Positions 1-64,000 of a DNA stretch of 64,000 nucleotides are shown piece after piece. The translations under genes and the position numbers were made by a program. The notes under the pieces are model-generated. The model ran no database searches, was not told where the DNA came from, and saw nothing but the letters and a program-made list of their open reading frames with translations. This stretch comes from a virus. Numbering within the stretch: the stretch's first letter is position 1; each line of letters opens with the position of its first letter. Location of the stretch: IMG/VR virus record IMGVR_UViG_3300042350_002797, positions 300,555-364,554 of that record; one strand, given 5' to 3'.

Positions 1-1
1 A

Positions 2-214
2 ATCCGTACAGACATTTTAGCAATGGCCAAGGATCTTGTTGCTCAGGAATACACTTATAAATTCCAAGGTTGGGAAATGAGTGCTAAACGTGACGAAAAA
101 ACAGGTCAGATCGTTACTACGGTTGGTATGCCAGAAATTCCAGGTCTTGACAAAGTTCTTGAAACAGCTGAAAAGATGTATAGCTTTGTAAATCAAGGCA
201 CAGGTAAAAAATAA
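2..214 (+). CDS. C-terminal part of an unrecognised protein (cut by window edge)
   Basis: An open frame runs in from the left edge and stops at TAA, giving about 70 visible residues. The first ATG inside the window, at 23, has no ribosome site, so the true start is probably upstream. The visible part is charged and soluble, ends in a lysine-rich tail, and has no signal peptide or membrane segment. I do not recognise the family. It is convergent with the minus-strand genes that follow, with a terminator between them. Confidence 0.7.
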   Translation: MRTDILAMAKDLVAQEYTYKFQGWEMSAKRDEKTGQIVTTVGMPEIPGLDKVLETAEKMYSFVNQGTGKK

Positions 215-244
215 TCCTGTATAACAGTAAGTTGTAAAAGCAAT

Positions 245-270
245 AAAGGGCTCTTAGGAGCCCTTTTTTA
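245..270. terminator. Bidirectional rho-independent terminator
   Basis: GGGCTC (248-253), loop TTAG, GAGCCC (258-263), followed by six T. The AAA before the stem also gives a usable T-run on the other strand. It sits between two convergent genes and can serve both. Confidence 0.85.
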
Positions 271-273
271 TTA

Positions 274-471
274 CTAAAAAGTTTTATTTGGAGTAATATA
301 ATCTCTAAAACTACAACTACCTGTTATTTGAGTATTTTTTAAGTACAGTGCTTGCATAGCTTTAGCTAACTCTTTTTGGCATTCAGATTCAGAAGTGTAA
401 AAGTTTTGAACACTTCCTTTATGTCTATAAGGGGGTTCTGAACTTAAGACTATAATAAGTAAAAGCCACAT
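274..471 (-). CDS. Small N-terminally hydrophobic protein of the EC...C family
   Basis: 65 residues. A short hydrophobic start (MWLLLIIVL) is followed by a polar segment with two cysteines in the pattern SESEC...GSC. The same plan recurs in four other small genes of this window (42646, 45595, 49029, 54193), so it is a paralogous family. The hydrophobic start suggests a membrane anchor or uncleaved signal. GGGA lies 9 nt before the ATG. Function unknown. Confidence 0.6.
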   Translation of the reverse strand: MWLLLIIVLSSEPPYRHKGSVQNFYTSESECQKELAKAMQALYLKNTQITGSCSFRDYITPNKTF

Positions 472-474
472 GTT

Positions 475-1113
475 TTATTCCCATGCTACCATCTTAAATC
501 GTTCTCGGGGTATGCCAAAGTAGTTACACTTCCACTCACTCTGCGCAAAGAAATCTAAATGATGCCATTCTTCTTTACGTCGTAATACATTTACGGCTGC
601 ATCTTCCCAATCAATGTTAGACAGTATAGGTTCCACACATTGTTTCATATCTAACATTTCTTCATAATTGAATCCATCATACTCCCAATGTAGCAATTCA
701 AAACAATTGCCGTAACAGTCCACATAATCCATACTGTAATCTAATCCCCATTTAGGACGTAAGCTGATCAGTTGCCATATACGAGGAAAGTATTTGGTCC
801 ACATTTTAAGTTGACTCAGTGCTTCATCTTTGTATCCCTTACGTTCAAATAGCAAACTATGATTTAGAATAGCACCTTCTAGTTTGTCTGATTGATCAAA
901 CCAAGGTTGTTTGATTGCTGTGCGGTGATTGCGATGTGCCTGTGTTTCAGTTAGATTATACTTGGCATACATCTTTTCCAATTCAGTTAGGTCGTAGCCG
1001 TTTTGATCAAACAGTTCTAAGTGATGTATCTTAGGAGCGAAGTATTCTGTTATAGGAACGGTCCAGTGACCTTCTGCGTTCCAGGAGTTGTTGGTTAAAA
1101 TTACATCTTTCAT
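475..1113 (-). CDS. Unrecognised soluble protein rich in Trp and Tyr
   Basis: 212 residues from the ATG at 1113, which overlaps the TGA of the upstream gene as ATGA. That coupled start is preferred to a longer in-frame start at 1140, which would intrude into the neighbour. The protein is acidic and rich in Trp, His and Tyr (for example GHWTVPITEYF near the start), with no signal or membrane segment. It may be helical in the middle. No family recognised. Confidence 0.75.
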   Translation of the reverse strand: MKDVILTNNSWNAEGHWTVPITEYFAPKIHHLELFDQNGYDLTELEKMYAKYNLTETQAHRNHRTAIKQPWFDQSDKLEGAILNHSLLFERKGYKDEALSQLKMWTKYFPRIWQLISLRPKWGLDYSMDYVDCYGNCFELLHWEYDGFNYEEMLDMKQCVEPILSNIDWEDAAVNVLRRKEEWHHLDFFAQSEWKCNYFGIPRERFKMVAWE

Positions 1114-1514
1114 TTGACAATTGGTCCGCCGGTGATCCAAAGTTCACAACTACGCTCGCCTGCACATTTAAAATGTAGTAGAGTACAATAACCCAAGTCT
1201 GCTGCTTCACGAGTCTTTTCTGCTTGGTATGCTTCGGCGCCCATGCCATCGTGTATACACTTATACATAGCATCCGTGATGTTAAAGGCAGCACAGTTAG
1301 CACACTTCATAGTTTTGGCGGTCTTTTCAATAATGCCCCATTGCTTGGCACTGTCTTTCCAGTATGTGCCTGGCTCGTCTGGGTTAGCAGGACCGTAGTG
1401 ATGTTTATCTATAGCAGTCTGTCTGTTCTTGACATTGACTTCTAGATCGTATGTAGCTATGGGACAGCCTTTGTTGGCTGCTTCTACTATGTTAATATAT
1501 TTTCTGTAGATCAT
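1110..1514 (-). CDS. Cys-rich protein with possible metal or Fe-S site
   Basis: 134 residues. The C-terminal half has CANCAAF, then YKC, then GYCTLLHFKC and RSC, ending in WITGGPIVK. Six or more conserved-looking cysteines spaced in pairs suggest a zinc site or a small Fe-S cluster; the metal is inferred. It is coupled by ATGA overlaps to both neighbours, so it is co-translated with the structural gene upstream. Confidence 0.75.
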   Translation of the reverse strand: MIYRKYINIVEAANKGCPIATYDLEVNVKNRQTAIDKHHYGPANPDEPGTYWKDSAKQWGIIEKTAKTMKCANCAAFNITDAMYKCIHDGMGAEAYQAEKTREAADLGYCTLLHFKCAGERSCELWITGGPIVK

Positions 1515-2830
1515 CTCTGTTCAATCCAAGTCATTGCGGCCAAGGCCGCTTTGTTAGTGTTAGGACAGGCTATGGCCAATGTCAGTGTGTCGCTGACTGT
1601 GCCTAGACTGCCACGGCCAAGTTGATACACAGTATCTCTGTCTAGTCTGATGCCCGTGCCGCCACCACCAGCAATCACAAAACCACTGTCAAGATCAATA
1701 CCATTGGTATAACTGGTAGCACTAACATCGTATTGTGTGAATGCGTTGACATCGGGCATGTTTATAAAGTTAGCACCAGTTAAAGTAGCATTACGAACCA
1801 GTTTATAAAATACTGAAGTGTTGTCTATAGTAGCCGCTTGGAAGAATGTGGGCAACACGATTCCTTTCAGTGCAGAACTTTTTAATCTAATGCTGAGTAT
1901 GGGATAGAAAGTGTTGGCTGAGGCCATAGTGCGGCCTGTAATAGGACCAGTAACGTTCTGTGCGATACCCAGTTTGGTCGCTTCACCTTCTGATATAAGA
2001 CTGTTGGATCCTTGATAGAGATAGTGTGTGCCTGCTACACCTGTGAGATTTTCTATCTCTAGTCTAATGGGCAGGAATGGCGTTGAACTCCAAGGCACAG
2101 TGGCGATATTAGCGTGGTTGAATGTGTGTATGATATGTGTGAATCCATCAATCACATAGCCTATGGCAATCTGTCCAGCACCATACCACTCATATTCAAA
2201 ACTCACCATTTGAACTTTGTCAGGGTCGGCTGTTATGCCACTGTTACCTAGGCCATCTAATCGATCGCCGTTCCATTGGCTGCGTGGCACACGATTTTCA
2301 ACCAATATGCCTGATGTACTGGTACGCACTACCACATTATATTCTGGTAGTCCATCAGCACCTATGACTCCTGCGTCTTCAAAATAAAATCCATTGGCTT
2401 CATCAAATAGGCCAATGCGTCTGCGTATACCTGTTACTGGTGTTTGAAATCTCACAGCATAGGTCAACGAACTACTGCGTCCTGGAATATATCGCATGAC
2501 ATTGCGAGTCTGACGTATGACTTTGGATCCTAGTGTGTTAGTCACTGCCATATCCACCCAGTTGGTATTAGTGTTCCAAGTGGCGAATCCACCGTTAGCT
2601 GTTGCTTCATCCCAGACATCTGTTTCTTTGCCGTATTGGAACGTGTTGAAGAAGTCAGTTTGATAGTTTGATATCTTTAGTCTATTCTTGCTGGTATAAC
2701 CTGCCTGGCTGTCGAGAGTTCTGACAGTTGGCCGACCTTCAGCATCGTAGGTCATGGCCATGGTTAGGTCATTGGTGTTCGGCTCGTATGAATGAACGTA
2801 GTTGGTGCTGTTAGGATACATGTTACCCAT
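1511..2830 (-). CDS. Putative virion structural protein
   Basis: 439 residues with GGAG six bases before the ATG. The composition is typical of phage beta-structured virion proteins: rich in Thr, Asn, Gly and Ser, few Cys. The middle (RIGLFDEANGFYFED, VSFEYEWYGAGQIAIGYVIDG) reads like a concanavalin-like jelly-roll domain, which is an inference. It is first in a coupled set with the Cys-rich protein. Exact virion location unknown. Confidence 0.65.
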   Translation of the reverse strand: MGNMYPNSTNYVHSYEPNTNDLTMAMTYDAEGRPTVRTLDSQAGYTSKNRLKISNYQTDFFNTFQYGKETDVWDEATANGGFATWNTNTNWVDMAVTNTLGSKVIRQTRNVMRYIPGRSSSLTYAVRFQTPVTGIRRRIGLFDEANGFYFEDAGVIGADGLPEYNVVVRTSTSGILVENRVPRSQWNGDRLDGLGNSGITADPDKVQMVSFEYEWYGAGQIAIGYVIDGFTHIIHTFNHANIATVPWSSTPFLPIRLEIENLTGVAGTHYLYQGSNSLISEGEATKLGIAQNVTGPITGRTMASANTFYPILSIRLKSSALKGIVLPTFFQAATIDNTSVFYKLVRNATLTGANFINMPDVNAFTQYDVSATSYTNGIDLDSGFVIAGGGGTGIRLDRDTVYQLGRGSLGTVSDTLTLAIACPNTNKAALAAMTWIEQR

Positions 2831-2833
2831 AGA

Positions 2834-3292
2834 TTAACTCCAAGGGCGGCCTTTTTTAAGACCTCCAACATTAGCATTATCTACCACAGTGTTGCCTGAA
2901 TATTTTGTTGGTAGGTTATCTCTATCGTAAGTGTTACCTAAACGATAATAACCTACTGTTACACTGCTGTCATCGCCCGGAGTACCTCTACGCTTTAACT
3001 GTGCTATTTCTAGTTTTTGTATTTGTCTACGCTCTCTGCTACCACTTTGCTCCGGTGTACAAATAATTAAATCACCGTCGACTATACCTGCTGCTGCACA
3101 GGTAGTAGAACTATCTCCTAGAGCTATGCTATTAATACTAGGATTTCCTTCTACACTAATGTTATAGTAGTCTGTAGGAAGCCCTTCGTCTCCAGCAATA
3201 GCTGTAATCAAATCATCCAAGGTTGCTGTAACCAGATCAATAGTTACATCATCTCTTATACCAGTCAGTCCTTTATAATACAGTGTAGCCAT
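2834..3292 (-). CDS. Putative small virion protein
   Basis: 152 residues. The first 80 residues look like a small beta-rich domain (MATLYYKGLTGIRDD...). A basic linker RERRQIQKLEIAQLKRRG and a Gly/Asn-rich tail ending GRPWS follow. Its start overlaps the upstream gene's stop by one base. Probably structural from its place among structural genes; no family recognised. Confidence 0.65.
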   Translation of the reverse strand: MATLYYKGLTGIRDDVTIDLVTATLDDLITAIAGDEGLPTDYYNISVEGNPSINSIALGDSSTTCAAAGIVDGDLIICTPEQSGSRERRQIQKLEIAQLKRRGTPGDDSSVTVGYYRLGNTYDRDNLPTKYSGNTVVDNANVGGLKKGRPWS

Positions 3293-3627
3293 TATTGCTC
3301 CCTATAAGGATTATGTTGATGTGCTGGATACATACTAGAGTGAGCAGTTCTAATGTCAGCAGGATGCTTTGGTTCGTTAGGGCCACCGCCAGCGTCTGTG
3401 GTTACAGAACTTACAGGAGCGTATTGAGGATTAGGAGCGTTGCTTAAAGGACTCATTTCTCCTGGATCTTGCAAGCCTGCAATCTGCTTCATTCTACGAA
3501 CTTCATCATCATAAGGATTGCTGTCGGATTCTGGTTCAGGTTTCACAACTATAACAGGTTCCGGAGCAGGGTTTTCTGCCTGATCCAGCATCTGTAATAC
3601 TGCTTGTATAAGTTCTTGTGCTCGCAT
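3292..3627 (-). CDS. Pro/Glu-rich low-complexity phage protein
   Basis: 111 residues. A short helical start (MRAQELIQAVLQMLDQ) is followed by a disordered Pro/Glu/Asn-rich body. The MRxxE start resembles three other genes here (33657, 38331 and 38059 starts), which may be a shared assembly or targeting tag. A TAAATA late-type box lies about 18 nt upstream. Function unknown. Confidence 0.6.
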   Translation of the reverse strand: MRAQELIQAVLQMLDQAENPAPEPVIVVKPEPESDSNPYDDEVRRMKQIAGLQDPGEMSPLSNAPNPQYAPVSSVTTDAGGGPNEPKHPADIRTAHSSMYPAHQHNPYREQ

Positions 3628-3643
3628 AATATATCCTCTATTA

Positions 3644-3653
3644 GATATTTAGC
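3644..3653 (-). promoter_or_regulatory. T4-late-like promoter box
   Basis: On the minus strand GCTAAATATC, with TAAATA ending 18 nt before the ATG of the gene starting at 3627. It matches the T4 late consensus TATAAATA in its core, and the same box and spacing recur in this window. Confidence 0.5.
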
Positions 3654-3666
3654 AGGGCAAAAAACT

Positions 3667-4530
3667 TTAATAATATCTGTGTGCTTTTAGATATTCTAAG
3701 TATTCTTCTACGCCCTGTTTTAAAGTTCTAAACTTGCTAATATCTATTCCGGCAAATGTAAGAGCACTTGTGTCTGCTTGTGTCCAAGTTTGATACTGTT
3801 TTTGTAAATCCTCAGGCATATCAATATATTTCTTTTTACCTTTTAAATTTTTCAGCATTTGATCAGCTACAGTTTCAAAATTATGCGCCGATCCTGTGCC
3901 TACGTCATACACACCAGGTTTGTAATTATTCATAAAATGCCAAATTACCTGAGCCACATCTTCTACATAGATGAAGTCTCTATAATAAGACATACTTTCT
4001 TGGAATAATTTTAATTGTTTATCTTGTTGTAGCTGATTATACCAATGAAATAGTGTACTAGCCATACGCCCTTTATGATATTCATTTGGGCCATACACAT
4101 TAAATAATCTTAGAATTACAGCGTTGTCTAATTCTTGTTCACTTACATATTTGCTAAATGCATATTGACTAGCAGGTCTATTATCTCCTAGTCCGTAAAC
4201 TCCTGCACTGCTGGTAAAGATAAAAGGTATATTCTTATACTGGCACCAATTATACCATTCTCGTGTGCTTAGTACGTTTCTATTGTAATAATCTTTCCAA
4301 TCTTTGTCTAAGGTACTAGAATTGGCACCAATGTGTATAACACAGTCTACGTCTACACCCCAGTCATCTGATCCTAACAACATCTTATACTCTTTGCCTA
4401 CGAGATTTTTATATTGTTCTGGATGAGGCAAGTCATCAAATATGATAATATCACTAATACCCTGTTGGTTAAGATATCCTAATACTACACTGCCAATAAA
4501 TCCTCCGGCACCTGTAAGTGCTATCTTCAT
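3667..4530 (-). CDS. hldD: ADP-L-glycero-D-manno-heptose 6-epimerase-like SDR
   Basis: 287 residues, close to the usual 300-330 of HldD. The Rossmann motif TGAGGFIG is at residues 6-13, TSSAGVYG near 106, the catalytic Tyr123-x3-Lys127 in YAFSK, and RLFNVYGPNEYHKGRMAS and YYRDFIYVEDVA follow as in HldD enzymes. HldD epimerises ADP-D-glycero-heptose to the L form used in lipopolysaccharide core. It overlaps the kinase gene by ATGA, forming an operon with both RfaE/HldE activities. It probably supplies a heptose for virion or host-surface glycan. A related sugar epimerase activity is possible. Confidence 0.88.
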   Translation of the reverse strand: MKIALTGAGGFIGSVVLGYLNQQGISDIIIFDDLPHPEQYKNLVGKEYKMLLGSDDWGVDVDCVIHIGANSSTLDKDWKDYYNRNVLSTREWYNWCQYKNIPFIFTSSAGVYGLGDNRPASQYAFSKYVSEQELDNAVILRLFNVYGPNEYHKGRMASTLFHWYNQLQQDKQLKLFQESMSYYRDFIYVEDVAQVIWHFMNNYKPGVYDVGTGSAHNFETVADQMLKNLKGKKKYIDMPEDLQKQYQTWTQADTSALTFAGIDISKFRTLKQGVEEYLEYLKAHRYY

Positions 4531-5285
4531 TGTATTTCCTCTAAAGTTGGAGCATATACTCCGATGTGCTGCACAGTAATGCTACTAGCTCGAACAGCAA
4601 ATGGAATAGATTTTTTTATACTACCTTGTTCTAGATATGCGTAAGTCAATGCGGCGAGAAAAGTATCTCCGGCGCCGCATACATCTGCTACTTCTATTTC
4701 AGGAGTAGAGTATATAACATCTTTATATTTTGCACCTCGAGAACCCAGAGTAATAATTAAATCTGTACATTCGCTCTCTGCTTCTTTATATTCTTTTTCG
4801 TTTATTTTAACAAAGATGCCTTCAAAATGTTGAAGATCAGTCATTTTAGTATCCATAAAAATAGGACCATTGAATTTTTGTTTAATTTTACTTACTACTG
4901 TATAATCTACAGACCCTTTAGCATAATCACTAATTACTACAGCATCATAGTTATTGATAGTTTTACAATCTATTTTTACCGGTCTACTGGTTTGATCTTG
5001 ATCTACTCTAATCAATTGCTGTTTACTTCTAATATCTATTAATCTAGTTTTAATACAAGTTTTAGCCCCATGTATAAAATCCACATGACATCCTAAACGT
5101 TGTAAATTTGTCTGTACATTAGCTGCCATACCTGGTTTAGTTTCTGAATATTTAAAATCAAAAACAGGTACAGGTCCTTCTGGACTTATTCTTGTAACGT
5201 CCCCATATTGATATTGATCAATACCATTATCCCCGATTAATAATATCTTGTATTGTTTTTGTAGTTGAGTGTTCTGTTCTATCAT
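4527..5285 (-). CDS. rfaE1: Heptose-7-phosphate kinase (PfkB family, RfaE domain I)
   Basis: 252 residues. ILLIGDNGIDQYQYGDVTRISPEGPVPVF near the start and KPGMAANVQTNLQRLG match the sugar-binding part of HldE kinases. GAGDTF at 204-209 holds the catalytic Asp207. The usual kinase domain is about 320 residues, and the stretch after IHGAKTC is clearly shortened relative to bacterial HldE, where a lid and dimer segment normally sits. It overlaps the nucleotidyltransferase gene by 59 nt. Predicted to phosphorylate D-glycero-D-manno-heptose 7-phosphate. Confidence 0.85.
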   Translation of the reverse strand: MIEQNTQLQKQYKILLIGDNGIDQYQYGDVTRISPEGPVPVFDFKYSETKPGMAANVQTNLQRLGCHVDFIHGAKTCIKTRLIDIRSKQQLIRVDQDQTSRPVKIDCKTINNYDAVVISDYAKGSVDYTVVSKIKQKFNGPIFMDTKMTDLQHFEGIFVKINEKEYKEAESECTDLIITLGSRGAKYKDVIYSTPEIEVADVCGAGDTFLAALTYAYLEQGSIKKSIPFAVRASSITVQHIGVYAPTLEEIQ

Positions 5286-5625
5286 AAAATATTACCTTAG
5301 GAACATGTTGTTCTCCTACAATACTACGACCTCGATAATCACTGCCTTTTACCATTATGTCTGGTTTGTATTCTTTAATAATGTTGATTAATTCTTCCTT
5401 AGAATCAAATAACATCACAGTGTCAACTGTTCTTAAATTATACAACATAAACCTTCTATCATCTTGATTATTAATTGGTCGAGTATTGCCTTTTAGTTCT
5501 TTAACTCTACGATCTGTATCGATACAAACTAATAATTGATCTCCTTGACTTCGTGCAAATTGCAATAGTTCCAAATGTCCTCTATGCAATATGTCAAATG
5601 TACCATTAACTATTACTTTGCTCAC
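5227..5625 (-). CDS. rfaE2: Heptose-1-phosphate adenylyltransferase (RfaE domain II)
   Basis: 132 residues with a GTG start behind AGGAG. NGTFDILHRGHLELLQ carries the HxGH nucleotidyltransferase motif. KGSDYRG and TTKTIQDI near the end match the C-terminal domain of HldE. In most bacteria this is fused after the kinase; here it is a separate gene placed before it. It would make ADP-heptose for the epimerase next door. It overlaps the cupin gene by 20 nt. Confidence 0.88.
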   Translation of the reverse strand: MSKVIVNGTFDILHRGHLELLQFARSQGDQLLVCIDTDRRVKELKGNTRPINNQDDRRFMLYNLRTVDTVMLFDSKEELINIIKEYKPDIMVKGSDYRGRSIVGEQHVPKVIFYDRTEHSTTKTIQDIINRG

Positions 5626-5989
5626 TTTGACTATCTCCTGGAGCGATACGATAATTGTCTTCTACTGAATCAGCAGTGCTAACTTCGAAAATTATGCTGT
5701 TAGGTTGCAGTGCTTCTAATTGATGCGGCTGTAAAGGAGGATTGTGCCATACATCTCCTTCCTTAAGCAATTTTTCATGCATAGTGGCTGTTTTGGTATC
5801 TATATATCTAAGCATAAATTGTCCTGCATTTACAAACCAAGTTTCATCTTTTTCCTTATGAAAATGCATACTGAATTTAGCTCTAGCACGTTCAAACACC
5901 ATAAGTTTTCCACAATACTTGTCGTTAGTGGCCCAAATAATTTCATAGCCCCAACCTTTCTTAACCATACCTTCTAATCGTTGTGTCAT
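5606..5989 (-). CDS. Cupin-type sugar isomerase-like protein
   Basis: 127 residues. HFHKEKDETWFV and the later GDVWHNPPLQPHQLEAL give the two cupin motifs with metal-binding His/Glu. Overall it resembles the C-terminal cupin of type II mannose-6-phosphate isomerase/GDP-mannose pyrophosphorylase proteins, and also small dTDP-sugar isomerases. Its ATG overlaps the stop of the glycosyltransferase fusion as ATGA. The substrate is not readable; the context says sugar metabolism. Confidence 0.78.
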   Translation of the reverse strand: MTQRLEGMVKKGWGYEIIWATNDKYCGKLMVFERARAKFSMHFHKEKDETWFVNAGQFMLRYIDTKTATMHEKLLKEGDVWHNPPLQPHQLEALQPNSIIFEVSTADSVEDNYRIAPGDSQSEQSNS

Positions 5990-8900
5990 TGTTTTTTCCT
6001 AAAATAGTAATCACCATCAGGCCCATTAGTACAAAATTGTCCAAGATTTTCAAAACCCAAAGATTCCATATAGGTTATTACTTCATCTTTTAAAGGAGCC
6101 CCTTTATTATATTCTACACTTTGACATTCTAAAATAACATGATTACAATTGGATAGAGTTTCTTGAGCACCTTTTAATACATCTAATTCAGCACCTTGCA
6201 CATCCATTTTGATTAAATCTGGTTTAGGTAATTTTTTTAAATTCACTACAGCATCTAAGGTAACAGTAGTATACTGTCGTCTATGACTGTCATTAAAGTA
6301 TTCATGTGCTTCAGCATTGACTTCTATGTTTTCTCTATAATAACTGTTACCGCCTGGATGATAAGTGTTTTGATAGAAATCTACTTGTCGACCAGTAGTG
6401 TCACTAAGAACTCCAATATGATATTGTAAATTTTGTTCTTTATAGATAAATTCACATTCTGGCATAGCTTCAAATACAACATATTCCGAGTCAGGCCAAA
6501 TACGTCGAGCTTCGTTGGTCCAGTGTAATACACATGCACCTATATCATAGACTACTTTAGGCTCTATAGATAAAGTTTTTAAATATTCTACATGCTGGTA
6601 TGGAATTAATCTTTGACTGCCTAATTCTCTTAATCGATCTGTATAATCTGTAATTTTGGGAATCGGAGCAACTTCTGGCGTAATGTTAAAATGTGTTTGA
6701 CCTATATGGCTACATACAATACTAGTATCTGCCCAAATAGTAAATCCTTTATCTTTAGCTTTGCGACAAAAATCTATATCTTCGCTAATTGTATGGCTAT
6801 GATCTAGTGCAGGATAATACATAAATTGTGGATATCCAATTGATCTAAACACTTCCGATTTAACTAGTACACAGCCAAACCCGCAAGCTGCTATTTCCAC
6901 TACGCCTCGATTTTGTATTTTATAGTAAGGTATATGATTCACACCACCAGTATTATTGTTTTCATATACTTCTAGTATTTGCTCAGGTTTACGTTGTCTG
7001 TAAATTCCAGTGACTACATCTTTGTTATGACTTAATAGTTTTTGTAATGTATCAGGAGCGAATGCCATATCTGCATCTACTGCCCAAAGATAATCGTATC
7101 CTTTGACTGCCCAATCTGCAATAAGATTGCGAACTTGATCTACTCTATATCCATAGAAGTACTGAAATGTGGTTTGGTAATCCTCGGGTATTATCTGATC
7201 GTAGATGCTCTTGAATGTCTCCGGCTCTATATTCCTGGCTGTGGGTATGGCTATTAGTATCTTTTTTTTTAACATAGTAGGTTTACTTATAATGTTTCTT
7301 GCTGTACGATTTTGTTCTTCTGCATTAACTTTGTAATCATTTAACGGATTGGTATCATTATAATTGTACACTATATCCTGTAAACATGCAACTTTATTTG
7401 GATCAGCTTGTTCAATTAGTGCATAAAATACTGCGCCATCTCCTCCTGCCCTGTACCATTCATTGTTTTCATTTTGAAATAAACTATCATCACAATTATC
7501 TATGAGATATTTCTTAAATGTTCTTAAATGAGTGTAAGGTAAAATCCAATTAAAATGGTGCTGTCTATATGTTTTGCTTTGTTTTACTTCTTCAGGATAT
7601 GGTTGGCTGATTAGGGGTATGTTATCAACCATACTCCAACAACTGCCATATGTAAATTCTAGATTGTCACTGTACAACGTATTGTAGTATGATAAAATAG
7701 TGTTGTCATTTATTAGGCTGTCGTCGCCATCTAGAATCATTATAATGCTGTTTTGTTCTAATGTTCTAAACAATTCTACTTGATTACGTACAGCACCTAG
7801 ATTTTGTTCATTAACAATCAGTGTTATCTTATTTTGTATATGTTGTGGTAAACTATCAATAAATCTATAGGCTACATCTACAGTATCATCTGTGCTAGCA
7901 TCATCTATTAAGTAATGATGATAGTTGTCATAGTCTTGACAGATTACACTTTCTATACAACGTTCAATGTAGTTTCTATTATTATAGAAAGTGCTGACTA
8001 TATTGATCTGCTGTTCTGTATTAGATTTATAGTTTTCTAACTCTACAACATTATGATAACGTCTATTATAAACTTTATGTACTCTACGATTTATTTTACT
8101 AACTTGACGATATTCTTCTAGGCTAAGATATAGTCCACAGGTTTTATAGAAAAACTGTTTCCATTGTAATGCCACAGTGTCCCATCCTGCTATAGGCTTG
8201 ACTACATTACAATAGTATTGTTTTTGTTGATGTAGATAAGTGTTATGATACGCCTGTACAGTTTGCTCGACAAATTTTTTAATTTGAGCTTCTCGATTTA
8301 TATCTGTGAAAAGAGAATTAGGTTCTATGGCATAATCAATAAGATAGCAACTACCTTCCAAGGCAACTTCTTCCAGCGCACCAAATCTACAAGTTATTAC
8401 TGGTGTGTTATAACATATACTTTCTAGTGTACTGATACCAAATGTTTCGGGAAAAGCAGCAGGATATATCATAAAGTTAGCAGCAGCTAATCTATCTGCT
8501 ATTTCACTCTGAGGAATGATACCTGTGAATTCTATATCTAGTTGTGCATTAGCAGGGTCATTGGCCATTTGACGCCAATCTAATTCTTGTTGGTCTGGTT
8601 GGCCATTTACTGTAAATCTATAATAGCCGCCTATTACAGTAAGTTTAGCTTCAGGTAATTGTTGTTTAACTCTAGGCCATATGTCTTTAACTAAAGGAAT
8701 CATACCTTTGGTTACACTGGCATTATAAACGAATCTGTTAGGATCTTTGGCTTTTATGTCGACTTCTTGTTTGTGCAAGTGAGCACCGTTGCGTGTGATA
8801 AAAGTTTTGTTTTTAAGAACTTCAAAGTTTCGTCTACGTCCGTGATGGCAATTTAGTACATAGGTCAAGTGCCAATCGCTGAGAGTAAAGATAGTAGTAA

Positions 8901-9336
8901 TTTTATTTGAAGTTGTTAGTTCTTCAATAAAATTATCGCCAAGACAAAATGTATCGTGCATCCATAGGATACGCTGTTTGGCCTTGCTTAGAATTCTTTC
9001 ATAGATGTTCTTACTGGCAAATGGTAGTGCTCTACTATCACCTACCTGTTGGAATTGATTATTGGTTAAGAATGGAATTACAGTTCTACTGCTGATCACA
9101 ATATCAAAATCATAATCATTGGATAGTGCTGATAATGGCAAGTAATTCACACCGTCGTATTGACCAGGTGTTGCATGATCCAAATTACAGTTATTGAACA
9201 CTGTAACTTCAAAATTTAATTTGGCAAGTTCTTTACTGATGTATGTTACGGCACTTTCTGAACCGCCAAGACCTTGTTTAAAAACGGTTGAGCCGTCGTA
9301 AGGTATACCAATTATATCTATAATAGCTAATTTCAT
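5986..9336 (-). CDS. Four-domain glycosyltransferase/FkbM methyltransferase fusion
   Basis: 1116 residues. Residues 1-400 are a GT4-type transferase (GGSESAVTYISKELAKL; FPETFGISTLE at 295-305). Residues 445-665 are a GT2 transferase (INIVSTFYNN; DDASTDD at 478; DGDD at 536). Residues 690-885 form a third GT-A-like domain (VDADMAFAPDTLQKLL). Residues 925-1105 are an FkbM-type SAM methyltransferase (YDIGAC, FEAMPE, IKMDVQGAELDVLKGA). It heads the ADP-heptose cassette and probably builds and methylates a short glycan on a virion protein or host surface. One polypeptide replaces what is usually several genes. Confidence 0.88.
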   Translation of the reverse strand: MKLAIIDIIGIPYDGSTVFKQGLGGSESAVTYISKELAKLNFEVTVFNNCNLDHATPGQYDGVNYLPLSALSNDYDFDIVISSRTVIPFLTNNQFQQVGDSRALPFASKNIYERILSKAKQRILWMHDTFCLGDNFIEELTTSNKITTIFTLSDWHLTYVLNCHHGRRRNFEVLKNKTFITRNGAHLHKQEVDIKAKDPNRFVYNASVTKGMIPLVKDIWPRVKQQLPEAKLTVIGGYYRFTVNGQPDQQELDWRQMANDPANAQLDIEFTGIIPQSEIADRLAAANFMIYPAAFPETFGISTLESICYNTPVITCRFGALEEVALEGSCYLIDYAIEPNSLFTDINREAQIKKFVEQTVQAYHNTYLHQQKQYYCNVVKPIAGWDTVALQWKQFFYKTCGLYLSLEEYRQVSKINRRVHKVYNRRYHNVVELENYKSNTEQQINIVSTFYNNRNYIERCIESVICQDYDNYHHYLIDDASTDDTVDVAYRFIDSLPQHIQNKITLIVNEQNLGAVRNQVELFRTLEQNSIIMILDGDDSLINDNTILSYYNTLYSDNLEFTYGSCWSMVDNIPLISQPYPEEVKQSKTYRQHHFNWILPYTHLRTFKKYLIDNCDDSLFQNENNEWYRAGGDGAVFYALIEQADPNKVACLQDIVYNYNDTNPLNDYKVNAEEQNRTARNIISKPTMLKKKILIAIPTARNIEPETFKSIYDQIIPEDYQTTFQYFYGYRVDQVRNLIADWAVKGYDYLWAVDADMAFAPDTLQKLLSHNKDVVTGIYRQRKPEQILEVYENNNTGGVNHIPYYKIQNRGVVEIAACGFGCVLVKSEVFRSIGYPQFMYYPALDHSHTISEDIDFCRKAKDKGFTIWADTSIVCSHIGQTHFNITPEVAPIPKITDYTDRLRELGSQRLIPYQHVEYLKTLSIEPKVVYDIGACVLHWTNEARRIWPDSEYVVFEAMPECEFIYKEQNLQYHIGVLSDTTGRQVDFYQNTYHPGGNSYYRENIEVNAEAHEYFNDSHRRQYTTVTLDAVVNLKKLPKPDLIKMDVQGAELDVLKGAQETLSNCNHVILECQSVEYNKGAPLKDEVITYMESLGFENLGQFCTNGPDGDYYFRKKQ

Positions 9337-9373
9337 GCTATTATATATGCTTAGATATTTTATATTTGTGCTA

Positions 9374-9727
9374 TTATGACATATACCAAGTCTGAACAGG
9401 ATCTTCGTTGATCACAATCGGACTGGCTTTAGTGTAAATGAAGGTACTGGCTTGATACTGTAAATTCATAGAAGGCACAGTGAATCCTGATTGTGCGGCA
9501 TTACCAGCTGATGGTAATAGTACAAGATCCGCATTGCCTATCGTAAAGAATTCTGTGGTTAAATTTACACCAAGGCTAGTAGTAGGTACACGCCACAGAT
9601 ACTCGGAGATAGTAGGCTGTGTAACACTGATTATTTCATTATCATCGACCGTGGTGAATTCGGTGCTAGGATTTTCTCCTAAAGATGCACTAGGAGTAGT
9701 TAATCCAAATGGTGCTGGTATAGCCAT
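9374..9727 (-). CDS. Small virion-like protein
   Basis: 117 residues, acidic, Thr/Ser/Pro-rich, without Cys. It holds an internal near-repeat (TTPSASLGENPSTEFTTVDD and TTSLGVNLTTEFFTIGN), suggesting a duplicated beta motif. It lies between adhesin-type genes, one base after the stop-start junction with the next gene. Probably a structural accessory; no family recognised. Confidence 0.6.
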   Translation of the reverse strand: MAIPAPFGLTTPSASLGENPSTEFTTVDDNEIISVTQPTISEYLWRVPTTSLGVNLTTEFFTIGNADLVLLPSAGNAAQSGFTVPSMNLQYQASTFIYTKASPIVINEDPVQTWYMS

Positions 9728-9728
9728 A

Positions 9729-11000
9729 TTATGATGATCTTAAAAACCAAAGATCTTTATAGGTTGTGTTACCAGTTCTTATAGGTATATAAGTTTCTCC
9801 ACCGATAGTGTAGGAACTGCCTGTGACAAAATAATCGGTCATAGCAGTGGTACCATTCATTCCTTTGTATATACCTGGTGCTGTACCTATGGCAGTGCTC
9901 ATGTTATCCATTTGATTTAGGCAAAATACTACAGGATATACTGGCGGCACACTTAATCCTGTAGAAGTGTCTGCGACAACACCGTCAGCATAATAATAAT
10001 AACCAGAATTACTATTGTATTGACCCCAATTACTGTTTAAGGGACTATGAAACAGGGGCATTCTTAATATTCTATTTGAGTGATAGCTAGTGGATCCTAT
10101 CATTGATATCCTATTCCAACCATCCATACCAGTTATAGCACAGGTCTGGGTACTAGTTCCGGTTCTGCTACCAAAAATTCCAGTAGTAGTTCCTGGAGCA
10201 AATTGTGTGCCAGCAGAATTAATTGTGGCTCCCCAAGCTGCCGCTGATTCTGTATGATTATATTGATTACTCGATGTAGTGGTAGTAATACCATTGGTGT
10301 TCTCTCTTCTTGTATAAGAAAAGTGAACCCAAGGAGGATTATCCGTTCTGTTAATTTCCCAGCCGCCTACGGTTCTAATACCAAAATACCATAGATAATC
10401 AGGAGTCACAATGATCAAATAATTAGCAGTTATGGCTACAGTTACGGTTCTGGCTTCATCAAATCGCAGTTTATGAGTAGGGCTGGTACTACTTCCTGGG
10501 CAACTAACAGCGGTCGCTCCTGATGTATACTGAGCATTAAGTGGTTGGCTATAATAAGCAGCTTCTGCACTAGTAATCGCTACGCTAGCAGGGTTGCTAG
10601 TAGTACATCCGCACCACCATCTAAGACCTGGATAACTAGTAAAACTACTGTTATACGGATAGTCATGAGGTCCTATCACAATTCTATAATAAGGATAAGT
10701 AGACTTTCCTGAAGCTTTGTATAAATCTAAATACTGAGCAGCAGCGGACCCACTGAACGTAGATGCATTGGTATAATGATTACTAGTGCCCGCAGTCCAC
10801 CCTCCTGCTTCAGTATTAGAAATTACTGTAATACAGTTTAAGCTATTGTTTCGTGTGCCAGAACTGTTTACTGGTCCGCAGGTTGGTGTTGAACCTGCTG
10901 CTGCTGTAGCAATGGCGTGTATACTGGCTAAAACATTGTAGTTATACGAAGTTTGACTATTAGCGTGACCGCCGACTGCTGGATCTATTGTACATAACAT
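9729..11000 (-). CDS. Tail fibre or adhesin-type structural protein
   Basis: 423 residues, very rich in Ser, Thr, Asn, Gly and Tyr with few charges, as in beta-structured fibre tips. Eight cysteines occur, including CGCTT near residue 130, unusual for a cytoplasmically assembled fibre. The C-terminal part (GETYIPIRTGNTTYKDLWFLRSS) resembles the ends of other phage tail proteins I have seen. Probably a distal receptor-contact protein. Confidence 0.6.
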   Translation of the reverse strand: MLCTIDPAVGGHANSQTSYNYNVLASIHAIATAAAGSTPTCGPVNSSGTRNNSLNCITVISNTEAGGWTAGTSNHYTNASTFSGSAAAQYLDLYKASGKSTYPYYRIVIGPHDYPYNSSFTSYPGLRWWCGCTTSNPASVAITSAEAAYYSQPLNAQYTSGATAVSCPGSSTSPTHKLRFDEARTVTVAITANYLIIVTPDYLWYFGIRTVGGWEINRTDNPPWVHFSYTRRENTNGITTTTSSNQYNHTESAAAWGATINSAGTQFAPGTTTGIFGSRTGTSTQTCAITGMDGWNRISMIGSTSYHSNRILRMPLFHSPLNSNWGQYNSNSGYYYYADGVVADTSTGLSVPPVYPVVFCLNQMDNMSTAIGTAPGIYKGMNGTTAMTDYFVTGSSYTIGGETYIPIRTGNTTYKDLWFLRSS

Positions 11001-11008
11001 ATTATTTT

Positions 11009-11827
11009 TTATCCTTCTGCAACTACTGCATAATCGTTAGATACACATCGCGGTGTACCATTAATATTGTATACGGTATCGTTTACAATTAAGTTATTAC
11101 CAAGTTTGAATAATCCGTAAATACCAAACGCACTAAAGCCTTGATTAGTGTGACTTAAAAATACTGGGTTTTCGATAACTACACCTTGGTTACTGGCATT
11201 ACTCTTAAATGTAGGTGCTGTTAAATTAGTTAAGCTGCCGCTTAAACTAGCATAACCAGAACTTGATCCTGCTATTGAATAGGCATAAGGTATGTTAAAT
11301 GTCGAATCACTGGTTTTAACGAAGGCCATTTTCATATTACTAGTATATGTGGCAGTAATACCATTTTGTCCCATATCAAATAGTCCAAAACCTATACCAC
11401 TAAATGGACTATTAAAGAACACACAGTTATTATTCATTATGATATTAATACCTGACGGAAACTGATCAGATCCGACATAAGGGCTGGCTTGTAAATTTAC
11501 AGTATGTGCTACACTGTTTAATAAAGTATCCGTACCTGAGGTATAATCCTGTGCTACAGTAAAAGTAGTCAATGTCGTACCACTAAATGTTAGTCTAAAA
11601 TAGTGTGTGGTTGAGACACTGCCATGAGTTTTACTAAAGGTATATGAAGTTCCATTTACTTTAAGTAATTTTACTGAGGGATAGGTTCCTGAAAATGAAC
11701 TTTGAGCTGTGTTCGCACCTGCGCTTAATCCACCAGTTCCGGTAATAGTGCCATCTAATATACCTACAATATCTGCAATAAAATTAGCACTACTAATTGT
11801 GCTTAACATTCTATATTTTACTAACAC
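11009..11827 (-). CDS. Beta-rich structural protein
   Basis: 272 residues from a GTG at 11827, chosen because GGAGGAG lies just before it. A longer in-frame start at 11869 would sit inside the upstream gene without such a site. Gly/Ser/Thr-rich with repeated patterns (FSGTTLTTF, SGSLTNL). The C-terminal half (IVNDTVYNINGTPRCVSND) looks like a small beta-sandwich. Probably part of the fibre set; no family recognised. Confidence 0.6.
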   Translation of the reverse strand: MLVKYRMLSTISSANFIADIVGILDGTITGTGGLSAGANTAQSSFSGTYPSVKLLKVNGTSYTFSKTHGSVSTTHYFRLTFSGTTLTTFTVAQDYTSGTDTLLNSVAHTVNLQASPYVGSDQFPSGINIIMNNNCVFFNSPFSGIGFGLFDMGQNGITATYTSNMKMAFVKTSDSTFNIPYAYSIAGSSSGYASLSGSLTNLTAPTFKSNASNQGVVIENPVFLSHTNQGFSAFGIYGLFKLGNNLIVNDTVYNINGTPRCVSNDYAVVAEG

Positions 11828-11828
11828 G

Positions 11829-12122
11829 TTATTCTCCTCCTTCTGATGGTTCTGGAGCAGGTTCTTCAATTATGGGTTCAGGTAATGGAAGTTCTAAAAA
11901 TGCCGTAAAATTTTGATCTTCTACTGTAGTATTTCTTGTGTACACAATCCAAGTACCGTTGATATTAGAAACTACTGCATCTATTAAATTAGTACCAGCT
12001 GCTCGCGCGAAATCCAATGTTATGAATTCTACAGGATCTGTACCTGAATCTACTTCTCCGGAAAAAACATATATTTTTGCAGGATCTTTTCCAAATAAAT
12101 TTTCTAAATCTTCACTGTTCAT
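11829..12122 (-). CDS. Small acidic phage protein with Pro/Glu tail
   Basis: 97 residues. A compact front (LFGKDPAKIYVFSGEVDSG) is followed by a disordered tail LPEPIIEEPAPEPSEGGE. It immediately precedes and is coupled to the GTG start of the next gene. A late-type TAAATA box lies 16 nt before its ATG. Function unknown; it may be a small connector or chaperone for the fibre genes, an inference from position. Confidence 0.6.
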   Translation of the reverse strand: MNSEDLENLFGKDPAKIYVFSGEVDSGTDPVEFITLDFARAAGTNLIDAVVSNINGTWIVYTRNTTVEDQNFTAFLELPLPEPIIEEPAPEPSEGGE

Positions 12123-12136
12123 AATGCTCTCTTTAT

Positions 12137-12146
12137 GTTATTTATC
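12137..12146 (-). promoter_or_regulatory. T4-late-like promoter box
   Basis: Minus strand GATAAATAAC, with TAAATA ending 16 nt before the ATG at 12122, in the gap after the collagen-like fibre gene. Same core and spacing as the box before the gene at 3627. Confidence 0.5.
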
Positions 12147-12165
12147 AACGTATATTTTTGATTTA

Positions 12166-12930
12166 TTATGTAGGAGTATATTTAATTTTTACAAATAAAT
12201 CAATTATAGAAGTGTTACTAGTAATATCAATAGTCAGGTAATCAGTGGTCAGCAAACTTACATTTATATTTACGGGTGTCATCGCATACTGATTTTGACT
12301 GATACTAAAGGTTGTGCCAATACTAGTGCCATTTTTCTTTATAATAAAAGTAAATGCGCCACTGGCTGACGGACTTGATACATTAGCATAAACTGTGCTA
12401 AGTGTTACATTCTGCGGGGAATAAAATCTAGAAATACCGCTATAGGCATTACTAATTGTGCCCGTTGTTGCCATAGTTACATAAGTAGATCCATCGAGTC
12501 CTCTACTTCCTGTATATCCATTTGGTGGTCCTTCGCTACCTGTGTATCCTACGACTCTTCCTACATCGGTAAAACTACTACCGCCCCATACCCAAAGATT
12601 ACCAGTATCGGAAGTAATATAACCGTCACCGATATCTCCAACGTATGGATCTGGAAGATTCGCACTAGATGCGACTGTGCCTACAATAGTTACACTAGTA
12701 CCATTAGTTCCATTTGTACCAGAGGAGCCAGTATATCCTTGACTACCAGTATAACCAATAGCTGCTGCTTCACCGGGTGCACCTTGACTACCAGTAAATC
12801 CAACACTACCGGTATATCCTGTGGTCACACTGGATGCTTGCCATGCTCGGCCGTTCCAAATCCATTTTTTAGTTCCAAAAGTATAGACTTGATTTAATGT
12901 AGGATTGGCAGGAAAATTTACTGTAGTCAT
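12166..12930 (-). CDS. Short collagen-like tail fibre protein
   Basis: 254 residues. The front (NFPANPTLNQVYTFGTKKWIWNGRAWQ) is a typical fibre attachment segment. Gly-X-Y runs of GYTGS/GFTGS type occur at about 40-75 and 130-150. A small domain GTSVTIVG...GDIGDGYIT...LWVWGGSSFTDVG sits between them and occurs twice in the 3190-residue fibre. The last 100 residues form a beta-rich tip. Probably a trimeric fibre whose collagen segments act as the shaft. Confidence 0.78.
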   Translation of the reverse strand: MTTVNFPANPTLNQVYTFGTKKWIWNGRAWQASSVTTGYTGSVGFTGSQGAPGEAAAIGYTGSQGYTGSSGTNGTNGTSVTIVGTVASSANLPDPYVGDIGDGYITSDTGNLWVWGGSSFTDVGRVVGYTGSEGPPNGYTGSRGLDGSTYVTMATTGTISNAYSGISRFYSPQNVTLSTVYANVSSPSASGAFTFIIKKNGTSIGTTFSISQNQYAMTPVNINVSLLTTDYLTIDITSNTSIIDLFVKIKYTPT

Positions 12931-12939
12931 GATCTAATT

Positions 12940-15900
12940 TTATTTAATCTGTAAAGCTGCAATAGGCGGCGTAAAGTTTGTTGTATATCGCGCATATCCT
13001 TTAGTAATCCTAATGTCGTCCATGTATCCACTAAAATCATTAGTGCTAGTACTATATTGCATACCTACGCACAAAGGTAAGGCACTAGTTAAAGATGTAC
13101 TATTTGTTGCAGATGCTACTTGTACACCGTCTATGAACATTCTATTTGTAGCACTTGCTCTAGTAACTGCCACATGGTACCATTGTCCAGTAGTGATTCG
13201 AGATGCATTAGAATCCTGCAACAACACGGTTGATGCTCCTACTAGAAATGTTAAAGATGTTCCAGTTGATCTCCAATATAATTGCCAACTATTAGCATTG
13301 CCTGTGATCCAACGATCTAATATTATCCTGTTAGAAGTCAATGCATTGAAATATACCCAAAGTTCTATAGTGAAATCGCCAGTTCCAAAATCTAAAACTA
13401 TGTTGCTTGGCATAAACGCAGCATCATCTGTACCATCAAACAATAATGAAGTATTATTATATTTTGTAATGTTGCTAACTAGTCGTGTATTATTTAAGAT
13501 TTCAATGTTATTATTAGATGTATAATCAACAATTCCACTGTGTGTACCATTTAATAATAGTACTGTATGAGAAATAGCAGTTAATGGCGCCGTTGGTGGC
13601 ACAAAATTTGATGTATATAACGCTGTGCCTTTTAATACTCTTAAATTAGAAATATAACCATTTAATAAATTAGTATTATTGTATCCAGCACCAATTTTTG
13701 GTGGACCTATCACATAATTATTGGTATCAGTATAAGTCGATCCTACTTGTACTCCATTTAAAAACAATTTTGTACTCGATCCGCTACGTGCCACTGCTAT
13801 GTGATGCCATTGTCCAGAAACTAATGTAGGTCCAGTAATTCTATTCGCTCCAGCAAAATAAGTTAATGCTCCAGAACTTAAATATATAACTGGAGATATT
13901 GTAGTTGTGCCTGTTCTTGAATCATAAAGTGTTCCTGTAGTTCCTGAAATCAGATACAGATAACCTTCTATAGTAAAATCTAATGTACTAAGTGTAAATG
14001 CTGCATTACTTGGTAGATCTAAATAATCTCCAGTACCATCAAAGGAAAAACTTCCTCCTACAGTAGAAACACTATATTCACCATTATAACTAATATTATT
14101 TCCAAATGGGTTAAATGTTCTCGGAGCTGCATCACCATTAGCTGTTATAGTAAAATTATTTGTACTATTGTCTATAAAACGACTACTTTGGCATGTTAAT
14201 AAACTTGTGCCTGCTATTGCCGTTAGTGGAGTAGTACTTGGTGTAAAGTTTCCTGTGTAAACCGCTGTGCCTTTAACAATACGAAGGTCAGAAAGATACC
14301 CACCGTAGTTAAATGCTGTACTAGTGTATCGTTGACCTATTCTAAAAGTTGTTGAGGAAACATAATCAACTGTATCGGCCCAAGGTGTTCCTTCCTCGAC
14401 ACCATTTAAATATAACCTAGTTGTTCCGTTATTTCTGACGACGGCGGCATGATACCACTGATTCGCAGTTAGTGTTGTAGTTCCTGTTATCCTAGTTACA
14501 TTGGTTGTAAAATAGTATAGTCGATTGGAAGCGTCTATCCATATTAACGGATGTGCAGAAGTATCAGAGGTTCTCGGATCTATGATTGCCTTGACTGCTG
14601 AATTGATAATAGTTGGATACATCCAAAATTCAATTGTAAAATTTGCAGATGCTCCGAACGCAGTATCTACGTTCGATATGTCAACATAATCTCCCGTACC
14701 ATCAAAATAAGCACTATAACTTTTAGGTGTTATTCTTACAGGAGCAAATGGATTAAATTTTTGAACACTTACATCAGCATTTCGTGTAATAGAAATATTA
14801 TAAGGACTACTGTCTATTATTCTAGTACTTTGACAAGTTAATAGTCTAGTATTTGTAATAACCTCAAGTGGTGTTGTAGAAGGTGTAAAGTTTGTTGTAT
14901 AAAGACTCGTGCCTACTACTAACCTTAGATTACTGATATATCCAGTATGATTTCTTTGAGTTGTTCCATCGTTTGATTTACCTATGTTTAAAGCTCCTGC
15001 TGGATAATTATTTGTATCTGAGTAATTAGATCCAACCTGTACTCCGTTTATGAACATTTTAGTAACATTGCTCGATCGAGATACAGCAACATGTTGCCAA
15101 GTACGTAGTAACACAGCAGAAGTGCCAGAAGTTATTCTGTTACCTGCTGCAACATACCAAGCATATCCATTTACGTTAGTTAATTCGATCACCGGTTGTA
15201 TTACAGATGCACCGTTTGTTCCAGCTCGTTGATCATATATAGTTGCGTTAGTAGGTAAAGATGCTAGTTCTACATAAATCCAAAACTCTAAAGTAAAATC
15301 TGATGTGCCGATAGTTAATGCAGAATTACTAAGACTTAAAAAATCTCCAGTACCATCAAAGTAATTACTCCATCCAGTTAGACTAAATGGACTGCGTGAT
15401 CCCTGTGTTGCATTTCCAAATCTAGTTACAGTATGATCTAATCCGGAATTGTCTAACACACGAGTATTAGTTTCACTTACTCTATTTTGTAGTGTAAGTA
15501 AACTAGTATTTGTTATTGCTGTCAGTGGCTGTGTGGGTGGAGTAAAGGCAGCAGTGTAAACAGCAGTGCCTTTTACTATCCTAACATTAGATATATATCC
15601 ATTGTATGTTTCAGAACTTCGACTTATAGTCCAGTTAGCAACACTTGAGGCAATAGTACCAGAATTAGTAACAGGAGTACCAACACTTACTCCATTCACA
15701 TACAAAGAAAAATTAGAACCATTTCTAACACATGCTACATGATACCAAGTCGAAGCTCCAGGTAATGTATGATTAATATTAATAGATGTTCCTGGGTTAG
15801 CAAAAAATTGCAATTGTCCACTGCTAATTCTTAATAAAAATCTAGTCGGAGCGTTATTCCAAGCATCCAGTATACATTGTGTACCTGCTGTTGTATTCGG

Positions 15901-17733
15901 ATATATCCAACATTCTAACGTGAAATTACCAGATCCAAAATCAAAAGCTGAGTTACCAGGAACTGTTATGACGTCTGCTGATCCGTCAAAATAACCGCTA
16001 CCTGTAATTAAATCAGTTTCTTCAAATTTACCAAAATTTGAAATTAGTGTGCCGTTGTACCCAGTCACAGCTAAAGCATTTACACCAGTATCTAAAAATC
16101 TATTACTTTGCAGTGCAAGAACTGTCGTATTGGCGCCAGCTGTTAACTTACTTGTAGGTACAACAAAAGATGCTCCTGTATATAAACACTCGTTTTTTGT
16201 TACTCGAAAGTTACTGATGTAACCTTTAGCACTTGTTTGTGCCACATTACCAGTTCTAACACCTATAGTAAACGTTCCAGATGCTAAACCATAAGATGAT
16301 GTAAAAAAACTTCCTGTAGTTTCTTCCCACTGACGCACTCCATCAACATACACTCTTAAGGACGTTCCATCTCTACATAGTGCATAGTGACTCCATTTGT
16401 TAGCTGGAGGAGCAGTGCCGCCGCTTTTATATAATCCGCCTGCTCCATACATCATATTATTGCCAGCAGGGTGAACCATATAACAAGTGAATTCTCCACT
16501 ACTACCTCCGTCTCCAGGAGTATTTGTAAATATCACAGGATAAGCAGGTCCTGAAGGATCTCTAAAAACAAAACATTCAATAGTAAAATGTCCTGTACCA
16601 AACTGCACAGCTGTTCCATTAGGAAACCCAATATAATCATCAACTCCATCAAGATACGCACTATATTGAGTTTCGTAAGGGCTAAATGAAGACGGTCTAG
16701 CATCAGTGTAAGTGAGCGTGAGTTTGTTTGTACTAGAATCTTGTATCCAGAAACTAGATGATTTATATCCACTCAATAACAACGAAGTAACTGTAAAAAA
16801 CGGATCTCCTGGTAGAACTACAGACCAAGAAATATTTCTTGTCGCTGATCTATTTGTGATATTTGCTGTAGCAGTTAATGTAGTTGAAATAGATTCTAAA
16901 ACAGTTGGTGTTCCTGAAATAGTATCACCACTAAGACTGATTCCGGACGGTAGCACATCAGCAGAATAGGTTATAGACTTACCGGCTGCACTGGTAGCCA
17001 ATAAAGTTATAGGATCAATAGGAATAGTTTGCTCCAACTCATAATTTGAATTATTTGCAGGAGCATTCCATGTAACTACATCAGTGTTGATAGTAAGACT
17101 ATAACTTCTAAATGAATCTTGTCCTTCTTGATCTGTAGCTTTTACTGTAAAACTGTAAGTAGTTATTCCACTATCTACGGGACTAGTTCCACTTAACACA
17201 CCAGAACTAGATAGCGTAACACCAGATGGTAAAGTTCCGGCACTTATAGTATAAGTAACCGCACTGTCGCTTGTTGCTGAAATTGTTTCGTTAATAGAAT
17301 TAGTTTCATAAAAAGATCCTATACTGCCAGCTGCTGGACTTACAAACGTCGGAACTCCACTGTACACTATACCTGGAACTAATAAAGCTGCTCTCCCGTT
17401 GCCATTATTAACTAATAATGAATATGTTCCGCTGGCTTTAGCAATACTAGTAAAAGCTAATCTTGTAGGATCTAAGAATGTAACTGTGTTTATAGTAGTA
17501 CCGTCTAGTTGAACAGTAGCATTTGGACTAAATCCTGCGCCATGGATTACTATAGTTTGACTACCGGCAAGATCAAGCGCAACATCGTCTAATGGTACAT
17601 ATGTTCCTAATTCACAAACATCGTAGCTTTGAATTGTCGGGGACGGTGTTTGTGTCTCATAGAAATGTTGAGGAAGTTTGGTTAAGCCTTCTGAATCATT
17701 AGTTCGTCGACCTATTCTTCCTTTGTTATACAT
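12940..17733 (-). CDS. Giant LamG-repeat adhesin with Ig-like N-terminus
   Basis: 1597 residues. After a 40-residue head comes an IPT/TIG-like domain (SQTIVIHGAGFSPNATVQLDG), then two Ig-like He_PIG repeats (TLPSGVTLSSSGVLSGTP type), then six laminin-G/concanavalin-like domains, each starting with a variant of YFDGTGDYL and containing FTIEFWM and WYHVAVVR. LamG-type domains commonly bind glycans. No signal peptide, as expected for a virion protein. It overlaps the preceding small gene by 8 nt. The near-identical repeats may recombine. Confidence 0.82.
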   Translation of the reverse strand: MYNKGRIGRRTNDSEGLTKLPQHFYETQTPSPTIQSYDVCELGTYVPLDDVALDLAGSQTIVIHGAGFSPNATVQLDGTTINTVTFLDPTRLAFTSIAKASGTYSLLVNNGNGRAALLVPGIVYSGVPTFVSPAAGSIGSFYETNSINETISATSDSAVTYTISAGTLPSGVTLSSSGVLSGTSPVDSGITTYSFTVKATDQEGQDSFRSYSLTINTDVVTWNAPANNSNYELEQTIPIDPITLLATSAAGKSITYSADVLPSGISLSGDTISGTPTVLESISTTLTATANITNRSATRNISWSVVLPGDPFFTVTSLLLSGYKSSSFWIQDSSTNKLTLTYTDARPSSFSPYETQYSAYLDGVDDYIGFPNGTAVQFGTGHFTIECFVFRDPSGPAYPVIFTNTPGDGGSSGEFTCYMVHPAGNNMMYGAGGLYKSGGTAPPANKWSHYALCRDGTSLRVYVDGVRQWEETTGSFFTSSYGLASGTFTIGVRTGNVAQTSAKGYISNFRVTKNECLYTGASFVVPTSKLTAGANTTVLALQSNRFLDTGVNALAVTGYNGTLISNFGKFEETDLITGSGYFDGSADVITVPGNSAFDFGSGNFTLECWIYPNTTAGTQCILDAWNNAPTRFLLRISSGQLQFFANPGTSININHTLPGASTWYHVACVRNGSNFSLYVNGVSVGTPVTNSGTIASSVANWTISRSSETYNGYISNVRIVKGTAVYTAAFTPPTQPLTAITNTSLLTLQNRVSETNTRVLDNSGLDHTVTRFGNATQGSRSPFSLTGWSNYFDGTGDFLSLSNSALTIGTSDFTLEFWIYVELASLPTNATIYDQRAGTNGASVIQPVIELTNVNGYAWYVAAGNRITSGTSAVLLRTWQHVAVSRSSNVTKMFINGVQVGSNYSDTNNYPAGALNIGKSNDGTTQRNHTGYISNLRLVVGTSLYTTNFTPSTTPLEVITNTRLLTCQSTRIIDSSPYNISITRNADVSVQKFNPFAPVRITPKSYSAYFDGTGDYVDISNVDTAFGASANFTIEFWMYPTIINSAVKAIIDPRTSDTSAHPLIWIDASNRLYYFTTNVTRITGTTTLTANQWYHAAVVRNNGTTRLYLNGVEEGTPWADTVDYVSSTTFRIGQRYTSTAFNYGGYLSDLRIVKGTAVYTGNFTPSTTPLTAIAGTSLLTCQSSRFIDNSTNNFTITANGDAAPRTFNPFGNNISYNGEYSVSTVGGSFSFDGTGDYLDLPSNAAFTLSTLDFTIEGYLYLISGTTGTLYDSRTGTTTISPVIYLSSGALTYFAGANRITGPTLVSGQWHHIAVARSGSSTKLFLNGVQVGSTYTDTNNYVIGPPKIGAGYNNTNLLNGYISNLRVLKGTALYTSNFVPPTAPLTAISHTVLLLNGTHSGIVDYTSNNNIEILNNTRLVSNITKYNNTSLLFDGTDDAAFMPSNIVLDFGTGDFTIELWVYFNALTSNRIILDRWITGNANSWQLYWRSTGTSLTFLVGASTVLLQDSNASRITTGQWYHVAVTRASATNRMFIDGVQVASATNSTSLTSALPLCVGMQYSTSTNDFSGYMDDIRITKGYARYTTNFTPPIAALQIK

Positions 17734-18091
17734 CGCTGATTTCCTCCCAAGTACAGATAGCTTCTAATCTGTTATTGTTACTTGCAGTTAATCTTAATGC
17801 ATCGCCCTCTAGTAAGTATAAACATAATGATTTATCTATTGGAGTAAAACTAGATTTACTTAATATACTAACTTCATTTACAATTCTGTAAGCAGTGTTG
17901 TTTCTATACAAATCTACTGTCAACGCAGCTGAATTTGATGAATCTACGTTGCTGACGATTACGGCATTAAGTTTATAAATCTTTCCGCTTGAGGAACTAT
18001 TAGTAACTATAGCAGTAGGGCTAGTTGTAACTAACTGTACTTCAGTATTGCCTGCAATATTAATAACATTTACTATGTTTGGATTACTCAT
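17726..18091 (-). CDS. Small beta-sandwich virion protein (paralogue of 19989-20324)
   Basis: 121 residues with a pattern shared with the gene at 19989: a beta-rich front with TTSPTAIVTNSSSSGKIYKLNAVIVSN, a central LTVDLYRNNTAY, and SLCLYLLEGDALRLTASNNN. The partner has TTIVLGAQASN, FTLRKNNTDY and LVIEEGSSVKAVVSANN in the same order. Both sit directly before fibre genes, so they may be fibre adaptors. Role inferred from position. Confidence 0.65.
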   Translation of the reverse strand: MSNPNIVNVINIAGNTEVQLVTTSPTAIVTNSSSSGKIYKLNAVIVSNVDSSNSAALTVDLYRNNTAYRIVNEVSILSKSSFTPIDKSLCLYLLEGDALRLTASNNNRLEAICTWEEISDV

Positions 18092-18100
18092 TTTTCTTCC

Positions 18101-19996
18101 TTATCCTCCGAATATCATGGCCATTGCTATAGACTTTCCTGAAGTGGCTGCTGATCCGGTATACCCTGTTGTACCAATAAATCCACTAGCAGCAAGTTCT
18201 ACCCATTGTAGTCCGTCACCGTCATCTGTCCAAATAAATTCTATTCCTAAAGACGAATCAAACCATCTATCTCCTATAGCTGGATTTGCAGGAGGATTAT
18301 CAGAATATGTATAAGTGCTTTCACCTTGACTACCAGTATAACCTATATTTCCAATATCTCCAGTTCTTGAAAAAGTAAGAAACATATCTTCGTTGTTTGT
18401 AAACGGACTAGTGCTTCCTGCTACATAAGTGATTGTTAAATTTACATATGTGGAACTATCTGTTACAGACCCTGATATGGAATAAAATGTAAACGTCTGA
18501 GGATTTGGTTGACTAGTAAATTTTACATAGCCTTTTACAGTTGAATTACTGTCTGCTACTGTTAATAGATACGGTTTAATGTTGTTTGTATAATAATCAA
18601 ATTGACTTATAGCCATCTCAGTGGCTAAGGACAGGTTTGAGTTGTTGACGGCAAATTTTCCAGATCCTGGACTAACATTAAGTGTTGTTGTAGTATTAAA
18701 ATTATATCCAAAAGTGGCGCCGCCAAAATTTCCTGCCAATCCTTTTGAACCAGTGTAACCTATATTTCCCTGACTTCCAGTATAACCAACATCGCCTCGA
18801 CTGCCGCCATACCCGGTATCACCTTGTGATCCGGTATATCCGATATCTCCTTGACTACCAGTGTAGCCGAAACTTCCTGTATATCCGGTATCACCTTGTG
18901 ATCCGGTATATCCGATATCTCCTTGACTACCAGTATAACCTTGACTTCCTGTATAACCAAAACTTCCTGTATATCCGATGTCGCCTTGACTACCGACAAA
19001 TCCAGTTGTTCCTTGACTTCCTGTATAACCTTGACTTCCTGTATAACCTTGAGCTCCATCTGCACCAACATATCCAGCTGCTCCGGTACTACCAGTATAT
19101 CCGATGTCGCCTTGACTACCAGTATAACCAAAACTTCCTGTATATCCGATGTCGCCTTGACTGCCGGTATAACCAAAACTTCCTGTATAGCCAATATCTC
19201 CTTGACTGCCGGTATAGCCAATATCTCCTTGACTACCTGTATAACCAAAACTTCCTGTATATCCGATATCACCTTGTGATCCGGTATATCCAATATCACC
19301 TTTATCTCCTGTACGAGCAAAAGTAATAATTATATCTTCATTATTTGAAAAAGAACTAGCAGTTCCAGAAACATAACTGACTGGTACAGTAAAATACGTA
19401 GAATTATTTGTACTATTAGCAGTGATAGTGAATATAGCGAAATCGTCACTGTTCGCTTTGTTGCTGATTCGTATATGTCCTTTAAGCTGACTAGTGCTTG
19501 CATCGATAGTAGTTAGATATGCATCTAGATTAGCATTATTATCGTCAGTGTCTTGAATATATAAAACACTAGCGGTAGATATATCATTCTGGTTTAGTTT
19601 TAATTTACCTGTTCCAGGAGCAGAATTAGTTGTATTAGTGTCAAATGTATAATCAAAAGTTACCCCGCCAAAATTTCCTTGAGGGCCTTGACTTCCAGTA
19701 TAGCCGAAACTACCAGTATAACCAAAACTTCCTGTATAGCCAATATCACCTTGACTGCCTGTATATCCAATATCACCTTGGCTACCAGTATAACCTTTAA
19801 AGTCATTAGCATAGGTAGTAATGTCGATCCAAGTCCTAGTGCCATCTGTGTCACCAATAAGTACACTAGAATCTACTTGTGGTAAGCCCAAATCAGGTTC
19901 GGCATTACTGACATCTAAATAGTCATAGCGATCTTGATCAAGACTAGCACCTGATTTCTTTTTCTGTTTGCCGCTAACAAGACGACTTTTACTCAT
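18101..19996 (-). CDS. Collagen-like tail fibre with duplicated globular domain
   Basis: 631 residues. A head of about 75 residues leads into GYTGSQGDI-type collagen triplets. A globular domain (GGVTFDYTFDTNTTNSAPG to DIIITFARTGDKGD) follows, then a long collagen run, then a diverged second copy of the domain (GGATFGYNFNTTTT to DMFLTFSRTGDIGN). The C-terminus (NPPANPAIGDRWFDSSLGIE) is common in phage tail proteins. Glycine sits at every third position throughout the runs. Probably a trimeric fibre. Confidence 0.8.
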   Translation of the reverse strand: MSKSRLVSGKQKKKSGASLDQDRYDYLDVSNAEPDLGLPQVDSSVLIGDTDGTRTWIDITTYANDFKGYTGSQGDIGYTGSQGDIGYTGSFGYTGSFGYTGSQGPQGNFGGVTFDYTFDTNTTNSAPGTGKLKLNQNDISTASVLYIQDTDDNNANLDAYLTTIDASTSQLKGHIRISNKANSDDFAIFTITANSTNNSTYFTVPVSYVSGTASSFSNNEDIIITFARTGDKGDIGYTGSQGDIGYTGSFGYTGSQGDIGYTGSQGDIGYTGSFGYTGSQGDIGYTGSFGYTGSQGDIGYTGSTGAAGYVGADGAQGYTGSQGYTGSQGTTGFVGSQGDIGYTGSFGYTGSQGYTGSQGDIGYTGSQGDTGYTGSFGYTGSQGDIGYTGSQGDTGYGGSRGDVGYTGSQGNIGYTGSKGLAGNFGGATFGYNFNTTTTLNVSPGSGKFAVNNSNLSLATEMAISQFDYYTNNIKPYLLTVADSNSTVKGYVKFTSQPNPQTFTFYSISGSVTDSSTYVNLTITYVAGSTSPFTNNEDMFLTFSRTGDIGNIGYTGSQGESTYTYSDNPPANPAIGDRWFDSSLGIEFIWTDDGDGLQWVELAASGFIGTTGYTGSAATSGKSIAMAMIFGG

Positions 19997-20324
19997 TTGA
20001 CGTTTCCAAAATACTTAAAACTAAATTAACAGCATTGTTAGCACTGACTACAGCTTTAACGCTCGAACCTTCTTCAATAACTAATTTTCCAGTAGTAACT
20101 TCAGCAGCATCATTTGGAGGGATTTCAAATGCATTTAACATTACATAATCTGTATTATTTTTACGCAGAGTAAATGTAATTGTAGCAGCAGTGTTTCCTA
20201 TATTACTAGCTTGAGCTCCTAGAACAATAGTCGTTAGACCTGTTGGTGTTGTATAGATAGTCTGTTCAGACGTAGTTAATTCAAATGCTTTTGTTCTAAA
20301 GGTATTTAAAGGCAAAGTAGCCAT
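19989..20324 (-). CDS. Small beta-sandwich virion protein (paralogue of 17726-18091)
   Basis: 111 residues, no Cys, Thr/Ala-rich. It aligns by eye with the 121-residue protein at 17726 (TLRKNNTDYVMLNAFEIPPND against LYRNNTAYRIVNEVSILSK). It overlaps the collagen-like fibre start by 8 nt. Each of the two copies precedes a different fibre gene, suggesting matched adaptor and fibre pairs; that pairing is an inference. Confidence 0.65.
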   Translation of the reverse strand: MATLPLNTFRTKAFELTTSEQTIYTTPTGLTTIVLGAQASNIGNTAATITFTLRKNNTDYVMLNAFEIPPNDAAEVTTGKLVIEEGSSVKAVVSANNAVNLVLSILETSNE

Positions 20325-20327
20325 TTA

Positions 20328-22580
20328 TCAATCTCCAATCGCTAATATATAAGGTGTCATAACGGCAAACAAACTCTTTGTAAATGTTCTACCAGTAATA
20401 GTTCCTGTGTTTCTGTTAATCACTAGATCATTACCAATTCTAAAATCGCCTCGTTGATCGGTACCAGTATAATAAACTTTTCCTTGATTAACCTGTATGA
20501 CTTGATTATCTGATACAGGTACACCTCCTAAGTAAGGAAGTGCTGTATTAACATTTGTTCCAGCACCAACCCATTCAAATGTTTGGCCTGATGCTGTAAT
20601 TAAACTAAACTGATGGAAAGTTACTGCGGCATTATCTGCTATTGACGATGCTGATTCTTCTAATGTGATAGTGCTAGAATAAGCATTTTCAATTAAATTA
20701 GTAACAATATCAAATAATCCATTACTAATTGTAACTTCTGTATTAGTAGCAGCAGGATTACTAGTGTTTTGATTAGCAGTGTTATTTAATGGAGTAACAG
20801 TAGTATTAACTAAACATTGCGCTGTTACAGTTTTTAAATAGGCAAATGTATCAATTGTAGCCTGCTTCTCTCCAGTTGGGACTTGAAGCGTTCCTGTACT
20901 ATAGTATTCATCAGCTGCATCGGCTGTTTGGCTGTTGCCGTCGTAAGTGATGTCATAAGTTATTGCATCTACAATATATCCAATGTCTCTACGACATTTT
21001 GTAGAATCATAACTTAATCCTGGATAGTTTGCTGTGATATAGGCTATACCTTCTTCTATTAAGAAACTACGATTAGCTTGTAATATTACTTTAGATCTTG
21101 ACTTATTAGTTGTTGTTGCAGTTGAATTATTAAATGTGTAAGAAGGTGCGACACCTATACCATTATTAATAATATTAGTAATAGTATTAAAATTAGTTTG
21201 AACTCTTGTGTATTCTGGACCTTGAGAACTGTCAGAACTTAGTATATCTAACACTGCATCTCTAGCAAAGTTAATTCCTGCTATGGTTTCAGTTTTTTGA
21301 TTTGTTGTGACTTCGCTAGCAGTTGCTCTATAATAACTTATACCTGCTTGTACAGATTTATAATTAGTGTTGAACACCATGTCGTCAACTACAGCATCAA
21401 TGATTAATCCAACATCCCTACTACATTTGAATTGATTAAAATCAAAACTTGGATATGTTTCATTGAGATAGTCTATAACATCAATTTGAATTTTACTTTT
21501 GGCATCTAATATGTTTTGTCTAGCATTTCTAGCATCTGCTGGTTCTGATGAAAAATTAGGATAAGTGATAGTTGTCGATCCGCTAGTAAATGCTGTGCTT
21601 GTTGCTAAAGTATAATAAGTTGTATCTCCTGCAAACTTCACAGCATCACCTACATTTGGTCTTGTAGTTAAATTATCTATAATAAATGTTCTTCCAGAAG
21701 TTGCACCATTAACTTTTCCAGAATATAAACTTGAACTTACACCATCTGCTTTTAGTCCATAATTACCAAAACTGCTATTACTGTTAGTTAAACTACAGAA
21801 GCCGCCGCTCTCACATAAAACTGCAACATCGCAGCATATAGTGAATACAGATACGAGTTGTGTATTTCCTCTATTGAGATGATGTATACCTATACCGCCT
21901 TGATTATATTGTGTGAACGCATCTACGACCATACTTCTTAACCCTTCGCAGTGTGCGCCATCTACACGCATACCTGTGCCAGTACTAGTCATACTGGTAC
22001 AATTTTGCACATAAGGGCTAGTATGAATTACACCAGCACTACCGTTAGGATTAAACGCAACAGCAGCACTAGGACTTTCGTGGTCTTTGAAAGTCATATG
22101 TGCTAGATAAATTCCGTTGTTTACATAAAATAAATCTTGAGTTTTGTTTTGTGGCCGCACAGTTACAGTTCTTAAATTGTCCCCTACGATGGCCACACCT
22201 TCAGGAACTGTTAGGGGATTAATTTCTGTATAGTCACCACTCTTTACAAAAATTGTTGTACCATTTGTAGCTACTTGCAATGCTGCCTTAATTGTTAGTT
22301 TACTAGTGTTTAGTGCTGTTCCTGAATTACTGTCATTGCCACTTTTACTTACATACAATACATTGGCTACAGCAATATTTCCTACACTGCCGGTGAATCC
22401 AGAACTTCCACTATAACCTCTTAAACCGCCATAAGGTAGCTCTGTCCAACTGTCATTACCGTTACCTATTTTAAAGAGATTTGTATCAGTTTCGATACCC
22501 ATTTCCCCTTCGGCGAGGGTAGGATCGACACTAGTCCATTCTGCTGCTGTACCTCTTCTAAACTGTATTTGTATGGCCAT
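20328..22580 (-). CDS. Tail fibre with Mtd_N-like head and beta-helix body
   Basis: 750 residues. The front IQFRRGTAAEWTSVDP then LAEGEMGIETDTNLFKIGNG matches the N-terminal domain of major tropism determinants and other fibres. A brief GYSGSSGFTGS is followed by a parallel beta-helix-like region (LYVSKSGNDSNSGTAL, TIFVKSGDYTEINPLTVPEGVAIVGD), as in pectate-lyase-like spikes. Two later repeats share CSRDVGLIIDAVV and CRRDIGYIVDAIT. A receptor-contact or glycan-handling fibre is likely. No reverse transcriptase lies nearby, so there is no sign of directed diversification. Confidence 0.8.
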   Translation of the reverse strand: MAIQIQFRRGTAAEWTSVDPTLAEGEMGIETDTNLFKIGNGNDSWTELPYGGLRGYSGSSGFTGSVGNIAVANVLYVSKSGNDSNSGTALNTSKLTIKAALQVATNGTTIFVKSGDYTEINPLTVPEGVAIVGDNLRTVTVRPQNKTQDLFYVNNGIYLAHMTFKDHESPSAAVAFNPNGSAGVIHTSPYVQNCTSMTSTGTGMRVDGAHCEGLRSMVVDAFTQYNQGGIGIHHLNRGNTQLVSVFTICCDVAVLCESGGFCSLTNSNSSFGNYGLKADGVSSSLYSGKVNGATSGRTFIIDNLTTRPNVGDAVKFAGDTTYYTLATSTAFTSGSTTITYPNFSSEPADARNARQNILDAKSKIQIDVIDYLNETYPSFDFNQFKCSRDVGLIIDAVVDDMVFNTNYKSVQAGISYYRATASEVTTNQKTETIAGINFARDAVLDILSSDSSQGPEYTRVQTNFNTITNIINNGIGVAPSYTFNNSTATTTNKSRSKVILQANRSFLIEEGIAYITANYPGLSYDSTKCRRDIGYIVDAITYDITYDGNSQTADAADEYYSTGTLQVPTGEKQATIDTFAYLKTVTAQCLVNTTVTPLNNTANQNTSNPAATNTEVTISNGLFDIVTNLIENAYSSTITLEESASSIADNAAVTFHQFSLITASGQTFEWVGAGTNVNTALPYLGGVPVSDNQVIQVNQGKVYYTGTDQRGDFRIGNDLVINRNTGTITGRTFTKSLFAVMTPYILAIGD

Positions 22581-22602
22581 TTTTAAAATCTGCTGTTATT
22601 TT

Positions 22603-22612
22603 AATATTTATC
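22603..22612 (-). promoter_or_regulatory. T4-late-like promoter box
   Basis: Minus strand TGATAAATAT, overlapping the stop of the 3190-residue fibre gene; TAAATA ends 24 nt before the ATG at 22580. The gap is longer than at the other sites, so this is a weaker call. Confidence 0.4.
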
Positions 22613-25600
22613 AGGTTACTCCGCCGGCGTCAATACTGGATATTCCACCATAGTTACTGTCAGGTTGACCACCATCTAAGTTACCGAATGTGCCGCCGGT
22701 GCCGCCACCGGTTCCTGAACTACCAGTATAACCCCTGAGTCCTTGATCACCCTGACTACCTGTAAACCCTGTTCCTTGACTACCAGTAAAGCCGGCAGAT
22801 CCTGCAAAGCCAACTAACCCTCTGCTACCTACAAATCCTATGCTACCAGTAAATCCAGTACTACCTACAAATCCCGAACTACCAGTAAATCCAATTATAC
22901 CTTGTGGACCTGTTAATCCAGTTGCTCCTGACAGGTCGGTTATAAAATTATAAGAAGTGCCTGTCCATAGATATAATCTACTATTTTCTAAATTATCAGG
23001 ATTAGCAGTTTCAATAATAGCAAACTGTCCTGCAATTATTCCTGCAGGACTTGTATCAGAAGTTAACTCTGACACACTAGAATAGATTTTAGCAATTGTA
23101 AATCCTAAACCAGTATCACCTTTACTACCTGTAAAACCAATGTCGCCTTGACTGCCTGTATAGCCATTAGTTCCAGCACTGCCTGTAAAACCAATGTCGC
23201 CTTGACTGCCTGTAAAACCAATGTCGCCTTGACTACCGGTATAGCCATTAGTTCCAGCACTGCCTGTAAAACCAATGTCGCCTTGACTGCCTGTATAGCC
23301 AATATCTCCTTGACTACCGGTAAAACCAATGTCGCCTTGACTGCCTGTATAGCCAATATCTCCTTGACTACCGGTAAAACCAGAACTTCCAGTATATCCT
23401 TGACTACCATCTACTCCTATTATACCGTCAGTTCCTCGACTACCAGTGTAACCAATCACTGTACTAGCCGAACCAGTGTATCCTGTTATACCTTGACTAC
23501 CTGCGAAACCATTACTACCAGTAAAACCAAGATCACCTTTACTGCCTGAGAATCCAACTACGCCTCGACTACCAGTAAATCCTGTTCCTTGACTACCAGT
23601 AAAACCAATTGATCCAGTAAAACCGATGTCACCTCTACTACCGACAAATCCGGTTATGCCCTGACTACCAGTAAATCCTGCACCTTGACTACCAGTAAAT
23701 CCTAAACTACCTGTATAGCCGATCACTGTACTTGCAGATCCAGTAAAACCAATACTACCTGTGTACCCTTGATCGCCTTGACTACCAGTAAAACCAATTT
23801 CCCCTTGTAGACCTTGATCACCTTTACTACCAGTAAATCCTCTACTGCCAGAATATCCTCTTAAACCTTGATTTCCTGTAAGACCTTGACTGCCTGTAAA
23901 TCCTCTACTACCTGTAAAACCTTGATCACCTCTGTCGCCTTGATTTCCAGTGTCGCCTTTACTACCAGTAAATCCTCTGAATCCTTGTTCACCTTGAGCT
24001 CCTGTTATACCTTGACTTCCTGTATATCCTTTTCTGTCATCAATTTTGATAATACCAATCATTCCACTATGAAAAACACATTGATATACAATCTGAGTGG
24101 GTGCATCATACGGAACTCTATAACTGATTAACGTAGATGTGGAATGATTACCTGATGTTGTGTTATTATTAGTCATTCCTGGAACAGTGTCGGTGTTTCC
24201 AGAACTTAATCTAAATGCTAAAGGGTGAGAACTAGTAATATTTTGTAAGTTAAAATATACTAAGTCTCCTTTGAAAACAGTGATAGTAGGATAATTTTCA
24301 TTATAACCATCTATAGTATAAACAAAAGCGCCACCAGGATTATTAAATTTAAATAATTGTCCTCCTTGGCTACCAGTAAAACCTAGTGCAGCATATTCTC
24401 CTGGAATACCTTGACTACCTGTAAACCCAGTACTTCCTGTGAATCCAGATTGACCTCTACTACCAACATACCCAGTGTCACCTTGATCACCTTTACTGCC
24501 AGTAAATCCACGACTACCAGTAAAACCTAGGTCTCCTCGACTACCAACAAATCCAGTGTCACCTTGATCACCTTTACTGCCAGTAAATCCACGACTACCA
24601 GTAAAACCTAGGTCTCCTCGACTACCAACAAATCCAGTGTCTCCTCGACTACCAGTAAAGCCAGTTTGTCCTGTACTACCAGTATAACCAATAATACCTT
24701 GACTACCGGTGTAACCAATAGCTGCTGCTTCTCCTGGAATACCTTGACTACCTGTAAAACCTCTCGAACCGGTTACTCCAATACTGCCTGTAAATCCAGT
24801 ATTACCTTGTATTCCTTGACTACCTACAAATCCTCTGCTACCAGTATATCCTAAGTTTCCTTGCGGTCCTTGTATACCTTGTATACCTTGACTGCCTGTG
24901 AAGCCTCTTAATCCTTGTTCTCCTGTGTCGCCTTTACTACCTGTGTAACCAAAATCTCCTTGGCTACCAGTAAAACCTAGTGCAGCATATTCTCCTGGAA
25001 TACCTTGACTACCTGTAAACCCAGTTACACCTTGACTACCTGTAAACCCAGTACTACCAACAAAACCAGTATCTCCTTGACTACCTGTATATCCAATACT
25101 ACCAGTGAAACCAGTACTTCCTGTGAATCCAGCATCGCCGCGACTACCAGTAAAACCTAGTGCAGCATATTCTCCAGGAATACCTTGACTACCTGTAAAT
25201 CCTCTTGATCCTGTATATCCCAGACTTCCAGTAAAGCCAGTATCTCCTTGAATGCCTTGATCACCTTGATCGCCTTGACTGCCAGTGTAACCAAGAGGCC
25301 CTATTTCCCCTTGATCACCTTGGTTACCTCGACTGCCTGTAAAACCAATAGATCCAGTATATCCGATATCTCCTTGTAAGCCTTGACTACCTGCAAAACC
25401 TAATATTCCTTGACTACCTGTAAATCCTTGACTACCAGTAAATCCAATGCTACCAGTGAAACCAGTACTTCCACTAGATCCCTGACTACCAGTAAATCCT
25501 AAAGCAGCATACTCACCTGGGATACCTTGACTGCCTGTGAAACCAATATCTCCTTGTGAGCCGGTAAATCCAATACTACCGGTGTAGCCTTGTAGCCCAT

Positions 25601-28600
25601 CCGTACCTTGACTGCCTGTGAAACCAATATCTCCTTGTGAGCCGGTAAATCCAATACTACCGGTGTAGCCTTGTAGCCCATCCGTACCTCTACTACCAGT
25701 ATAACCAATATCTCCTTGTGAGCCGGTAAATCCAATACTACCGGTGTAACCAATAGCTGCTGCTTCTCCTGGAATACCTTGACTACCAGTGTAACCAATA
25801 CTACCTACAAATCCTCTACTACCAGTGTATCCTTGATCACCTTGTGGCCCTAGGTCGCCTTGTGGTCCTGGGTCTCCTTGTAAGCCTTGACTACCAGTAA
25901 AACCAATATCACCTTGATCGCCTTGATCACCTTTAAAACCAACACTACCTGTAAATCCTAAACTACCAGTATATCCAATAGGACCTTCTAAACCTTCTTG
26001 ACCTCTTAGTCCTTGACTGCCAGTAAAACCTGTTAGTCCTCTACTTCCTGAGAAACCTGTTATACCTTGACTGCCGATAAATCCTGAACTACCTGTGTAA
26101 CCAATACTACCTGTGTATCCTTGATCGCCTTGACTACCAACAAATCCAGTGTCTCCTCGACTGCCTGTAAAACCAATACTACCAGTATAACCTCTGTCCC
26201 CTGTGCTACCAGTGAAACCTACTGAACCTCTACTACCGGTAAATCCTACACCTTGACTACCAGTGAAACCAATCGATCCAGTGAATCCTTGGTCACCTTG
26301 ACTACCAGTAAATCCTTCTCCTTTACTTCCTGTAAAACCAACACTGCCTGTATAACCAAAGTCGCCTTGACTACCAGTGAAGCCAGTTGCGCCTTGACTG
26401 CCAGTGAAACCTCTACTACCAGTATAACCTGTGTTGCCTTGACTGCCTGTATAACCAAAGTCTCCTTGTGAACCGACAAATCCCTTACTGCCTGTATAAC
26501 CAAAGTCTCCTTGACTACCAGTGAAGCCGATGAATCCTTGTGATCCAGTGTAACCAACACTGCCGGTGAATCCTAAATCGCCGCGACTACCTGTGTAACC
26601 GAAGTCTCCTTGACTACCTGTATAACCAACACTGCCGGTGAATCCTAAATCACCACGACTACCTGTATAACCAAAATTACCTTGACTACCTGTAAATCCA
26701 ACACTACCTGTAAATCCAACACCACGACTGCCAGTGTATCCGATGTCGCCTTGTGAACCAACAAAACCTTGACTACCTGTGTATCCAACACCTGCACTGC
26801 CAGTAAAGCCTAAGTCTCCTTTGCTGCCGCTAAATCCACGACTACCAGTAAATCCTATATTCCCCTGTGATCCGGTATATCCAACAATGCCTTGACTACC
26901 TGTAAATCCAACACTACCAGTAAAGCCTAGGTCTCCTTTGCTACCTGTATATCCTATAGTACCTTGACTACCAGTAAATCCAATACTACCAGTGAATCCA
27001 ATTGATCCGGTATAACCGATATCGCCTTGACTACCTGTATAACCAATAATTCCCTGACTGCCGGTGTAACCAGTACTACCTGTGAATCCTACACCTTGAC
27101 TACCTGTATAACCAATAGGACCTTGAATTACACCTACGTCAGTCCAAGTTGTTCCTGTCCAAATGTACAAATGACCAGTATTAGAAACAATATAGGAATC
27201 ACCTATGTTTCCGGTATAGTCTGAGGGTAATTGATTAGCGTTATTAACAGATCCTATTATTATAACACTAGTACCATCTGAACCTTTGCTACCAGTATAT
27301 CCTTGTTCTCCTTGACTACCAGTATAGCCAATATCTCCACGACTTCCTACAAAACCAGTACTACCTGTATAACCAGTACTACCTGTGTAACCAATATCTC
27401 CTTTACTACCTACAAAACCTATGTCACCTTGACTGCCTGTATAACCTAACGATCCGGTATATCCAAAGTCTCCTTTACTACCTGTTAATCCAATTATACC
27501 TTGACTACCTACATAACCAATACTACCTGTGTAGCCAATATCACCTTGGCTACCTACAAAACCTATGTCACCTTGACTACCTACATAACCTACACTTCCT
27601 GTGTAGCCAATATCACCTTGACTACCTACAAAACCTATGTCACCTTGACTACCTACAAACCCCACCGACCCGGTGTAACCTGTATCGCCTTGTGATCCTG
27701 TATAACCAAAGTCACCTTGACTACCGGTGTATCCTATACTGCCTGTGTAGCCAATATCTCCTTGTGATCCTGTATATCCAAAGTCGCCTTGACTGCCAGT
27801 AAATCCTCTACTTCCTGCAAAGCCAATACCTTGACTACCTGTATATCCAACACCTTGACTACCTGTGAATCCTTGGCTACCTGTATAACCAATATCGCCT
27901 TGACTACCTGTATAACCAAAATCTCCCTGACTGCCGGTAAAGCCTCGACTGCCGGTAAAGCCTTGAACCCCTTGACTACCTACAAATCCAGTATCACCTT
28001 GTGATCCAACAAATCCTTGACTGCCAGTATATCCTGTATCTCCTAAGCTACCGGTATATCCTATACCTTGACTTCCTGTAAAACCAATTGTTCCTTGACT
28101 ACCAGTGAATCCAACTGATCCAGTAAAGCCAATTGATCCAGTAAATCCTAAATCGCCTTTACTACCAGTAAATCCTATAAATCCTCTACTACCAGTAAAT
28201 CCTAAATCGCCTTTACTACCAGTATAACCTTCTGATCCAGTGTATCCTATACCTTCTGATCCAGTATAACCTATATTTCCCTGACTACCTGTATAACCGT
28301 CAGGACCTTGAATTTGTCCTACATTCGTCCAAGTCGATCCTGTCCAAACATATAAGTCTCCAGAAATTAAGTACGAGTCTCCGGCATTACCGCTGGCTGG
28401 AAGATTTGAAATAGAATTTAATGATCCTAAAATAGTAACTGAAGTTCCTGGATCTCCCTTGCTACCCGTGTATCCAACACCTGCACTACCAGTAAATCCT
28501 TTACTTCCTGTGTAACCAAGACTACCTACAAATCCTACACTACCAGTAAATCCTCTACTCCCAGTGTATCCTTTTCCTACTTCTACAATTTCCTGTTTAA

Positions 28601-31600
28601 TTTCTAGTGTAAATGATCTTGATTCACTTTGAGGTACTATGTCTGTAACTGTTACAGTAAATGTACTAGTAGAAAAAACTTCAGTTGGAATTCCAGTTAT
28701 TGATCCTGTAGAAGAACTGAAAAATAAACCAGGAGGTAATGTGCTTGGACTAATAGAATAAGTTAAAGTTCCTTCCCCTCCAGTAGCAGTGACAGGTATT
28801 AATTCTGCTGCTTCTAGTCTAGTAAGAATTACAGGATTAACATTAGATATAGTTGTGATAGGTGTAGGCGGATCTTCATTTACTACTAAAGTAAACGTAT
28901 CAAATTCTGTTTGACTCAAACTATCTGTTACACTTATTGTAAACGTTGTCAAGCCTAAAACACTAGTAGGTGTTCCAGAAATAGATCCCGTACTAGTGTT
29001 AAATGTTAATCCTGTAGGAAGACTAGGACTGATAGAATAAGTTAAAGTTCCTGATCCTTCTGTTGCACTGATTGGAACAAAAGAAGTTATTTGACTATAT
29101 TGAGTAAAAATGTTAGTAGCAGAGTTTACAGTCAATAAAATCTGTGGTGGTAAAACTTCTATTGAAAATGTTACACTATTAGTTTGTCCTGCTTGATCAG
29201 ATACAGTAAAAGTATAGGTAGTTAAATTATTAGCACCACTTGGTGTTCCTGAGAATGTTCCTGTAATAGTATTAAATGTTAAACCACTTGGTAAATTAGG
29301 ACTTATACTAAAAGTTCTTGTACCTGCACCTCCTGACACAGCCACCGGAGTATAGGTTGCAACAACAACATCCTGAGTTAATGTAACAGTTGAAACATTG
29401 GGTGTTAAGACTAAAGCAGGAGGAGAAGTAACTGTTAAACTAAAAGTGTTAGAAGCAGTAGAATTATCAGTATCAGTTACAGTTACGGTAAATGTTGTAG
29501 TGTTTATTATACTAGTAGGTGTTCCACTAATTTGTCCCGTGCTTGTGTTAAAACTTAATCCACTTGGTAAACTTGGACTGATACTGTATGAGTAAGTTCC
29601 TGTTCCTCCAGATCCGGTTACTGGAATAAATGCAGTGGTTAAAATGTTCTGAACAATTGATCTAGATGAAATGTTTTGTACAGCTACTAGAACAGGATTA
29701 ACAACTGTTAAACTAAATGTTTTACTACTAGTTTGACCTAATGAATCCGTTGCAGTAATTGTAAAATTACCAGAACTAGTAGTCGAAGGTGTACCTCCTA
29801 TTCTACCATTACTAGAACTAAATGTTATACCATTAGGAAGACTAGGACTAATATTAAAAGTAATTGATCCATAACCACCAGCAGCACTTACAGGTGCAAC
29901 CGCAGTTGCAGCTTGTAACTTAGTAAATGTAACATTGGCATTTTCTAAAGTCGTAGTAATAGCCGGGGGTAATTCAATTGTTATTATAAACGTATTGCTT
30001 GCAGTTTGGCTGGCTGAATCGCTGACAGTAACCGTGTACGTAGTTTGTACAGATGTAACAGTAGGTGTTCCAGTTATTTGTCCAGTTGATGTAATAAAAC
30101 TTAAACCATTTGGCAAACTTGGACTAATGCTGTAAGACAAAGTTCCACTGCCGCCAGATCCTACAACCGGATTAAAAGGAGTAATAGCAACATTTCTTAT
30201 AAATGTTGATGCATTTGTTGACACAGTTGCATTTAAAGCAGGGGGCGCATTAATAGTTAATGTAAATGTTTTGCTACTAGTTTGATTTACTGTGTCTGAA
30301 ACAGTTATAGTAAAAGTTGTTTGCGATATCGCAGATGTAGGAGTTCCGCTTATTTGTCCACTAGCAGCATTTAAAGTTAAGCCGCTTGGTAAACTTGGAC
30401 TAATGCTATAGGTTAATGCTCCTACGCCACCACTGCCTGATACAGGCGTAAATGCAGCCATCACTGCACCTTGAGTAATAGTTCTTGTAGGAACATTTAC
30501 AGTTGTAGTGATTGGAGGATTAATTACAGATAAAGTAAACGTCTTGCTACTAGTTTGATTTAAAGTATCAGTGGCTGTAACTGTATAGGTTGTAGATCCA
30601 CTTAGAGCAGTAGGTGTTCCAGTAATTTGTCCAGTCGATGTATTAAAATTTAAACCAACTGGAAGTGTAGGACTAATACCGAATGTTAGATTACTATAAC
30701 CCCCACTTGCTGTTACAGGAATAAATGGAGTAATATTAGTGTTAATCACTAGAGAACTAGTAGCAACAGATTGAGTCGTTATAATTGCACTAGGCGCATT
30801 TACTAATAACTGAAAAGTCTTACTGCTAGTTTGATTAGCCTGATCACTTACTATAATAGTAAATATTGTCTGCGATAACGTTACTGTCGAAGTTCCGCTA
30901 ATCTGTCCTGTACCAGAATTGATAGTCAACCCAGAAGGTAAACTTGGGCTTACAGCGTATGCTAAAGTTCCAAATCCTCCACTAGCTGTGACAGGAGTAA
31001 ATGGAGTAACTGCTACATTTTGAGTTGCTGTAAAATTCGAAACTGATACAGTAGTCGTTATAGGTGCAGCATTTACTGTTAGAGTAAATGTACTACTACT
31101 AGTTTGACCTACTGAATCTGTTATAGTAACTGTATAAGTCGTTGTTCCGCTTACACCTGTTGGTGTTCCGGTTATTTGTCCAGTGCTTGTGTTAAAACTC
31201 AATCCAGATGGTAAGTTTGGACTAATATTGTATGATAACGGAGAAACACCACCTGACACTGTGACAGGTGTAAATGGTGTAACGATTGCACCTTGTGTAA
31301 GTGTTGGAATATTAGTGGAAGTCGCAGGAACTATTGCAGGTGGTGTATTCACCGTTAAACTAAAAGTCTTACTGCTTGTTTGATCTGCGGTGTCTGTTAC
31401 TGTAACTGTAAAGGTAGTTTGAGTTAAGGTAACAGATGGTGTTCCTGATATAGATCCATTTGTAGTATTAAATTGTAGACCACTTGGTAAAGTTGGACTA
31501 ATGCTATAGGTCAATGCTCCTACGCCGCCACTGCCTGTCACTGGAGTGAAAGTAGCTGCTGCAACAAACTGTGTAAGGATTCTTGATGCAATTGCTTGAG

Positions 31601-32183
31601 TAGAAGATAAAATAGCAAGTCCAGATTCCACAGTTAGATTAAATGTTGTACTACCAACCTGACCTGCACTGTCAGTAAATGTTACTACATAAGTTGTATT
31701 TGCAGTAGCGACTGTTGGAGTTCCGGATAAGGTTAGTTCTACACTATTAAATAAATTACTTGTACCATCAGTATTTTGAATAGTGATTACAGTTTTATTA
31801 GTAGCAGTTAAAGTTATCCCTGCCGGTAATGCTGGACTAACTGTAAAATTTAAAATCGGAGTTGTGCCAGGAGAACTTACACTTGTTCCACCTGTTGGTA
31901 TAATAGCAGCTCCTCCAACTGCCTTTACTACAGTTGTAGTAAATGAATTATTTCTAACTACTACATTATTATTTGATAAAGTATTGACAGTTATACTTGG
32001 TCTAGCTACAGGAGGTTTGATCCCCGTAGGTTGTGGCCAAACTAATTTTCCTGCACTTAGTCCTGTGCCAGCGGCAGCTCTAAATATTGCTCCGTTTTGA
32101 TTTATAAAGTAATCGCCTACAGCGTATGAAAAATTTGTACTAGCTGGAGTGCTTAATGGATAAGGATAATAAAAAATTGCCAT
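22611..32183 (-). CDS. 3190-residue giant fibre: Ig-like repeats, collagen shaft, cupredoxin insert
   Basis: The N-terminal head (residues 1-90) is followed by 12 Ig-like He_PIG repeats of about 90 residues to about 1200, each with a PSLPSGLTFNTSTGQISGTP-type core. A collagen-like shaft of GYTGSQGDI triplets runs to the C-terminus and is broken by small domains near 1250, 1640 and 3030 (VTILG...LYVWTGSTWT type) and by a cupredoxin-like domain at about 2608-2718. It ends in a Gly-rich tip (GGISSIDAGGVT). Probably a long side or tail fibre whose length makes it a major particle feature. Repeats make assembly errors possible. Confidence 0.85.
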   Translation of the reverse strand: MAIFYYPYPLSTPASTNFSYAVGDYFINQNGAIFRAAAGTGLSAGKLVWPQPTGIKPPVARPSITVNTLSNNNVVVRNNSFTTTVVKAVGGAAIIPTGGTSVSSPGTTPILNFTVSPALPAGITLTATNKTVITIQNTDGTSNLFNSVELTLSGTPTVATANTTYVVTFTDSAGQVGSTTFNLTVESGLAILSSTQAIASRILTQFVAAATFTPVTGSGGVGALTYSISPTLPSGLQFNTTNGSISGTPSVTLTQTTFTVTVTDTADQTSSKTFSLTVNTPPAIVPATSTNIPTLTQGAIVTPFTPVTVSGGVSPLSYNISPNLPSGLSFNTSTGQITGTPTGVSGTTTYTVTITDSVGQTSSSTFTLTVNAAPITTTVSVSNFTATQNVAVTPFTPVTASGGFGTLAYAVSPSLPSGLTINSGTGQISGTSTVTLSQTIFTIIVSDQANQTSSKTFQLLVNAPSAIITTQSVATSSLVINTNITPFIPVTASGGYSNLTFGISPTLPVGLNFNTSTGQITGTPTALSGSTTYTVTATDTLNQTSSKTFTLSVINPPITTTVNVPTRTITQGAVMAAFTPVSGSGGVGALTYSISPSLPSGLTLNAASGQISGTPTSAISQTTFTITVSDTVNQTSSKTFTLTINAPPALNATVSTNASTFIRNVAITPFNPVVGSGGSGTLSYSISPSLPNGLSFITSTGQITGTPTVTSVQTTYTVTVSDSASQTASNTFIITIELPPAITTTLENANVTFTKLQAATAVAPVSAAGGYGSITFNISPSLPNGITFSSSNGRIGGTPSTTSSGNFTITATDSLGQTSSKTFSLTVVNPVLVAVQNISSRSIVQNILTTAFIPVTGSGGTGTYSYSISPSLPSGLSFNTSTGQISGTPTSIINTTTFTVTVTDTDNSTASNTFSLTVTSPPALVLTPNVSTVTLTQDVVVATYTPVAVSGGAGTRTFSISPNLPSGLTFNTITGTFSGTPSGANNLTTYTFTVSDQAGQTNSVTFSIEVLPPQILLTVNSATNIFTQYSQITSFVPISATEGSGTLTYSISPSLPTGLTFNTSTGSISGTPTSVLGLTTFTISVTDSLSQTEFDTFTLVVNEDPPTPITTISNVNPVILTRLEAAELIPVTATGGEGTLTYSISPSTLPPGLFFSSSTGSITGIPTEVFSTSTFTVTVTDIVPQSESRSFTLEIKQEIVEVGKGYTGSRGFTGSVGFVGSLGYTGSKGFTGSAGVGYTGSKGDPGTSVTILGSLNSISNLPASGNAGDSYLISGDLYVWTGSTWTNVGQIQGPDGYTGSQGNIGYTGSEGIGYTGSEGYTGSKGDLGFTGSRGFIGFTGSKGDLGFTGSIGFTGSVGFTGSQGTIGFTGSQGIGYTGSLGDTGYTGSQGFVGSQGDTGFVGSQGVQGFTGSRGFTGSQGDFGYTGSQGDIGYTGSQGFTGSQGVGYTGSQGIGFAGSRGFTGSQGDFGYTGSQGDIGYTGSIGYTGSQGDFGYTGSQGDTGYTGSVGFVGSQGDIGFVGSQGDIGYTGSVGYVGSQGDIGFVGSQGDIGYTGSIGYVGSQGIIGLTGSKGDFGYTGSLGYTGSQGDIGFVGSKGDIGYTGSTGYTGSTGFVGSRGDIGYTGSQGEQGYTGSKGSDGTSVIIIGSVNNANQLPSDYTGNIGDSYIVSNTGHLYIWTGTTWTDVGVIQGPIGYTGSQGVGFTGSTGYTGSQGIIGYTGSQGDIGYTGSIGFTGSIGFTGSQGTIGYTGSKGDLGFTGSVGFTGSQGIVGYTGSQGNIGFTGSRGFSGSKGDLGFTGSAGVGYTGSQGFVGSQGDIGYTGSRGVGFTGSVGFTGSQGNFGYTGSRGDLGFTGSVGYTGSQGDFGYTGSRGDLGFTGSVGYTGSQGFIGFTGSQGDFGYTGSKGFVGSQGDFGYTGSQGNTGYTGSRGFTGSQGATGFTGSQGDFGYTGSVGFTGSKGEGFTGSQGDQGFTGSIGFTGSQGVGFTGSRGSVGFTGSTGDRGYTGSIGFTGSRGDTGFVGSQGDQGYTGSIGYTGSSGFIGSQGITGFSGSRGLTGFTGSQGLRGQEGLEGPIGYTGSLGFTGSVGFKGDQGDQGDIGFTGSQGLQGDPGPQGDLGPQGDQGYTGSRGFVGSIGYTGSQGIPGEAAAIGYTGSIGFTGSQGDIGYTGSRGTDGLQGYTGSIGFTGSQGDIGFTGSQGTDGLQGYTGSIGFTGSQGDIGFTGSQGIPGEYAALGFTGSQGSSGSTGFTGSIGFTGSQGFTGSQGILGFAGSQGLQGDIGYTGSIGFTGSRGNQGDQGEIGPLGYTGSQGDQGDQGIQGDTGFTGSLGYTGSRGFTGSQGIPGEYAALGFTGSRGDAGFTGSTGFTGSIGYTGSQGDTGFVGSTGFTGSQGVTGFTGSQGIPGEYAALGFTGSQGDFGYTGSKGDTGEQGLRGFTGSQGIQGIQGPQGNLGYTGSRGFVGSQGIQGNTGFTGSIGVTGSRGFTGSQGIPGEAAAIGYTGSQGIIGYTGSTGQTGFTGSRGDTGFVGSRGDLGFTGSRGFTGSKGDQGDTGFVGSRGDLGFTGSRGFTGSKGDQGDTGYVGSRGQSGFTGSTGFTGSQGIPGEYAALGFTGSQGGQLFKFNNPGGAFVYTIDGYNENYPTITVFKGDLVYFNLQNITSSHPLAFRLSSGNTDTVPGMTNNNTTSGNHSTSTLISYRVPYDAPTQIVYQCVFHSGMIGIIKIDDRKGYTGSQGITGAQGEQGFRGFTGSKGDTGNQGDRGDQGFTGSRGFTGSQGLTGNQGLRGYSGSRGFTGSKGDQGLQGEIGFTGSQGDQGYTGSIGFTGSASTVIGYTGSLGFTGSQGAGFTGSQGITGFVGSRGDIGFTGSIGFTGSQGTGFTGSRGVVGFSGSKGDLGFTGSNGFAGSQGITGYTGSASTVIGYTGSRGTDGIIGVDGSQGYTGSSGFTGSQGDIGYTGSQGDIGFTGSQGDIGYTGSQGDIGFTGSAGTNGYTGSQGDIGFTGSQGDIGFTGSAGTNGYTGSQGDIGFTGSKGDTGLGFTIAKIYSSVSELTSDTSPAGIIAGQFAIIETANPDNLENSRLYLWTGTSYNFITDLSGATGLTGPQGIIGFTGSSGFVGSTGFTGSIGFVGSRGLVGFAGSAGFTGSQGTGFTGSQGDQGLRGYTGSSGTGGGTGGTFGNLDGGQPDSNYGGISSIDAGGVT

Positions 32184-32185
32184 AG

Positions 32186-33364
32186 TTAACCTTGTGCTCT
32201 AACTGTTAAATCTAATAAAGAATTATATCCTAATCCTGTATCTACCATAATAAAAATACTCTCTGTACCATCGTCATAATAAAAGTCTCCAGGTATCAGA
32301 TCTTCAATAGTTAATCCGGCAGCAGCATCTGTATTTGTATACATCCTAGGAGCTTTAGTTGTTTGAATTGTTCCGTTAGGAAATACTAACCCTTCAGCTT
32401 TAATATATTGTAAGTTGCCTGAAGGAAGTGTAACTTTTAGAGCACCATCTATTGGATCAATACTAAGTACCGTGCCGCCAATATCTATAGAGTTACTTCC
32501 AACATAAATGGTTCCAAATCTATTTGTAGGGGATCCTAAATTTTGTAAACCATCAGTTGCCGGAATAATACTATATCCTGCATCTACAGTAATTGTATCT
32601 ATTCCATTACTGCTCATGCCGTCTACTATGCCAGCGCTACCTGTGTATCCAATATTGCCTTGGCTACCAGTATATCCTATGTCACCTTGACTACCAGTAA
32701 ATCCATTAGTTCCAGCACTGCCAGTAAATCCATTAGTTCCAGCACTACCTGTATATCCATTAGTTCCAGCACTACCAGTAAATCCATTAGTTCCAGCACT
32801 GCCAGTAAATCCATTAGTTCCAGCACTGCCAGTAAATCCATTAGTTCCAGCACTACCTGTAAATCCATTAGTTCCAGCACTGCCAGTAAATCCATTAGTT
32901 CCAGCACTGCCAGTAAATCCATTAGTTCCAGCACTACCTGTATATCCTGGAATTGTACTAGCAGATCCTGTGTATCCACTATTACCTTGACTACCAGTAA
33001 ACCCATTAGTTCCAGCACTACCTGTATATCCAAGACTACCTTGACTACCAGTAAATCCTCGTGGACCAGTTCCGTCGCCACCTGCAACAGAAAACCAATC
33101 AGGAGATGCTCCATCATCGTAATAAATGCTTAATTCATTATTATCAGGATTGTACCATATAGTGCCATTTGTTGGTTCAACTGGTTCTATGTTACTAATA
33201 GTAGTAACAGAATTACCTCCTATAGGATTTCCACCGGGTGTAGACCCGTCGCTGAGACGTAACTCTCCGGTTTCAATGTTGAAAAATAGATTACCTTCCT
33301 CACCAATAAATGATTCTATATCATTCTTGACAAGACCGGCTTTAATTTTACGGAAAAATGCCAC
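32186..33364 (-). CDS. Tail fibre with 9-residue tandem collagen repeats
   Basis: 392 residues from a GTG start with AAGGAA upstream. The head (FFRKIKAGLVKNDIESFIGEEGNLFFNIETGELRL is the recognisable region in two parts) resembles the attachment domains of phage fibres. A collagen region contains about ten GTNGFTGSA units encoded by near-identical 27-bp repeats. The C-terminal 130 residues form a globular tip (RFGTIYVGSNSIDIGG, LPSGNLQYIKAEGLVFPNGT), a pattern common in tail-fibre ends. Late-type TAAATA box upstream. Confidence 0.8.
   Translation of the reverse strand: MAFFRKIKAGLVKNDIESFIGEEGNLFFNIETGELRLSDGSTPGGNPIGGNSVTTISNIEPVEPTNGTIWYNPDNNELSIYYDDGASPDWFSVAGGDGTGPRGFTGSQGSLGYTGSAGTNGFTGSQGNSGYTGSASTIPGYTGSAGTNGFTGSAGTNGFTGSAGTNGFTGSAGTNGFTGSAGTNGFTGSAGTNGFTGSAGTNGYTGSAGTNGFTGSAGTNGFTGSQGDIGYTGSQGNIGYTGSAGIVDGMSSNGIDTITVDAGYSIIPATDGLQNLGSPTNRFGTIYVGSNSIDIGGTVLSIDPIDGALKVTLPSGNLQYIKAEGLVFPNGTIQTTKAPRMYTNTDAAAGLTIEDLIPGDFYYDDGTESIFIMVDTGLGYNSLLDLTVRAQG
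32693..32941 (-). repeat. 27-bp tandem repeats inside fibre gene
   Basis: About nine units, each encoding GTNGFTGSA, differing only at a few third positions and at Phe/Tyr. Much more exact at the DNA level than the collagen repeats of the other fibres, so the copy number probably changes by slippage or recombination. Confidence 0.85.
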
Positions 33365-33383
33365 ACTAAATTCCTTGATTTAG

Positions 33384-33393
33384 TGTATTTATT
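33384..33393 (-). promoter_or_regulatory. T4-late-like promoter box
   Basis: Minus strand CAATAAATAC; TAAATA ends 21 nt before the GTG at 33364. Lies in the short gap between two structural genes. Confidence 0.45.
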
Positions 33394-33399
33394 GGTTTA

Positions 33400-33657
33400 T
33401 TACTTTTGGAAGATTGGGTTATCAGGATCGTGTTCCTCTTCGTCTTGTGTTAGATCTTGAATAATAGGACTGACTTTCCCTTGTTCAGCTTTTTTCATTT
33501 CAATATCTTGTTGCAACGGAGGAACCATTACAGGATTATCTTTGAGCTCAGTTGGATCTTTGGCATCATCTGTACCGGGCATATCAATTTCTGGTTCTGC
33601 ATCACCATTTATTTTGATCGTTATTGGCACATTGATAGTGAATTCTCTAGCTCTCAT
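33400..33657 (-). CDS. Small acidic protein with MRAREF start
   Basis: 85 residues, highly charged and probably disordered after a short beta-like front (MRAREFTINVPITIKINGDAEPE). The MR/MKxxEF start recurs at 3627, 38059 and 38331, and may be a shared N-terminal tag; this is seen in the sequence but its meaning is unknown. GGAG lies 7-8 nt before the ATG and a TAAATA box 18 nt before it. Confidence 0.6.
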   Translation of the reverse strand: MRAREFTINVPITIKINGDAEPEIDMPGTDDAKDPTELKDNPVMVPPLQQDIEMKKAEQGKVSPIIQDLTQDEEEHDPDNPIFQK

Positions 33658-33673
33658 TCAGATTCTCCGTGCT

Positions 33674-33683
33674 TTTATTTATC
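33674..33683 (-). promoter_or_regulatory. T4-late-like promoter box
   Basis: Minus strand CGATAAATAA; TAAATA ends 18 nt before the ATG at 33657. Divergent from a sigma70-type promoter that starts 8 bp further right. Confidence 0.5.
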
Positions 33684-33690
33684 GTTACTG

Positions 33691-33719
33691 TTGACTTCAG
33701 GAATAAGAGATAATATACT
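33691..33719 (+). promoter_or_regulatory. Sigma70-type promoter
   Basis: TTGACT (33691-33696), 17 nt, TATACT (33714-33719), 6 nt before the ATG of the plus-strand gene at 33726. If used, the transcript would be almost leaderless. Confidence 0.6.
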
Positions 33720-33725
33720 TTAGCT

Positions 33726-34025
33726 ATGAAATATAATCCAAAAGAACCTATTGAACAATGGGCTGAACGAGTTAGCTTGCATGAATATGGCGAAGCTGTA
33801 AAACAAATTGCTGCTGGCCAAGATGTTGATCAAGTAATGGAAGCAATGAGTGCTAGAATTGTTCAAAAATTAAAACACCCAATGCTTGTTCAAATCAAAG
33901 AATGGGGTAAATCTACGTATGATGCTACTTTATCTAAGACACGATATAAAAAGAATTACTTAGATAAGACTAAACCAGTTGCGGATCACATGAATGATGT
34001 AGATGATCCTAATTATACTATTTGA
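33726..34025 (+). CDS. Small protein resembling glutamyl-tRNA reductase C-terminal domain
   Basis: 99 residues. AVKQIAAGQDVDQVMEAMSARIVQKLKHPMLVQIKE matches in spacing the helical dimerisation end of GlutR (HemA), including the KLxHP motif, but no catalytic or NADPH-binding part is present. It is a lone plus-strand gene among minus-strand ones, with its own promoter and no clear Shine-Dalgarno site. It converges on the next gene with a 13-nt overlap of the ends. It could interfere with host tetrapyrrole synthesis, or the likeness may be structural only. Confidence 0.6.
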   Translation: MKYNPKEPIEQWAERVSLHEYGEAVKQIAAGQDVDQVMEAMSARIVQKLKHPMLVQIKEWGKSTYDATLSKTRYKKNYLDKTKPVADHMNDVDDPNYTI

Positions 34026-34243
34026 GCTAGACCGTATACAGCATACACTAGCATAGTTTTGGTATGCATGTCGTCTGCCTCCGAATCTAATACATCTGTT
34101 CTAACTAAATCTTCCAGTAATTCTTTATATTCATCTGGACTAATTTGTCCGCTACTATACTGAGCCTGCAATTCTAATGCCATTTGCGCTCGTTGCGCTA
34201 CCCAAGGTTTATCGCTTTGTGCTAATTGATATAAATCGCTCAT
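34013..34243 (-). CDS. Small helical protein of unknown function
   Basis: 76 residues, almost entirely helical and acidic (LAQSDKPWVAQRAQMALELQAQYSSG, ISPDEYKELLEDLVRT). No Cys, no membrane segment. Its ATG immediately follows the stop of the lipoprotein gene, so they share a transcript. No family recognised. Confidence 0.65.
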   Translation of the reverse strand: MSDLYQLAQSDKPWVAQRAQMALELQAQYSSGQISPDEYKELLEDLVRTDVLDSEADDMHTKTMLVYAVYGLAQIV

Positions 34244-34627
34244 TTAAAATCTCCCAATAACTGCTTTGGCTACCGTACCACTTTGTGTATCTAATATTTT
34301 CTTTTTCATATTACAGTAGGCTTCACTGCCTTGTTTAACCATACTACGATCATAAAAGTCATTTACAGTTTCATTCATCGGCTTCACTAGACGTAGTACA
34401 TCTCTAGTGTCTTTAACTTGACTATAAATGATTAACCAATCCATGTGTTTCTTAATTACGGCTACTTGAGGTGCATGTGGTTGTTTACAATCTAAATCTA
34501 AAACACTTTGTCTAATATCTATTACTGAACGACTTTGATTATCATCCCAGAAGCTAGGAATCTTATCTTTAATTGTACTACAGCCTACAAGTAATACAAC
34601 AAGTAAGCTGGCTGCTATTTTACGCAT
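34244..34627 (-). CDS. Predicted outer-membrane or spanin-like lipoprotein
   Basis: 127 residues from ATG 34627. A signal peptide ends in the lipobox LLVGC, so lipid attachment at Cys16 is likely. The mature part is helical with two Cys (LDLDCKQ and AYCNMKK). Two other short lipoproteins here share GCSTI/ACSTV after the signal (41040 and 43015). An outer-membrane spanin or exclusion lipoprotein is possible but not shown. Confidence 0.75.
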   Translation of the reverse strand: MRKIAASLLVVLLVGCSTIKDKIPSFWDDNQSRSVIDIRQSVLDLDCKQPHAPQVAVIKKHMDWLIIYSQVKDTRDVLRLVKPMNETVNDFYDRSMVKQGSEAYCNMKKKILDTQSGTVAKAVIGRF

Positions 34628-34695
34628 CAATGTTCTCCGTATGGAATAATAGGACGATCATCGTCTGGATTATCTGGGCCAATCAGTTGCACCAT
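34627..34695 (-). CDS. Possible 22-residue peptide
   Basis: An ATG inside the end of the nuclease gene opens a 22-residue frame, MVQLIGPDNPDDDRPIIPYG plus EH, whose TGA overlaps the lipoprotein ATG. It fills the gap exactly, which supports translation or at least coupling. Too short to judge function. Confidence 0.35.
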   Translation of the reverse strand: MVQLIGPDNPDDDRPIIPYGEH

Positions 34696-35117
34696 GATTG
34701 TTTAGCTTCTCCATAATACTCTCGAGCAAACCCATTAGCGATTAATTGAGCACGTAAACTTTGACCATCTAGAATAATGTCGCCTAGCACACGGCCGCCG
34801 AACTTATCCCAACCGTAAAGTACTACAAATCGCTGTGTGCTTCGTGCTACTAACTGTGTTGTAAATTTTGTAGCCATAGCACCACGTTCTGCTTCACTTG
34901 GGCATTGCGCTCTGTGTCCTTTTTCAGGTGTATCTACACCGTATACACGAACTGCTAATTGAGGTTTGATTGGCGCTGGCAAATAAGGAGCAGCAATAAC
35001 AACTGTATCGCCATCTGTGACTTTTAAAATCTGTGCTTCGTAGGTAACGCCCTGTGGTTGCTTTTGAGCGAAGGCAAACAACGGCAATACTGCTAGTAAT
35101 AATAATAGTTTTTTCAT
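34683..35117 (-). CDS. Secreted staphylococcal-nuclease-like protein
   Basis: 144 residues. A signal peptide (MKKLLLLLAVLPLFAFAQ) precedes an SNase domain: VTDGDTVVIAAPY, RVYGVDTPEKGHRAQCPSEAERGAMAT, and LIANGFAREYY. The Asp and Arg of the calcium and catalytic site are recognisable. It would cut nucleic acid in the periplasm or outside, perhaps against competing DNA or for nucleotide salvage; this role is inferred. In one transcript with the lipoprotein. Confidence 0.88.
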   Translation of the reverse strand: MKKLLLLLAVLPLFAFAQKQPQGVTYEAQILKVTDGDTVVIAAPYLPAPIKPQLAVRVYGVDTPEKGHRAQCPSEAERGAMATKFTTQLVARSTQRFVVLYGWDKFGGRVLGDIILDGQSLRAQLIANGFAREYYGEAKQSWCN

Positions 35118-35141
35118 AACTGAACACCTTAATAATGTACA

Positions 35142-35151
35142 GTTATTTACT
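35142..35151 (-). promoter_or_regulatory. T4-late-like promoter box
   Basis: Minus strand AAGTAAATAA; TAAATA ends about 26 nt before the ATG at 35117 and overlaps the stop of the preceding gene. Weak because of the spacing. Confidence 0.3.
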
Positions 35152-35554
35152 TAAACCATCCTATTTTTTCTCCGTTGTCTTTACGACGTTGCCATTCTTC
35201 TACACTGTTAGGAAAGCGCCATGCCCAAATAGCTACTAGAGCCATAGTGACAGCAGTATAGATTACGCCTTTAATAGGCACAGTGAACCACATAAACAGT
35301 AAACTACTGCTCATTACTGCTAACATGGCATACTTACCCTTTTGGGGGAATACTCGTTTTTCTCCCCAATTAGTAAGGAAAGGACCAAAACGTGGATGAT
35401 TGTATAACCACCGATGCATACGGTCGCTGCTCTTACTAAAACAATAAGCAGCACCTACTAAAAAGATACTGAATGGTATGCCAGGTGTTACTAGACCAAT
35501 ATAGGCCATTACCAAGCATAACCATCCAAGTACGAAAAAGAAAAGTTTTTTCAT
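35147..35554 (-). CDS. DUF454 (YbaN-like) inner-membrane protein
   Basis: 135 residues from the ATG at 35554, which overlaps the HNH stop as ATGA. Hydrophobic segments at about 4-30 and 80-115 flank the signature GLVTPGIPFSIFLVGAAYCFSKSSDRMHRWL. The family is widespread in bacteria, function unknown. In a phage it may alter the inner membrane. Coupled to the HNH gene upstream. Confidence 0.82.
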   Translation of the reverse strand: MKKLFFFVLGWLCLVMAYIGLVTPGIPFSIFLVGAAYCFSKSSDRMHRWLYNHPRFGPFLTNWGEKRVFPQKGKYAMLAVMSSSLLFMWFTVPIKGVIYTAVTMALVAIWAWRFPNSVEEWQRRKDNGEKIGWFK

Positions 35555-36063
35555 TGTAAGTATTCTAACCAAGCCGGATCTCTAACTTGAAAAGGAAGAG
35601 TTTTCCTTTTGTTTACAAGTTCGTAGTAACTAGGCTTGTAGGGCTTAATACGCGGCTTAGTTTTAGTACTATTACTTTTACGAGCGTTACATGGACCACA
35701 GGCTGTTACACTGTTGTCCCAAACACTTTTACCACCTAAACTGATAGGATGAACATGATCCAAGGTACAGTCTTTTTTGGTTAGAGTAACATTACAGTAT
35801 TGACACTTGTACAAGTCTCGTAGAAATACATTGCCCTTGCTAAATCTAACAGCAGCTTTTGGTTTCATGTAGTCTTTGAGCATGATAATACTAGGTACTT
35901 GTGTTTCCCAAGTAGCACTATGAACGATCCAATTTTCATGCCATGCTAATACATGGGCCTTATCCAGGACCATATATCTAATTGACTCTTGCCAATCGCA
36001 TACACTCAAAGGAATGATGCTAACCGGCGCTCCGTCAGCGTTAAGAACAAGTGTGTCTGCCAT
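35551..36063 (-). CDS. HNH endonuclease-type protein
   Basis: 170 residues. CQYCNVTLTKKDCTLDHVHPISLGG then NSVTACGPCNARK gives two CxxC zinc pairs and the HNH catalytic His. The front (LVLNADGAPVSIIPLSVCDWQ) is the usual first domain of this family, common in bacteria and phages. It could act as a homing or genome-processing nuclease. No intron or intein is visible nearby. Confidence 0.88.
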   Translation of the reverse strand: MADTLVLNADGAPVSIIPLSVCDWQESIRYMVLDKAHVLAWHENWIVHSATWETQVPSIIMLKDYMKPKAAVRFSKGNVFLRDLYKCQYCNVTLTKKDCTLDHVHPISLGGKSVWDNSVTACGPCNARKSNSTKTKPRIKPYKPSYYELVNKRKTLPFQVRDPAWLEYLQ

Positions 36064-36113
36064 TTTTTATTTGAAACGTTGAGTAAAACTACATTATATA
36101 GTCAAATGAATAA

Positions 36114-36662
36114 TTAAGCAAGTACCGTTTGGACGAATTCAAAGCTGGATCTTTCTACTGCGGCTGTCCATTGTTCAGTTGAATCTAAATCAAAAACCAA
36201 ATGTTTAGAAGCAGAAGATATCAACCAGCTTTTATCATGATTATAACCGTTTACACCTTGAATTTCAGAATGTAGTTGTGTTGGTGCCCATGCACATAAG
36301 CCTGCAAATATTCTCCAATGTTTTGGTTTATCGCCAATAGAAAATCGATACAACAAATCCGAAGAACTACTTAGACTAAAGCGATTATTAATTCTTAGTG
36401 TATTACCACATTCCCATTCTGAACTGTGTAATACTGTAAGAGCATTAACATTTACGGGACCGCCTACATAGATAGATCCTTCAACATCACTTTCTACTCC
36501 ATGTTGTTCTGAAAACTCTTTGATAGACATTTTACTAGTCTTGTTTAACACTAGACCTACACTGCCTCTATCATGATCTTCTGTTACAAATATTACTGTT
36601 CTTTGCCAAAAGTTTCCTCTAACATTAGGAGGTGCTATTAATAATTTTCCTGTAGTTGACAT
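36114..36662 (-). CDS. yqgE: YqgE/AlgH family protein (UPF0301, DUF179)
   Basis: 182 residues, the usual family length. GKLLIAPPNVRGNFWQRTVIFVTEDHDRGSVGLVLNKTS and IYVGGPVN followed by the GLCAWAPTQLHSEI region match YqgE/AlgH. Its biochemical role in bacteria is not established. Finding it in a phage suggests recruitment from a proteobacterial host. Its start touches the stop of the lysin gene. Confidence 0.88.
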   Translation of the reverse strand: MSTTGKLLIAPPNVRGNFWQRTVIFVTEDHDRGSVGLVLNKTSKMSIKEFSEQHGVESDVEGSIYVGGPVNVNALTVLHSSEWECGNTLRINNRFSLSSSSDLLYRFSIGDKPKHWRIFAGLCAWAPTQLHSEIQGVNGYNHDKSWLISSASKHLVFDLDSTEQWTAAVERSSFEFVQTVLA

Positions 36663-38059
36663 TAGGCCACTGTTCCGAATACTGTTCCGCCAATCTTAGT
36701 TCCGCCAGATGCATACATTTTATCCAAGAACTTTCTGCCTGAGGCAGTTTTATATGCTGCCGGGTTAGCACTAGTAAAATTCAAGAATGACTTATCTGCA
36801 TTAGGTAAGTTAGTTAGTAAAGAATCAACTATCTTAGCTAATCTAGCCTTGCTTACTGGAGTTGTGAAGTTAGGATGTGGTCCAGTCCAGCCGCCACCTT
36901 TTATAGGATGTCCGGTTACGGGTTCAAATTGACCAGGTGCCCATACTACTCCGACTACAGTGCTTTTTCCGCCATATCTTTCTCTTGTTCTATTAAGAAT
37001 AACCGCAGCGATTTGTGCCATTTCTACAGAATTGGGACTAGATTCTGCACTAGTAGTTTGAATCAAATGTTTCCATTCATCATCATTCATGGTGCGACCT
37101 AGGAATGTTTCTGCAACCTTTCTAGCCTTGTCTACATTTTCCACTGAAGTTAAAGCAGGTATATCTAAATCTGCACCTTTCTCTGTATTCACACTTGTTG
37201 GAATTTTAACTTTAGCTACTTGTCCAGCATTAATTTTACTCAGCATGTCAAATGATTCTTTTCCAAAAGCTGATCCATTACCTTTTAAGTCATAATCTTT
37301 CTTAAAGGCTGCAACTGCTGCCGCTGTAAAAGGTCCATACTTACCATCAACTCCTGTTCTTCCTACACTATATCCTAAATCTTGTAAAGATTGTTGCATG
37401 GTCGTTACTTCATCTTTTTGACTAGAAGGATATGGAGGACCTTGCTCTAATTCTGCCGAAGTAGCAATACGATCTTTAACGCTAGGTGCTCCAGGTTTTT
37501 GATCAGGTGTACCTAATTTAGTTTTGTTGCTAAGTGTATGTTCTGAAGCTATTCGATTGGCAATGCCTCCATAAACGCCCATGGGTTGATGAAGACCATC
37601 GCCACCTTTGACTGTGCCTAAATCATATGTAGGAACATTAATACCGGCGTTTAATGCTTTTCTTAATTCATCTCTTTTATCTTTCTTTTTAAGATCAGTG
37701 GTAGCTGTAGGCAACAAGTAAACAACTTCTAATCCTCTTTCTTTAGCATCGCCAATAATTTTATTAACTTGACTAACAATTTGTGGAATGGGTTTAGATC
37801 CTAAATCATTGGCTCCTAAGCTTATAGCCACAACACTACCTGAAGGAATCTTAGCGATAGCTGCTGGATGCATAGGATCAAATGCGCTAGCACCGTCCAT
37901 GCCTAACGCTTTCCAAGTTTTGCCTCTTCCATAATTACCTACACCATTACTATGACTATCTCCCACAGTAAAATAACCTGGCTCATTAAATTGTGCCACA
38001 GAGGCCTGAGCGCCTTTTTGTGCTTCTGTAATTAGATTTTTAAATTCATTAAATCTCAT
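36662..38059 (-). CDS. Multidomain lysin: SGNH hydrolase, PG-binding, SleB-like hydrolase
   Basis: 465 residues. The SGNH esterase domain has GDSH at 33-36, GAND at 82-85 and Asp154/His157. A peptidoglycan-binding repeat (MQQSLQDLGYSVGRTGVDGKYG) is at about 220-260. The C-terminal 140 residues (SAESSPNSVEMAQIAAVILNRTRERYGG, VVWAPGQFEPV) match cell-wall hydrolases of the SleB/CwlJ type. No signal peptide; it begins MRFNEFKNLI. It may be a virion or assembly-associated wall enzyme, or a lysin needing a holin that I do not see. Confidence 0.82.
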   Translation of the reverse strand: MRFNEFKNLITEAQKGAQASVAQFNEPGYFTVGDSHSNGVGNYGRGKTWKALGMDGASAFDPMHPAAIAKIPSGSVVAISLGANDLGSKPIPQIVSQVNKIIGDAKERGLEVVYLLPTATTDLKKKDKRDELRKALNAGINVPTYDLGTVKGGDGLHQPMGVYGGIANRIASEHTLSNKTKLGTPDQKPGAPSVKDRIATSAELEQGPPYPSSQKDEVTTMQQSLQDLGYSVGRTGVDGKYGPFTAAAVAAFKKDYDLKGNGSAFGKESFDMLSKINAGQVAKVKIPTSVNTEKGADLDIPALTSVENVDKARKVAETFLGRTMNDDEWKHLIQTTSAESSPNSVEMAQIAAVILNRTRERYGGKSTVVGVVWAPGQFEPVTGHPIKGGGWTGPHPNFTTPVSKARLAKIVDSLLTNLPNADKSFLNFTSANPAAYKTASGRKFLDKMYASGGTKIGGTVFGTVA

Positions 38060-38331
38060 TGACCTTTCCTTGTTCCGTAATCAGGTAAAGGACCTCCATA
38101 TTTTTTACCTTTTATCTTTTTGCCACCAACAGAAATTCTTACTTTGCTGCCGCCGTGACCAACTAAATGACTTTTTCCACCTTCTCTAGCACGTAACCCT
38201 TGACTCTTACAGCTAGCAAGATTGCTGGCACCTAAATCTTGATTAGGTGTAGTACTTAAACAGAGTTTTCTACTAGCACGTTCGTCTAGATCAGAAAGCT
38301 CTTCTTGATTAATAAACTCATTAGTTTTCAT
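38056..38331 (-). CDS. Small basic phage protein
   Basis: 91 residues. An acidic start (MKTNEFINQEELSDLDERA) is followed by a basic Gly/Lys-rich tail (VRISVGGKKIKGKKYGGPLP). The ATGA overlap with the lysin gene means coupled translation. It may bind DNA or act in assembly; only composition supports this. Confidence 0.6.
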   Translation of the reverse strand: MKTNEFINQEELSDLDERASRKLCLSTTPNQDLGASNLASCKSQGLRAREGGKSHLVGHGGSKVRISVGGKKIKGKKYGGPLPDYGTRKGQ

Positions 38332-38347
38332 AGTACAGTATTTAACC

Positions 38348-39178
38348 TTAAACTTCTAAGTCTAACCACTCGTAAACATTTAACCATTTACGTCTGCCCA
38401 CGGTTTCTTTAAGATGTGTTAGATCTGCACAGGTCTTAGCTCTAAATCTTGATTTTTCTGCGTCTGGCATAGGAATTAATCTAAGTTCTACGCCTTCTTG
38501 TTCTGCAATATGCTCTGCTATATCTAAGAAACTATGTGCTAAGCCGCTGCCTACATTCCAAATTCCACTGCCTTTAACTGTAAGTATGAAATCTAAGTGT
38601 ATTTTACAAACATCACCTACCCATGTCCAATCTCTTTTGATATGTTCTGCATTTTCCCAAACTTCTATGTAGCCCTGTTTACGTGCCTGTTGTCGCCATT
38701 TATAGATAGCATTAGCCCTACGGCCACGCAAATGCATCCATTTTCCATATACATTAAAATATCTAAATCCTTGAACGAAAGCGGTATGTGTTTGGCTAAA
38801 AATATACCTGTCGCTAAGATACTTACTCCAAGCATAAGCAGTTTGAGGAGTACAAGGTGCAAATTCACTGAAATTTTTAGTGTCACCGTAGACACTGCTA
38901 GAACTAGCATATTGTAGATTTACACCATGCTTTTGGCATTCATGATAGAGCCAAATAGTGAAATCATAATTTTGATACATGACTTTTTCTACATCAGTTT
39001 CAGTCATGTCAGCTATGGCACCGAGATGAATGACCCAATCATATTCAAGTACAACAGGCCATTCATCTCGATTAGGACTCCAGTTCCAGCCTTGAACTAC
39101 CCATTCAGGCTGAAGATGAAGATAAGACATCATATTCCGGCCGATAAATCCTTCACAACCGGTCACTAATACTCTCAT
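38348..39178 (-). CDS. NAD-dependent sugar epimerase/dehydratase (second SDR)
   Basis: 276 residues. TGCEGFIG at the start gives the NAD-binding loop, SSSSVYG and Tyr-x3-Lys in YAWSK the catalytic core, and FRYFNVYGKWMHLRGRRANA the HldD-like segment. The likeness to the 3667 epimerase is clear but the sequences are well diverged, so it may act on a different nucleotide sugar. It has its own late-type box. Confidence 0.85.
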   Translation of the reverse strand: MRVLVTGCEGFIGRNMMSYLHLQPEWVVQGWNWSPNRDEWPVVLEYDWVIHLGAIADMTETDVEKVMYQNYDFTIWLYHECQKHGVNLQYASSSSVYGDTKNFSEFAPCTPQTAYAWSKYLSDRYIFSQTHTAFVQGFRYFNVYGKWMHLRGRRANAIYKWRQQARKQGYIEVWENAEHIKRDWTWVGDVCKIHLDFILTVKGSGIWNVGSGLAHSFLDIAEHIAEQEGVELRLIPMPDAEKSRFRAKTCADLTHLKETVGRRKWLNVYEWLDLEV

Positions 39179-39194
39179 ATATACCTCACTTAGA

Positions 39195-39204
39195 GATATT
39201 TATG
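39195..39204 (-). promoter_or_regulatory. T4-late-like promoter box
   Basis: Minus strand CTCATAAATA; TAAATA ends 18 nt before the ATG at 39178, with GAGG between them. It lies within the 3' end of the HNH gene. Confidence 0.5.
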
Positions 39205-39685
39205 AGTCTAAATCCTCCGTCTCGGTTTTTTCACCCCTACGCCAATCCTCGTTTATAATTGTTTTATCTGAATTACAATTCAAACATAAAGATCTTATAT
39301 TATCTTCTGAATCGTCACCTCCGTCAGCTTGACGAACTTGATGATCTCCAATGATACGATTGCGACACAGTCTGTTAAACAGCACAGGATCTTTTTCTTC
39401 CATGCCTGGATATTTCATTCTTACTTGTTCTGAAACATCTACACCGCAATCGTCACACACCCATTTGCGATGCAGTGTGTGTAATCTGTCTAACCTACCT
39501 GGACCACCATACTCCACAAGTTTAAGTTGATGATCTCTGCACAACACATCACTACCTGGACCGTCAAACATGGTCAAAGAATTCTTGCAATCATCCATAC
39601 GACATGTAAGATTCTTTTTGATCTGTTCTTTTAGAACACTTTGACCTTTCAACTTGTCCCTATTAGGATCTCGTAGTGTATACAT
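39200..39685 (-). CDS. Second HNH endonuclease-like protein
   Basis: 161 residues from ATG 39685, with AGGA upstream. Zinc pairs CRMDDC and CDDCG lead to GDHQVRQADGGDDSEDNIRSLCLNCNSDKT, an HNH motif with DH, N and the CxxC. It follows the ParB-like gene with overlapping ends. A homing or genome-processing role is possible. The tail is rich in Glu/Asp. Confidence 0.85.
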   Translation of the reverse strand: MYTLRDPNRDKLKGQSVLKEQIKKNLTCRMDDCKNSLTMFDGPGSDVLCRDHQLKLVEYGGPGRLDRLHTLHRKWVCDDCGVDVSEQVRMKYPGMEEKDPVLFNRLCRNRIIGDHQVRQADGGDDSEDNIRSLCLNCNSDKTIINEDWRRGEKTETEDLDS

Positions 39686-39686
39686 G

Positions 39687-40847
39687 TTACCACAGGTCCT
39701 TTTTGTCAACAGTAAAACCGTTATTAGCATTATATAAAGGCACAGTCAACTTGGTACTCTTCTTAAGTTGTGCGGTCAAGAAAGGAATACCTGTGCGCAT
39801 CTCTGTAGTGAACCCACGTACAATAACATTACCATTGGAGTCGACGTCTGTGCTATGCTGATTAGCATTACGATACCAAGACTCATATGCTATACGAACT
39901 TTGTCCCAGAACCTGCCATTAGGACCAAAGTCTGCATCAAAGTATTTTTTAGTAAATGCTACGAACTCGAGCAAGTATACATCGTCGACGGTGATGTTTT
40001 GTTCATAGCACAGATTGAAATATTCGTACAACTGTCTAGCCTCCTTAGCTTCTACAGGACGTTGTTCATTCAAGAAGCTCCAATATTGAGCAAACATACG
40101 TGTAACTTCGGGATGCTTACGTGTCTTAAGACTCTTGCTCATTAATGTGTCAGCAAGCAAAGTAAATGCTCCCGGTTGATCTTCGTCACCAAACTTGGAG
40201 TGTGTAACAAACAGACCTGCGGCAGCAAGATAATCATTCTTAAGTGCAGTGTCTACCCACTCTGGGTCGTCTGCATGATCAACTTTGACACCAAATACCA
40301 TCTGAATGTATTTGTCAATAAAGTCTAATTCTTCTTTAGCATCGCCGTTAAGCAAAATAAAGTTACGACGAATTTCTAATTTGTGTTTTACATTATAACG
40401 AACAACTGGCACAAGTGTTTCAGCAACCTGTTCGCCAAATATTTTAGTTAAGATAATATAAAGTGTAATGGCAGTGTGCTGCCCATCCCATGCAATATAG
40501 TATCCTGGCTTGTTTTCGTCTTCGTAGACTTGGATAGCCATAATCATTGTACTGCGGAAATTTTGTAGAATGTTTAATATATGACGCAAATTAAGATTAC
40601 GCTGCATCGTAGTATCAATTAGGATCTTATCCATAGGAACCATAATTGCTTCACACAATTTAAGATCCGAAAATTTACCGCAATTGGCGTTGCGACGTTT
40701 AAATTCGTCCAACATTCCGGTCAGCATGTTTACAAATACTGGTGCTGCTTTAAGCGCATCTGAAAGACGTTGTTGTAACGTGACAAAATGGCTAGTTGAT
40801 TTAAGATAACGATTGTTAATCTTTTGAGCGTGAGATACTGCTGTCAT
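39687..40847 (-). CDS. ParB/DGQH-type protein
   Basis: 386 residues. IMVPMDKILIDTTMQRNLN then IAWDGQHTAITL places a ParB/sulfiredoxin-like motif (DGQH) at about 120, followed by a long helical part. Such domains hydrolyse or bind nucleotides and contact DNA in partition proteins and in DNA-modification systems. It has a sigma70-type promoter and a 5' leader with twin identical-loop hairpins. It is first in a unit with the HNH gene. Confidence 0.7.
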   Translation of the reverse strand: MTAVSHAQKINNRYLKSTSHFVTLQQRLSDALKAAPVFVNMLTGMLDEFKRRNANCGKFSDLKLCEAIMVPMDKILIDTTMQRNLNLRHILNILQNFRSTMIMAIQVYEDENKPGYYIAWDGQHTAITLYIILTKIFGEQVAETLVPVVRYNVKHKLEIRRNFILLNGDAKEELDFIDKYIQMVFGVKVDHADDPEWVDTALKNDYLAAAGLFVTHSKFGDEDQPGAFTLLADTLMSKSLKTRKHPEVTRMFAQYWSFLNEQRPVEAKEARQLYEYFNLCYEQNITVDDVYLLEFVAFTKKYFDADFGPNGRFWDKVRIAYESWYRNANQHSTDVDSNGNVIVRGFTTEMRTGIPFLTAQLKKSTKLTVPLYNANNGFTVDKKDLW

Positions 40848-40866
40848 TTGATTTCTCCTAAAAATG

Positions 40867-40905
40867 GGGCTTCACTTGCCCACTGGTTGCGGTCTTCACT
40901 TGACC
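40867..40905 (-). promoter_or_regulatory. Twin hairpins with identical loops in the leader
   Basis: In the transcript, GGTC-AAGTGAA-GACC (40905-40891) and GGGC-AAGTGAA-GCCC (40881-40867) are two 4-bp hairpins with the same 7-nt loop, 9 nt apart. The second ends just before the AGGAG of the ParB-like gene. Compensating stem differences with a kept loop suggest a protein- or RNA-binding site. Confidence 0.6.
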
Positions 40906-40926
40906 AAATTTATTTACTACAGGCTC

Positions 40927-40955
40927 AGTATATAATAGTTAATTTTGAATGTCAA
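40927..40955 (-). promoter_or_regulatory. Sigma70-type promoter for the ParB-like unit
   Basis: Minus strand TTGACA (40955-40950), 17 nt, TATACT (40932-40927). It points left at the twin-hairpin leader. Divergent from the promoter at 40979. Confidence 0.75.
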
Positions 40956-40978
40956 CTGTAAATTTACCGAAATAACTG

Positions 40979-41007
40979 TTGACTTTAATGCAGAACTATA
41001 TTATAAT
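40979..41007 (+). promoter_or_regulatory. Sigma70-type promoter for the rightward small-gene operon
   Basis: TTGACT (40979-40984), 17 nt, TATAAT (41002-41007). It begins the long plus-strand run of overlapping genes. Together with the promoter at 40927 it forms a compact divergent pair. Confidence 0.8.
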
Positions 41008-41039
41008 AGCGTCATGTTCAACTAATGCAGGAGCGTTCC

Positions 41040-41225
41040 GTGCGTTACATTTTTGCAACAATAGCACTTTTGTTAACAGGTTGCTCGACCATTGAGCAAA
41101 TTGCTACTACCTGTCCAGGATTACGTCCTTATGATCCGCAAATGTGCAGGGGAGAGTTCTTCCAGCAACTACCCAACTTTGAAAATGAAGCTATAATTCG
41201 TAGACAGCGTGGAGAGATTTGGTAA
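41040..41225 (+). CDS. Small lipoprotein
   Basis: 61 residues from GTG 41040, chosen over ATG 41025 because GGAG is correctly placed before it. A signal peptide ends in lipobox LLTGC, followed by STIEQIA. The mature part has two further Cys (TCPGLRPYDPQMC). Overlaps the next gene as TAATG. Sister lipoproteins are at 34244 and 43015. A spanin or exclusion role is possible. Confidence 0.72.
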   Translation: MRYIFATIALLLTGCSTIEQIATTCPGLRPYDPQMCRGEFFQQLPNFENEAIIRRQRGEIW

Positions 41226-41539
41226 TGAAAGCATATAAAGAAATAACTGATTGGACAACTCCGAATCATACTTACCTTTTGGATGGTAATACTTTGATTG
41301 CTTATATTATGGATGGCAATACCGATCCATTTTACTTTAAAAATCCTATCAAAGGATTTGACAAACGAGGACGCAAATTTATCGAACTGGATGACAATCC
41401 GTTTGAAGTGAAAGTACAATCCTCGTTACGCGAAGTCAAAGGTAGCAAAGGTAATAGTTATTTTGTTAATGATATCGAACACACTTGTACTTGTCCTGGC
41501 TTTACTTTTAGAGGCAAGTGTAAACATGTGGAGGACTAA
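41225..41539 (+). CDS. SWIM-type zinc-finger protein
   Basis: 104 residues. The C-terminus CTCPGFTFRGKCKH has the CxC...CxH spacing of the SWIM domain, which binds zinc and often DNA or protein. The front shows a beta-rich region (HTYLLDGNTLIAYIMDG). The TAATG overlap with the lipoprotein gene means coupled translation. Likely a small host-interaction or DNA-binding protein. Confidence 0.75.
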   Translation: MKAYKEITDWTTPNHTYLLDGNTLIAYIMDGNTDPFYFKNPIKGFDKRGRKFIELDDNPFEVKVQSSLREVKGSKGNSYFVNDIEHTCTCPGFTFRGKCKHVED

Positions 41540-41733
41540 TGGATCCTAAATTACGCAAAAAAATAAAACTGTTTGCTGATCAAATGGTTGAAGATTATTT
41601 GTATTTTGGTTACTATGAATTCGACGAAGATGATGTATTGCGTATTGTTCGTGTATTTAAAACTGATGTAAAGACAGTGTGTAAAACTTTACGTATTGAT
41701 ATACCAGATAGGTTAGTAAAAAATGAACTCTAG
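41539..41733 (+). CDS. Small protein ending in TAG
   Basis: 64 residues, charged and helical (KLRKKIKLFADQMVEDYLYFGYYEFDEDD). It ends at TAG (41731-41733), a rare stop in this window. The next codons are AAT TGA, so suppression would add only two residues. Overlaps both neighbours. No family recognised. Confidence 0.65.
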   Translation: MDPKLRKKIKLFADQMVEDYLYFGYYEFDEDDVLRIVRVFKTDVKTVCKTLRIDIPDRLVKNEL

Positions 41734-41938
41734 AATTGATGATCTTATGTATCAAGCAGGATTAACAGCACAAGGCTGCTGGGATGAAATGGATGAGTAC
41801 AACCGTGAAGCTATCATACGTTTCGCAGAATTGATTATAAAAGATTGTGCGGGTGCTTTGGATCCTATGCTTCGTGATATGATCAGTCGCGGTCAAGGTG
41901 TCCATTTAATATACAAACATTTTGGATTTGAAGAATGA
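41723..41938 (+). CDS. MN[SE]xI-family small protein, copy 1
   Basis: 71 residues. MNSRIDDLMYQAGL, then RFAELIIKDCAGA and YKHFGFEE at the end, match the copies at 41935 and 48449 (IVRECAQ, KKHFGVEE). A conserved Cys follows the LI-x-x-C motif. Small helical proteins of this type are common in T4-like phages; function unknown. The ATG overlaps the previous TAG. Confidence 0.7.
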   Translation: MNSRIDDLMYQAGLTAQGCWDEMDEYNREAIIRFAELIIKDCAGALDPMLRDMISRGQGVHLIYKHFGFEE

Positions 41939-42198
41939 ACAGCAAACTTAAAAAACTAATGGAAGAATCTGGCACACACAAATACATCAGTGAAGAATGT
42001 CAAAATCGTATTGAGTTCGTGGTCGCTCTGGTAGTAGAAGAGTGTGCTCAAATTTGTATGAGTCAAGCAGATCGTAGAAACATTCGTAACGCCTTTGGAT
42101 TACCTGTTGAGAGTAATGTAAAGTATCCAGGTCCAGAAGCTAGAAATAGTATAGAAAGTCAATACAACAGAGAAATTAATATTCCTAAACATGACTAA
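41935..42198 (+). CDS. MN[SE]xI-family small protein, copy 2
   Basis: 87 residues. MNSKLKKLMEESG and VVALVVEECAQICM align with copies 1 and 3; the tail is longer and diverged. ATGA overlap with copy 1 means tandem duplication is likely. Function unknown. Confidence 0.7.
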   Translation: MNSKLKKLMEESGTHKYISEECQNRIEFVVALVVEECAQICMSQADRRNIRNAFGLPVESNVKYPGPEARNSIESQYNREINIPKHD

Positions 42199-42646
42199 AA
42201 AGATCTACTACGAAAAACGTGGACGTAGATATGTACCTGTGGCCGAATACGACAATGATCTAATGAATAGTTTTCCAAAAGGTAATCATCTTGTAATGTG
42301 CTATCCTGGTGGTAGTAGTCGTCGTTATAATATTGAACCTAATTATGCTGCTATGATTGCTGCTGGGCGGGTGGCTGAAGATGCTATTTGCGAAAAACTA
42401 TCCAAAGCATCTGAGATACGTCCTAATCGTAGAGCACTGACGCAAGAAGAACTCGATGCTTGGAACAACTTAATCGCAGTGTGGGGCGACGAAGCTAGAG
42501 GATTACAACATCCTAGCATTAGGGAAGTTGCCGAAGCTGGAGTTCGGGTCATGATAGAAGAAGCAGAAAAACTTATGACCAATCCAAGTGTACGTCTAGC
42601 TTATGAAAAGTTTTTAATGGTAGCAGAATTGTCTAAGGAAAGATAA
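42191..42646 (+). CDS. Conserved phage protein with KIYYEKRGRRYVPV start
   Basis: 151 residues. The start KKIYYEKRGRRYVPVAEYD and the segment KGNHLVMCYPGGSSRRYNIEP resemble a conserved phage protein I have seen in other large phages, without known function. The C-terminal half is helical and charged. No signal or membrane segment. Overlaps the preceding gene by 8 nt. Confidence 0.75.
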   Translation: MTKKIYYEKRGRRYVPVAEYDNDLMNSFPKGNHLVMCYPGGSSRRYNIEPNYAAMIAAGRVAEDAICEKLSKASEIRPNRRALTQEELDAWNNLIAVWGDEARGLQHPSIREVAEAGVRVMIEEAEKLMTNPSVRLAYEKFLMVAELSKER

Positions 42647-42810
42647 TGTGGATATTTTTAATAGTTACTACACTTAATATCAATCCTCCTGAATATAACT
42701 TTGAAGCAAGAGCAACTACTAATACAATGACAGAATGTATTAGGTTGTTAGAACAATATAAAAAAGATTCTGTTAAACAAGACGCTTATTGCATAAAGGC
42801 TAAAACATGA
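42646..42810 (+). CDS. EC...C family small membrane-anchored protein
   Basis: 54 residues. MWIFLIVTTLN is the hydrophobic start; TECIRLLEQ and DAYCIKAKT carry the two Cys. The ATG overlaps the previous stop as TAATG and its stop overlaps the next start. A family member with 274, 45595, 49029 and 54193. Function unknown. Confidence 0.65.
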   Translation: MWIFLIVTTLNINPPEYNFEARATTNTMTECIRLLEQYKKDSVKQDAYCIKAKT

Positions 42811-43028
42811 AAATTTTTGAAACATTTGAACAAGTAGAAGGCATGCGTGGTTGTATGAAACGACCTATTGTTATACATGCTCAGCAAATTGGCACAGAGT
42901 TCAGAGTAAACACATTAGAAGGCAATTATAAACAAGGTAAGCCTGGTGATTACCTTATGAAAGGCATTGATGGTGAACTGTATATCTGTGATCGAGAGAT
43001 ATTTGAGAAAACTTATGATTGGGTATAA
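42807..43028 (+). CDS. PGDYL-motif phage protein
   Basis: 73 residues. KQGKPGDYLMKGIDGELYICDREIFEKTYDWV is the end of a widespread small phage family, with the PGDYL-x-x-G-x-D-G signature. The front contains ETFEQVEGMRGCMKRPIVIHAQQIG. Function unknown; soluble and compact. Its end overlaps the next lipoprotein by 14 nt. Confidence 0.75.
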   Translation: MKIFETFEQVEGMRGCMKRPIVIHAQQIGTEFRVNTLEGNYKQGKPGDYLMKGIDGELYICDREIFEKTYDWV

Positions 43029-43170
43029 ATCAATTTTTGTTATTATTGCGTTGTCTTTAACAGCATGTAGCACTGTGCAGGAAGCTCATGATGAGTTTCG
43101 AAAAGAGATTGATGGATTCAATCGTGAATGGGCTAGAGTTATATTAAAGAAAGAAATAGATGAAAACTGA
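43015..43170 (+). CDS. Short lipoprotein
   Basis: 51 residues from ATG 43015. The hydrophobic signal ends at LSLTAC, followed by STVQEAHDEF and a charged helical tail. It resembles the lipoproteins at 41040 and 34244 at the GCST/ACST point. The short helical periplasmic tail fits an outer-membrane spanin type, but no inner-membrane partner is identified. Confidence 0.68.
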   Translation: MIGYKSIFVIIALSLTACSTVQEAHDEFRKEIDGFNREWARVILKKEIDEN

Positions 43171-43546
43171 GAACATTGATCCAGTTCTAATATTCAATAG
43201 TCTTAATTTTGTACAAAGCATCACTAAAAACTATGGTGCTGAACAAGGTATGGCTATGTGGGATACAATTGCTAATACCATCGACCGTCGTCTTAAACTA
43301 GAAGTGTTTAGAGCCATGATGGATGGAGATCGAGCCGAGGGTCATGTTAAAATCATCGGTGCTTATCCTAGTTCAGATAAGATTCATCTGATAAAAACTT
43401 TACGACAGTTCACGAAAATGAGTCTAGCTGAAGCTAAAAAGATGATAGAAGATTTGCAAACCGGAAACTGGTTATATGTAACTGTACCATATCATGAGCA
43501 TCCAACAGCTATTGTGGAGTTTAGGAAAGCGGGATTCATATTATGA
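43160..43546 (+). CDS. Protein with ribosomal L7/L12 C-terminal-like domain
   Basis: 128 residues. DKIHLIKTLRQFTKMSLAEAKKMIEDLQTG and the ending EFRKAGFIL match the helix-turn-strand plan of the ribosomal L7/L12 C-terminal domain (usually KIxVIKxVRExTGLGLKEAKxLVE). That domain recruits translation factors to the ribosome. The phage copy lacks the ribosome-binding front part. It could compete with L12 or bind a factor; this is an inference. Confidence 0.7.
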   Translation: MKTENIDPVLIFNSLNFVQSITKNYGAEQGMAMWDTIANTIDRRLKLEVFRAMMDGDRAEGHVKIIGAYPSSDKIHLIKTLRQFTKMSLAEAKKMIEDLQTGNWLYVTVPYHEHPTAIVEFRKAGFIL

Positions 43547-43839
43547 ACTACGATGAACTATTAAAACAATTAGACGATATTGTATTGCCTGAACGTAATA
43601 CCACTTTGTATATGAAACTTAAAACCTGTGAAGTTGGTATGTTTAAACTGCCAGGTATTATCGTTGAACGCCCGGAAGACTGGAGCGACGAACACTGGCA
43701 ACAAACACAAGAAGAAATGGATGCTTGGGCAGACAGTGAACAAGGCACAGGCAAGCGCATGACAGATGTACTTTGGAGCTTTCGTAAAGAAAGTCAACGT
43801 GATTGGTTTATTTTGAAATGGAGTGGTAATGAGAGTTAA
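43543..43839 (+). CDS. WFxLRW-family small protein, copy 1
   Basis: 98 residues. Ends RDWFILKWSGNES. At least ten small genes of this block end in a variant of DWFxLRW, probably one paralogous family. The middle has a Trp-rich helix (ERPEDWSDEHWQQTQEEMDAWADS). ATGA coupling to the L7/L12-like gene. Function unknown. Confidence 0.7.
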   Translation: MNYDELLKQLDDIVLPERNTTLYMKLKTCEVGMFKLPGIIVERPEDWSDEHWQQTQEEMDAWADSEQGTGKRMTDVLWSFRKESQRDWFILKWSGNES

Positions 43840-44116
43840 GAAGACAGATAAACGTTTTAAAGGACATCCTACATTTAAATATTGCTTGGACTTAAAACGC
43901 TACGGCGACAAAAACTTTTTTCAAATTCGTGAATGGTGCTGGAAAACTTTTGGTGCTAGTAAGGAAATCGAAGCACTACAGGATGATTGGCGTCATAGGG
44001 AGTTTGAAAATAATAGTCACAATCCAGAATGGTGTTGGCATTTTGATGCGTATACAAGACGTATATACTTTGCCACAGACAAAGAAGCAAACTGGTTTAC
44101 TCTTAAGTGGAGCTAA
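43829..44116 (+). CDS. WFxLRW-family small protein, copy 2
   Basis: 95 residues from ATG 43829. Ends ANWFTLKWS. It contains REWCWKTFGASKE and NPEWCWHFD, matching the Trp/Phe-rich plan of the family. It overlaps its neighbours, and the next gene starts at its stop as TAATG. Function unknown. Confidence 0.68.
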   Translation: MRVKKTDKRFKGHPTFKYCLDLKRYGDKNFFQIREWCWKTFGASKEIEALQDDWRHREFENNSHNPEWCWHFDAYTRRIYFATDKEANWFTLKWS

Positions 44117-44424
44117 TGCGTAAGCGACAACTTATGAACGCAACTGCTGTTGAGCGTCTTATAGACGACTTAGGTCCTTATAAATTAAAATTAAGCCAAA
44201 TAGAATTTAACGGCGAATCCTATTATGAAGTGAAGCCTGTGGGCTGGATGCATAAACACGAACTACAGTGGAATGACATGATTGCTTGGGTCGTGGACTC
44301 ATTTGGCCCTACTGCCAAGGATGGTGTATGGACACCTGGACAGCGTTGGTATTGTAACAATGCCAGATTCTATTTCAAAGATATTAAAGACAGAGATTGG
44401 TTTGTATTGCGATGGAGTGCGTAA
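44116..44424 (+). CDS. WFxLRW-family small protein, copy 3
   Basis: 102 residues from ATG 44116. Ends RDWFVLRWSA. IDDLGPYKLKLSQIEF and WVVDSFGPTAKDGVW are similar in order to the copies at 44645 and 45153, which contain GPYLGPGQG and FGPSEPGD. This GP segment before the final motif is a second family mark. Confidence 0.68.
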   Translation: MRKRQLMNATAVERLIDDLGPYKLKLSQIEFNGESYYEVKPVGWMHKHELQWNDMIAWVVDSFGPTAKDGVWTPGQRWYCNNARFYFKDIKDRDWFVLRWSA

Positions 44425-44648
44425 AAGTAAATTTGTTGAAACAAACTGGCTGGGTCCTGTTTAGCAGATTCAGCGATCAAAATCCTGGACTAAGCAAAGA
44501 TCAGTTTGCTCGAGAATTCGAACGGCAATATCGTTGTAAAATATACAAAGACATAAATCTAGACACTTATTACATGGAGTTTAAACCCGAACATTGGACT
44601 TGGATTTGTCTACAATACCCTGTAGACGAGTTCGATATCATAGAATGA
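44412..44648 (+). CDS. Diverged WFxLRW-family protein
   Basis: 78 residues. MECVKVNLLKQTGWVLFS, then a charged helix, and the end HWTWICLQYPVDEF. The last part keeps the aromatic/Leu spacing but has lost the basic-Trp pair. It overlaps the neighbours by 13 and 4 nt. Family membership is tentative. Confidence 0.6.
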   Translation: MECVKVNLLKQTGWVLFSRFSDQNPGLSKDQFAREFERQYRCKIYKDINLDTYYMEFKPEHWTWICLQYPVDEFDIIE

Positions 44649-44923
44649 TTATTGATATAACAGAAATAATCATTAATAGAAGGCAAACTATAGTAGCATT
44701 ACGAGAATGGTTAGATGCAAATGTAGGTCCGTACTTAGGTCCAGGACAAGGATTAAAAAGAATAGATGAACAAATACCTGCTCGTTATACTACATTAGAG
44801 ATAGGCGAAGGTTGGCAAATTGAAATGAAAGAGATAGTCGACGGCTATGGCAGAACAGTATACTATCAATTAGATATAGATAATGAACAACTGGCAACAT
44901 TTTTTATACTTAAATTTCTATGA
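44645..44923 (+). CDS. WFxLRW-family small protein, copy 4
   Basis: 92 residues from ATG 44645, ATGA with the previous gene. LREWLDANVGPYLGPG and the end ATFFILKFL align with the family, with a weak final motif. The front DITEIIINRRQTIVALREW is helical. Function unknown. Confidence 0.66.
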   Translation: MIIDITEIIINRRQTIVALREWLDANVGPYLGPGQGLKRIDEQIPARYTTLEIGEGWQIEMKEIVDGYGRTVYYQLDIDNEQLATFFILKFL

Positions 44924-45156
44924 ATGAGTATCCGCATCCTGCTGATCTAATGGCTTTACCTTGTGGAGGTATTGCTTATTATGATTATGAAAATGAAATT
45001 AGTTATCGTTGTGGCCAATGTGATGCTGTAGTAGGTAGTATTGGTATGCCTAAACATTGCAAAGACGAAATAACTAAATGGGATAACTGGGAAGAGTTAG
45101 GCGGTAAGCCTTGGAACTACCAAGTTCCTGATGACTACATGGATGACTGGTCATGA
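44920..45156 (+). CDS. Small protein with a CxxC pair
   Basis: 78 residues. ALPCGG, SYRCGQCDAV and PKHCKD give possible zinc ligands. The tail is Trp/Asp-rich (WDNWEELGGKPWNYQVPDDYMDDW). ATGA overlaps join it to both neighbours. No named family recognised. Confidence 0.65.
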   Translation: MNEYPHPADLMALPCGGIAYYDYENEISYRCGQCDAVVGSIGMPKHCKDEITKWDNWEELGGKPWNYQVPDDYMDDWS

Positions 45157-45374
45157 TATACGAAGTTGAAAAATCTCGTCCGAAGAAGAAACCCGACACA
45201 GAATTTATTATTGTGAGAACGACTGGTATAGGTCCTGAAGTAGTGGATTGGCTTAATAAAAATTTTGGTCCTAGTGAACCTGGTGATATCAATGCCCGTT
45301 GGTTTATAGTTGTTCGAAGTATTTTCTTTAGGCACGAAAAAGATTATACTTGGTTCAGACTGCGTTGGCAATAA
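45153..45374 (+). CDS. WFxLRW-family small protein, copy 5
   Basis: 73 residues. VVDWLNKNFGPSEPGDINARWFIVVRS and the end YTWFRLRWQ carry both family marks. A basic start (KSRPKKKPDTEFIIVRT) precedes them. ATGA with the previous gene. Function unknown. Confidence 0.7.
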   Translation: MIYEVEKSRPKKKPDTEFIIVRTTGIGPEVVDWLNKNFGPSEPGDINARWFIVVRSIFFRHEKDYTWFRLRWQ

Positions 45375-45386
45375 AATTTCTTTACA

Positions 45387-45593
45387 ATGGAATTAACTAA
45401 GTTTAAAATAGACATACCAGATAAAAAAGGTCATTGGGTGGAACTACACAGTTCTAGTCTAATGAACGAGTCTATGATGATTCAAGTAGACAATTGGGTT
45501 CGTAATAATAATTTAGGCAAACGCATGGCATTCAATATGTGGAAACTAAAAAATGAACGAAGTCGGAATTGGTTTATACTAAGATGGAGTTGA
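45387..45593 (+). CDS. WFxLRW-family small protein, copy 6
   Basis: 68 residues. Ends RNWFILRWS. The middle QVDNWVRNNNLGKRMAFNMWKL aligns loosely with copy 5. No strong ribosome site is visible before the ATG, so it may depend on the upstream gene. Function unknown. Confidence 0.65.
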   Translation: MELTKFKIDIPDKKGHWVELHSSSLMNESMMIQVDNWVRNNNLGKRMAFNMWKLKNERSRNWFILRWS

Positions 45594-45594
45594 C

Positions 45595-45816
45595 ATGGAA
45601 TTACTACCTTGGATCTTGATTGTACAACTGTGGACTGATCCTCCACCAAAGATGAAATTTGTTTATAGCAAAGTATATCCAAATTACGCTGAATGTATGG
45701 AAGCACGTAAAGAATGGGATAACAAAGGGTTAGTGGCTATTTGTGGATTAAAAAATGAAACCAATAAAGATGCACAAAAGAACTTGGACAAAGATAAATC
45801 AAAAACTCCGAACTGA
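45595..45816 (+). CDS. EC...C family membrane-anchored protein
   Basis: 73 residues. MELLPWILIVQLW is the hydrophobic start; NYAECMEARKEWD and VAICGLKNE hold the two Cys at the family spacing. The end is Lys/Asp-rich. Follows the previous gene after one base. Function unknown. Confidence 0.65.
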   Translation: MELLPWILIVQLWTDPPPKMKFVYSKVYPNYAECMEARKEWDNKGLVAICGLKNETNKDAQKNLDKDKSKTPN

Positions 45817-46099
45817 GTATCCTCCTAGTTATTTCATTAGAGAAAAGATGAAAGCCAAATTAGGATTCACAGTGCGTGAGCATACAGCTTGGAATGTGAA
45901 CAAAAACTACGATAAAGAATATGCGGCCTATGAAGAAGCTAAAATGAGTCAGGACGAGATGAACTATCTTCTGTCATTGCCGCCCGAACGTGGACGTACT
46001 AGAACAGAAATACATTTAGATTTTTACAGCGAAAACAAACGGACAATGTTCTTGCTCAAATACGCAGAGGAGTTAGCAGACGATGATAAAAGGAATTAA
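45755..46099 (+). CDS. WFxLRW-like protein with shifted motif
   Basis: 114 residues. It overlaps the EC...C gene by 62 nt in another frame; an inner ATG at 45770 would shorten this. TRTEIHLDFYSENKRTMFLLKYAEELAD ends with a motif similar to the WFxLRW family but not terminal. The middle is helical and charged. Long overlaps of this size are uncommon, so the exact start is uncertain. Confidence 0.6.
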   Translation: MKPIKMHKRTWTKINQKLRTEYPPSYFIREKMKAKLGFTVREHTAWNVNKNYDKEYAAYEEAKMSQDEMNYLLSLPPERGRTRTEIHLDFYSENKRTMFLLKYAEELADDDKRN

Positions 46100-46469
46100 C
46101 GGATCAAATTATGTAAGCGTAAGTGGCGGGCAAATGAACTTACCTTACATTAACGGCAGTGCTCTCAGTGCTGGACAGATGAGATTTAATCCTGGTACAC
46201 AGAATTTTGAAGTATATGATGGTATAACTTGGCAAAGTATTACGCCTTCATATGCCAATGTAGACTTACCGGACTGGGTAAAGGCCACACTTGATTGGGC
46301 ACATCAACATATGATGGATCAACAAAAATTAGATTATCTCTGTGAAAAATATCCCGGCCTAGAAAAAGCACGTGACAATTTCGAACTGTTCAAGAAGTTT
46401 GTTCTGGCACAGGAACAAGCTGATAATGGTCATCCGGTGGCCAATAGTGGTGTAAGTGCGGCTCCATAA
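46083..46469 (+). CDS. Small protein with beta-rich front and helical tail
   Basis: 128 residues. MIKGINGSNYVSVSGG, then NLPYINGSALSAG and VYDGITWQSI, are like small virion proteins; the tail is helical (DYLCEKYPGLEKARDNFELFKKFV). It overlaps the previous gene. It may be structural but sits outside the fibre block. No family recognised. Confidence 0.65.
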   Translation: MIKGINGSNYVSVSGGQMNLPYINGSALSAGQMRFNPGTQNFEVYDGITWQSITPSYANVDLPDWVKATLDWAHQHMMDQQKLDYLCEKYPGLEKARDNFELFKKFVLAQEQADNGHPVANSGVSAAP

Positions 46470-46514
46470 AAAGTATAGTTTTTTCTAGTTTTTTGGTAAG
46501 ATAAGTATTCTACT

Positions 46515-47351
46515 ATGAAAAAAATACTACTAGCTACTCTATTGGCATTTGCTTTTGCTGGTGCAGCAGACGCAAAGCCCAATAAAAAACATAAAAAGGC
46601 AAAGAGTCGTAAGGCTAAAACACATTTAGTTAAGAAGACTCCTAACTATAGCTACTATGCCACGGGCAGTTATGTGCTATTTGATTATGATAACGGTGAA
46701 TTCAGTGATGAGTTCAATCGTAATCAAGTACGCAGTATAGCCAGTATTACCAAGATGTTTACAGCTATTACCGTGATTAACAGTAGTGCTAACCTGTACG
46801 AAAAGCTATATGTCTCTGGTCATAACGGTGGTAAAGTGCCCAGAGGTACCTATGTTAGCCGTATGGACTTGCTCAAGGCCATGGTCATGAATTCCGATAA
46901 TCTAGCTGCTGAAGTACTGGCCAATAATCATCCTGGTGGATTTAATCAGTTTATCATAGATGCTAATACTTACAATCACAATATTGGTTTGATACACACA
47001 CAGATTGTGGACAGTTCAGGCTTGTTACCAGGTAATGTTAGCACAGCCAGCGAGCTAGTCCTGTTCTTGAACAGTATTAAAAACAATCCTGTGATACAGG
47101 ACATTGGAGCATTGCGTAATTTTGATCTGAGTGTGCCTAAAGGCAAAAAGAATGTACATATTAAATTTCACAACACTAATCCTGAACTGTATAAGTATGA
47201 TAACATCTTAATCAGCAAGACAGGATTTACCAATAGTGCTGGTCGTTGTGTTATGATGCTGGTAGAGAAAGGAAGCAAGGTCTACGGTTTGATTGTACTT
47301 GGACAACCAAATGTTCAACGTCGTAGTCAAATTGTAGCTCAACTAATGTAA
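46515..47351 (+). CDS. Penicillin-binding D,D-peptidase (S11-like)
   Basis: 278 residues. A signal peptide (MKKILLATLLAFAFAGAADA) is followed by a basic linker and an S11 serine peptidase core: SITK at 77-80 (catalytic Ser77, Lys80), SDN at 127-129 and KTG at 235-237. D-alanyl-D-alanine carboxypeptidases and PBP7-type endopeptidases use this set. It would act in the periplasm on peptidoglycan cross-links, perhaps to remodel wall during infection or block other phages. All three motifs are intact. Confidence 0.88.
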   Translation: MKKILLATLLAFAFAGAADAKPNKKHKKAKSRKAKTHLVKKTPNYSYYATGSYVLFDYDNGEFSDEFNRNQVRSIASITKMFTAITVINSSANLYEKLYVSGHNGGKVPRGTYVSRMDLLKAMVMNSDNLAAEVLANNHPGGFNQFIIDANTYNHNIGLIHTQIVDSSGLLPGNVSTASELVLFLNSIKNNPVIQDIGALRNFDLSVPKGKKNVHIKFHNTNPELYKYDNILISKTGFTNSAGRCVMMLVEKGSKVYGLIVLGQPNVQRRSQIVAQLM

Positions 47352-47695
47352 TGAGTGTAACAGGATATACAAATACATACTACACAGGATACCTAGGTGA
47401 GCCACCACTGAAACACACACGCGAGCACATGGTCATCGAAGATCGAGTACACAAAATACACGATGTAACTGTGCATCGTTTTACCATGGGTGATGTAGAA
47501 GATCCAGACTTATATGCTGCTGAACCAATTATAAAATGGCAAAACAGTGAACAAGGTTCCTGGGTCATGGAACATGCCATAGAATCACCAATTTGGCACA
47601 GAATGGTAGACCATGCTAGTTTTGGTTATACATATGTTATCCGTGCCAAACTCAAAGATGTAGATTATACGTTTTATCAACTCAAATGGTCTTGA
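47351..47695 (+). CDS. WFxLRW-family small protein, copy 7
   Basis: 114 residues. TAATG overlap with the D,D-peptidase. The end YTFYQLKWS and PIIKWQNSEQGSWVMEHA match the family in a longer form. The front (GYTNTYYTGYLGEPPLKHTREHM) is Tyr-rich. Function unknown. Confidence 0.68.
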   Translation: MSVTGYTNTYYTGYLGEPPLKHTREHMVIEDRVHKIHDVTVHRFTMGDVEDPDLYAAEPIIKWQNSEQGSWVMEHAIESPIWHRMVDHASFGYTYVIRAKLKDVDYTFYQLKWS

Positions 47696-47720
47696 CTTAA
47701 ACTCTAATCTGCTGTACAAT
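47692..47720 (+). promoter_or_regulatory. Sigma70-type promoter
   Basis: TTGACT (47692-47697) overlapping the previous stop, 17 nt, TACAAT (47715-47720). It precedes the gene at 47751, which has its own GGAG. Confidence 0.65.
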
Positions 47721-47750
47721 ACAACTATTAACAACTAATTTGGAGCCGTA

Positions 47751-48119
47751 ATGGCTAATATTGCTATGGTTGCTGGTTGGCAGCTTTTAAAAAGTTTTCG
47801 AGATGTAGAAGAACGGGCTAACAAGATTGGCCTAAAATTTGCTCCTTCTAAATATTCTGGCATGGAGTTCGATACTATTGCTCTTATGCCTTTAGACGAA
47901 CACTTACCTGTTTATAATAGAGAAGCAGAAATATTCGCAGGTACACTACAAGACATAGATAAATGGCTACGAGGTGTAGAGTGGGCTCGTAACTATGATG
48001 ACATAATGAAAGTGAGTACTCATGACAAACGACAAACCGCAGAGAGCAAGTATCAGCAAAGAGAGCTTCTTAAAGTTATCCGAGAAGGTGAAAAATCAAA
48101 AGGCATCGAGCGAGTCTGA
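47751..48119 (+). CDS. Unrecognised soluble protein
   Basis: 122 residues, charged. VAGWQLLKSFRDVEERANKIGLKF then a helical C-terminus. GGAG precedes the ATG and a sigma70 promoter lies just upstream. The zinc-ribbon gene starts inside its last 98 bases. No family recognised. Confidence 0.68.
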   Translation: MANIAMVAGWQLLKSFRDVEERANKIGLKFAPSKYSGMEFDTIALMPLDEHLPVYNREAEIFAGTLQDIDKWLRGVEWARNYDDIMKVSTHDKRQTAESKYQQRELLKVIREGEKSKGIERV

Positions 48120-48258
48120 CCTTGATGTGCCTATGAGCACCTATGTGTGTACAGGTTGCGGTCGTAAACTGTTTGATATGAACCTTTACTTTTATGGTAA
48201 AGAGAGTACCAAATGTCTTTGGTGTACTAAGTTTCCTAAACAGAAAGAACGCAGATGA
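48022..48258 (+). CDS. Small zinc-ribbon protein, long overlap with the previous gene
   Basis: 78 residues. YVCTGCGRKLFDMNLYFYGK then KCLWCTK makes a four-Cys zinc ribbon. The front half is Lys/Ser-rich. The 98-nt overlap in another frame is unusual; an inner ATG at 48133 would avoid it but has no clear ribosome site. Possibly DNA- or RNA-binding. Confidence 0.62.
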   Translation: MTNDKPQRASISKESFLKLSEKVKNQKASSESDLDVPMSTYVCTGCGRKLFDMNLYFYGKESTKCLWCTKFPKQKERR

Positions 48259-48452
48259 AAATAAACTTAACCTGTACTAATTGCGGTGTCGAAGTAAGAA
48301 ATGGTAATGGCTGGTTCCTTAGCGGCTACTACAGCATATCAGGATACTTCTGTAGTCAGTGTTACGACAAGGTATCACACGATAGTTATGGTCAACCCGA
48401 ACGACCAAAGGATTATATGTTGATGTTACTCAAACACGGAGAAAAGATTTGA
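48255..48452 (+). CDS. Small zinc-ribbon protein
   Basis: 65 residues. CTNCGVEVRNGNGWFLSG and YFCSQCYDK give two CxxC pairs. ATGA overlap with the previous ribbon gene, so the two ribbons are coupled. Function unknown. Confidence 0.68.
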   Translation: MKINLTCTNCGVEVRNGNGWFLSGYYSISGYFCSQCYDKVSHDSYGQPERPKDYMLMLLKHGEKI

Positions 48453-48655
48453 ACGAACGAATTAGAGAACTTGCTAGAGAGTCTGGATTCTATGCTAATC
48501 CAGATGTTGAAAAATTTGAAAAGTTCGCTCGGTTGATTGTGCGAGAGTGTGCCCAAGTTAGTGAAGATGATATCACCGATGGAGATGCTTGTTGTACTAA
48601 TACCGCAGTTAGAATTGCTAAACAGATTAAGAAACATTTCGGAGTTGAAGAATGA
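48449..48655 (+). CDS. MN[SE]xI-family small protein, copy 3
   Basis: 68 residues from a TTG start behind GGAG (CACGGAG), with the TTG overlapping the previous TGA. NERIRELARESG, FARLIVRECAQVS and KKHFGVEE align with the copies at 41723 and 41935. Function unknown. Confidence 0.7.
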   Translation: MNERIRELARESGFYANPDVEKFEKFARLIVRECAQVSEDDITDGDACCTNTAVRIAKQIKKHFGVEE

Positions 48656-48897
48656 TCTCACTGAGTTTTAACATACGCAACCCATACAGTGATAGATTCG
48701 AAACTTTGGCTAATCCTAGTTGGGAACTTAGCCAATATAAAATGCTAGAGTTGCAATTTGATAAAACCACAGATATCGTAGGATTTGATTTTAGATTGAC
48801 TACTAGACAGAGTCATAGTGGTCTATTCCTTAGCCTAGCGTTACTGGGATTTGAAGCTATCATACACTTCTACGACACAAGACATTGGGTGAACTAA
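48652..48897 (+). CDS. Small beta-rich protein
   Basis: 81 residues. Alternating strands (SLSFNIRNPYSDRFETL, LELQFDKTTDIVGFDFRLT) and an ending IIHFYDTRHWVN. A hydrophobic stretch LFLSLALLGFEAI is short for a membrane span. ATGA with the previous gene. This kind of small phage protein is common; function unknown. Confidence 0.65.
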   Translation: MISLSFNIRNPYSDRFETLANPSWELSQYKMLELQFDKTTDIVGFDFRLTTRQSHSGLFLSLALLGFEAIIHFYDTRHWVN

Positions 48898-49032
48898 ATG
48901 ATATTAGAAATGATAGTGTGGGGATTCTTTTCAGCCTGGGGCTGGATTGGTGCCAACTATATCAAAGATAAGATATGGCCCGAACAGCCTCCTGCTATCG
49001 TACAACCTGAAAAGAAAGATGAAAAACAATGA
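48898..49032 (+). CDS. Small membrane protein
   Basis: 44 residues, MILEMIVWGFFSAWGWIGAN then a charged Pro/Lys tail. One membrane span, N-terminal. Starts directly after the previous stop and ends in an ATGA overlap with the next gene. Function unknown. Confidence 0.6.
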   Translation: MILEMIVWGFFSAWGWIGANYIKDKIWPEQPPAIVQPEKKDEKQ

Positions 49033-49187
49033 CAACTTATATTTTAGTTTTTTGGTTAGCTACGCCTAGTAACTTTGCTGAACATAACAGATATCAATCC
49101 GAAAACGAATGTCGTCAAGCTGCAATCGTGTGGAATCAAAGACTTCAACAGGTTAAATCTAAAATGATAGCAGAGTGTAGACTATGA
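49029..49187 (+). CDS. EC...C family small protein
   Basis: 52 residues. MTTYILVFWLATPS, NECRQAAIVWNQRL and AECRL are the family marks. Coupled to both neighbours by ATGA. Function unknown. Confidence 0.65.
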   Translation: MTTYILVFWLATPSNFAEHNRYQSENECRQAAIVWNQRLQQVKSKMIAECRL

Positions 49188-49414
49188 CCAAATATAAAAT
49201 TGTAGAAGAAAAAGACGGCAATGGTGATGTCCATTACGAAATATGGACTGAACAGAAATTTCTTTGGTGGGCTTTCTGGAGTCCAATCAAACATAATGAT
49301 TCAGATACTTACAGAATAACTAGAAAGTTTAGCACCTTAGAAAGTGCTAAAAAGTTTATCAATGTTCACTATCGGGAACGTCGTGTAGTAGAGGAAGGCC
49401 AAATTGAAAACTAA
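49184..49414 (+). CDS. Conserved small phage protein with KYKIVEEKDGNG start
   Basis: 76 residues. A beta-rich fold (YKIVEEKDGNGDVHYEIWTEQ) with a Trp cluster (WWAFWSPI). A recognisable type in phages, function unknown. It overlaps the next gene by 11 nt. Confidence 0.68.
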   Translation: MTKYKIVEEKDGNGDVHYEIWTEQKFLWWAFWSPIKHNDSDTYRITRKFSTLESAKKFINVHYRERRVVEEGQIEN

Positions 49415-49613
49415 AGAAGAAATTATAACTGGTATGTGCTACACTTGGCGTCATGACTACGGTTTGAACAAACAATCCGATGACACAGTCATCAGTTCGA
49501 TTACTGCCGGCATGTCAGATTCGGAAAGACAGAGTCTTTACAAACAGATGGAACAATTGTATACTCATCACATACAACCGTTAGTTGAAGAAATTAATCA
49601 GCTAAAGAATTGA
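49404..49613 (+). CDS. Small helical phage protein (TTG start)
   Basis: 69 residues from TTG 49404 behind GAGGAAGG. TWRHDYGLNKQSDD and SDSERQSLYKQMEQLYTHHI resemble a small conserved phage family. Ends 28 nt before the suppressor-type tRNA. Function unknown. Confidence 0.68.
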   Translation: MKTKEEIITGMCYTWRHDYGLNKQSDDTVISSITAGMSDSERQSLYKQMEQLYTHHIQPLVEEINQLKN

Positions 49614-49641
49614 CCGTGGGGAAAGACCCATACAGATTAAA

Positions 49642-49717
49642 GCACTGGTAGCTCAACGGTTAGAGCCGGAGTCTCTAAAGCTCAAGGTTATGGGTTCGAA
49701 TCCCATTCGGTGCACCA
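49642..49717 (+). tRNA. tRNA with anticodon CUA (amber suppressor type)
   Basis: 76 nt including an encoded CCA. The acceptor GCACTGG pairs TCGGTGC (one wobble at 5, one at 7). D stem GCTC/GAGC, T arm ATGGG-TTCGAAT-CCCAT, 5-nt variable loop, discriminator A. The anticodon loop is CTCTAAA with T33, so the anticodon is CTA, which reads UAG. The anticodon stem has a G-A mismatch at 27-43 and a T-G pair at 31-39. The amino acid is not readable from the sequence; the short variable arm argues against Ser, Leu or bacterial Tyr types. Confidence 0.88.
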
Positions 49718-49732
49718 AACAAAGGAAATATT

Positions 49733-49975
49733 ATGACTTATCAATTTGAACTGGATGTCAGCACTAACATCGATGCTCAAACTGTTGAACAAATTGTTGC
49801 TAACATTGTACAAGAACGTACAGGTAAACAAGTAGATAAAATACTAACCAAAATGACCGACGGTAAGTTCGACGGTTTTGAAATACATTTTGTCAGCGAA
49901 ATAGCAGATACTACACCTAGTAAAAAAGAACATATAATTGATAAAACATTTAAGGTGTTTAAATGGGATCAATAA
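49733..49975 (+). CDS. Small soluble protein after the tRNA
   Basis: 80 residues with AAAGGAAA before the ATG. VEQIVANIVQERTGKQVDKILTKMTDGKFDGFEIHFV then a charged tail. A single alpha/beta domain. Ends 30 nt before the amber-containing gene. No family recognised. Confidence 0.68.
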   Translation: MTYQFELDVSTNIDAQTVEQIVANIVQERTGKQVDKILTKMTDGKFDGFEIHFVSEIADTTPSKKEHIIDKTFKVFKWDQ

Positions 49976-50005
49976 ATACATTGCTAATTTTTTAAGGAGA
50001 TTAAA

Positions 50006-50569
50006 ATGGCATAGATTGAATTTGCATGTGATGATATAGTTTTCCACTTTAACAAGAAACATTTGGAAGACTCGACTATTCCTATGTGGGTCGTTAAATT
50101 TCATGGGGAAACTTATTATGTAGAACACGTTGACTGCGATGTTCCGTGGAGCACAAAAGAAACGCCAACAAACAGTCATACCAAGGGCAGTATTAAGGTC
50201 AAGAATGTATTACTTACAATCGACGACAACAACTGTGCCCACATTACTAATTTAACACTAATTGATAAAGTAAGACTGCGTAACCAACGGTTAGGCATTA
50301 CTCGTATCATCTTTGCGTATGGCAATAAAATGCATAACGCCTTAATGGCTAACGAGTATAAACACAGTCCATTTAAGAACGTTAGTGGGGGATGCGGAAC
50401 TGCTTGGGTAGTTTGTGATTTACTCAAAAAGACAGAGTACACTTTGGCCAGTTTAAAATATAGCAACGATTTCAGAGTGCTCAAACCAAACGAAGCTTAT
50501 TACAAAGCCTATGATGATCCAAATCAAAAATGGATTGAAGAAGATGAACTTGACTACGAAGAGGAATGA
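50006..50569 (+). CDS. Conserved phage protein with in-frame TAG at codon 3
   Basis: ATG 50006 sits 6 nt after AAGGAG, the best site in the block, and reads ATG GCA TAG ATT GAA. From codon 4 the frame stays open to TGA at 50567-50569, giving 187 residues if TAG is read. The sequence after the TAG (IEFACDDIVFHFNKKHL, MWVVKFHGETYYVEHVDC) is coherent and resembles a conserved phage protein without known function. Later starts (TTG 50063, ATG 50084) lack a good ribosome site. It lies just downstream of the CUA tRNA. Confidence 0.82.
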
Positions 50570-50578
50570 TAGTATACT

Positions 50579-50773
50579 ATGAACATGGTAATACAATTAC
50601 AAAGAGATATTAATTTTAATCAATTGGAAGCAGACTTAGAAGCGTTAAGACTCACACCAAAAAAAGATTATAAATTAACGTTTCATTACGAAGATAATGA
50701 AATATCCATAGAGTTTATGAACCCTATGAAAGCCAGTTTATGGAGAATTGCGGTTGGCTATAAGTATATCTGA
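50579..50773 (+). CDS. Small soluble phage protein
   Basis: 64 residues. IQLQRDINFNQLEADLEALRL then KDYKLTFHYEDNEISIEF. A compact alpha/beta design. No strong ribosome site. It overlaps the next start region. Function unknown. Confidence 0.65.
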   Translation: MNMVIQLQRDINFNQLEADLEALRLTPKKDYKLTFHYEDNEISIEFMNPMKASLWRIAVGYKYI

Positions 50774-51095
50774 TTGTGCAAAAGTTGTACGTTTTGGTCG
50801 AGTGGCTGTGATCCACAGTCCTCAGCATGGTGCTGGCTGGTATAGCTGGCATCGTATTGAAGAATTACTGTTTGATCCACAACTGGTTGACATGATCGAA
50901 CGCGGAGCCGAGGCTGAAGAAGTAGAAGCCTACTGCGAAGAACACTATCAAAACGAACACAAATCCGCTTATTGGGGCGGTGTAGATGATCTTGTGATTA
51001 CTTGGATTCCCGAAGGCAGCTTATTTCGTATAGACGAATACGACGGTGCCGAAACTATTGTACTACAAGACGATGACCTCTGGATCGTTGCCTGA
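50748..51095 (+). CDS. Conserved phage protein with HSPQHGAGWYSWH motif
   Basis: 115 residues from TTG 50748; TTG 50754 is an alternative, placed at a better distance from GGAG. VRFGRVAVIHSPQHGAGWYSWHRIEELLFDP and WIPEGSLFRIDEYDGAETIVLQDDD define a widespread small phage family without known function. Confidence 0.72.
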   Translation: MRLAISISDCAKVVRFGRVAVIHSPQHGAGWYSWHRIEELLFDPQLVDMIERGAEAEEVEAYCEEHYQNEHKSAYWGGVDDLVITWIPEGSLFRIDEYDGAETIVLQDDDLWIVA

Positions 51096-51321
51096 CTCTA
51101 TCAGAGTCTATCTAACAGACGAACATCATCCGGATCTTGACTATAATCGTATGAGATTGTATTTTATAGATGCTGCTATCTGGGCTACTAAACATTGTCC
51201 AAGTTATAAACGATTTGACATACAAGATGTGGCTGACCATAGCCTAACCTGTGATCAAATTGCTGAATATGAATTCACCGACGAAAAGGATGTGATGTGG
51301 TTTAAATTGAGGTGGCGATGA
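51073..51321 (+). CDS. WFxLRW-family small protein, copy 8
   Basis: 82 residues from ATG 51073, overlapping the previous gene by 23 nt. VYLTDEHHPDLDYNRMRLYF and the end VMWFKLRWR match the family. No good ribosome site, so it probably depends on translation of the previous gene. Confidence 0.66.
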   Translation: MTSGSLPDSIRVYLTDEHHPDLDYNRMRLYFIDAAIWATKHCPSYKRFDIQDVADHSLTCDQIAEYEFTDEKDVMWFKLRWR

Positions 51322-51530
51322 ACGAAATCTTAAAAGACATTTATTATTTGATCCTTGTATTTGCGGTTACTTGGGTAGCTTTTTATCTGGGTACTAGGCA
51401 TGACACTGTGGAACGACGTACTAATAGATATGATTGTGCTCTTACTGAATTTGTAGCTGACATTCCACAGGATGTTAGAAACGAGTGTAGACGTCGTAGA
51501 ATTGACTCAATAAATAAACAAAAGGACTAA
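51318..51530 (+). CDS. Small inner-membrane protein
   Basis: 70 residues from ATG 51318 (ATGA). One span (YYLILVFAVTWVAFYLGT) then a charged region with two Cys. A possible partner for a short lipoprotein as an inner-membrane spanin, but distance and sequence give no proof. Confidence 0.66.
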   Translation: MNEILKDIYYLILVFAVTWVAFYLGTRHDTVERRTNRYDCALTEFVADIPQDVRNECRRRRIDSINKQKD

Positions 51531-51531
51531 C

Positions 51532-51897
51532 ATGGATTTCTTAATGGGAATATTAGTGGGCATTGGTATTGGCTTCCTTTGGGGAGTATGGCGTGCTACA
51601 CAAAGTTTTATAGAACGTATTGTTGAGAAGCCCGAGGAGATACGTGAAATCATGGCCAGGGTAGAACGTGCAACACGAGAAGACGCTGCGGAATCCTCTA
51701 GTCAAGAATCTAAATCCAAATCAAAAGAGGAATACCGTACAGAATGGCATCAAGGCGTGTGTTATCTATACGACCATAATGATAACTTTATGGCACAAGG
51801 TGCTGATGTTGTCGAAGCCATGAATAACGCTGAACGACGATTCCCAGGATTGAAGCTGAACTTTCGAGTAAATGATCCTGACAAATCCCACCAATAA
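51532..51897 (+). CDS. Membrane-anchored protein with small C-terminal domain
   Basis: 121 residues. A Gly-rich N-terminal span (FLMGILVGIGIGFLWGVW), a Ser/Lys linker and a C-terminal domain (GVCYLYDHNDNFMAQGADVVEAMNNAERRFPG). A type seen in large phages; function unknown. Starts one base after the previous stop. Confidence 0.68.
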   Translation: MDFLMGILVGIGIGFLWGVWRATQSFIERIVEKPEEIREIMARVERATREDAAESSSQESKSKSKEEYRTEWHQGVCYLYDHNDNFMAQGADVVEAMNNAERRFPGLKLNFRVNDPDKSHQ

Positions 51898-51899
51898 GT

Positions 51900-51928
51900 T
51901 TGCTCTTGTACAAACTATAACATATAAT
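51900..51928 (+). promoter_or_regulatory. Sigma70-type promoter with weak -35
   Basis: TTGCTC (51900-51905), 17 nt, TATAAT (51923-51928), 60 nt before the HTH gene. The leader holds a small hairpin ACTGC-ACAA-GCAGT (51937-51950). Confidence 0.6.
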
Positions 51929-51987
51929 AGCGATTAACTGCACAAGCAGTCTTTAAAGCCTGTTTATTAACTTAAAGGAGATTAGGC

Positions 51988-52257
51988 ATGTTTCAAAAAC
52001 TTAACAAAGGCACCAAGGCCTTCAAACTTTTCACTGCACTATACAACGGTGAGACCCTTACCCCAGCACAGATTCAAAAGCGTTTTGGTATCAAAAACGT
52101 GACTGCTGAAGTTAGCCGTGTACGTCAAGGTGGATACGCTGTCTATGCTAAGACAGAACGAGCTACTAATGGTCAACGTGTTACCCGTTACGAAATGGGT
52201 CAGCCAAGCCGTAACATTGTAGCTGCCGGTTATCGTGCTCTTGCACTAGGTCTATAA
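51988..52257 (+). CDS. Helix-turn-helix DNA-binding protein
   Basis: 89 residues. LFTALYNGETLTPAQIQKRFGIKNVTAEVSRVRQGGYAVYA has the length and spacing of a winged helix-turn-helix; NIVAAGYRALALGL closes it. AAAGGAGA lies before the ATG. It has its own promoter and terminator, so it is a single-gene unit, probably a phage regulator or nucleoid-type protein. Confidence 0.78.
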   Translation: MFQKLNKGTKAFKLFTALYNGETLTPAQIQKRFGIKNVTAEVSRVRQGGYAVYAKTERATNGQRVTRYEMGQPSRNIVAAGYRALALGL

Positions 52258-52288
52258 ACCGTAGCCAAGTAGTTACTGGCGGTTTAGA

Positions 52289-52312
52289 AGCACTGTTCGC
52301 AGTGCTTTTTTT
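52289..52312 (+). terminator. Rho-independent terminator
   Basis: AGCACTG, loop TTCG, CAGTGCT, then six T. It follows the helix-turn-helix gene by 31 nt. Confidence 0.92.
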
Positions 52313-52317
52313 ATGGG

Positions 52318-52323
52318 TAAATA
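52318..52323 (+). promoter_or_regulatory. T4-late-like promoter box
   Basis: TAAATA followed by TTCGTGGAGCGAGCA and ATG at 52339: 15 nt, with GGAG inside. Directly after the terminator, so the next gene needs a new start. Confidence 0.5.
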
Positions 52324-52338
52324 TTCGTGGAGCGAGCA

Positions 52339-52560
52339 ATGTTATTCATAGATCAAGACCCTGACACGGGCATCAACACCTATATGGTGTGCAATGACGC
52401 AGGACTGTGTCTTATACGTACTACCAGTAGTCGTATAGCTAATTTTGTCGAACGTCACAGTCGAGGTGTAGCTCCAAGCCTGAGGCTCACTGTGGGAGGA
52501 GATCCAGGTACTCGAACTAATCAACATCTTTGGCAACATGTTAGACGTTGGTCAAAATAA
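52339..52560 (+). CDS. Small soluble protein
   Basis: 73 residues from ATG 52339; a GTG at 52327 is less likely as GGAG is placed for the ATG. FIDQDPDTGINTYMVCNDAGLCLIR then a basic tail (RTNQHLWQHVRRWSK). No family recognised. Confidence 0.65.
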   Translation: MLFIDQDPDTGINTYMVCNDAGLCLIRTTSSRIANFVERHSRGVAPSLRLTVGGDPGTRTNQHLWQHVRRWSK

Positions 52561-52598
52561 ACTGCTCACATTTGCCCTACCCCTATTAGCCTAGGTAG

Positions 52599-52604
52599 TA
52601 AATA
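52599..52604 (+). promoter_or_regulatory. T4-late-like promoter box
   Basis: TAAATA with ATTCTC after it, 34 nt before the ATG of the histone-like protein. Spacing is longer than at the other sites. Confidence 0.4.
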
Positions 52605-52638
52605 TTCTCTGTAGTAAGCCAACCCTTAAGGAGAATAT

Positions 52639-53577
52639 ATGGCAACTAAGAAGCCAGCAGCTAAACCTGCAACCAAAAAAGCCCCAGTGAAGAAACCTGT
52701 GGCTAAAATCAAAGCATCTACCAAAAAACCTACGGCCGTAAAAAAGCCCGCACCAAAGAAAACTAAACCAGCAGCACAACCAGTAGAACAAGAATTAGAC
52801 TTTAAACCCATGAGCAGCTTCTTATCCATGCATGCCGGTATGGATCCAGAACAGCAAGCAGCTCTAATCGCTGAACAAACTCGTCGTGCTTTTGATGTAG
52901 AAGCTTATGTACAGTTTAACGTAGCACAAACACAGGTAGCACGTAGTATCGTAGAAGAAAACGTCACTGATGCCATGCAGTCATGGGCTATTAATGCTGG
53001 CGGTAATCGTGAAATGATCATGCGTACTACAGATGATGTTTATCGTAATCGTCTTATGATGTTGAACTTGCTTAAACCTGCTAACCCAGTGGAAGCAGCA
53101 TTTCAAGAGTCAATGATCAACAAGACTAAATTGGAATACCTACAGCATCGTAATGTAATGAATCGTCGTATGGTGGATATCGCTCATGATATGGCCAACG
53201 CTATTAAGGCTATTGGTCAAGCATCAGAGAAGTTCTATCTAGCCAACGAAGAAATGGCAGCATTTATCAACGATACCGCAGACGAAAATGCAGTATGGTT
53301 CGATGGCGAACTACGTACTATGATGCGTGAAGCTACTGGCGTGACTAATGATCAGCGTATCAGTCATAGTATGGAAATCAGTCAACTATTGGCTCAGGAC
53401 GCTCAAACTGGTCGTGCCCGTATTAGAGAAGTAGCTGAGTTCGCTCAAACCCTAGGCGATAGCTTACAAGAACTACAGGAAAACGGTAACGAACTGCGCG
53501 AAGAAGTTATAAGTATTCGTGAAAAAATTGACGCTAGTCAACGTAGAATCGCAGACACAATCAGTAAACGTGTCTAA
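52639..53577 (+). CDS. Histone H1-like tail fused to a helical protein
   Basis: 312 residues with AAGGAG before the ATG. Residues 1-50 are Lys/Ala/Pro-rich (KPAAKPATKKAPVKKP), like histone H1 or bacterial H1-like tails that bind DNA. Residues 60-312 are helical with a likely coiled coil (LGDSLQELQENGNELREEVISIREK). A DNA-condensing or structural protein is possible. The basic tail and late-type box fit a packaged or DNA-associated role; this is inferred. Confidence 0.72.
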   Translation: MATKKPAAKPATKKAPVKKPVAKIKASTKKPTAVKKPAPKKTKPAAQPVEQELDFKPMSSFLSMHAGMDPEQQAALIAEQTRRAFDVEAYVQFNVAQTQVARSIVEENVTDAMQSWAINAGGNREMIMRTTDDVYRNRLMMLNLLKPANPVEAAFQESMINKTKLEYLQHRNVMNRRMVDIAHDMANAIKAIGQASEKFYLANEEMAAFINDTADENAVWFDGELRTMMREATGVTNDQRISHSMEISQLLAQDAQTGRARIREVAEFAQTLGDSLQELQENGNELREEVISIREKIDASQRRIADTISKRV

Positions 53578-53836
53578 TATAATCATACGCTCAAGGGCAC
53601 CTAGTGTAGTAGAAATGGCTGTACCTTGGCGTAGACGCAGCAGAATACGACGTATACTAAATGAACTTAGACGTATACGTCGTAGTCAACCTCATATCCG
53701 ATTAGAATACTGTAGACAACAACACATGATCTATGTTAGATTTGATCAGGATAGAGACTATACCCTATTCCAATTAATGTGGCCCATAGATTGTACTCCA
53801 TTTGAACTGACCTCACATTGGCCTACAACTGCGTAG
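53570..53836 (+). CDS. WFxLRW-like protein ending in TAG
   Basis: 88 residues from GTG 53570; ATG 53615 is an alternative. A very basic front (WRRRSRIRRILNELRRIRRSQPH) then YTLFQLMWPIDCTPFEL, a family-like motif not at the very end. It stops at TAG (53834-53836). Suppression would add 19 residues to the TGA at 53894. A nucleic-acid-binding role is possible. Confidence 0.62.
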   Translation: MSNIIIRSRAPSVVEMAVPWRRRSRIRRILNELRRIRRSQPHIRLEYCRQQHMIYVRFDQDRDYTLFQLMWPIDCTPFELTSHWPTTA

Positions 53837-53880
53837 CAGCCGCGACGCACCCGCAACAATAAAAAATCCTTAAATACAGT

Positions 53881-54114
53881 ATGTGGATACTGAACCTATA
53901 CTTCTTTGTGGTAATCTTCGCTGCTATACGCACAGGCGACTTATGGATGATCATCCCTATTACAATAATATTCATGCTACTACACTACTGGCTAGCAGAA
54001 ACGGAAGATAATGGAACTGATAACTATACTCAAAGGCCCGGCAGCTATGATAACAACTATTATAATAGGCTGGCTGATGATACGCACAGTGATTTGGATA
54101 ACTCAAAGACATGA
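53881..54114 (+). CDS. Small membrane protein
   Basis: 77 residues. Two hydrophobic segments (ILNLYFFVVIFAAI, WMIIPITIIFMLLHYW) and an acidic Asn/Asp-rich tail. No ribosome site is clear before the ATG. Function unknown. Confidence 0.62.
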   Translation: MWILNLYFFVVIFAAIRTGDLWMIIPITIIFMLLHYWLAETEDNGTDNYTQRPGSYDNNYYNRLADDTHSDLDNSKT

Positions 54115-54191
54115 TGAGTAACATATACTTGTTTGCACTGATTATAGCACTGACAGCTACATGGATTAGTCTACTTATGGGCGGAGAATAA
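54111..54191 (+). CDS. 26-residue membrane peptide
   Basis: MMSNIYLFALIIALTATWIS then LLMGGE. One span. ATGA overlap with the previous gene and two bases before the next ATG suggest translation. Function unknown. Confidence 0.5.
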   Translation: MMSNIYLFALIIALTATWISLLMGGE

Positions 54192-54192
54192 C

Positions 54193-54414
54193 ATGTGGGT
54201 ATTATTAATCAGCTTATATTTGGGACAACCTTTGGGTCAGACTGAAAGCAAAGGTATGATACATGCACCACACACTAGCTACGAAGCTTGCCTAAAAGCT
54301 AGAGATCAAGTTCGAGCAACTTGGCAATTAGATGGATATAGAACTACAGCACGATGCATATGGGTCAAACACTATAGCACAAACAACGGAGCATACAATG
54401 AGCGATTTAAATAA
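54193..54414 (+). CDS. EC...C family membrane-anchored protein
   Basis: 73 residues. MWVLLISLYLGQPLG start, YEACLKARDQVRATW and ARCIWVKHY are the family marks. GGAG lies 7 nt before the ATG. Function unknown. Confidence 0.66.
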   Translation: MWVLLISLYLGQPLGQTESKGMIHAPHTSYEACLKARDQVRATWQLDGYRTTARCIWVKHYSTNNGAYNERFK

Positions 54415-54595
54415 ACACTTGGATGAAAACCCCACACCAGCACCCTGTGAAGATAACACAGATAAAGAACGATTAGAACTAAAGAGCAAGTGGTTTAGTG
54501 TAAAGCTGGAAGAAATTAACGGATACACATTAGCTGCTATGGCCATGATCTTGACAGCTTTGGTTATAATTGTGGCTCTACTTGTGCCAGCATGA
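54398..54595 (+). CDS. Small membrane protein with C-terminal anchor
   Basis: 65 residues from ATG 54398, behind GGAG. A charged front then a C-terminal span (LAAMAMILTALVIIVALLVP). It overlaps the end of the previous gene by 17 nt. Function unknown. Confidence 0.62.
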   Translation: MSDLNKHLDENPTPAPCEDNTDKERLELKSKWFSVKLEEINGYTLAAMAMILTALVIIVALLVPA

Positions 54596-54669
54596 AAACT
54601 ATACATGTACAGGCTCTGGTGACAGGGCTAATCTTGGCAACAGTTGCACTATACAGCTGGATCACATAA
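54592..54669 (+). CDS. 25-residue membrane peptide
   Basis: MKTIHVQALVTGLILATVAL then YSWIT. One span; ATGA overlap with the previous gene. A GGCCCCGCTGCG repeat follows it. Function unknown. Confidence 0.5.
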   Translation: MKTIHVQALVTGLILATVALYSWIT

Positions 54670-54670
54670 G

Positions 54671-54871
54671 GCCCCGCTGCGCACAATTAAGGACGAATTA
54701 TGATATTCCCAGATTTACCTAAACATTATCAATGGATGCAAACAGCACCGGAACTTGTACAGAATAGAACAGCTGAGGTTCACACAGTACAGGCCCCGCT
54801 GCGCACATCTAGTGGTCTTACTATAGATGAATGGTTTGAAGAACATGGATTCAGCACAGGCCCCGCTGCGG
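54671..54871 (+). repeat. Three copies of GGCCCCGCTGCG
   Basis: At about 54672, 54793 and 54859, the last two inside the gene at 54700 in two different reading frames (QAPLR and GPAAG). A fourth partial copy is at 60919. GC-rich, unlike the surroundings. Confidence 0.75.
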
Positions 54872-54999
54872 GATCTGCGAGAAACAGTGAAGAACCTATA
54901 GATTGGTTAGCTCGTGATGCTTGGGAATTCTATGCATTGTGTACAGCTATGGTTTTATGGATTGTGTACTGGTATGGCGTACACCTAGGAGCATGGTAA
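54700..54999 (+). CDS. Membrane protein with inserted GC-rich repeats
   Basis: 99 residues. A soluble front (FPDLPKHYQWMQTAPEL, LTIDEWFEEHGF) and a C-terminal span (FYALCTAMVLWIVYWYGV). Two GGCCCCGCTGCG copies lie in the coding part. AAGGACG before the ATG is a weak ribosome site. Function unknown. Confidence 0.62.
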   Translation: MIFPDLPKHYQWMQTAPELVQNRTAEVHTVQAPLRTSSGLTIDEWFEEHGFSTGPAAGSARNSEEPIDWLARDAWEFYALCTAMVLWIVYWYGVHLGAW

Positions 55000-55085
55000 T
55001 GAAATGGTTATGGGGTTGGATTGCCGTGGCGGCACATGTAATGATGGAAGTCCTGGCGGCTATTGGATCGGCACATTTGTGGTAG
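54999..55085 (+). CDS. 28-residue membrane peptide ending in TAG
   Basis: MKWLWGWIAVAAHVMMEVLA then AIGSAHLW and TAG (55083-55085). TAATG overlap with the previous gene. Suppression would add nine residues to the next TGA. Function unknown. Confidence 0.5.
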   Translation: MKWLWGWIAVAAHVMMEVLAAIGSAHLW

Positions 55086-55189
55086 AAAGTATTATACTAT
55101 AGCCTGTCGTGACCTTAACCAAACTAATTCTTCACACCGTTGCCGCCCTATGGTAGACTAAAGTATGAGCCACAACCCCAAGGTTCGTC

Positions 55190-55292
55190 ACACAATTCTA
55201 CACTTTTTCACACCTTTTGACACTTTTCTGCCGCTTTTCTACATCTAGATTACAGAATCGTTGTGATTCTGTACACAATTTCACACTTTGTT
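55190..55292. repeat. Phased 10-bp iterons around a palindrome
   Basis: Units begin ACAC at exactly 55190, 55200, 55210 and 55220, then again at 55273 and 55283, each followed by a T-rich half. Between them ACAGAATC-GTTGT-GATTCTGT (55252-55272) is a perfect 8-bp inverted repeat. A 10-bp step keeps the sites on one face of the helix. Confidence 0.7.
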
Positions 55293-55341
55293 AGTAGAAT
55301 CATAATGGCGCCCCAACCGTTGCGGATTCTGCAACTGTATT

Positions 55342-55369
55342 CTAGGTTAGTGTGCGCTTACTTACACAG
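55342..55369. repeat. CTAGGTTAGT...CTTACTTACACA box, copy 1
   Basis: CTAGGTTAGT, then six variable bases, then CTTACTTACACA. A close copy sits at 61638-61664, just after the tRNA cluster, with a partial copy near 55383. Confidence 0.6.
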
Positions 55370-55503
55370 TTGTGAATTTATTAAGTTAGTTAGTGCTTAC
55401 TATACACAGAACCGTTGCCCACCCTCCACGTCCATCCCCAGACACGCTGTTCGAACCGTTGGACCTAGGAGTTGTTGGTTTTGTTCGCTCTCTTAGTGTG
55501 TAT

Positions 55504-55531
55504 ATTATAGCACCTCTAGCCAAAAAGTCAA
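55504..55531 (-). promoter_or_regulatory. Sigma70-type promoter facing left
   Basis: Minus strand TTGACT (55531-55526), 16 nt, TATAAT (55509-55504). It has the same GGTTGACT and GTGCTATAATATACAC context as the rightward early promoters. No gene lies ahead on this strand, so it would make a non-coding transcript through the iterons. Confidence 0.75.
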
Positions 55532-55576
55532 CCAAAATCGTGCAGATTCGCAAAAATACAACACTTTCTTTTTTGG

Positions 55577-55604
55577 TTGACATTTGATGTAGATAGTGTA
55601 TAAT
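55577..55604 (+). promoter_or_regulatory. Early-type sigma70 promoter
   Basis: TTGACA (55577-55582), 16 nt, TATAAT (55599-55604), then the leader and AAGGAG of the gene at 55636. First of the rightward series with TTGGTTGACA. Confidence 0.85.
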
Positions 55605-55635
55605 AGTGGCTTAGTTAGTTAATTAAGGAGCTGAG

Positions 55636-55875
55636 ATGGAGCTTGCAGAGATTATAACAGTCAACTATAGTGTAGACTACGATATGCTATACGACGAGGG
55701 CAAGAGCCCAGCAGAATGCGCTGAACTGTTTACTGACTTGTTTGAGCGTACTATGAGCAATCTACTACGCGATACTGAGCGTGATAACGTGGGTGGTGTC
55801 TATATATACTATCGCGCAGGCGAACGTGTAGCATGGTTTGATTACGAGAACATGTGGGGCGGGCGTTACGAATAA
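55636..55875 (+). CDS. Small soluble early protein
   Basis: 79 residues with AAGGAGC before the ATG. ELAEIITVNYSVDYDMLYDEGKS and a helical middle, then YIYYRAGERVAWFDYENMW. Own promoter. No family recognised. Confidence 0.7.
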   Translation: MELAEIITVNYSVDYDMLYDEGKSPAECAELFTDLFERTMSNLLRDTERDNVGGVYIYYRAGERVAWFDYENMWGGRYE

Positions 55876-55880
55876 AACGG

Positions 55881-55909
55881 TTGACAAATTGGGCAGAAGA
55901 CTGTATTAT
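55881..55909 (+). promoter_or_regulatory. Early-type sigma70 promoter
   Basis: TTGACA (55881-55886), 17 nt, TATTAT (55904-55909), leading to the gene at 55939. Confidence 0.8.
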
Positions 55910-55938
55910 ACACGAACACTAACGAAAAGGAGCTAAAG

Positions 55939-56295
55939 ATGGAGCTAACTCAAAACTTTGTTAATCATGCCGTCCTTGAAGCTAAGGAAGCGGCTTATGC
56001 GGCTGCGGATGACTTCTTCCGTCAGCGTCTGAATGGTGTGGATCAGTATGCCTGTGGCTTTGCTTGGGTTAACATCTGGGAGCACAATGGCGTCAAGATT
56101 AAGGGTAACACCAAGTTGGGCAAGATGCTTAAGGCAGCTGGTGTGCGTCAGGACTATACTAAGGCGTTTCAGATCTGGAATCCCAGTGGTTTGAGCGTAC
56201 AGAACGTGGACTGCAAGGAAGTGGGTGCGCAGGCTGCGGCTGATGTATTGAAGAAGTATGGATTCACAGCCTATGCAGGATCGCGTCTGGATTGA
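55939..56295 (+). CDS. Conserved phage protein with DQYACGFAWVNIW motif
   Basis: 118 residues. DQYACGFAWVNIWEHNGVKIKGNTKLGKMLKAAG and SVQNVDCKEVGAQAAADVLKKYGFTAYAGSRLD define a small conserved protein of large myophages, function unknown. AAGGAGC ribosome site. Compact and soluble, with a long basic helix. Confidence 0.78.
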   Translation: MELTQNFVNHAVLEAKEAAYAAADDFFRQRLNGVDQYACGFAWVNIWEHNGVKIKGNTKLGKMLKAAGVRQDYTKAFQIWNPSGLSVQNVDCKEVGAQAAADVLKKYGFTAYAGSRLD

Positions 56296-56326
56296 TGTTG
56301 TTTTTACGCAACAGGGTGGATTTTGG

Positions 56327-56355
56327 TTGACAAGTTCACCCTGTGGTGCTATACT
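56327..56355 (+). promoter_or_regulatory. Early-type sigma70 promoter
   Basis: TTGACA (56327-56332), 17 nt, TATACT (56350-56355), leading to the gene at 56387. Confidence 0.82.
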
Positions 56356-56386
56356 ATTGAAACTGTGTAATTAACTAGGAGCTGAT

Positions 56387-56617
56387 ATGCGTGAAGCAAC
56401 TAATCGTATTTTGGAGCTGGTGGAAGAGGGCATGTTGGACCGTGATACTGTTATCATGGCCTGCTTGAAGTACATGAGCGAGGACGATGTAGCAGACATG
56501 GCTCACGCCAACGAGTTCTTCTTGGATGAGGACGAGGAGGACGAAGAGGAAGACGAGGAGTGGGATGGACAGCCTGATGAGGCACAGGAGTGGTATGACT
56601 TTGATCCGGAATGCTAA
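56387..56617 (+). CDS. Acidic early protein with DRDTVIMACLKYMSEDDVAD motif
   Basis: 76 residues. The front half (ILELVEEGMLDRDTVIMACLKYMSEDDVADM) is a conserved helical segment seen in other phages. The rest is very acidic (DEEDEEEDEEWDG). Such tails can mimic nucleic acid. Own promoter and AGGAGC site. Function unknown. Confidence 0.72.
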   Translation: MREATNRILELVEEGMLDRDTVIMACLKYMSEDDVADMAHANEFFLDEDEEDEEEDEEWDGQPDEAQEWYDFDPEC

Positions 56618-56623
56618 TTTCGG

Positions 56624-56652
56624 TTGACAGGGTGTAGAGTTGGTGTTATACT
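56624..56652 (+). promoter_or_regulatory. Early promoter with palindrome at the -10
   Basis: TTGACA (56624-56629), 17 nt, TATACT (56647-56652). GTGTAGAG (56632-56639) and CTCTACAC (56655-56662) are inverted around it. Confidence 0.85.
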
Positions 56653-56681
56653 AGCTCTACACTAACAGAACAGGAGCAGAC

Positions 56682-57059
56682 ATGCGATACTATGACGAAC
56701 TGGCCCGTTACGAGCGTGAGGGCTTTGAAATCATTGTGGATAAGACCTATGAAGACATACATCCCCAAGACTGTTTTGACGACTCCTGTTACGATATCCC
56801 ACAGATCTGCCGTGACATCGACATGGGCAAATACGAATGGTTCATGCTCCGAGTCCGGGCTTTGGTTGAAGGGCACGAGTTGGGATCGGCCTACCTCGGG
56901 GGATGCTTATACGAAGACGCCCGCGAAGTCCTTAGTGACGGGACAGCCGAGGACCAAATCTACTTGGCTCTAGAAGAAGCCAAGCGGGCAGTATGGCCCT
57001 TGATGCGTCGATTGCAGGGCATTAATGAGACTATGGAACTGGAGGCTGTTCGTGGATAA
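56682..57059 (+). CDS. Unrecognised early protein
   Basis: 125 residues with AGGAGC before the ATG. YYDELARYEREGFEIIVDKTYED, a Cys-containing acidic middle (CFDDSCYDIPQICRDID), then a helical C-terminus. Codons use more C and G than the left of the window. The next gene starts at its stop. No family recognised. Confidence 0.7.
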   Translation: MRYYDELARYEREGFEIIVDKTYEDIHPQDCFDDSCYDIPQICRDIDMGKYEWFMLRVRALVEGHELGSAYLGGCLYEDAREVLSDGTAEDQIYLALEEAKRAVWPLMRRLQGINETMELEAVRG

Positions 57060-57210
57060 TTTTTTGGTTGACATTGAGTACGATCCTGTGTATAATACTT
57101 ACATGGCTTGCTACTCCAATGGTGTGGTAATCCAGCTAGGAGCCACTACGTATCAGGATGCAGTACTAGAGGCTGATTCAATTGAACCTTATGACTATGA
57201 AGGAGCGTGA
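57052..57210 (+). CDS. Small protein with embedded promoter sequence (GTG start)
   Basis: 52 residues from GTG 57052, with GGAGG at 57041-57045. LVDIEYDPVYNTYMACYSNG and LGATTYQDAVLEADSIEPYD form a small alpha/beta domain like the HicB type. The start overlaps the previous stop. Its own codons 6-15 contain a sigma70-type promoter. An internal ATG at 57103 would give a 35-residue form. Confidence 0.68.
   Translation: MDNFLVDIEYDPVYNTYMACYSNGVVIQLGATTYQDAVLEADSIEPYDYEGA
57068..57096 (+). promoter_or_regulatory. Sigma70-type promoter inside a coding sequence
   Basis: TTGACA (57068-57073), 17 nt, TATAAT (57091-57096), with the TTGGTTGACA and GTGTATAATA context of its neighbours. It lies in the GTG 57052 gene, 7 nt before its internal ATG. 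Confidence 0.65.
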
Positions 57211-57211
57211 A

Positions 57212-57502
57212 ATGAATATTCAAACTATTAATACCGCTATCATCAACGGTGGTTGGACCAATGCGGAACTCATGAGCATGACTGATGCTATTCGCTTTGC
57301 TCGTAAACGTTTAACAGAGCGTAGTAAGGCTGAACTGGCTGTGGGTGATGCAGTGACCTTTGACAGTACTAAACAGGGTCGGGTGGTTCGTGGCACTGTG
57401 CTTAAGATTGCTATCAAATATGTCACTGTACGGGAAACTTCAGGCGGCCTGTGGAAAGTGCCTGCTAACATGTTGAGCAAGGTTGAGGATGTTTACGCTT
57501 AA
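57212..57502 (+). CDS. Small early protein with a beta-barrel-like core
   Basis: 96 residues from ATG 57212 behind AAGGAGC. A helical front (NGGWTNAELMSMTDAIRFARKRL) then AVGDAVTFDSTKQGRVVRGTVLKIAIKYVTVRE, like a small SH3-type or OB-like strand set. Possible nucleic-acid binding; no named family. Confidence 0.7.
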   Translation: MNIQTINTAIINGGWTNAELMSMTDAIRFARKRLTERSKAELAVGDAVTFDSTKQGRVVRGTVLKIAIKYVTVRETSGGLWKVPANMLSKVEDVYA

Positions 57503-57710
57503 TAGAGTATTAGAGTGGGGAGCCTGCATTGTTACCCTTATAGGTGCAGGTTTTACTGCTTACAATGTATACCCCTTGAACATTATGTTCTTGGAGTTTG
57601 GTGCATTAATTTATATCTTTTGGAGCATACGTATACGCAAGCTCAGTTTGATTATAATTAATGTGACGCTGTTTGCAATCTACTTACCAGGAGTTTTAAG
57701 ACACTTATGA
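57489..57710 (+). CDS. Small membrane protein
   Basis: 73 residues from ATG 57489. Three hydrophobic segments (ACIVTLIGAGFTAYNV, IMFLEFGALIYIFWS, LIIINVTLFAIYLPGVL). Overlaps the previous gene by 14 nt. Function unknown. Confidence 0.66.
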   Translation: MFTLNRVLEWGACIVTLIGAGFTAYNVYPLNIMFLEFGALIYIFWSIRIRKLSLIIINVTLFAIYLPGVLRHL

Positions 57711-57856
57711 TTCAACAATACGAAGCGTGGTACAAAGACCCTAGAACTGGTGCTATGATCAAGGTCTACACCCAAGCAGATAATGTATCAGCAGCCAAAA
57801 GCTTGCTAGAAGGACAATATGGTGCTGCCAACATCTGGGGCGTAGGCGCAGTTTAA
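57707..57856 (+). CDS. 49-residue soluble protein
   Basis: MIQQYEAWYKDPRTGAMIKV to VSAAKSLLEGQYGAANIWGV. An alpha/beta design, often seen in small phage proteins. ATGA overlap with the previous gene, and a terminator follows. Function unknown. Confidence 0.62.
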   Translation: MIQQYEAWYKDPRTGAMIKVYTQADNVSAAKSLLEGQYGAANIWGVGAV

Positions 57857-57865
57857 CAATTTAAC

Positions 57866-57895
57866 AACCGTTGTAGAAATACAACGGTTTTTTTT
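57866..57895 (+). terminator. Rho-independent terminator
   Basis: AACCGTTGT (57866-57874), loop AGAAAT, ACAACGGTT (57881-57889), then six T. It abuts the next promoter, so each unit is insulated. Confidence 0.93.
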
Positions 57896-57898
57896 CGG

Positions 57899-57927
57899 TT
57901 GACTTTTGGCTAGGGCGGTGCTATACT
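57899..57927 (+). promoter_or_regulatory. Early-type sigma70 promoter
   Basis: TTGACT (57899-57904), 17 nt, TATACT (57922-57927), leading to the gene at 57960. Starts four bases after the terminator. Confidence 0.82.
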
Positions 57928-57959
57928 ATTGAAACTGTCAAAAACAACTAGGAGCTGAG

Positions 57960-58205
57960 ATGTCAAACTATCCAAATATGAGTTACTGCATGTTCCAAAA
58001 CACCCAAATGGCCATGGACCAGCTGATTACTTTTATGCAAGAAGCTGACCAGGATGACATGCTGGACATGAGCAAGGACGAGCTAAGGGCCATGCGTGAG
58101 CTGTTTGGTTATTGCGAACAGTTCATGAAGTTGGCAGAAGAGTTTGATGACCGTAGACAGCAGCTCCTGGATGCCTGCGAAGATGACGAAATGGAGGAGT
58201 TCTAA
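57960..58205 (+). CDS. Conserved phage protein with NYPNMSYCMFQNT start
   Basis: 81 residues. SNYPNMSYCMFQNTQMAMDQL then an acidic helical region. Recognisable in other large phages, function unknown. AGGAGC ribosome site and own promoter. TAATG overlap with the next gene. Confidence 0.76.
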   Translation: MSNYPNMSYCMFQNTQMAMDQLITFMQEADQDDMLDMSKDELRAMRELFGYCEQFMKLAEEFDDRRQQLLDACEDDEMEEF

Positions 58206-58468
58206 TGTATACCGTTGAAATCTACAAGAAGGATGCTCGTACCAAATCAGGCGAGCGTAGGGTACACAAGGAAGACTACAAGACAGACAATCGGTCCATG
58301 CTGGAGCATACTGTGCAGACCACATGGTTAGCACGGGATGGCTACCGCTACGAGATACACGAGACCTATGTTGTGCGTAAGAACGCCTTGAATGGGCAGG
58401 AGTTTGAAGAACGTTACGACGTGCCTTACTACTGCTCACCACGTAGCGAAACTTATTGGAGTGCTTAA
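58205..58468 (+). CDS. Small soluble protein
   Basis: 87 residues. A beta-rich, basic front (YTVEIYKKDARTKSGERRVHKED) and RYEIHETYVVRKNALNG. TAATG coupling on both sides. No family recognised. Confidence 0.7.
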   Translation: MYTVEIYKKDARTKSGERRVHKEDYKTDNRSMLEHTVQTTWLARDGYRYEIHETYVVRKNALNGQEFEERYDVPYYCSPRSETYWSA

Positions 58469-58668
58469 TGTTAACAGCTAAACAACAATGGTTATTTGAG
58501 CAACTGGGTGAGAGCCCAGCAGACGAGCATGAGGTTAGATTGCGTCATCGTCTATGCGTGGAGCAGTACGGAGCTGTTAAAGATTTCACAAGATGGCTGA
58601 CCAAGCGTCTGTATCGCAAGTGGGAGCTAGATCGTAGCAGAACAACAACACCTTATCTAGGAGACTAA
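58468..58668 (+). CDS. Small basic helical protein
   Basis: 66 residues from ATG 58468. LTAKQQWLFEQLGESPADEHEVRLRHRLCVEQYGAV then a basic tail (RWLTKRLYRKWELDRSRT). Possible nucleic-acid binding by charge only. Confidence 0.68.
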   Translation: MLTAKQQWLFEQLGESPADEHEVRLRHRLCVEQYGAVKDFTRWLTKRLYRKWELDRSRTTTPYLGD

Positions 58669-58669
58669 T

Positions 58670-58786
58670 ATGTTAAAAATAGCAATAGGTATGGGCAGCA
58701 TTGTTATGATGATTGCAACACTAATTACTGCTTTAGTAATAACCCGAATGTGCCTTAGTGCTGCTCATCACTTCCTGCTGAAATAG
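58670..58786 (+). CDS. 38-residue membrane peptide ending in TAG
   Basis: MLKIAIGMGSIVMMIATLIT then ALVITRMCLSAAHHFLLK. GGAG lies before the ATG. TAG at 58784-58786 overlaps the start of the next promoter's GGTTGACA region. Function unknown. Confidence 0.58.
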   Translation: MLKIAIGMGSIVMMIATLITALVITRMCLSAAHHFLLK

Positions 58787-58787
58787 G

Positions 58788-58816
58788 TTGACATTTGGGC
58801 ACAGAGGTGCTATTAT
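58788..58816 (+). promoter_or_regulatory. Early-type sigma70 promoter
   Basis: TTGACA (58788-58793), 17 nt, TATTAT (58811-58816), leading to the gene at 58851. Confidence 0.82.
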
Positions 58817-58850
58817 ATACACACTTAGACAACAACAGAAGGAGAGCGAA

Positions 58851-59294
58851 ATGGGTACAAGATCATTGACGTTTGTTTACAGCGAAAACGATAAGCCTAT
58901 TGTCAACTTGTATAGACAGTATGATGGCTATCCCACAGGCCATGGTGCTGAGCTTGCAGAGTTCCTCAGTGAGTTTGCTGCTATTACTAATGGCATTGCT
59001 GTGGGTGAGACACGTCGTACTGCCAATGGCATGGGCTGCTTGGCTGCTCAATTAGTAGCACACTTCAAAAACAGCGTGGGCGGGTTTTACATCCACAGCG
59101 TTGACTCCAAGGAGTGTGGACAGGACTATGAGTACCACGTGTATCAGGGTGGTGCTAATGGCGAGCTGTGGGTACGTGTTAAGGATCGTGGCTGCAATAT
59201 GTTCGGCCTGACACTGAGCGACATGGACAAAAGTATTTTTGATGGTCCTGTTAGCCATTTTGTAACATTCTGTAGCGAAAAAACAACAGCATAA
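58851..59294 (+). CDS. Conserved phage protein with GTRSLTFVYSENDKPIV start
   Basis: 147 residues with AAGGAGAG before the ATG. The start and VNLYRQYDGYPTGHGAELAEFLSEF are typical of a small conserved phage protein without known function. The middle has a Cys and His (NGMGCLAAQLVAHFKN) and the end is beta-rich. Own promoter. Confidence 0.78.
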   Translation: MGTRSLTFVYSENDKPIVNLYRQYDGYPTGHGAELAEFLSEFAAITNGIAVGETRRTANGMGCLAAQLVAHFKNSVGGFYIHSVDSKECGQDYEYHVYQGGANGELWVRVKDRGCNMFGLTLSDMDKSIFDGPVSHFVTFCSEKTTA

Positions 59295-59299
59295 ATTGG

Positions 59300-59328
59300 T
59301 TGACAAAGTGTAGGGCTGGTGTTATACT
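59300..59328 (+). promoter_or_regulatory. Early promoter with palindrome at the -10
   Basis: TTGACA (59300-59305), 17 nt, TATACT (59323-59328). AGTGTAG (59307-59313) and CTACACT (59333-59339) are inverted around it. Confidence 0.85.
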
Positions 59329-59358
59329 AGCTCTACACTAACAAAACAGGAGCAGACA

Positions 59359-59619
59359 ATGTCTAGATTTGCAATTGAACAGTTTGTAGAGCGTGAGAAC
59401 AAGTTTGGTGCCATCTTTGGTTCCAAGCCCTTGAGCTTACTGAACAAGGCGGATCGTCAGCGTATTGCAGACAAGATTGATGCGGCACTGAGCCCAGAGA
59501 ACTTGACCTGCGATGGTGAACTGCCTAGAGCAGAGGTGCAGAAGCGTTACAACTTCCTCACTAAGGCTGCAAAAGAACTGAAGAGTATTGACCCTGCTGT
59601 TGAAATGTACGGATTCTAA
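59359..59619 (+). CDS. Small helical early protein
   Basis: 86 residues. RFAIEQFVERENKFGAIFGSKPLSLLNKADRQRIADKID then a charged helix. AGGAGC before the ATG. No family recognised. Confidence 0.7.
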   Translation: MSRFAIEQFVERENKFGAIFGSKPLSLLNKADRQRIADKIDAALSPENLTCDGELPRAEVQKRYNFLTKAAKELKSIDPAVEMYGF

Positions 59620-59629
59620 GGAGACTGAT

Positions 59630-60196
59630 ATGCCTAACTGGTGCTCAAATAGTGTTGTGCTCAAGCACAAAGACCCTACATTCGTTGCTCGTGCTCGTGA
59701 GGCATTTAACGAAGGTACCCTACTAAATGAATTCATTCCTGTCCCTAAAGACCTCAAGGAGACTGTCAGTGGGTTCATGGGTGATACAGAAGAGCAGAAG
59801 CAACTAGAGATTCAGACTGCATACAATATCAAGAACTATGGATATGGCAACTGGTATGACTTCTGCGTAAACGAGTGGGGTACCAAATGGGATGTAGGTG
59901 CCGATGGTCAGCCGGCACAGGACATTGAAGGCGGCCTAATGTTGAACTTTGATTCAGCGTGGGCACCACCGATCAGAGCCTATGAGAAGATGGTAAGTAT
60001 GGGCTTCGAAGTAGAAGCATTATATTACGAATCTGGCATGGGTTTTGTAGGCGAATGGATCGATGGCGAAGACTATTGCTATCAGATCGAAGGCAACAGT
60101 GAGTGGGTGCGTGAGAACATACCTGAGCACTTAGACGAAGCCTTCGCTATCAGTGAAGGTATGGAACAATGGGAAGAGGAAAATGAAGAAAGTTAA
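59630..60196 (+). CDS. YubB/Api92-like ferredoxin-fold protein
   Basis: 188 residues. PNWCSNSVVLKHKDPTFVARAREAF is the typical start of DUF1281/YubB-type proteins, with NWYDFCVNEWGTKWDV and LNFDSAWAPPIRAYEKM later. The family is common on phages and plasmids, function unknown. AAGGAG before the ATG. The C-terminus is acidic. Confidence 0.82.
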   Translation: MPNWCSNSVVLKHKDPTFVARAREAFNEGTLLNEFIPVPKDLKETVSGFMGDTEEQKQLEIQTAYNIKNYGYGNWYDFCVNEWGTKWDVGADGQPAQDIEGGLMLNFDSAWAPPIRAYEKMVSMGFEVEALYYESGMGFVGEWIDGEDYCYQIEGNSEWVRENIPEHLDEAFAISEGMEQWEEENEES

Positions 60197-60284
60197 ACCA
60201 GTAGTACCAAAGATACGTCCTAAGGAACCTAATTGGGACTTTTCAGGAATCGAAGCAGTGATTAGACTATGGGCAAAGGGATGA
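60183..60284 (+). CDS. 33-residue basic peptide
   Basis: MKKVKPVVPKIRPKEPNWDF then SGIEAVIRLWAKG. It overlaps both neighbours, the next by ATGA. Basic front, amphipathic end. Function unknown. Confidence 0.52.
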   Translation: MKKVKPVVPKIRPKEPNWDFSGIEAVIRLWAKG

Positions 60285-60550
60285 GCAAACTACAACTACT
60301 TCACAGACAGTGGGTAGTGTTTGATGCCCACAATGAGAACCATCGTAGATATTATGCAGACTTTTGCAAATATGCTACTTGGGGACGCTGCCCAGTCCGT
60401 TTCATAATGGACGATGACAGTAACGATTTAATAACAATGATTCAACGAAAGTTAGTAGAATATTATGTTACGGAGGAGTTTCCTGTAGTATCAAAGCCTA
60501 AAATCAAAACGGATAGATATATGGTTGACTCAGCACCAAAAACCGCTTGA
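60281..60550 (+). CDS. Unrecognised soluble protein
   Basis: 89 residues from ATG 60281 (ATGA). QLLHRQWVVFDAHNENHRRYYADFCKYATWGRCPVRF is an aromatic and basic region; the tail is Lys-rich. No family recognised. Confidence 0.68.
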   Translation: MSKLQLLHRQWVVFDAHNENHRRYYADFCKYATWGRCPVRFIMDDDSNDLITMIQRKLVEYYVTEEFPVVSKPKIKTDRYMVDSAPKTA

Positions 60551-60575
60551 CAAAGTATTCGAACTAGCGTATAAT
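60547..60575 (+). promoter_or_regulatory. Sigma70-type promoter
   Basis: TTGACA (60547-60552) overlapping the previous stop, 17 nt, TATAAT (60570-60575), leading to the gene at 60635. Confidence 0.85.
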
Positions 60576-60634
60576 TCGAATTGTAGTAGCAATATTACTT
60601 TGTATTTTTATTAACACACACATGGAGATTTTGA

Positions 60635-60985
60635 ATGACTAACCAAACTTTTACTGTAGCTGGTACTTCTAAACACAAAGGCGAATTCAAAGTTCGTTTC
60701 GCTAATGATTTGATGCGTACCAAGAATCTTACCAAGTCAGGACACACTGACATTACACTAGTTGAGCTGCCACAAGCTATGTTGAAGCTGGATGCTATCA
60801 AGTACATCGCAACTCTGGATGAGTTTGATAATGTTGGTGCAAAGACTGCGATCATGGACTACTTGGATCGCAAGGACGAAGCACCTAAAGCTAAGGGTCC
60901 GGCTGTCAAAGCATCAGGCCCCGCTGCTAAGAAGGTTACCAAGGCTAAGGCAGCAGTGACCGCCGACGAAGACGCACCATTTTAA
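60635..60985 (+). CDS. Conserved phage protein with SSB-like acidic tip
   Basis: 116 residues with GGAG before the ATG. The front (FTVAGTSKHKGEFKVRFANDLMR, HTDITLVELPQAMLKLDAIKYI) is a conserved phage domain of unknown function. A Lys/Ala/Pro linker leads to the end ADEDAPF, like the DDDIPF tip of single-stranded DNA-binding proteins that recruits partners. An SSB-like or SSB-mimic role is possible. Confidence 0.72.
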   Translation: MTNQTFTVAGTSKHKGEFKVRFANDLMRTKNLTKSGHTDITLVELPQAMLKLDAIKYIATLDEFDNVGAKTAIMDYLDRKDEAPKAKGPAVKASGPAAKKVTKAKAAVTADEDAPF

Positions 60986-60998
60986 TCGCGTGTGAGGC

Positions 60999-61046
60999 CT
61001 CCGTATCGTATAAATAAAATCACTATGCGATACGGAGTTTCTTTTT
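60999..61046 (+). terminator. Terminator-like hairpin over the next start
   Basis: CTCCGTATCG (60999-61008) pairs CGATACGGAG (61028-61037), then TTTCTTTTT. The 19-nt loop contains TATAAATA and the ATG of the next gene. Confidence 0.7.
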
Positions 61047-61201
61047 CAAATGACTACTTTGAGGGTTCAGTGGTAATACGTGACTTTCAAAGTGAACCCA
61101 AGGGCCGCGTGTTGGCCATCATACCTAGAGATAATAGACACGAAGCAGAACAAGAAGCACAGAGGATCTGCGACTTACTTAATAAATCCTTAGCACAATG
61201 A
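61025..61201 (+). CDS. Small soluble protein, start inside a hairpin
   Basis: 58 residues from ATG 61025. YGVSFSNDYFEGSVVIRDF and PRDNRHEAEQEAQRICDLLN, a beta-then-helix plan. No Shine-Dalgarno site; TATAAATA lies eight bases before the ATG. A longer GTG start at 60992 is possible. Confidence 0.62.
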   Translation: MRYGVSFSNDYFEGSVVIRDFQSEPKGRVLAIIPRDNRHEAEQEAQRICDLLNKSLAQ

Positions 61202-61383
61202 TTTTCGAACTATATGAGGTCTGGACCGAAGACTCTCTCGGACATCAAGAACTAGTAGATACCACCAGCAGTATCGTCGAAGCTAGAATTATTGCAGAAC
61301 AAGCACTTGACGATGGTGCAGAATATGTTATAATATATAGAGAAACAGAAGACGGCGAATTAGAAGTAGTAGAAGAAATGTAA
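61198..61383 (+). CDS. Small acidic protein
   Basis: 61 residues. FELYEVWTEDSLGHQELVDTTSSIVEARIIAEQALDDG then an acidic end. ATGA with the previous gene and directly before the tRNA-Leu. Function unknown. Confidence 0.68.
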   Translation: MIFELYEVWTEDSLGHQELVDTTSSIVEARIIAEQALDDGAEYVIIYRETEDGELEVVEEM

Positions 61384-61384
61384 T

Positions 61385-61469
61385 GCCCGGGTGGTGGAAT
61401 GGTAGACACAAGGGACTTAAAATCCCTCGCCCATAAGGCGTGCCGGTTCGAGTCCGGCTCCGGGTACCA
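61385..61469 (+). tRNA. tRNA-Leu (anticodon TAA)
   Basis: 85 nt with CCA. Acceptor GCCCGGG, long variable arm, anticodon loop CTTAAAA, T arm GCCGG-TTCGAGT-CCGGC. G1 pairs T72 as a wobble. Reads UUA codons, frequent in the AT-rich genes of this phage. Confidence 0.95.
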
Positions 61470-61473
61470 ATAT

Positions 61474-61550
61474 CTGACCATAGCTCAATCGGATAGAGCA
61501 ACAGCCTTCTAAGCTGTAGGTTGGGGGTTCGATTCCCTCTGGTCAGGCCA
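61474..61550 (+). tRNA. tRNA-Arg (anticodon TCT)
   Basis: 77 nt with CCA. Acceptor CTGACCA/TGGTCAG, anticodon stem ACAGC/GCTGT, loop CTTCTAA, T arm GGGGG-TTCGATT-CCCTC. Reads AGA. Confidence 0.95.
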
Positions 61551-61554
61551 AGTA

Positions 61555-61632
<78 letters not shown>

Positions 61633-61637
61633 CTCAT

Positions 61638-61664
61638 CTAGGTTAGTAAGCACTTACTTACACA
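61638..61664. repeat. CTAGGTTAGT...CTTACTTACACA box, copy 2
   Basis: Same box as 55342-55369, with GTAAGCACTTAC near-palindrome inside. It lies between the tRNA cluster and the next early promoter. Confidence 0.6.
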
Positions 61665-61676
61665 CTAAAATTTTGG

Positions 61677-61704
61677 TTGACTTTTTTGCGCAAACCTGTA
61701 TAAT
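61677..61704 (+). promoter_or_regulatory. Early-type sigma70 promoter
   Basis: TTGACT (61677-61682), 16 nt, TATAAT (61699-61704), leading to the gene at 61738. Confidence 0.85.
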
Positions 61705-61737
61705 ACAAACACTTAAACAAAACAGCAGGAGCGTAAA

Positions 61738-62037
61738 ATGCGTATTAAAAAAGCAACTAAAGCAGACGTAGCAACTATTGTACAAATTATGCAAGCAGAC
61801 CTTGCAAAATATGTAAAACTAACTAAAACAGCGTATGCAGACAAAATTGCAGACAGCACTTACATAGCAGAATTGCACTACGACGATATTGTACACAATT
61901 ACAATGCACTAGTGCAATTTATGCAAGACAAAGACACTGTAAAATTGTGCGACACAATTATGCGACAGGACACTGCACCACGGGAGTACTTTTACAAAAC
62001 TATACATTTTTGCACAGACAATTATATGTACTATTAA
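61738..62037 (+). CDS. Unrecognised early protein with A-ending codons
   Basis: 99 residues with AGGAGC before the ATG. Starts MRIKKATKADVATIVQIMQA, like the first helix of GNAT-type proteins, but no acetyl-CoA motif is seen. Codons end mostly in A, unlike the GC-richer genes at 55.6-60 kb. Function unknown. Confidence 0.68.
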   Translation: MRIKKATKADVATIVQIMQADLAKYVKLTKTAYADKIADSTYIAELHYDDIVHNYNALVQFMQDKDTVKLCDTIMRQDTAPREYFYKTIHFCTDNYMYY

Positions 62038-62045
62038 TTTTTTGG

Positions 62046-62074
62046 TTGACAAAGTGTGTGTGCTATGCTATAGT
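62046..62074 (+). promoter_or_regulatory. Early promoter with palindrome near the -10
   Basis: TTGACA (62046-62051), 17 nt, TATAGT (62069-62074). AAGTGTGTGT (62052-62061) and ACACACACTT (62075-62084) are inverted around it. Confidence 0.8.
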
Positions 62075-62109
62075 ACACACACTTAAACAGTAATTGTAAG
62101 GAGCGTAAA

Positions 62110-62292
62110 ATGCAAACAGTTATTAAACAGCAACTTTTTAATAAATTAGCAGAAGTACAAGACCTGCTGAAACAAGCTACCTGCGACAGCGAAAGTTACG
62201 CACAAAGTTTACAGGATAACATTGGGTGGGCAGCTGAGCTAGATATTGCGCTGCGTACACTTACAGACAATGTAGATTATTACGTGGATTAA
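62110..62292 (+). CDS. Small helical early protein
   Basis: 60 residues with AAGGAGC before the ATG. QTVIKQQLFNKLAEVQDLLKQATCDSESYAQSLQDN. Single-gene unit with its own promoter. No family recognised. Confidence 0.66.
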   Translation: MQTVIKQQLFNKLAEVQDLLKQATCDSESYAQSLQDNIGWAAELDIALRTLTDNVDYYVD

Positions 62293-62298
62293 TTTTGG

Positions 62299-62327
62299 TT
62301 GACAATGTAGTGTATGTGTGCTATAAT
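62299..62327 (+). promoter_or_regulatory. Early promoter with perfect palindrome on the -10
   Basis: TTGACA (62299-62304), 17 nt, TATAAT (62322-62327). AGTGTATGTGT (62309-62319) and ACACATACACT (62330-62340) are an 11-bp inverted repeat centred exactly on TATAAT. Confidence 0.88.
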
Positions 62328-62359
62328 GTACACATACACTAACAAAACAGGAGCACACA

Positions 62360-62524
62360 ATGACCGAAGCTAAAATTGAGCGGCTAGAGCGTACACTGTG
62401 GGAGCTGGAGCAGCTGGCTAGTGAGCTGTTTGACATGGGCTACATTACACAGGGCAATGCGATTTATGGCGTGGTAGAAACTGTAGACGCTGAGCTTGCG
62501 GACATTGTAGAAGGGAGAGAGTAA
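62360..62524 (+). CDS. Small helical early protein
   Basis: 54 residues with AGGAGC before the ATG. TEAKIERLERTLWELEQLASE and an acidic helix to the end. TAATG overlap with the next gene. Function unknown. Confidence 0.65.
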   Translation: MTEAKIERLERTLWELEQLASELFDMGYITQGNAIYGVVETVDAELADIVEGRE

Positions 62525-62757
62525 TGTTATTGAAACAACACGTTAACGAACTAGTAAACATGGATGCTGCTGGCCTTAGCAAAATTACAAGGCATACAGG
62601 CTACAAGGATGCTAATTTCGCAACCTGCGAGTTTGTGGGCATTACTAACGGCGGTGAGTTTGCGTACAGGGCCAGCTACTACGAGGATGGCAGAGAACAG
62701 TTTACAAAATTGTATGTGTGGCGAGACACTGCTGGGAACTTTGTAGCAGACTACTAA
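62524..62757 (+). CDS. Small beta-rich early protein
   Basis: 77 residues. DANFATCEFVGITNGGEFAYRASYYEDG and TKLYVWRDTAGNFVADY suggest a small beta-sheet fold. Coupled to the previous gene. No family recognised. Confidence 0.68.
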   Translation: MLLKQHVNELVNMDAAGLSKITRHTGYKDANFATCEFVGITNGGEFAYRASYYEDGREQFTKLYVWRDTAGNFVADY

Positions 62758-62763
62758 AAACGG

Positions 62764-62791
62764 TTGACATTTTGGACAGTTAGTGTATAAT
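62764..62791 (+). promoter_or_regulatory. Early-type sigma70 promoter
   Basis: TTGACA (62764-62769), 16 nt, TATAAT (62786-62791), leading to the gene at 62823. Confidence 0.83.
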
Positions 62792-62822
62792 AGCTGCATA
62801 CGTTAACAAAACAGGAGCTAAA

Positions 62823-63065
62823 ATGTTTGCACAAGCTAAAAACAACACTGCTTACGCTAAATTGTCCTTTTGCAAAAAGCTAAAACTGTTTAAAATGATC
62901 GTTGCTTTTAACGTAACACAGCGTAACGCTAAGGGCAAATTGTTGTTTCCTGTACAACAAAAGTGCAACTATGTTAGTGGTCACTTTGCTTTAGAGGAGC
63001 TTGCTAAACAGTTAACAGTCGCGGAGCAGCACCTGCGTACAAATAAAATTGTAATTGCAGAATAA
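62823..63065 (+). CDS. Small basic early protein
   Basis: 80 residues with AGGAGC before the ATG. KLSFCKKLKLFKMIVAFNVTQRNAKGK is basic; the rest is helical. A possible host-binding protein; no family recognised. Confidence 0.66.
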   Translation: MFAQAKNNTAYAKLSFCKKLKLFKMIVAFNVTQRNAKGKLLFPVQQKCNYVSGHFALEELAKQLTVAEQHLRTNKIVIAE

Positions 63066-63071
63066 AATTGG

Positions 63072-63100
63072 TTGACAAGCTAGTGTATGTGTGCTATAAT
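63072..63100 (+). promoter_or_regulatory. Early promoter with perfect palindrome on the -10
   Basis: TTGACA (63072-63077), 17 nt, TATAAT (63095-63100). The same 11-bp arms as at 62309 (63082-63092 and 63103-63113), again centred on TATAAT. Confidence 0.88.
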
Positions 63101-63132
63101 GTACACATACACTAACAAAACAGGAGCGAAAA

Positions 63133-63384
63133 ATGTTTAAATTAGATGAGCGTAGTGAAGTGTACTTCCAGGGCAAGACCTACACCACATGGCACGGTAG
63201 TCCATTTGATCGTGGTAGCGCAGACAGCTACTATGGTCGTGGTGCTAAGGCACACTGGTATCCCGAGGGTACTGGACGTGGTGAAGCAATTACTGAAGAG
63301 CGTATGAGCTTGACAGAGATTGAAGCATACTACGCAGGCTATGATCACAATGAGCGGTTTGGTGACAAGAAGAATTGGTATTAA
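63133..63384 (+). CDS. Conserved phage protein with GTGRGE motif
   Basis: 83 residues with AGGAGC before the ATG. KAHWYPEGTGRGEAI and YYAGYDHNERFGDKKNW are typical of a small conserved phage protein without known function. It precedes the structured non-coding stretch. Confidence 0.76.
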   Translation: MFKLDERSEVYFQGKTYTTWHGSPFDRGSADSYYGRGAKAHWYPEGTGRGEAITEERMSLTEIEAYYAGYDHNERFGDKKNWY

Positions 63385-63792
63385 GATTATGGTGAGGAAG
63401 CAAGGTTGGGGTTTGGTCACTGTATAGTGGCTGTGCGCTGAAACAACCCGTAATGCGAATATCCTTGTGGTAAGCAGAGAGTTGGCGTGGCGACCAACCA
63501 CCATACAAGTTCCGGTTACTACTTTCCTGAAAGTAGCGGGTGGCACCGAGATTGGCCCGGTGAGCTAGGACACCGTTAGAGCAATGCAGAGCTGGGCCCT
63601 AGATATGCGGACACAACCGCTAGCGAATATGCTCAAACAAATGTGGACAGGGCAACAACTCCAGCATAGGGGCGATCCGTGGAAAGACGTGGCCTAAGCA
63701 ATTATACTAAAACACATTTCGAGCGGTGTCCCGGTATCGGCCAGCCCGCCCCAAAGTAGCTGTCTAGGGTAGTGTGTTTTGATATAATTCGG
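63385..63792 (+). ncRNA. Candidate structured non-coding RNA
   Basis: No credible gene in 408 nt. Nested stems are visible: CTTGT/ACAAG (63464, 63505) enclosing GGT/ACC and GTTGG/CCAAC (63481, 63494); CCG/CGG enclosing CTACTTT-CCTG-AAAGTAG (63519-63536); GGCC/GGCC enclosing CGGTG/CACCG (63558, 63571); GCGG/CCGC (63607, 63617); AAAACACA/TGTGTTTT (63709, 63773). It would be made from the promoter at 63072. No known RNA family was recognised. Confidence 0.45.
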
Positions 63793-63821
63793 TTGACAAC
63801 TCAGACTCTTGGTGCTATAAT
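63793..63821 (+). promoter_or_regulatory. Early-type sigma70 promoter
   Basis: TTGACA (63793-63798), 17 nt, TATAAT (63816-63821), leading to the gene at 63852. Confidence 0.85.
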
Positions 63822-63851
63822 ATACACATACTGAAACAACAGGAGCGTGAT

Positions 63852-64000
63852 ATGGGATACAAGGTACTGAACACTGTGGACAATATGCGTGACAACTATG
63901 GTCCACGCCCTGGGCTAGAAGGTCCGTACAATTTCAACGGTAGGGTTCTGTACTACGATCCAAAGGAAGGCCAGTACTATGACCCACGCACAGACTTCTA
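63852..64000 (+). CDS. Small early protein, cut by window edge
   Basis: 49 residues seen. GYKVLNTVDNMRDNYGPRPGLEGPYNFNGRVLYYDPKEG. AGGAGC before the ATG. The window ends in a TA, so the stop may be the next codon or lie beyond. Function unknown. Confidence 0.68.
   Translation, partial: MGYKVLNTVDNMRDNYGPRPGLEGPYNFNGRVLYYDPKEGQYYDPRTDF

Follow-up and report, generated by a model that had tools for sequence, protein, structure and literature searches.

In phages that use genetic code 15 (PMC9523058, PMC13037316), a phage CUA tRNA reads TAG as sense, and the reassignment of TAG is genome-wide. Orphan CUA tRNAs have also been described in the standard-code phages XacN1 (PMC5852040), Summit (PMC9022506) and RsoM2USA (PMC8504454); the authors of the XacN1 and Summit studies sought targets for these amber tRNAs and reported none. 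In prfB, which encodes RF2 (PMC12421855), an early in-frame stop limits the gene until termination there is weak, the stop being a UGA through which RF2 is sensed. An engineered feed-forward leak dampener, in which one inducer drives both a premature-TAG gene and an amber tRNA, shows that a gate of this kind works in E. coli (PMC7969014). In searches of openly licensed PubMed Central papers, no natural amber gate confined to one gene and paired with its own tRNA was found described.

The locus analysed here resembles each of these systems in part. As in the phages with orphan CUA tRNAs, an amber tRNA is present in a standard-code phage. As in code 15 phages, a phage CUA tRNA would read TAG as sense, but in one gene only, and TAG still serves as a rare stop. 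An early in-frame stop would limit the gene as in prfB, whereas no frameshift is involved, the stop would be read in-frame by a tRNA, and the gene does not encode a release factor; the features of a prfB-type +1 slippery site are lacking, the body being in the frame of the start and the codon before the TAG varying widely among the relatives. As in the engineered circuit, expression would need both the TAG gene and its amber tRNA; unlike that circuit, the gate is natural, conserved and carried by phages, and a promoter common to tRNA and gene has not been demonstrated.

The window, i.e., the whole stretch of DNA analysed (G000:C1:300555-364554), makes up the final 64 kb of an IMG/VR record of 364,554 bp. 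All elements that a preliminary description had read from the letters of this stretch are in place on the plus strand. A complete amber suppressor tRNA with anticodon CTA and an encoded CCA (49642-49717) was found by both ARAGORN and Rfam (RF00005, 60.8 bits), and has a G27-A43 mismatch, as described, and a T31-G39 wobble. The distance from its end to the ATG of the gated gene, put at about 290 bp, was measured as 288 bp. An 80-aa ORF of unknown function (49733-49975) lies in between; it has no Pfam match and only a weak PHROG match (E 0.028). The gated gene consists of a Shine-Dalgarno AAGGAG (49994-49999), the start ATG (50006-50008) with the single leader codon GCA (50009-50011), the amber TAG with A as the +4 base (50012-50014), an open body of 184 codons (50015-50566) and a TGA stop (50567-50569). 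The body comprises an N domain (approximately residues 1-80) and a C domain (approximately 81-184). In the stretches of the record that were read, the CTA tRNA is the only suppressor-type one among 28 tRNAs; most of these are clustered at approximately 244-252 kb, three lie close to the window end, and the CTA tRNA stands by itself beside the gated gene.

Relatives were sought with the part of the protein after the TAG only, therefore the gate could not bias the search. This yielded 232 IMG/VR relatives (80 kept), a domain profile yielded 354 and a more divergent profile 389, in overlapping sets. In the first set the TAG precedes a conserved IE(Y/F)AC start in 80 of 80 relatives, lying one codon further up in L080 and L086 than in the rest. 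Of the 149 distinct domains, 119 have an in-frame TAG that follows an upstream start codon and precedes the first conserved residue, and in none of the 149 is it replaced by TAA or TGA. These counts include a correction by hand: the script had classified 117 as gated and 32 as open, an internal Met having led it to score L117 and L150 as ungated; the reading of these two gave 119 gated and 30 open. A pseudogene or a sequencing error, which a stop codon interrupting the frame might suggest, is already contradicted and retains practically no credibility: the same letters stand at this place in four contigs (L029-L032) of other metagenomes, which settles the caution raised at the outset about an error at the TAG, and the 119 distinct relatives with TAG are under purifying selection.

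Around the TAG, the gated relatives differ considerably. The leader is 1-12 codons long, its codons and length varying while the TAG remains constant and nearly fixed in position relative to the protein body; an SD-like motif is present in 94 of the 117 gated relatives that have an ATG leader. The +4 base is A in 113, G in 5, C in 1 and T in none of the 119. According to PMC5289835, +4U lowers readthrough in E. coli, so the absence of T fits a site meant for reading. Just upstream of the domain in L350, two successive in-frame TAGs were seen (ATG AAA TAG GAA GAA CAT TAG GTT).

Purifying selection on the protein sets in directly after the TAG: in 71 related sequences pN/pS is 0.12 over the 22 codons that follow it and 0.21 over the first 9. 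In an AlphaFold model of the body (184 residues, pLDDT 91; 93 for the domain alone) the first strand, residues 2-12, also lies immediately behind the TAG. These data bear on internal initiation or re-initiation on the body after a minigene ATG-NNN-TAG, to which we concede a slim chance. The leader ATG lies two codons before the TAG in 80 of the 119 gated relatives, and such two-codon leaders resemble the lambda bar minigenes. Leaders of up to 12 codons do not fit this explanation, nor does the codon after the TAG, which is not consistently a start (ATT in 92 relatives, otherwise ACT, AAA, AAT, AAC, GTT or CAA), and the next in-frame starts of the window, at 50063 and 50084, would remove the conserved first strand. 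Starts at these two sites in relatives would have refuted the preliminary description; the relatives do not start there, because the codons from the TAG to those sites are the conserved protein start. That the natural start is useless unless UAG is read, as had been proposed, is strongly supported by the conservation of the TAG together with the selection directly after it.

The neighbouring CTA tRNA had been named as the likely reader of this UAG, which the conservation of the TAG and the same-strand linkage strongly support. ARAGORN finds a CTA tRNA near 120 of the 149 genes (95 of the 119 gated and 25 of the 30 ungated), on the strand of the gene in all 120 scored, upstream in 98 and downstream in 22, at a median distance of 338 bp. 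A feed-forward gate calls for a TAG directly after the start, ahead of all conserved residues, and for a matching tRNA linked to the gene; both are met. With a tRNA pattern search added to ARAGORN, a CTA tRNA was found in the fetched DNA near about 110 of the 119 gated genes, and in L060 and L114 a contig-wide search located it elsewhere on the contig. In seven gated loci (L071, L080, L091, L108, L134, L323 and L340), most of them on short contigs or at a contig end, the fetched DNA holds no CTA tRNA. Several of the tRNAs missed by ARAGORN (G004, G005, G006, G009, G011, G014, G015, G017; loci L193-L205) have unusual D arms; counts of phage suppressor tRNAs are therefore probably too low. As the tRNA is sometimes several kilobases from the gene, or downstream of it, a common transcript with the gene is not shown.

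The anticodon stems of these tRNAs are irregular. Pair 31:39 is mismatched in 57 of 82 distinct CTA tRNAs versus 11 of 294 other tRNAs of the same loci, and pair 27:43 in 26 of 82 versus 39 of 294. According to PMC13092985, a tRNA-Thr with the G27-A43 mismatch outperforms an engineered 5-bp version in UAG reading when given a CUA anticodon, and unpinned stems of such kind favour stop-codon reading; the early suggestion that the 27-43 mismatch tunes the tRNA thereby gains support from outside. The CUA tRNAs of XacN1 have the same CCTCTAAAAC loop with C31-A39 as the amber tRNAs here. A 2.5-kb unannotated gap after the two CUA tRNAs of XacN1 (L303:36560-39053) was considered as a site for a gated gene and rejected; its contents resemble degenerate or missed tRNAs, not a gated gene. 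The acceptor ends are mostly G1:C72, C2:G71 and A73. The isotype is ambiguous by similarity (Thr is nearest for 42 of 127), its features are not uniform, and "tRNA-Pyl" is merely the name ARAGORN gives to anticodon CTA.

To see how TAG is used elsewhere, stretches of this genome and of two relatives (genomes of approximately 340-364 kb), holding 637 conserved gene copies, were scanned for frames conserved across a shared TAG. The conserved genes end in TAA, TGA and TAG 167, 71 and 5 times in this genome and 149, 80 and 14, and 99, 44 and 8 times in the relatives; TAG triplets outnumber TGA triplets in the window, though TAG is avoided as a stop. In the three genomes no conserved protein gene other than the gated one was found to have an in-frame TAG: the remaining matches across a shared TAG were translated tRNA genes and a single short, weak match. 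Genes that are not conserved could have been missed. An all-frame scan of the loci for conserved TAG had returned mostly antisense frames of real genes and was replaced by masking of the conserved genes. Genetic code 15, with TAG read as sense throughout the phage, deserves hardly any credence on these data: it could account for the CUA suppressor tRNA and the rarity of TAG stops, but the many genes with in-frame TAG that it entails are missing and some conserved genes end in TAG, so that it appears already contradicted for the three genomes at the sensitivity used.

We propose that the gene is probably controlled by a dedicated amber gate whose UAG is read by a suppressor tRNA that the phage itself encodes; readthrough, charging, co-transcription and timing are inferred. 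From the ribosome site and ATG, followed by a very short leader and UAG, ordinary initiation would yield only a very short peptide. A CUA tRNA, encoded on the same strand and usually a few hundred bases to a few kilobases away, would be made and processed, presumably be charged by a host synthetase, and compete with release factor 1 at the UAG, giving the full protein. If tRNA and gene were co-transcribed, this would constitute a coherent feed-forward (AND) gate, with no protein made before functional suppressor has built up; that the protein is made only then, as first suggested, is inferred and not shown. Such a gate might serve to delay a harmful protein or to sense amber suppression. The support is of the sequence kind, namely (i) conservation of the TAG; (ii) amber specificity; (iii) coding selection after the TAG; (iv) same-strand linkage; and (v) the lack of another conserved TAG gene, and the data are explained most simply if the phage tRNA reads the UAG. 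Against the gate stand the lack of direct evidence for readthrough, charging or expression and the occurrence of rare TAG stops in many genomes for other reasons. A gate of this kind would provide a specific, conserved target for the amber suppressor tRNAs of standard-code phages, whose purpose had been open, and a natural counterpart to the engineered gene-control circuit. Gene callers cut or skip such genes; others may be sought by a simple rule, i.e., a start, a leader of few codons, TAG and, immediately downstream, a conserved frame.

The ungated relatives do not form a group apart. A tree of the 149 domains, built from 74 columns and weak in its finer branching, requires 10 changes of gate state (9-10 when bootstrapped), of which well-supported branches force 7. 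Ungated tips are nested among gated ones, e.g. L158 beside L156. The ungated L154, L158 and L178 have an ATG at or next to the gate position; the inserted residue therefore appears dispensable. In selenocysteine and pyrrolysine decoding, too, a special tRNA serves a stop codon in few genes, and the nearly fixed position of the TAG relative to the body could indicate that a particular amino acid is needed there, but the dispensable residue, the variable leader length, the site at the extreme N-terminus and the non-uniform isotype features of the tRNAs make this very improbable. From the sequences, the gate is more likely to be regulatory than chemical.

Within the phage collection searched, the protein family was found only in RHph_I1_18, Atu_ph07 and Phosso. 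The cultured Rhizobium phage RHph_I1_18 has a short gated form, ATG AGT GAG TTC ATG TAG followed by a 76-codon body, with an annotated tRNA-Pyl(cta) just downstream and nothing annotated at the match itself. In Atu_ph07 and Phosso the domain is ungated and forms the C-terminal part of a longer ORF; the suppressor tRNA of Atu_ph07 was reported as opal, not amber (PMC6102473). In three ungated phages, Atu_ph07, Phosso and that of L118 (L109, L110 and G024:C1:49815-50174), a gene for a Pth2 peptidyl-tRNA hydrolase is found near the domain gene. An ungated copy of the domain on a Paenibacillus genome contig (L112:5965-6219) sits within an array of 12 tRNA genes; a CTA call by our script at this locus conflicts with ARAGORN and was not relied on.

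The retention of the amber tRNA by most ungated relatives implies that the link does not exist solely for the decoding of the gene's own TAG. By analogy with prfB, the gated protein might itself act on amber decoding, i.e., on the suppressor tRNA, release factor 1 or peptidyl-tRNA, its own UAG being the sensor. This feedback, which would extend the gate and not exclude it, we regard as possible but somewhat doubtful. The tRNAs linked to ungated genes, the neighbouring Pth2 genes, the copy inside the Paenibacillus tRNA array and an RF1-type factor gene approximately 2-3 kb upstream of the domain in one ungated clade are in its favour; the linkage could be inherited from gated ancestors, and there is no biochemical hint. 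Pfam, PHROG and NCBIfam gave no match above cut-off for the gated protein, and fold searches of the PDB, run for the entire protein and for its N domain separately, gave nothing reliable; the viral matches of the fold search are mainly uncharacterised phage proteins. A WW domain (PF00397) was rejected: matches in 8 of 62 members, with a best E of 0.063, fall short of the Pfam gathering score, and the resemblance to WW chains is short only. That the locus is a natural one-gene amber switch whose product controls amber decoding in a self-sensing circuit, to which some relatives add an RF1-type factor with a conserved UGA or a CUU-UAG-C shift site, is a rather unlikely, speculative extension.

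A separate family of small ORFs (80 aa, approximately 470 bp downstream of the gene start, e.g. L159:4464-4778) is similar to the C-terminal domain of the long form. Release factor genes of some related phages have stops of their own. In an ungated clade (L325:1-200, L329:1040-1260 and L349:1230-1480) the 5' part of the RF1-type factor gene lies in a different frame from the rest, with CTT-TAG-C at the junction; this site resembles the +1 shift site of prfB, CTT-TGA-C, with TAG instead. The relatives L318, L322, L343 and L353 have two in-frame TGAs in place of CTT-TAG-C. A phage release factor lacks domain 1 and has an RF1-type motif (QRVPPTE..GRVHTS) and an intact GGQ (L391-L430; G018:C1:231273-231590, G023:C1:63369-63683, G024:C1:282069-282389). 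An in-frame TGA breaks its gene at one shared codon in all 38 readable loci, 28 of them distinct, and this looks like a second, putative stop-gated gene.
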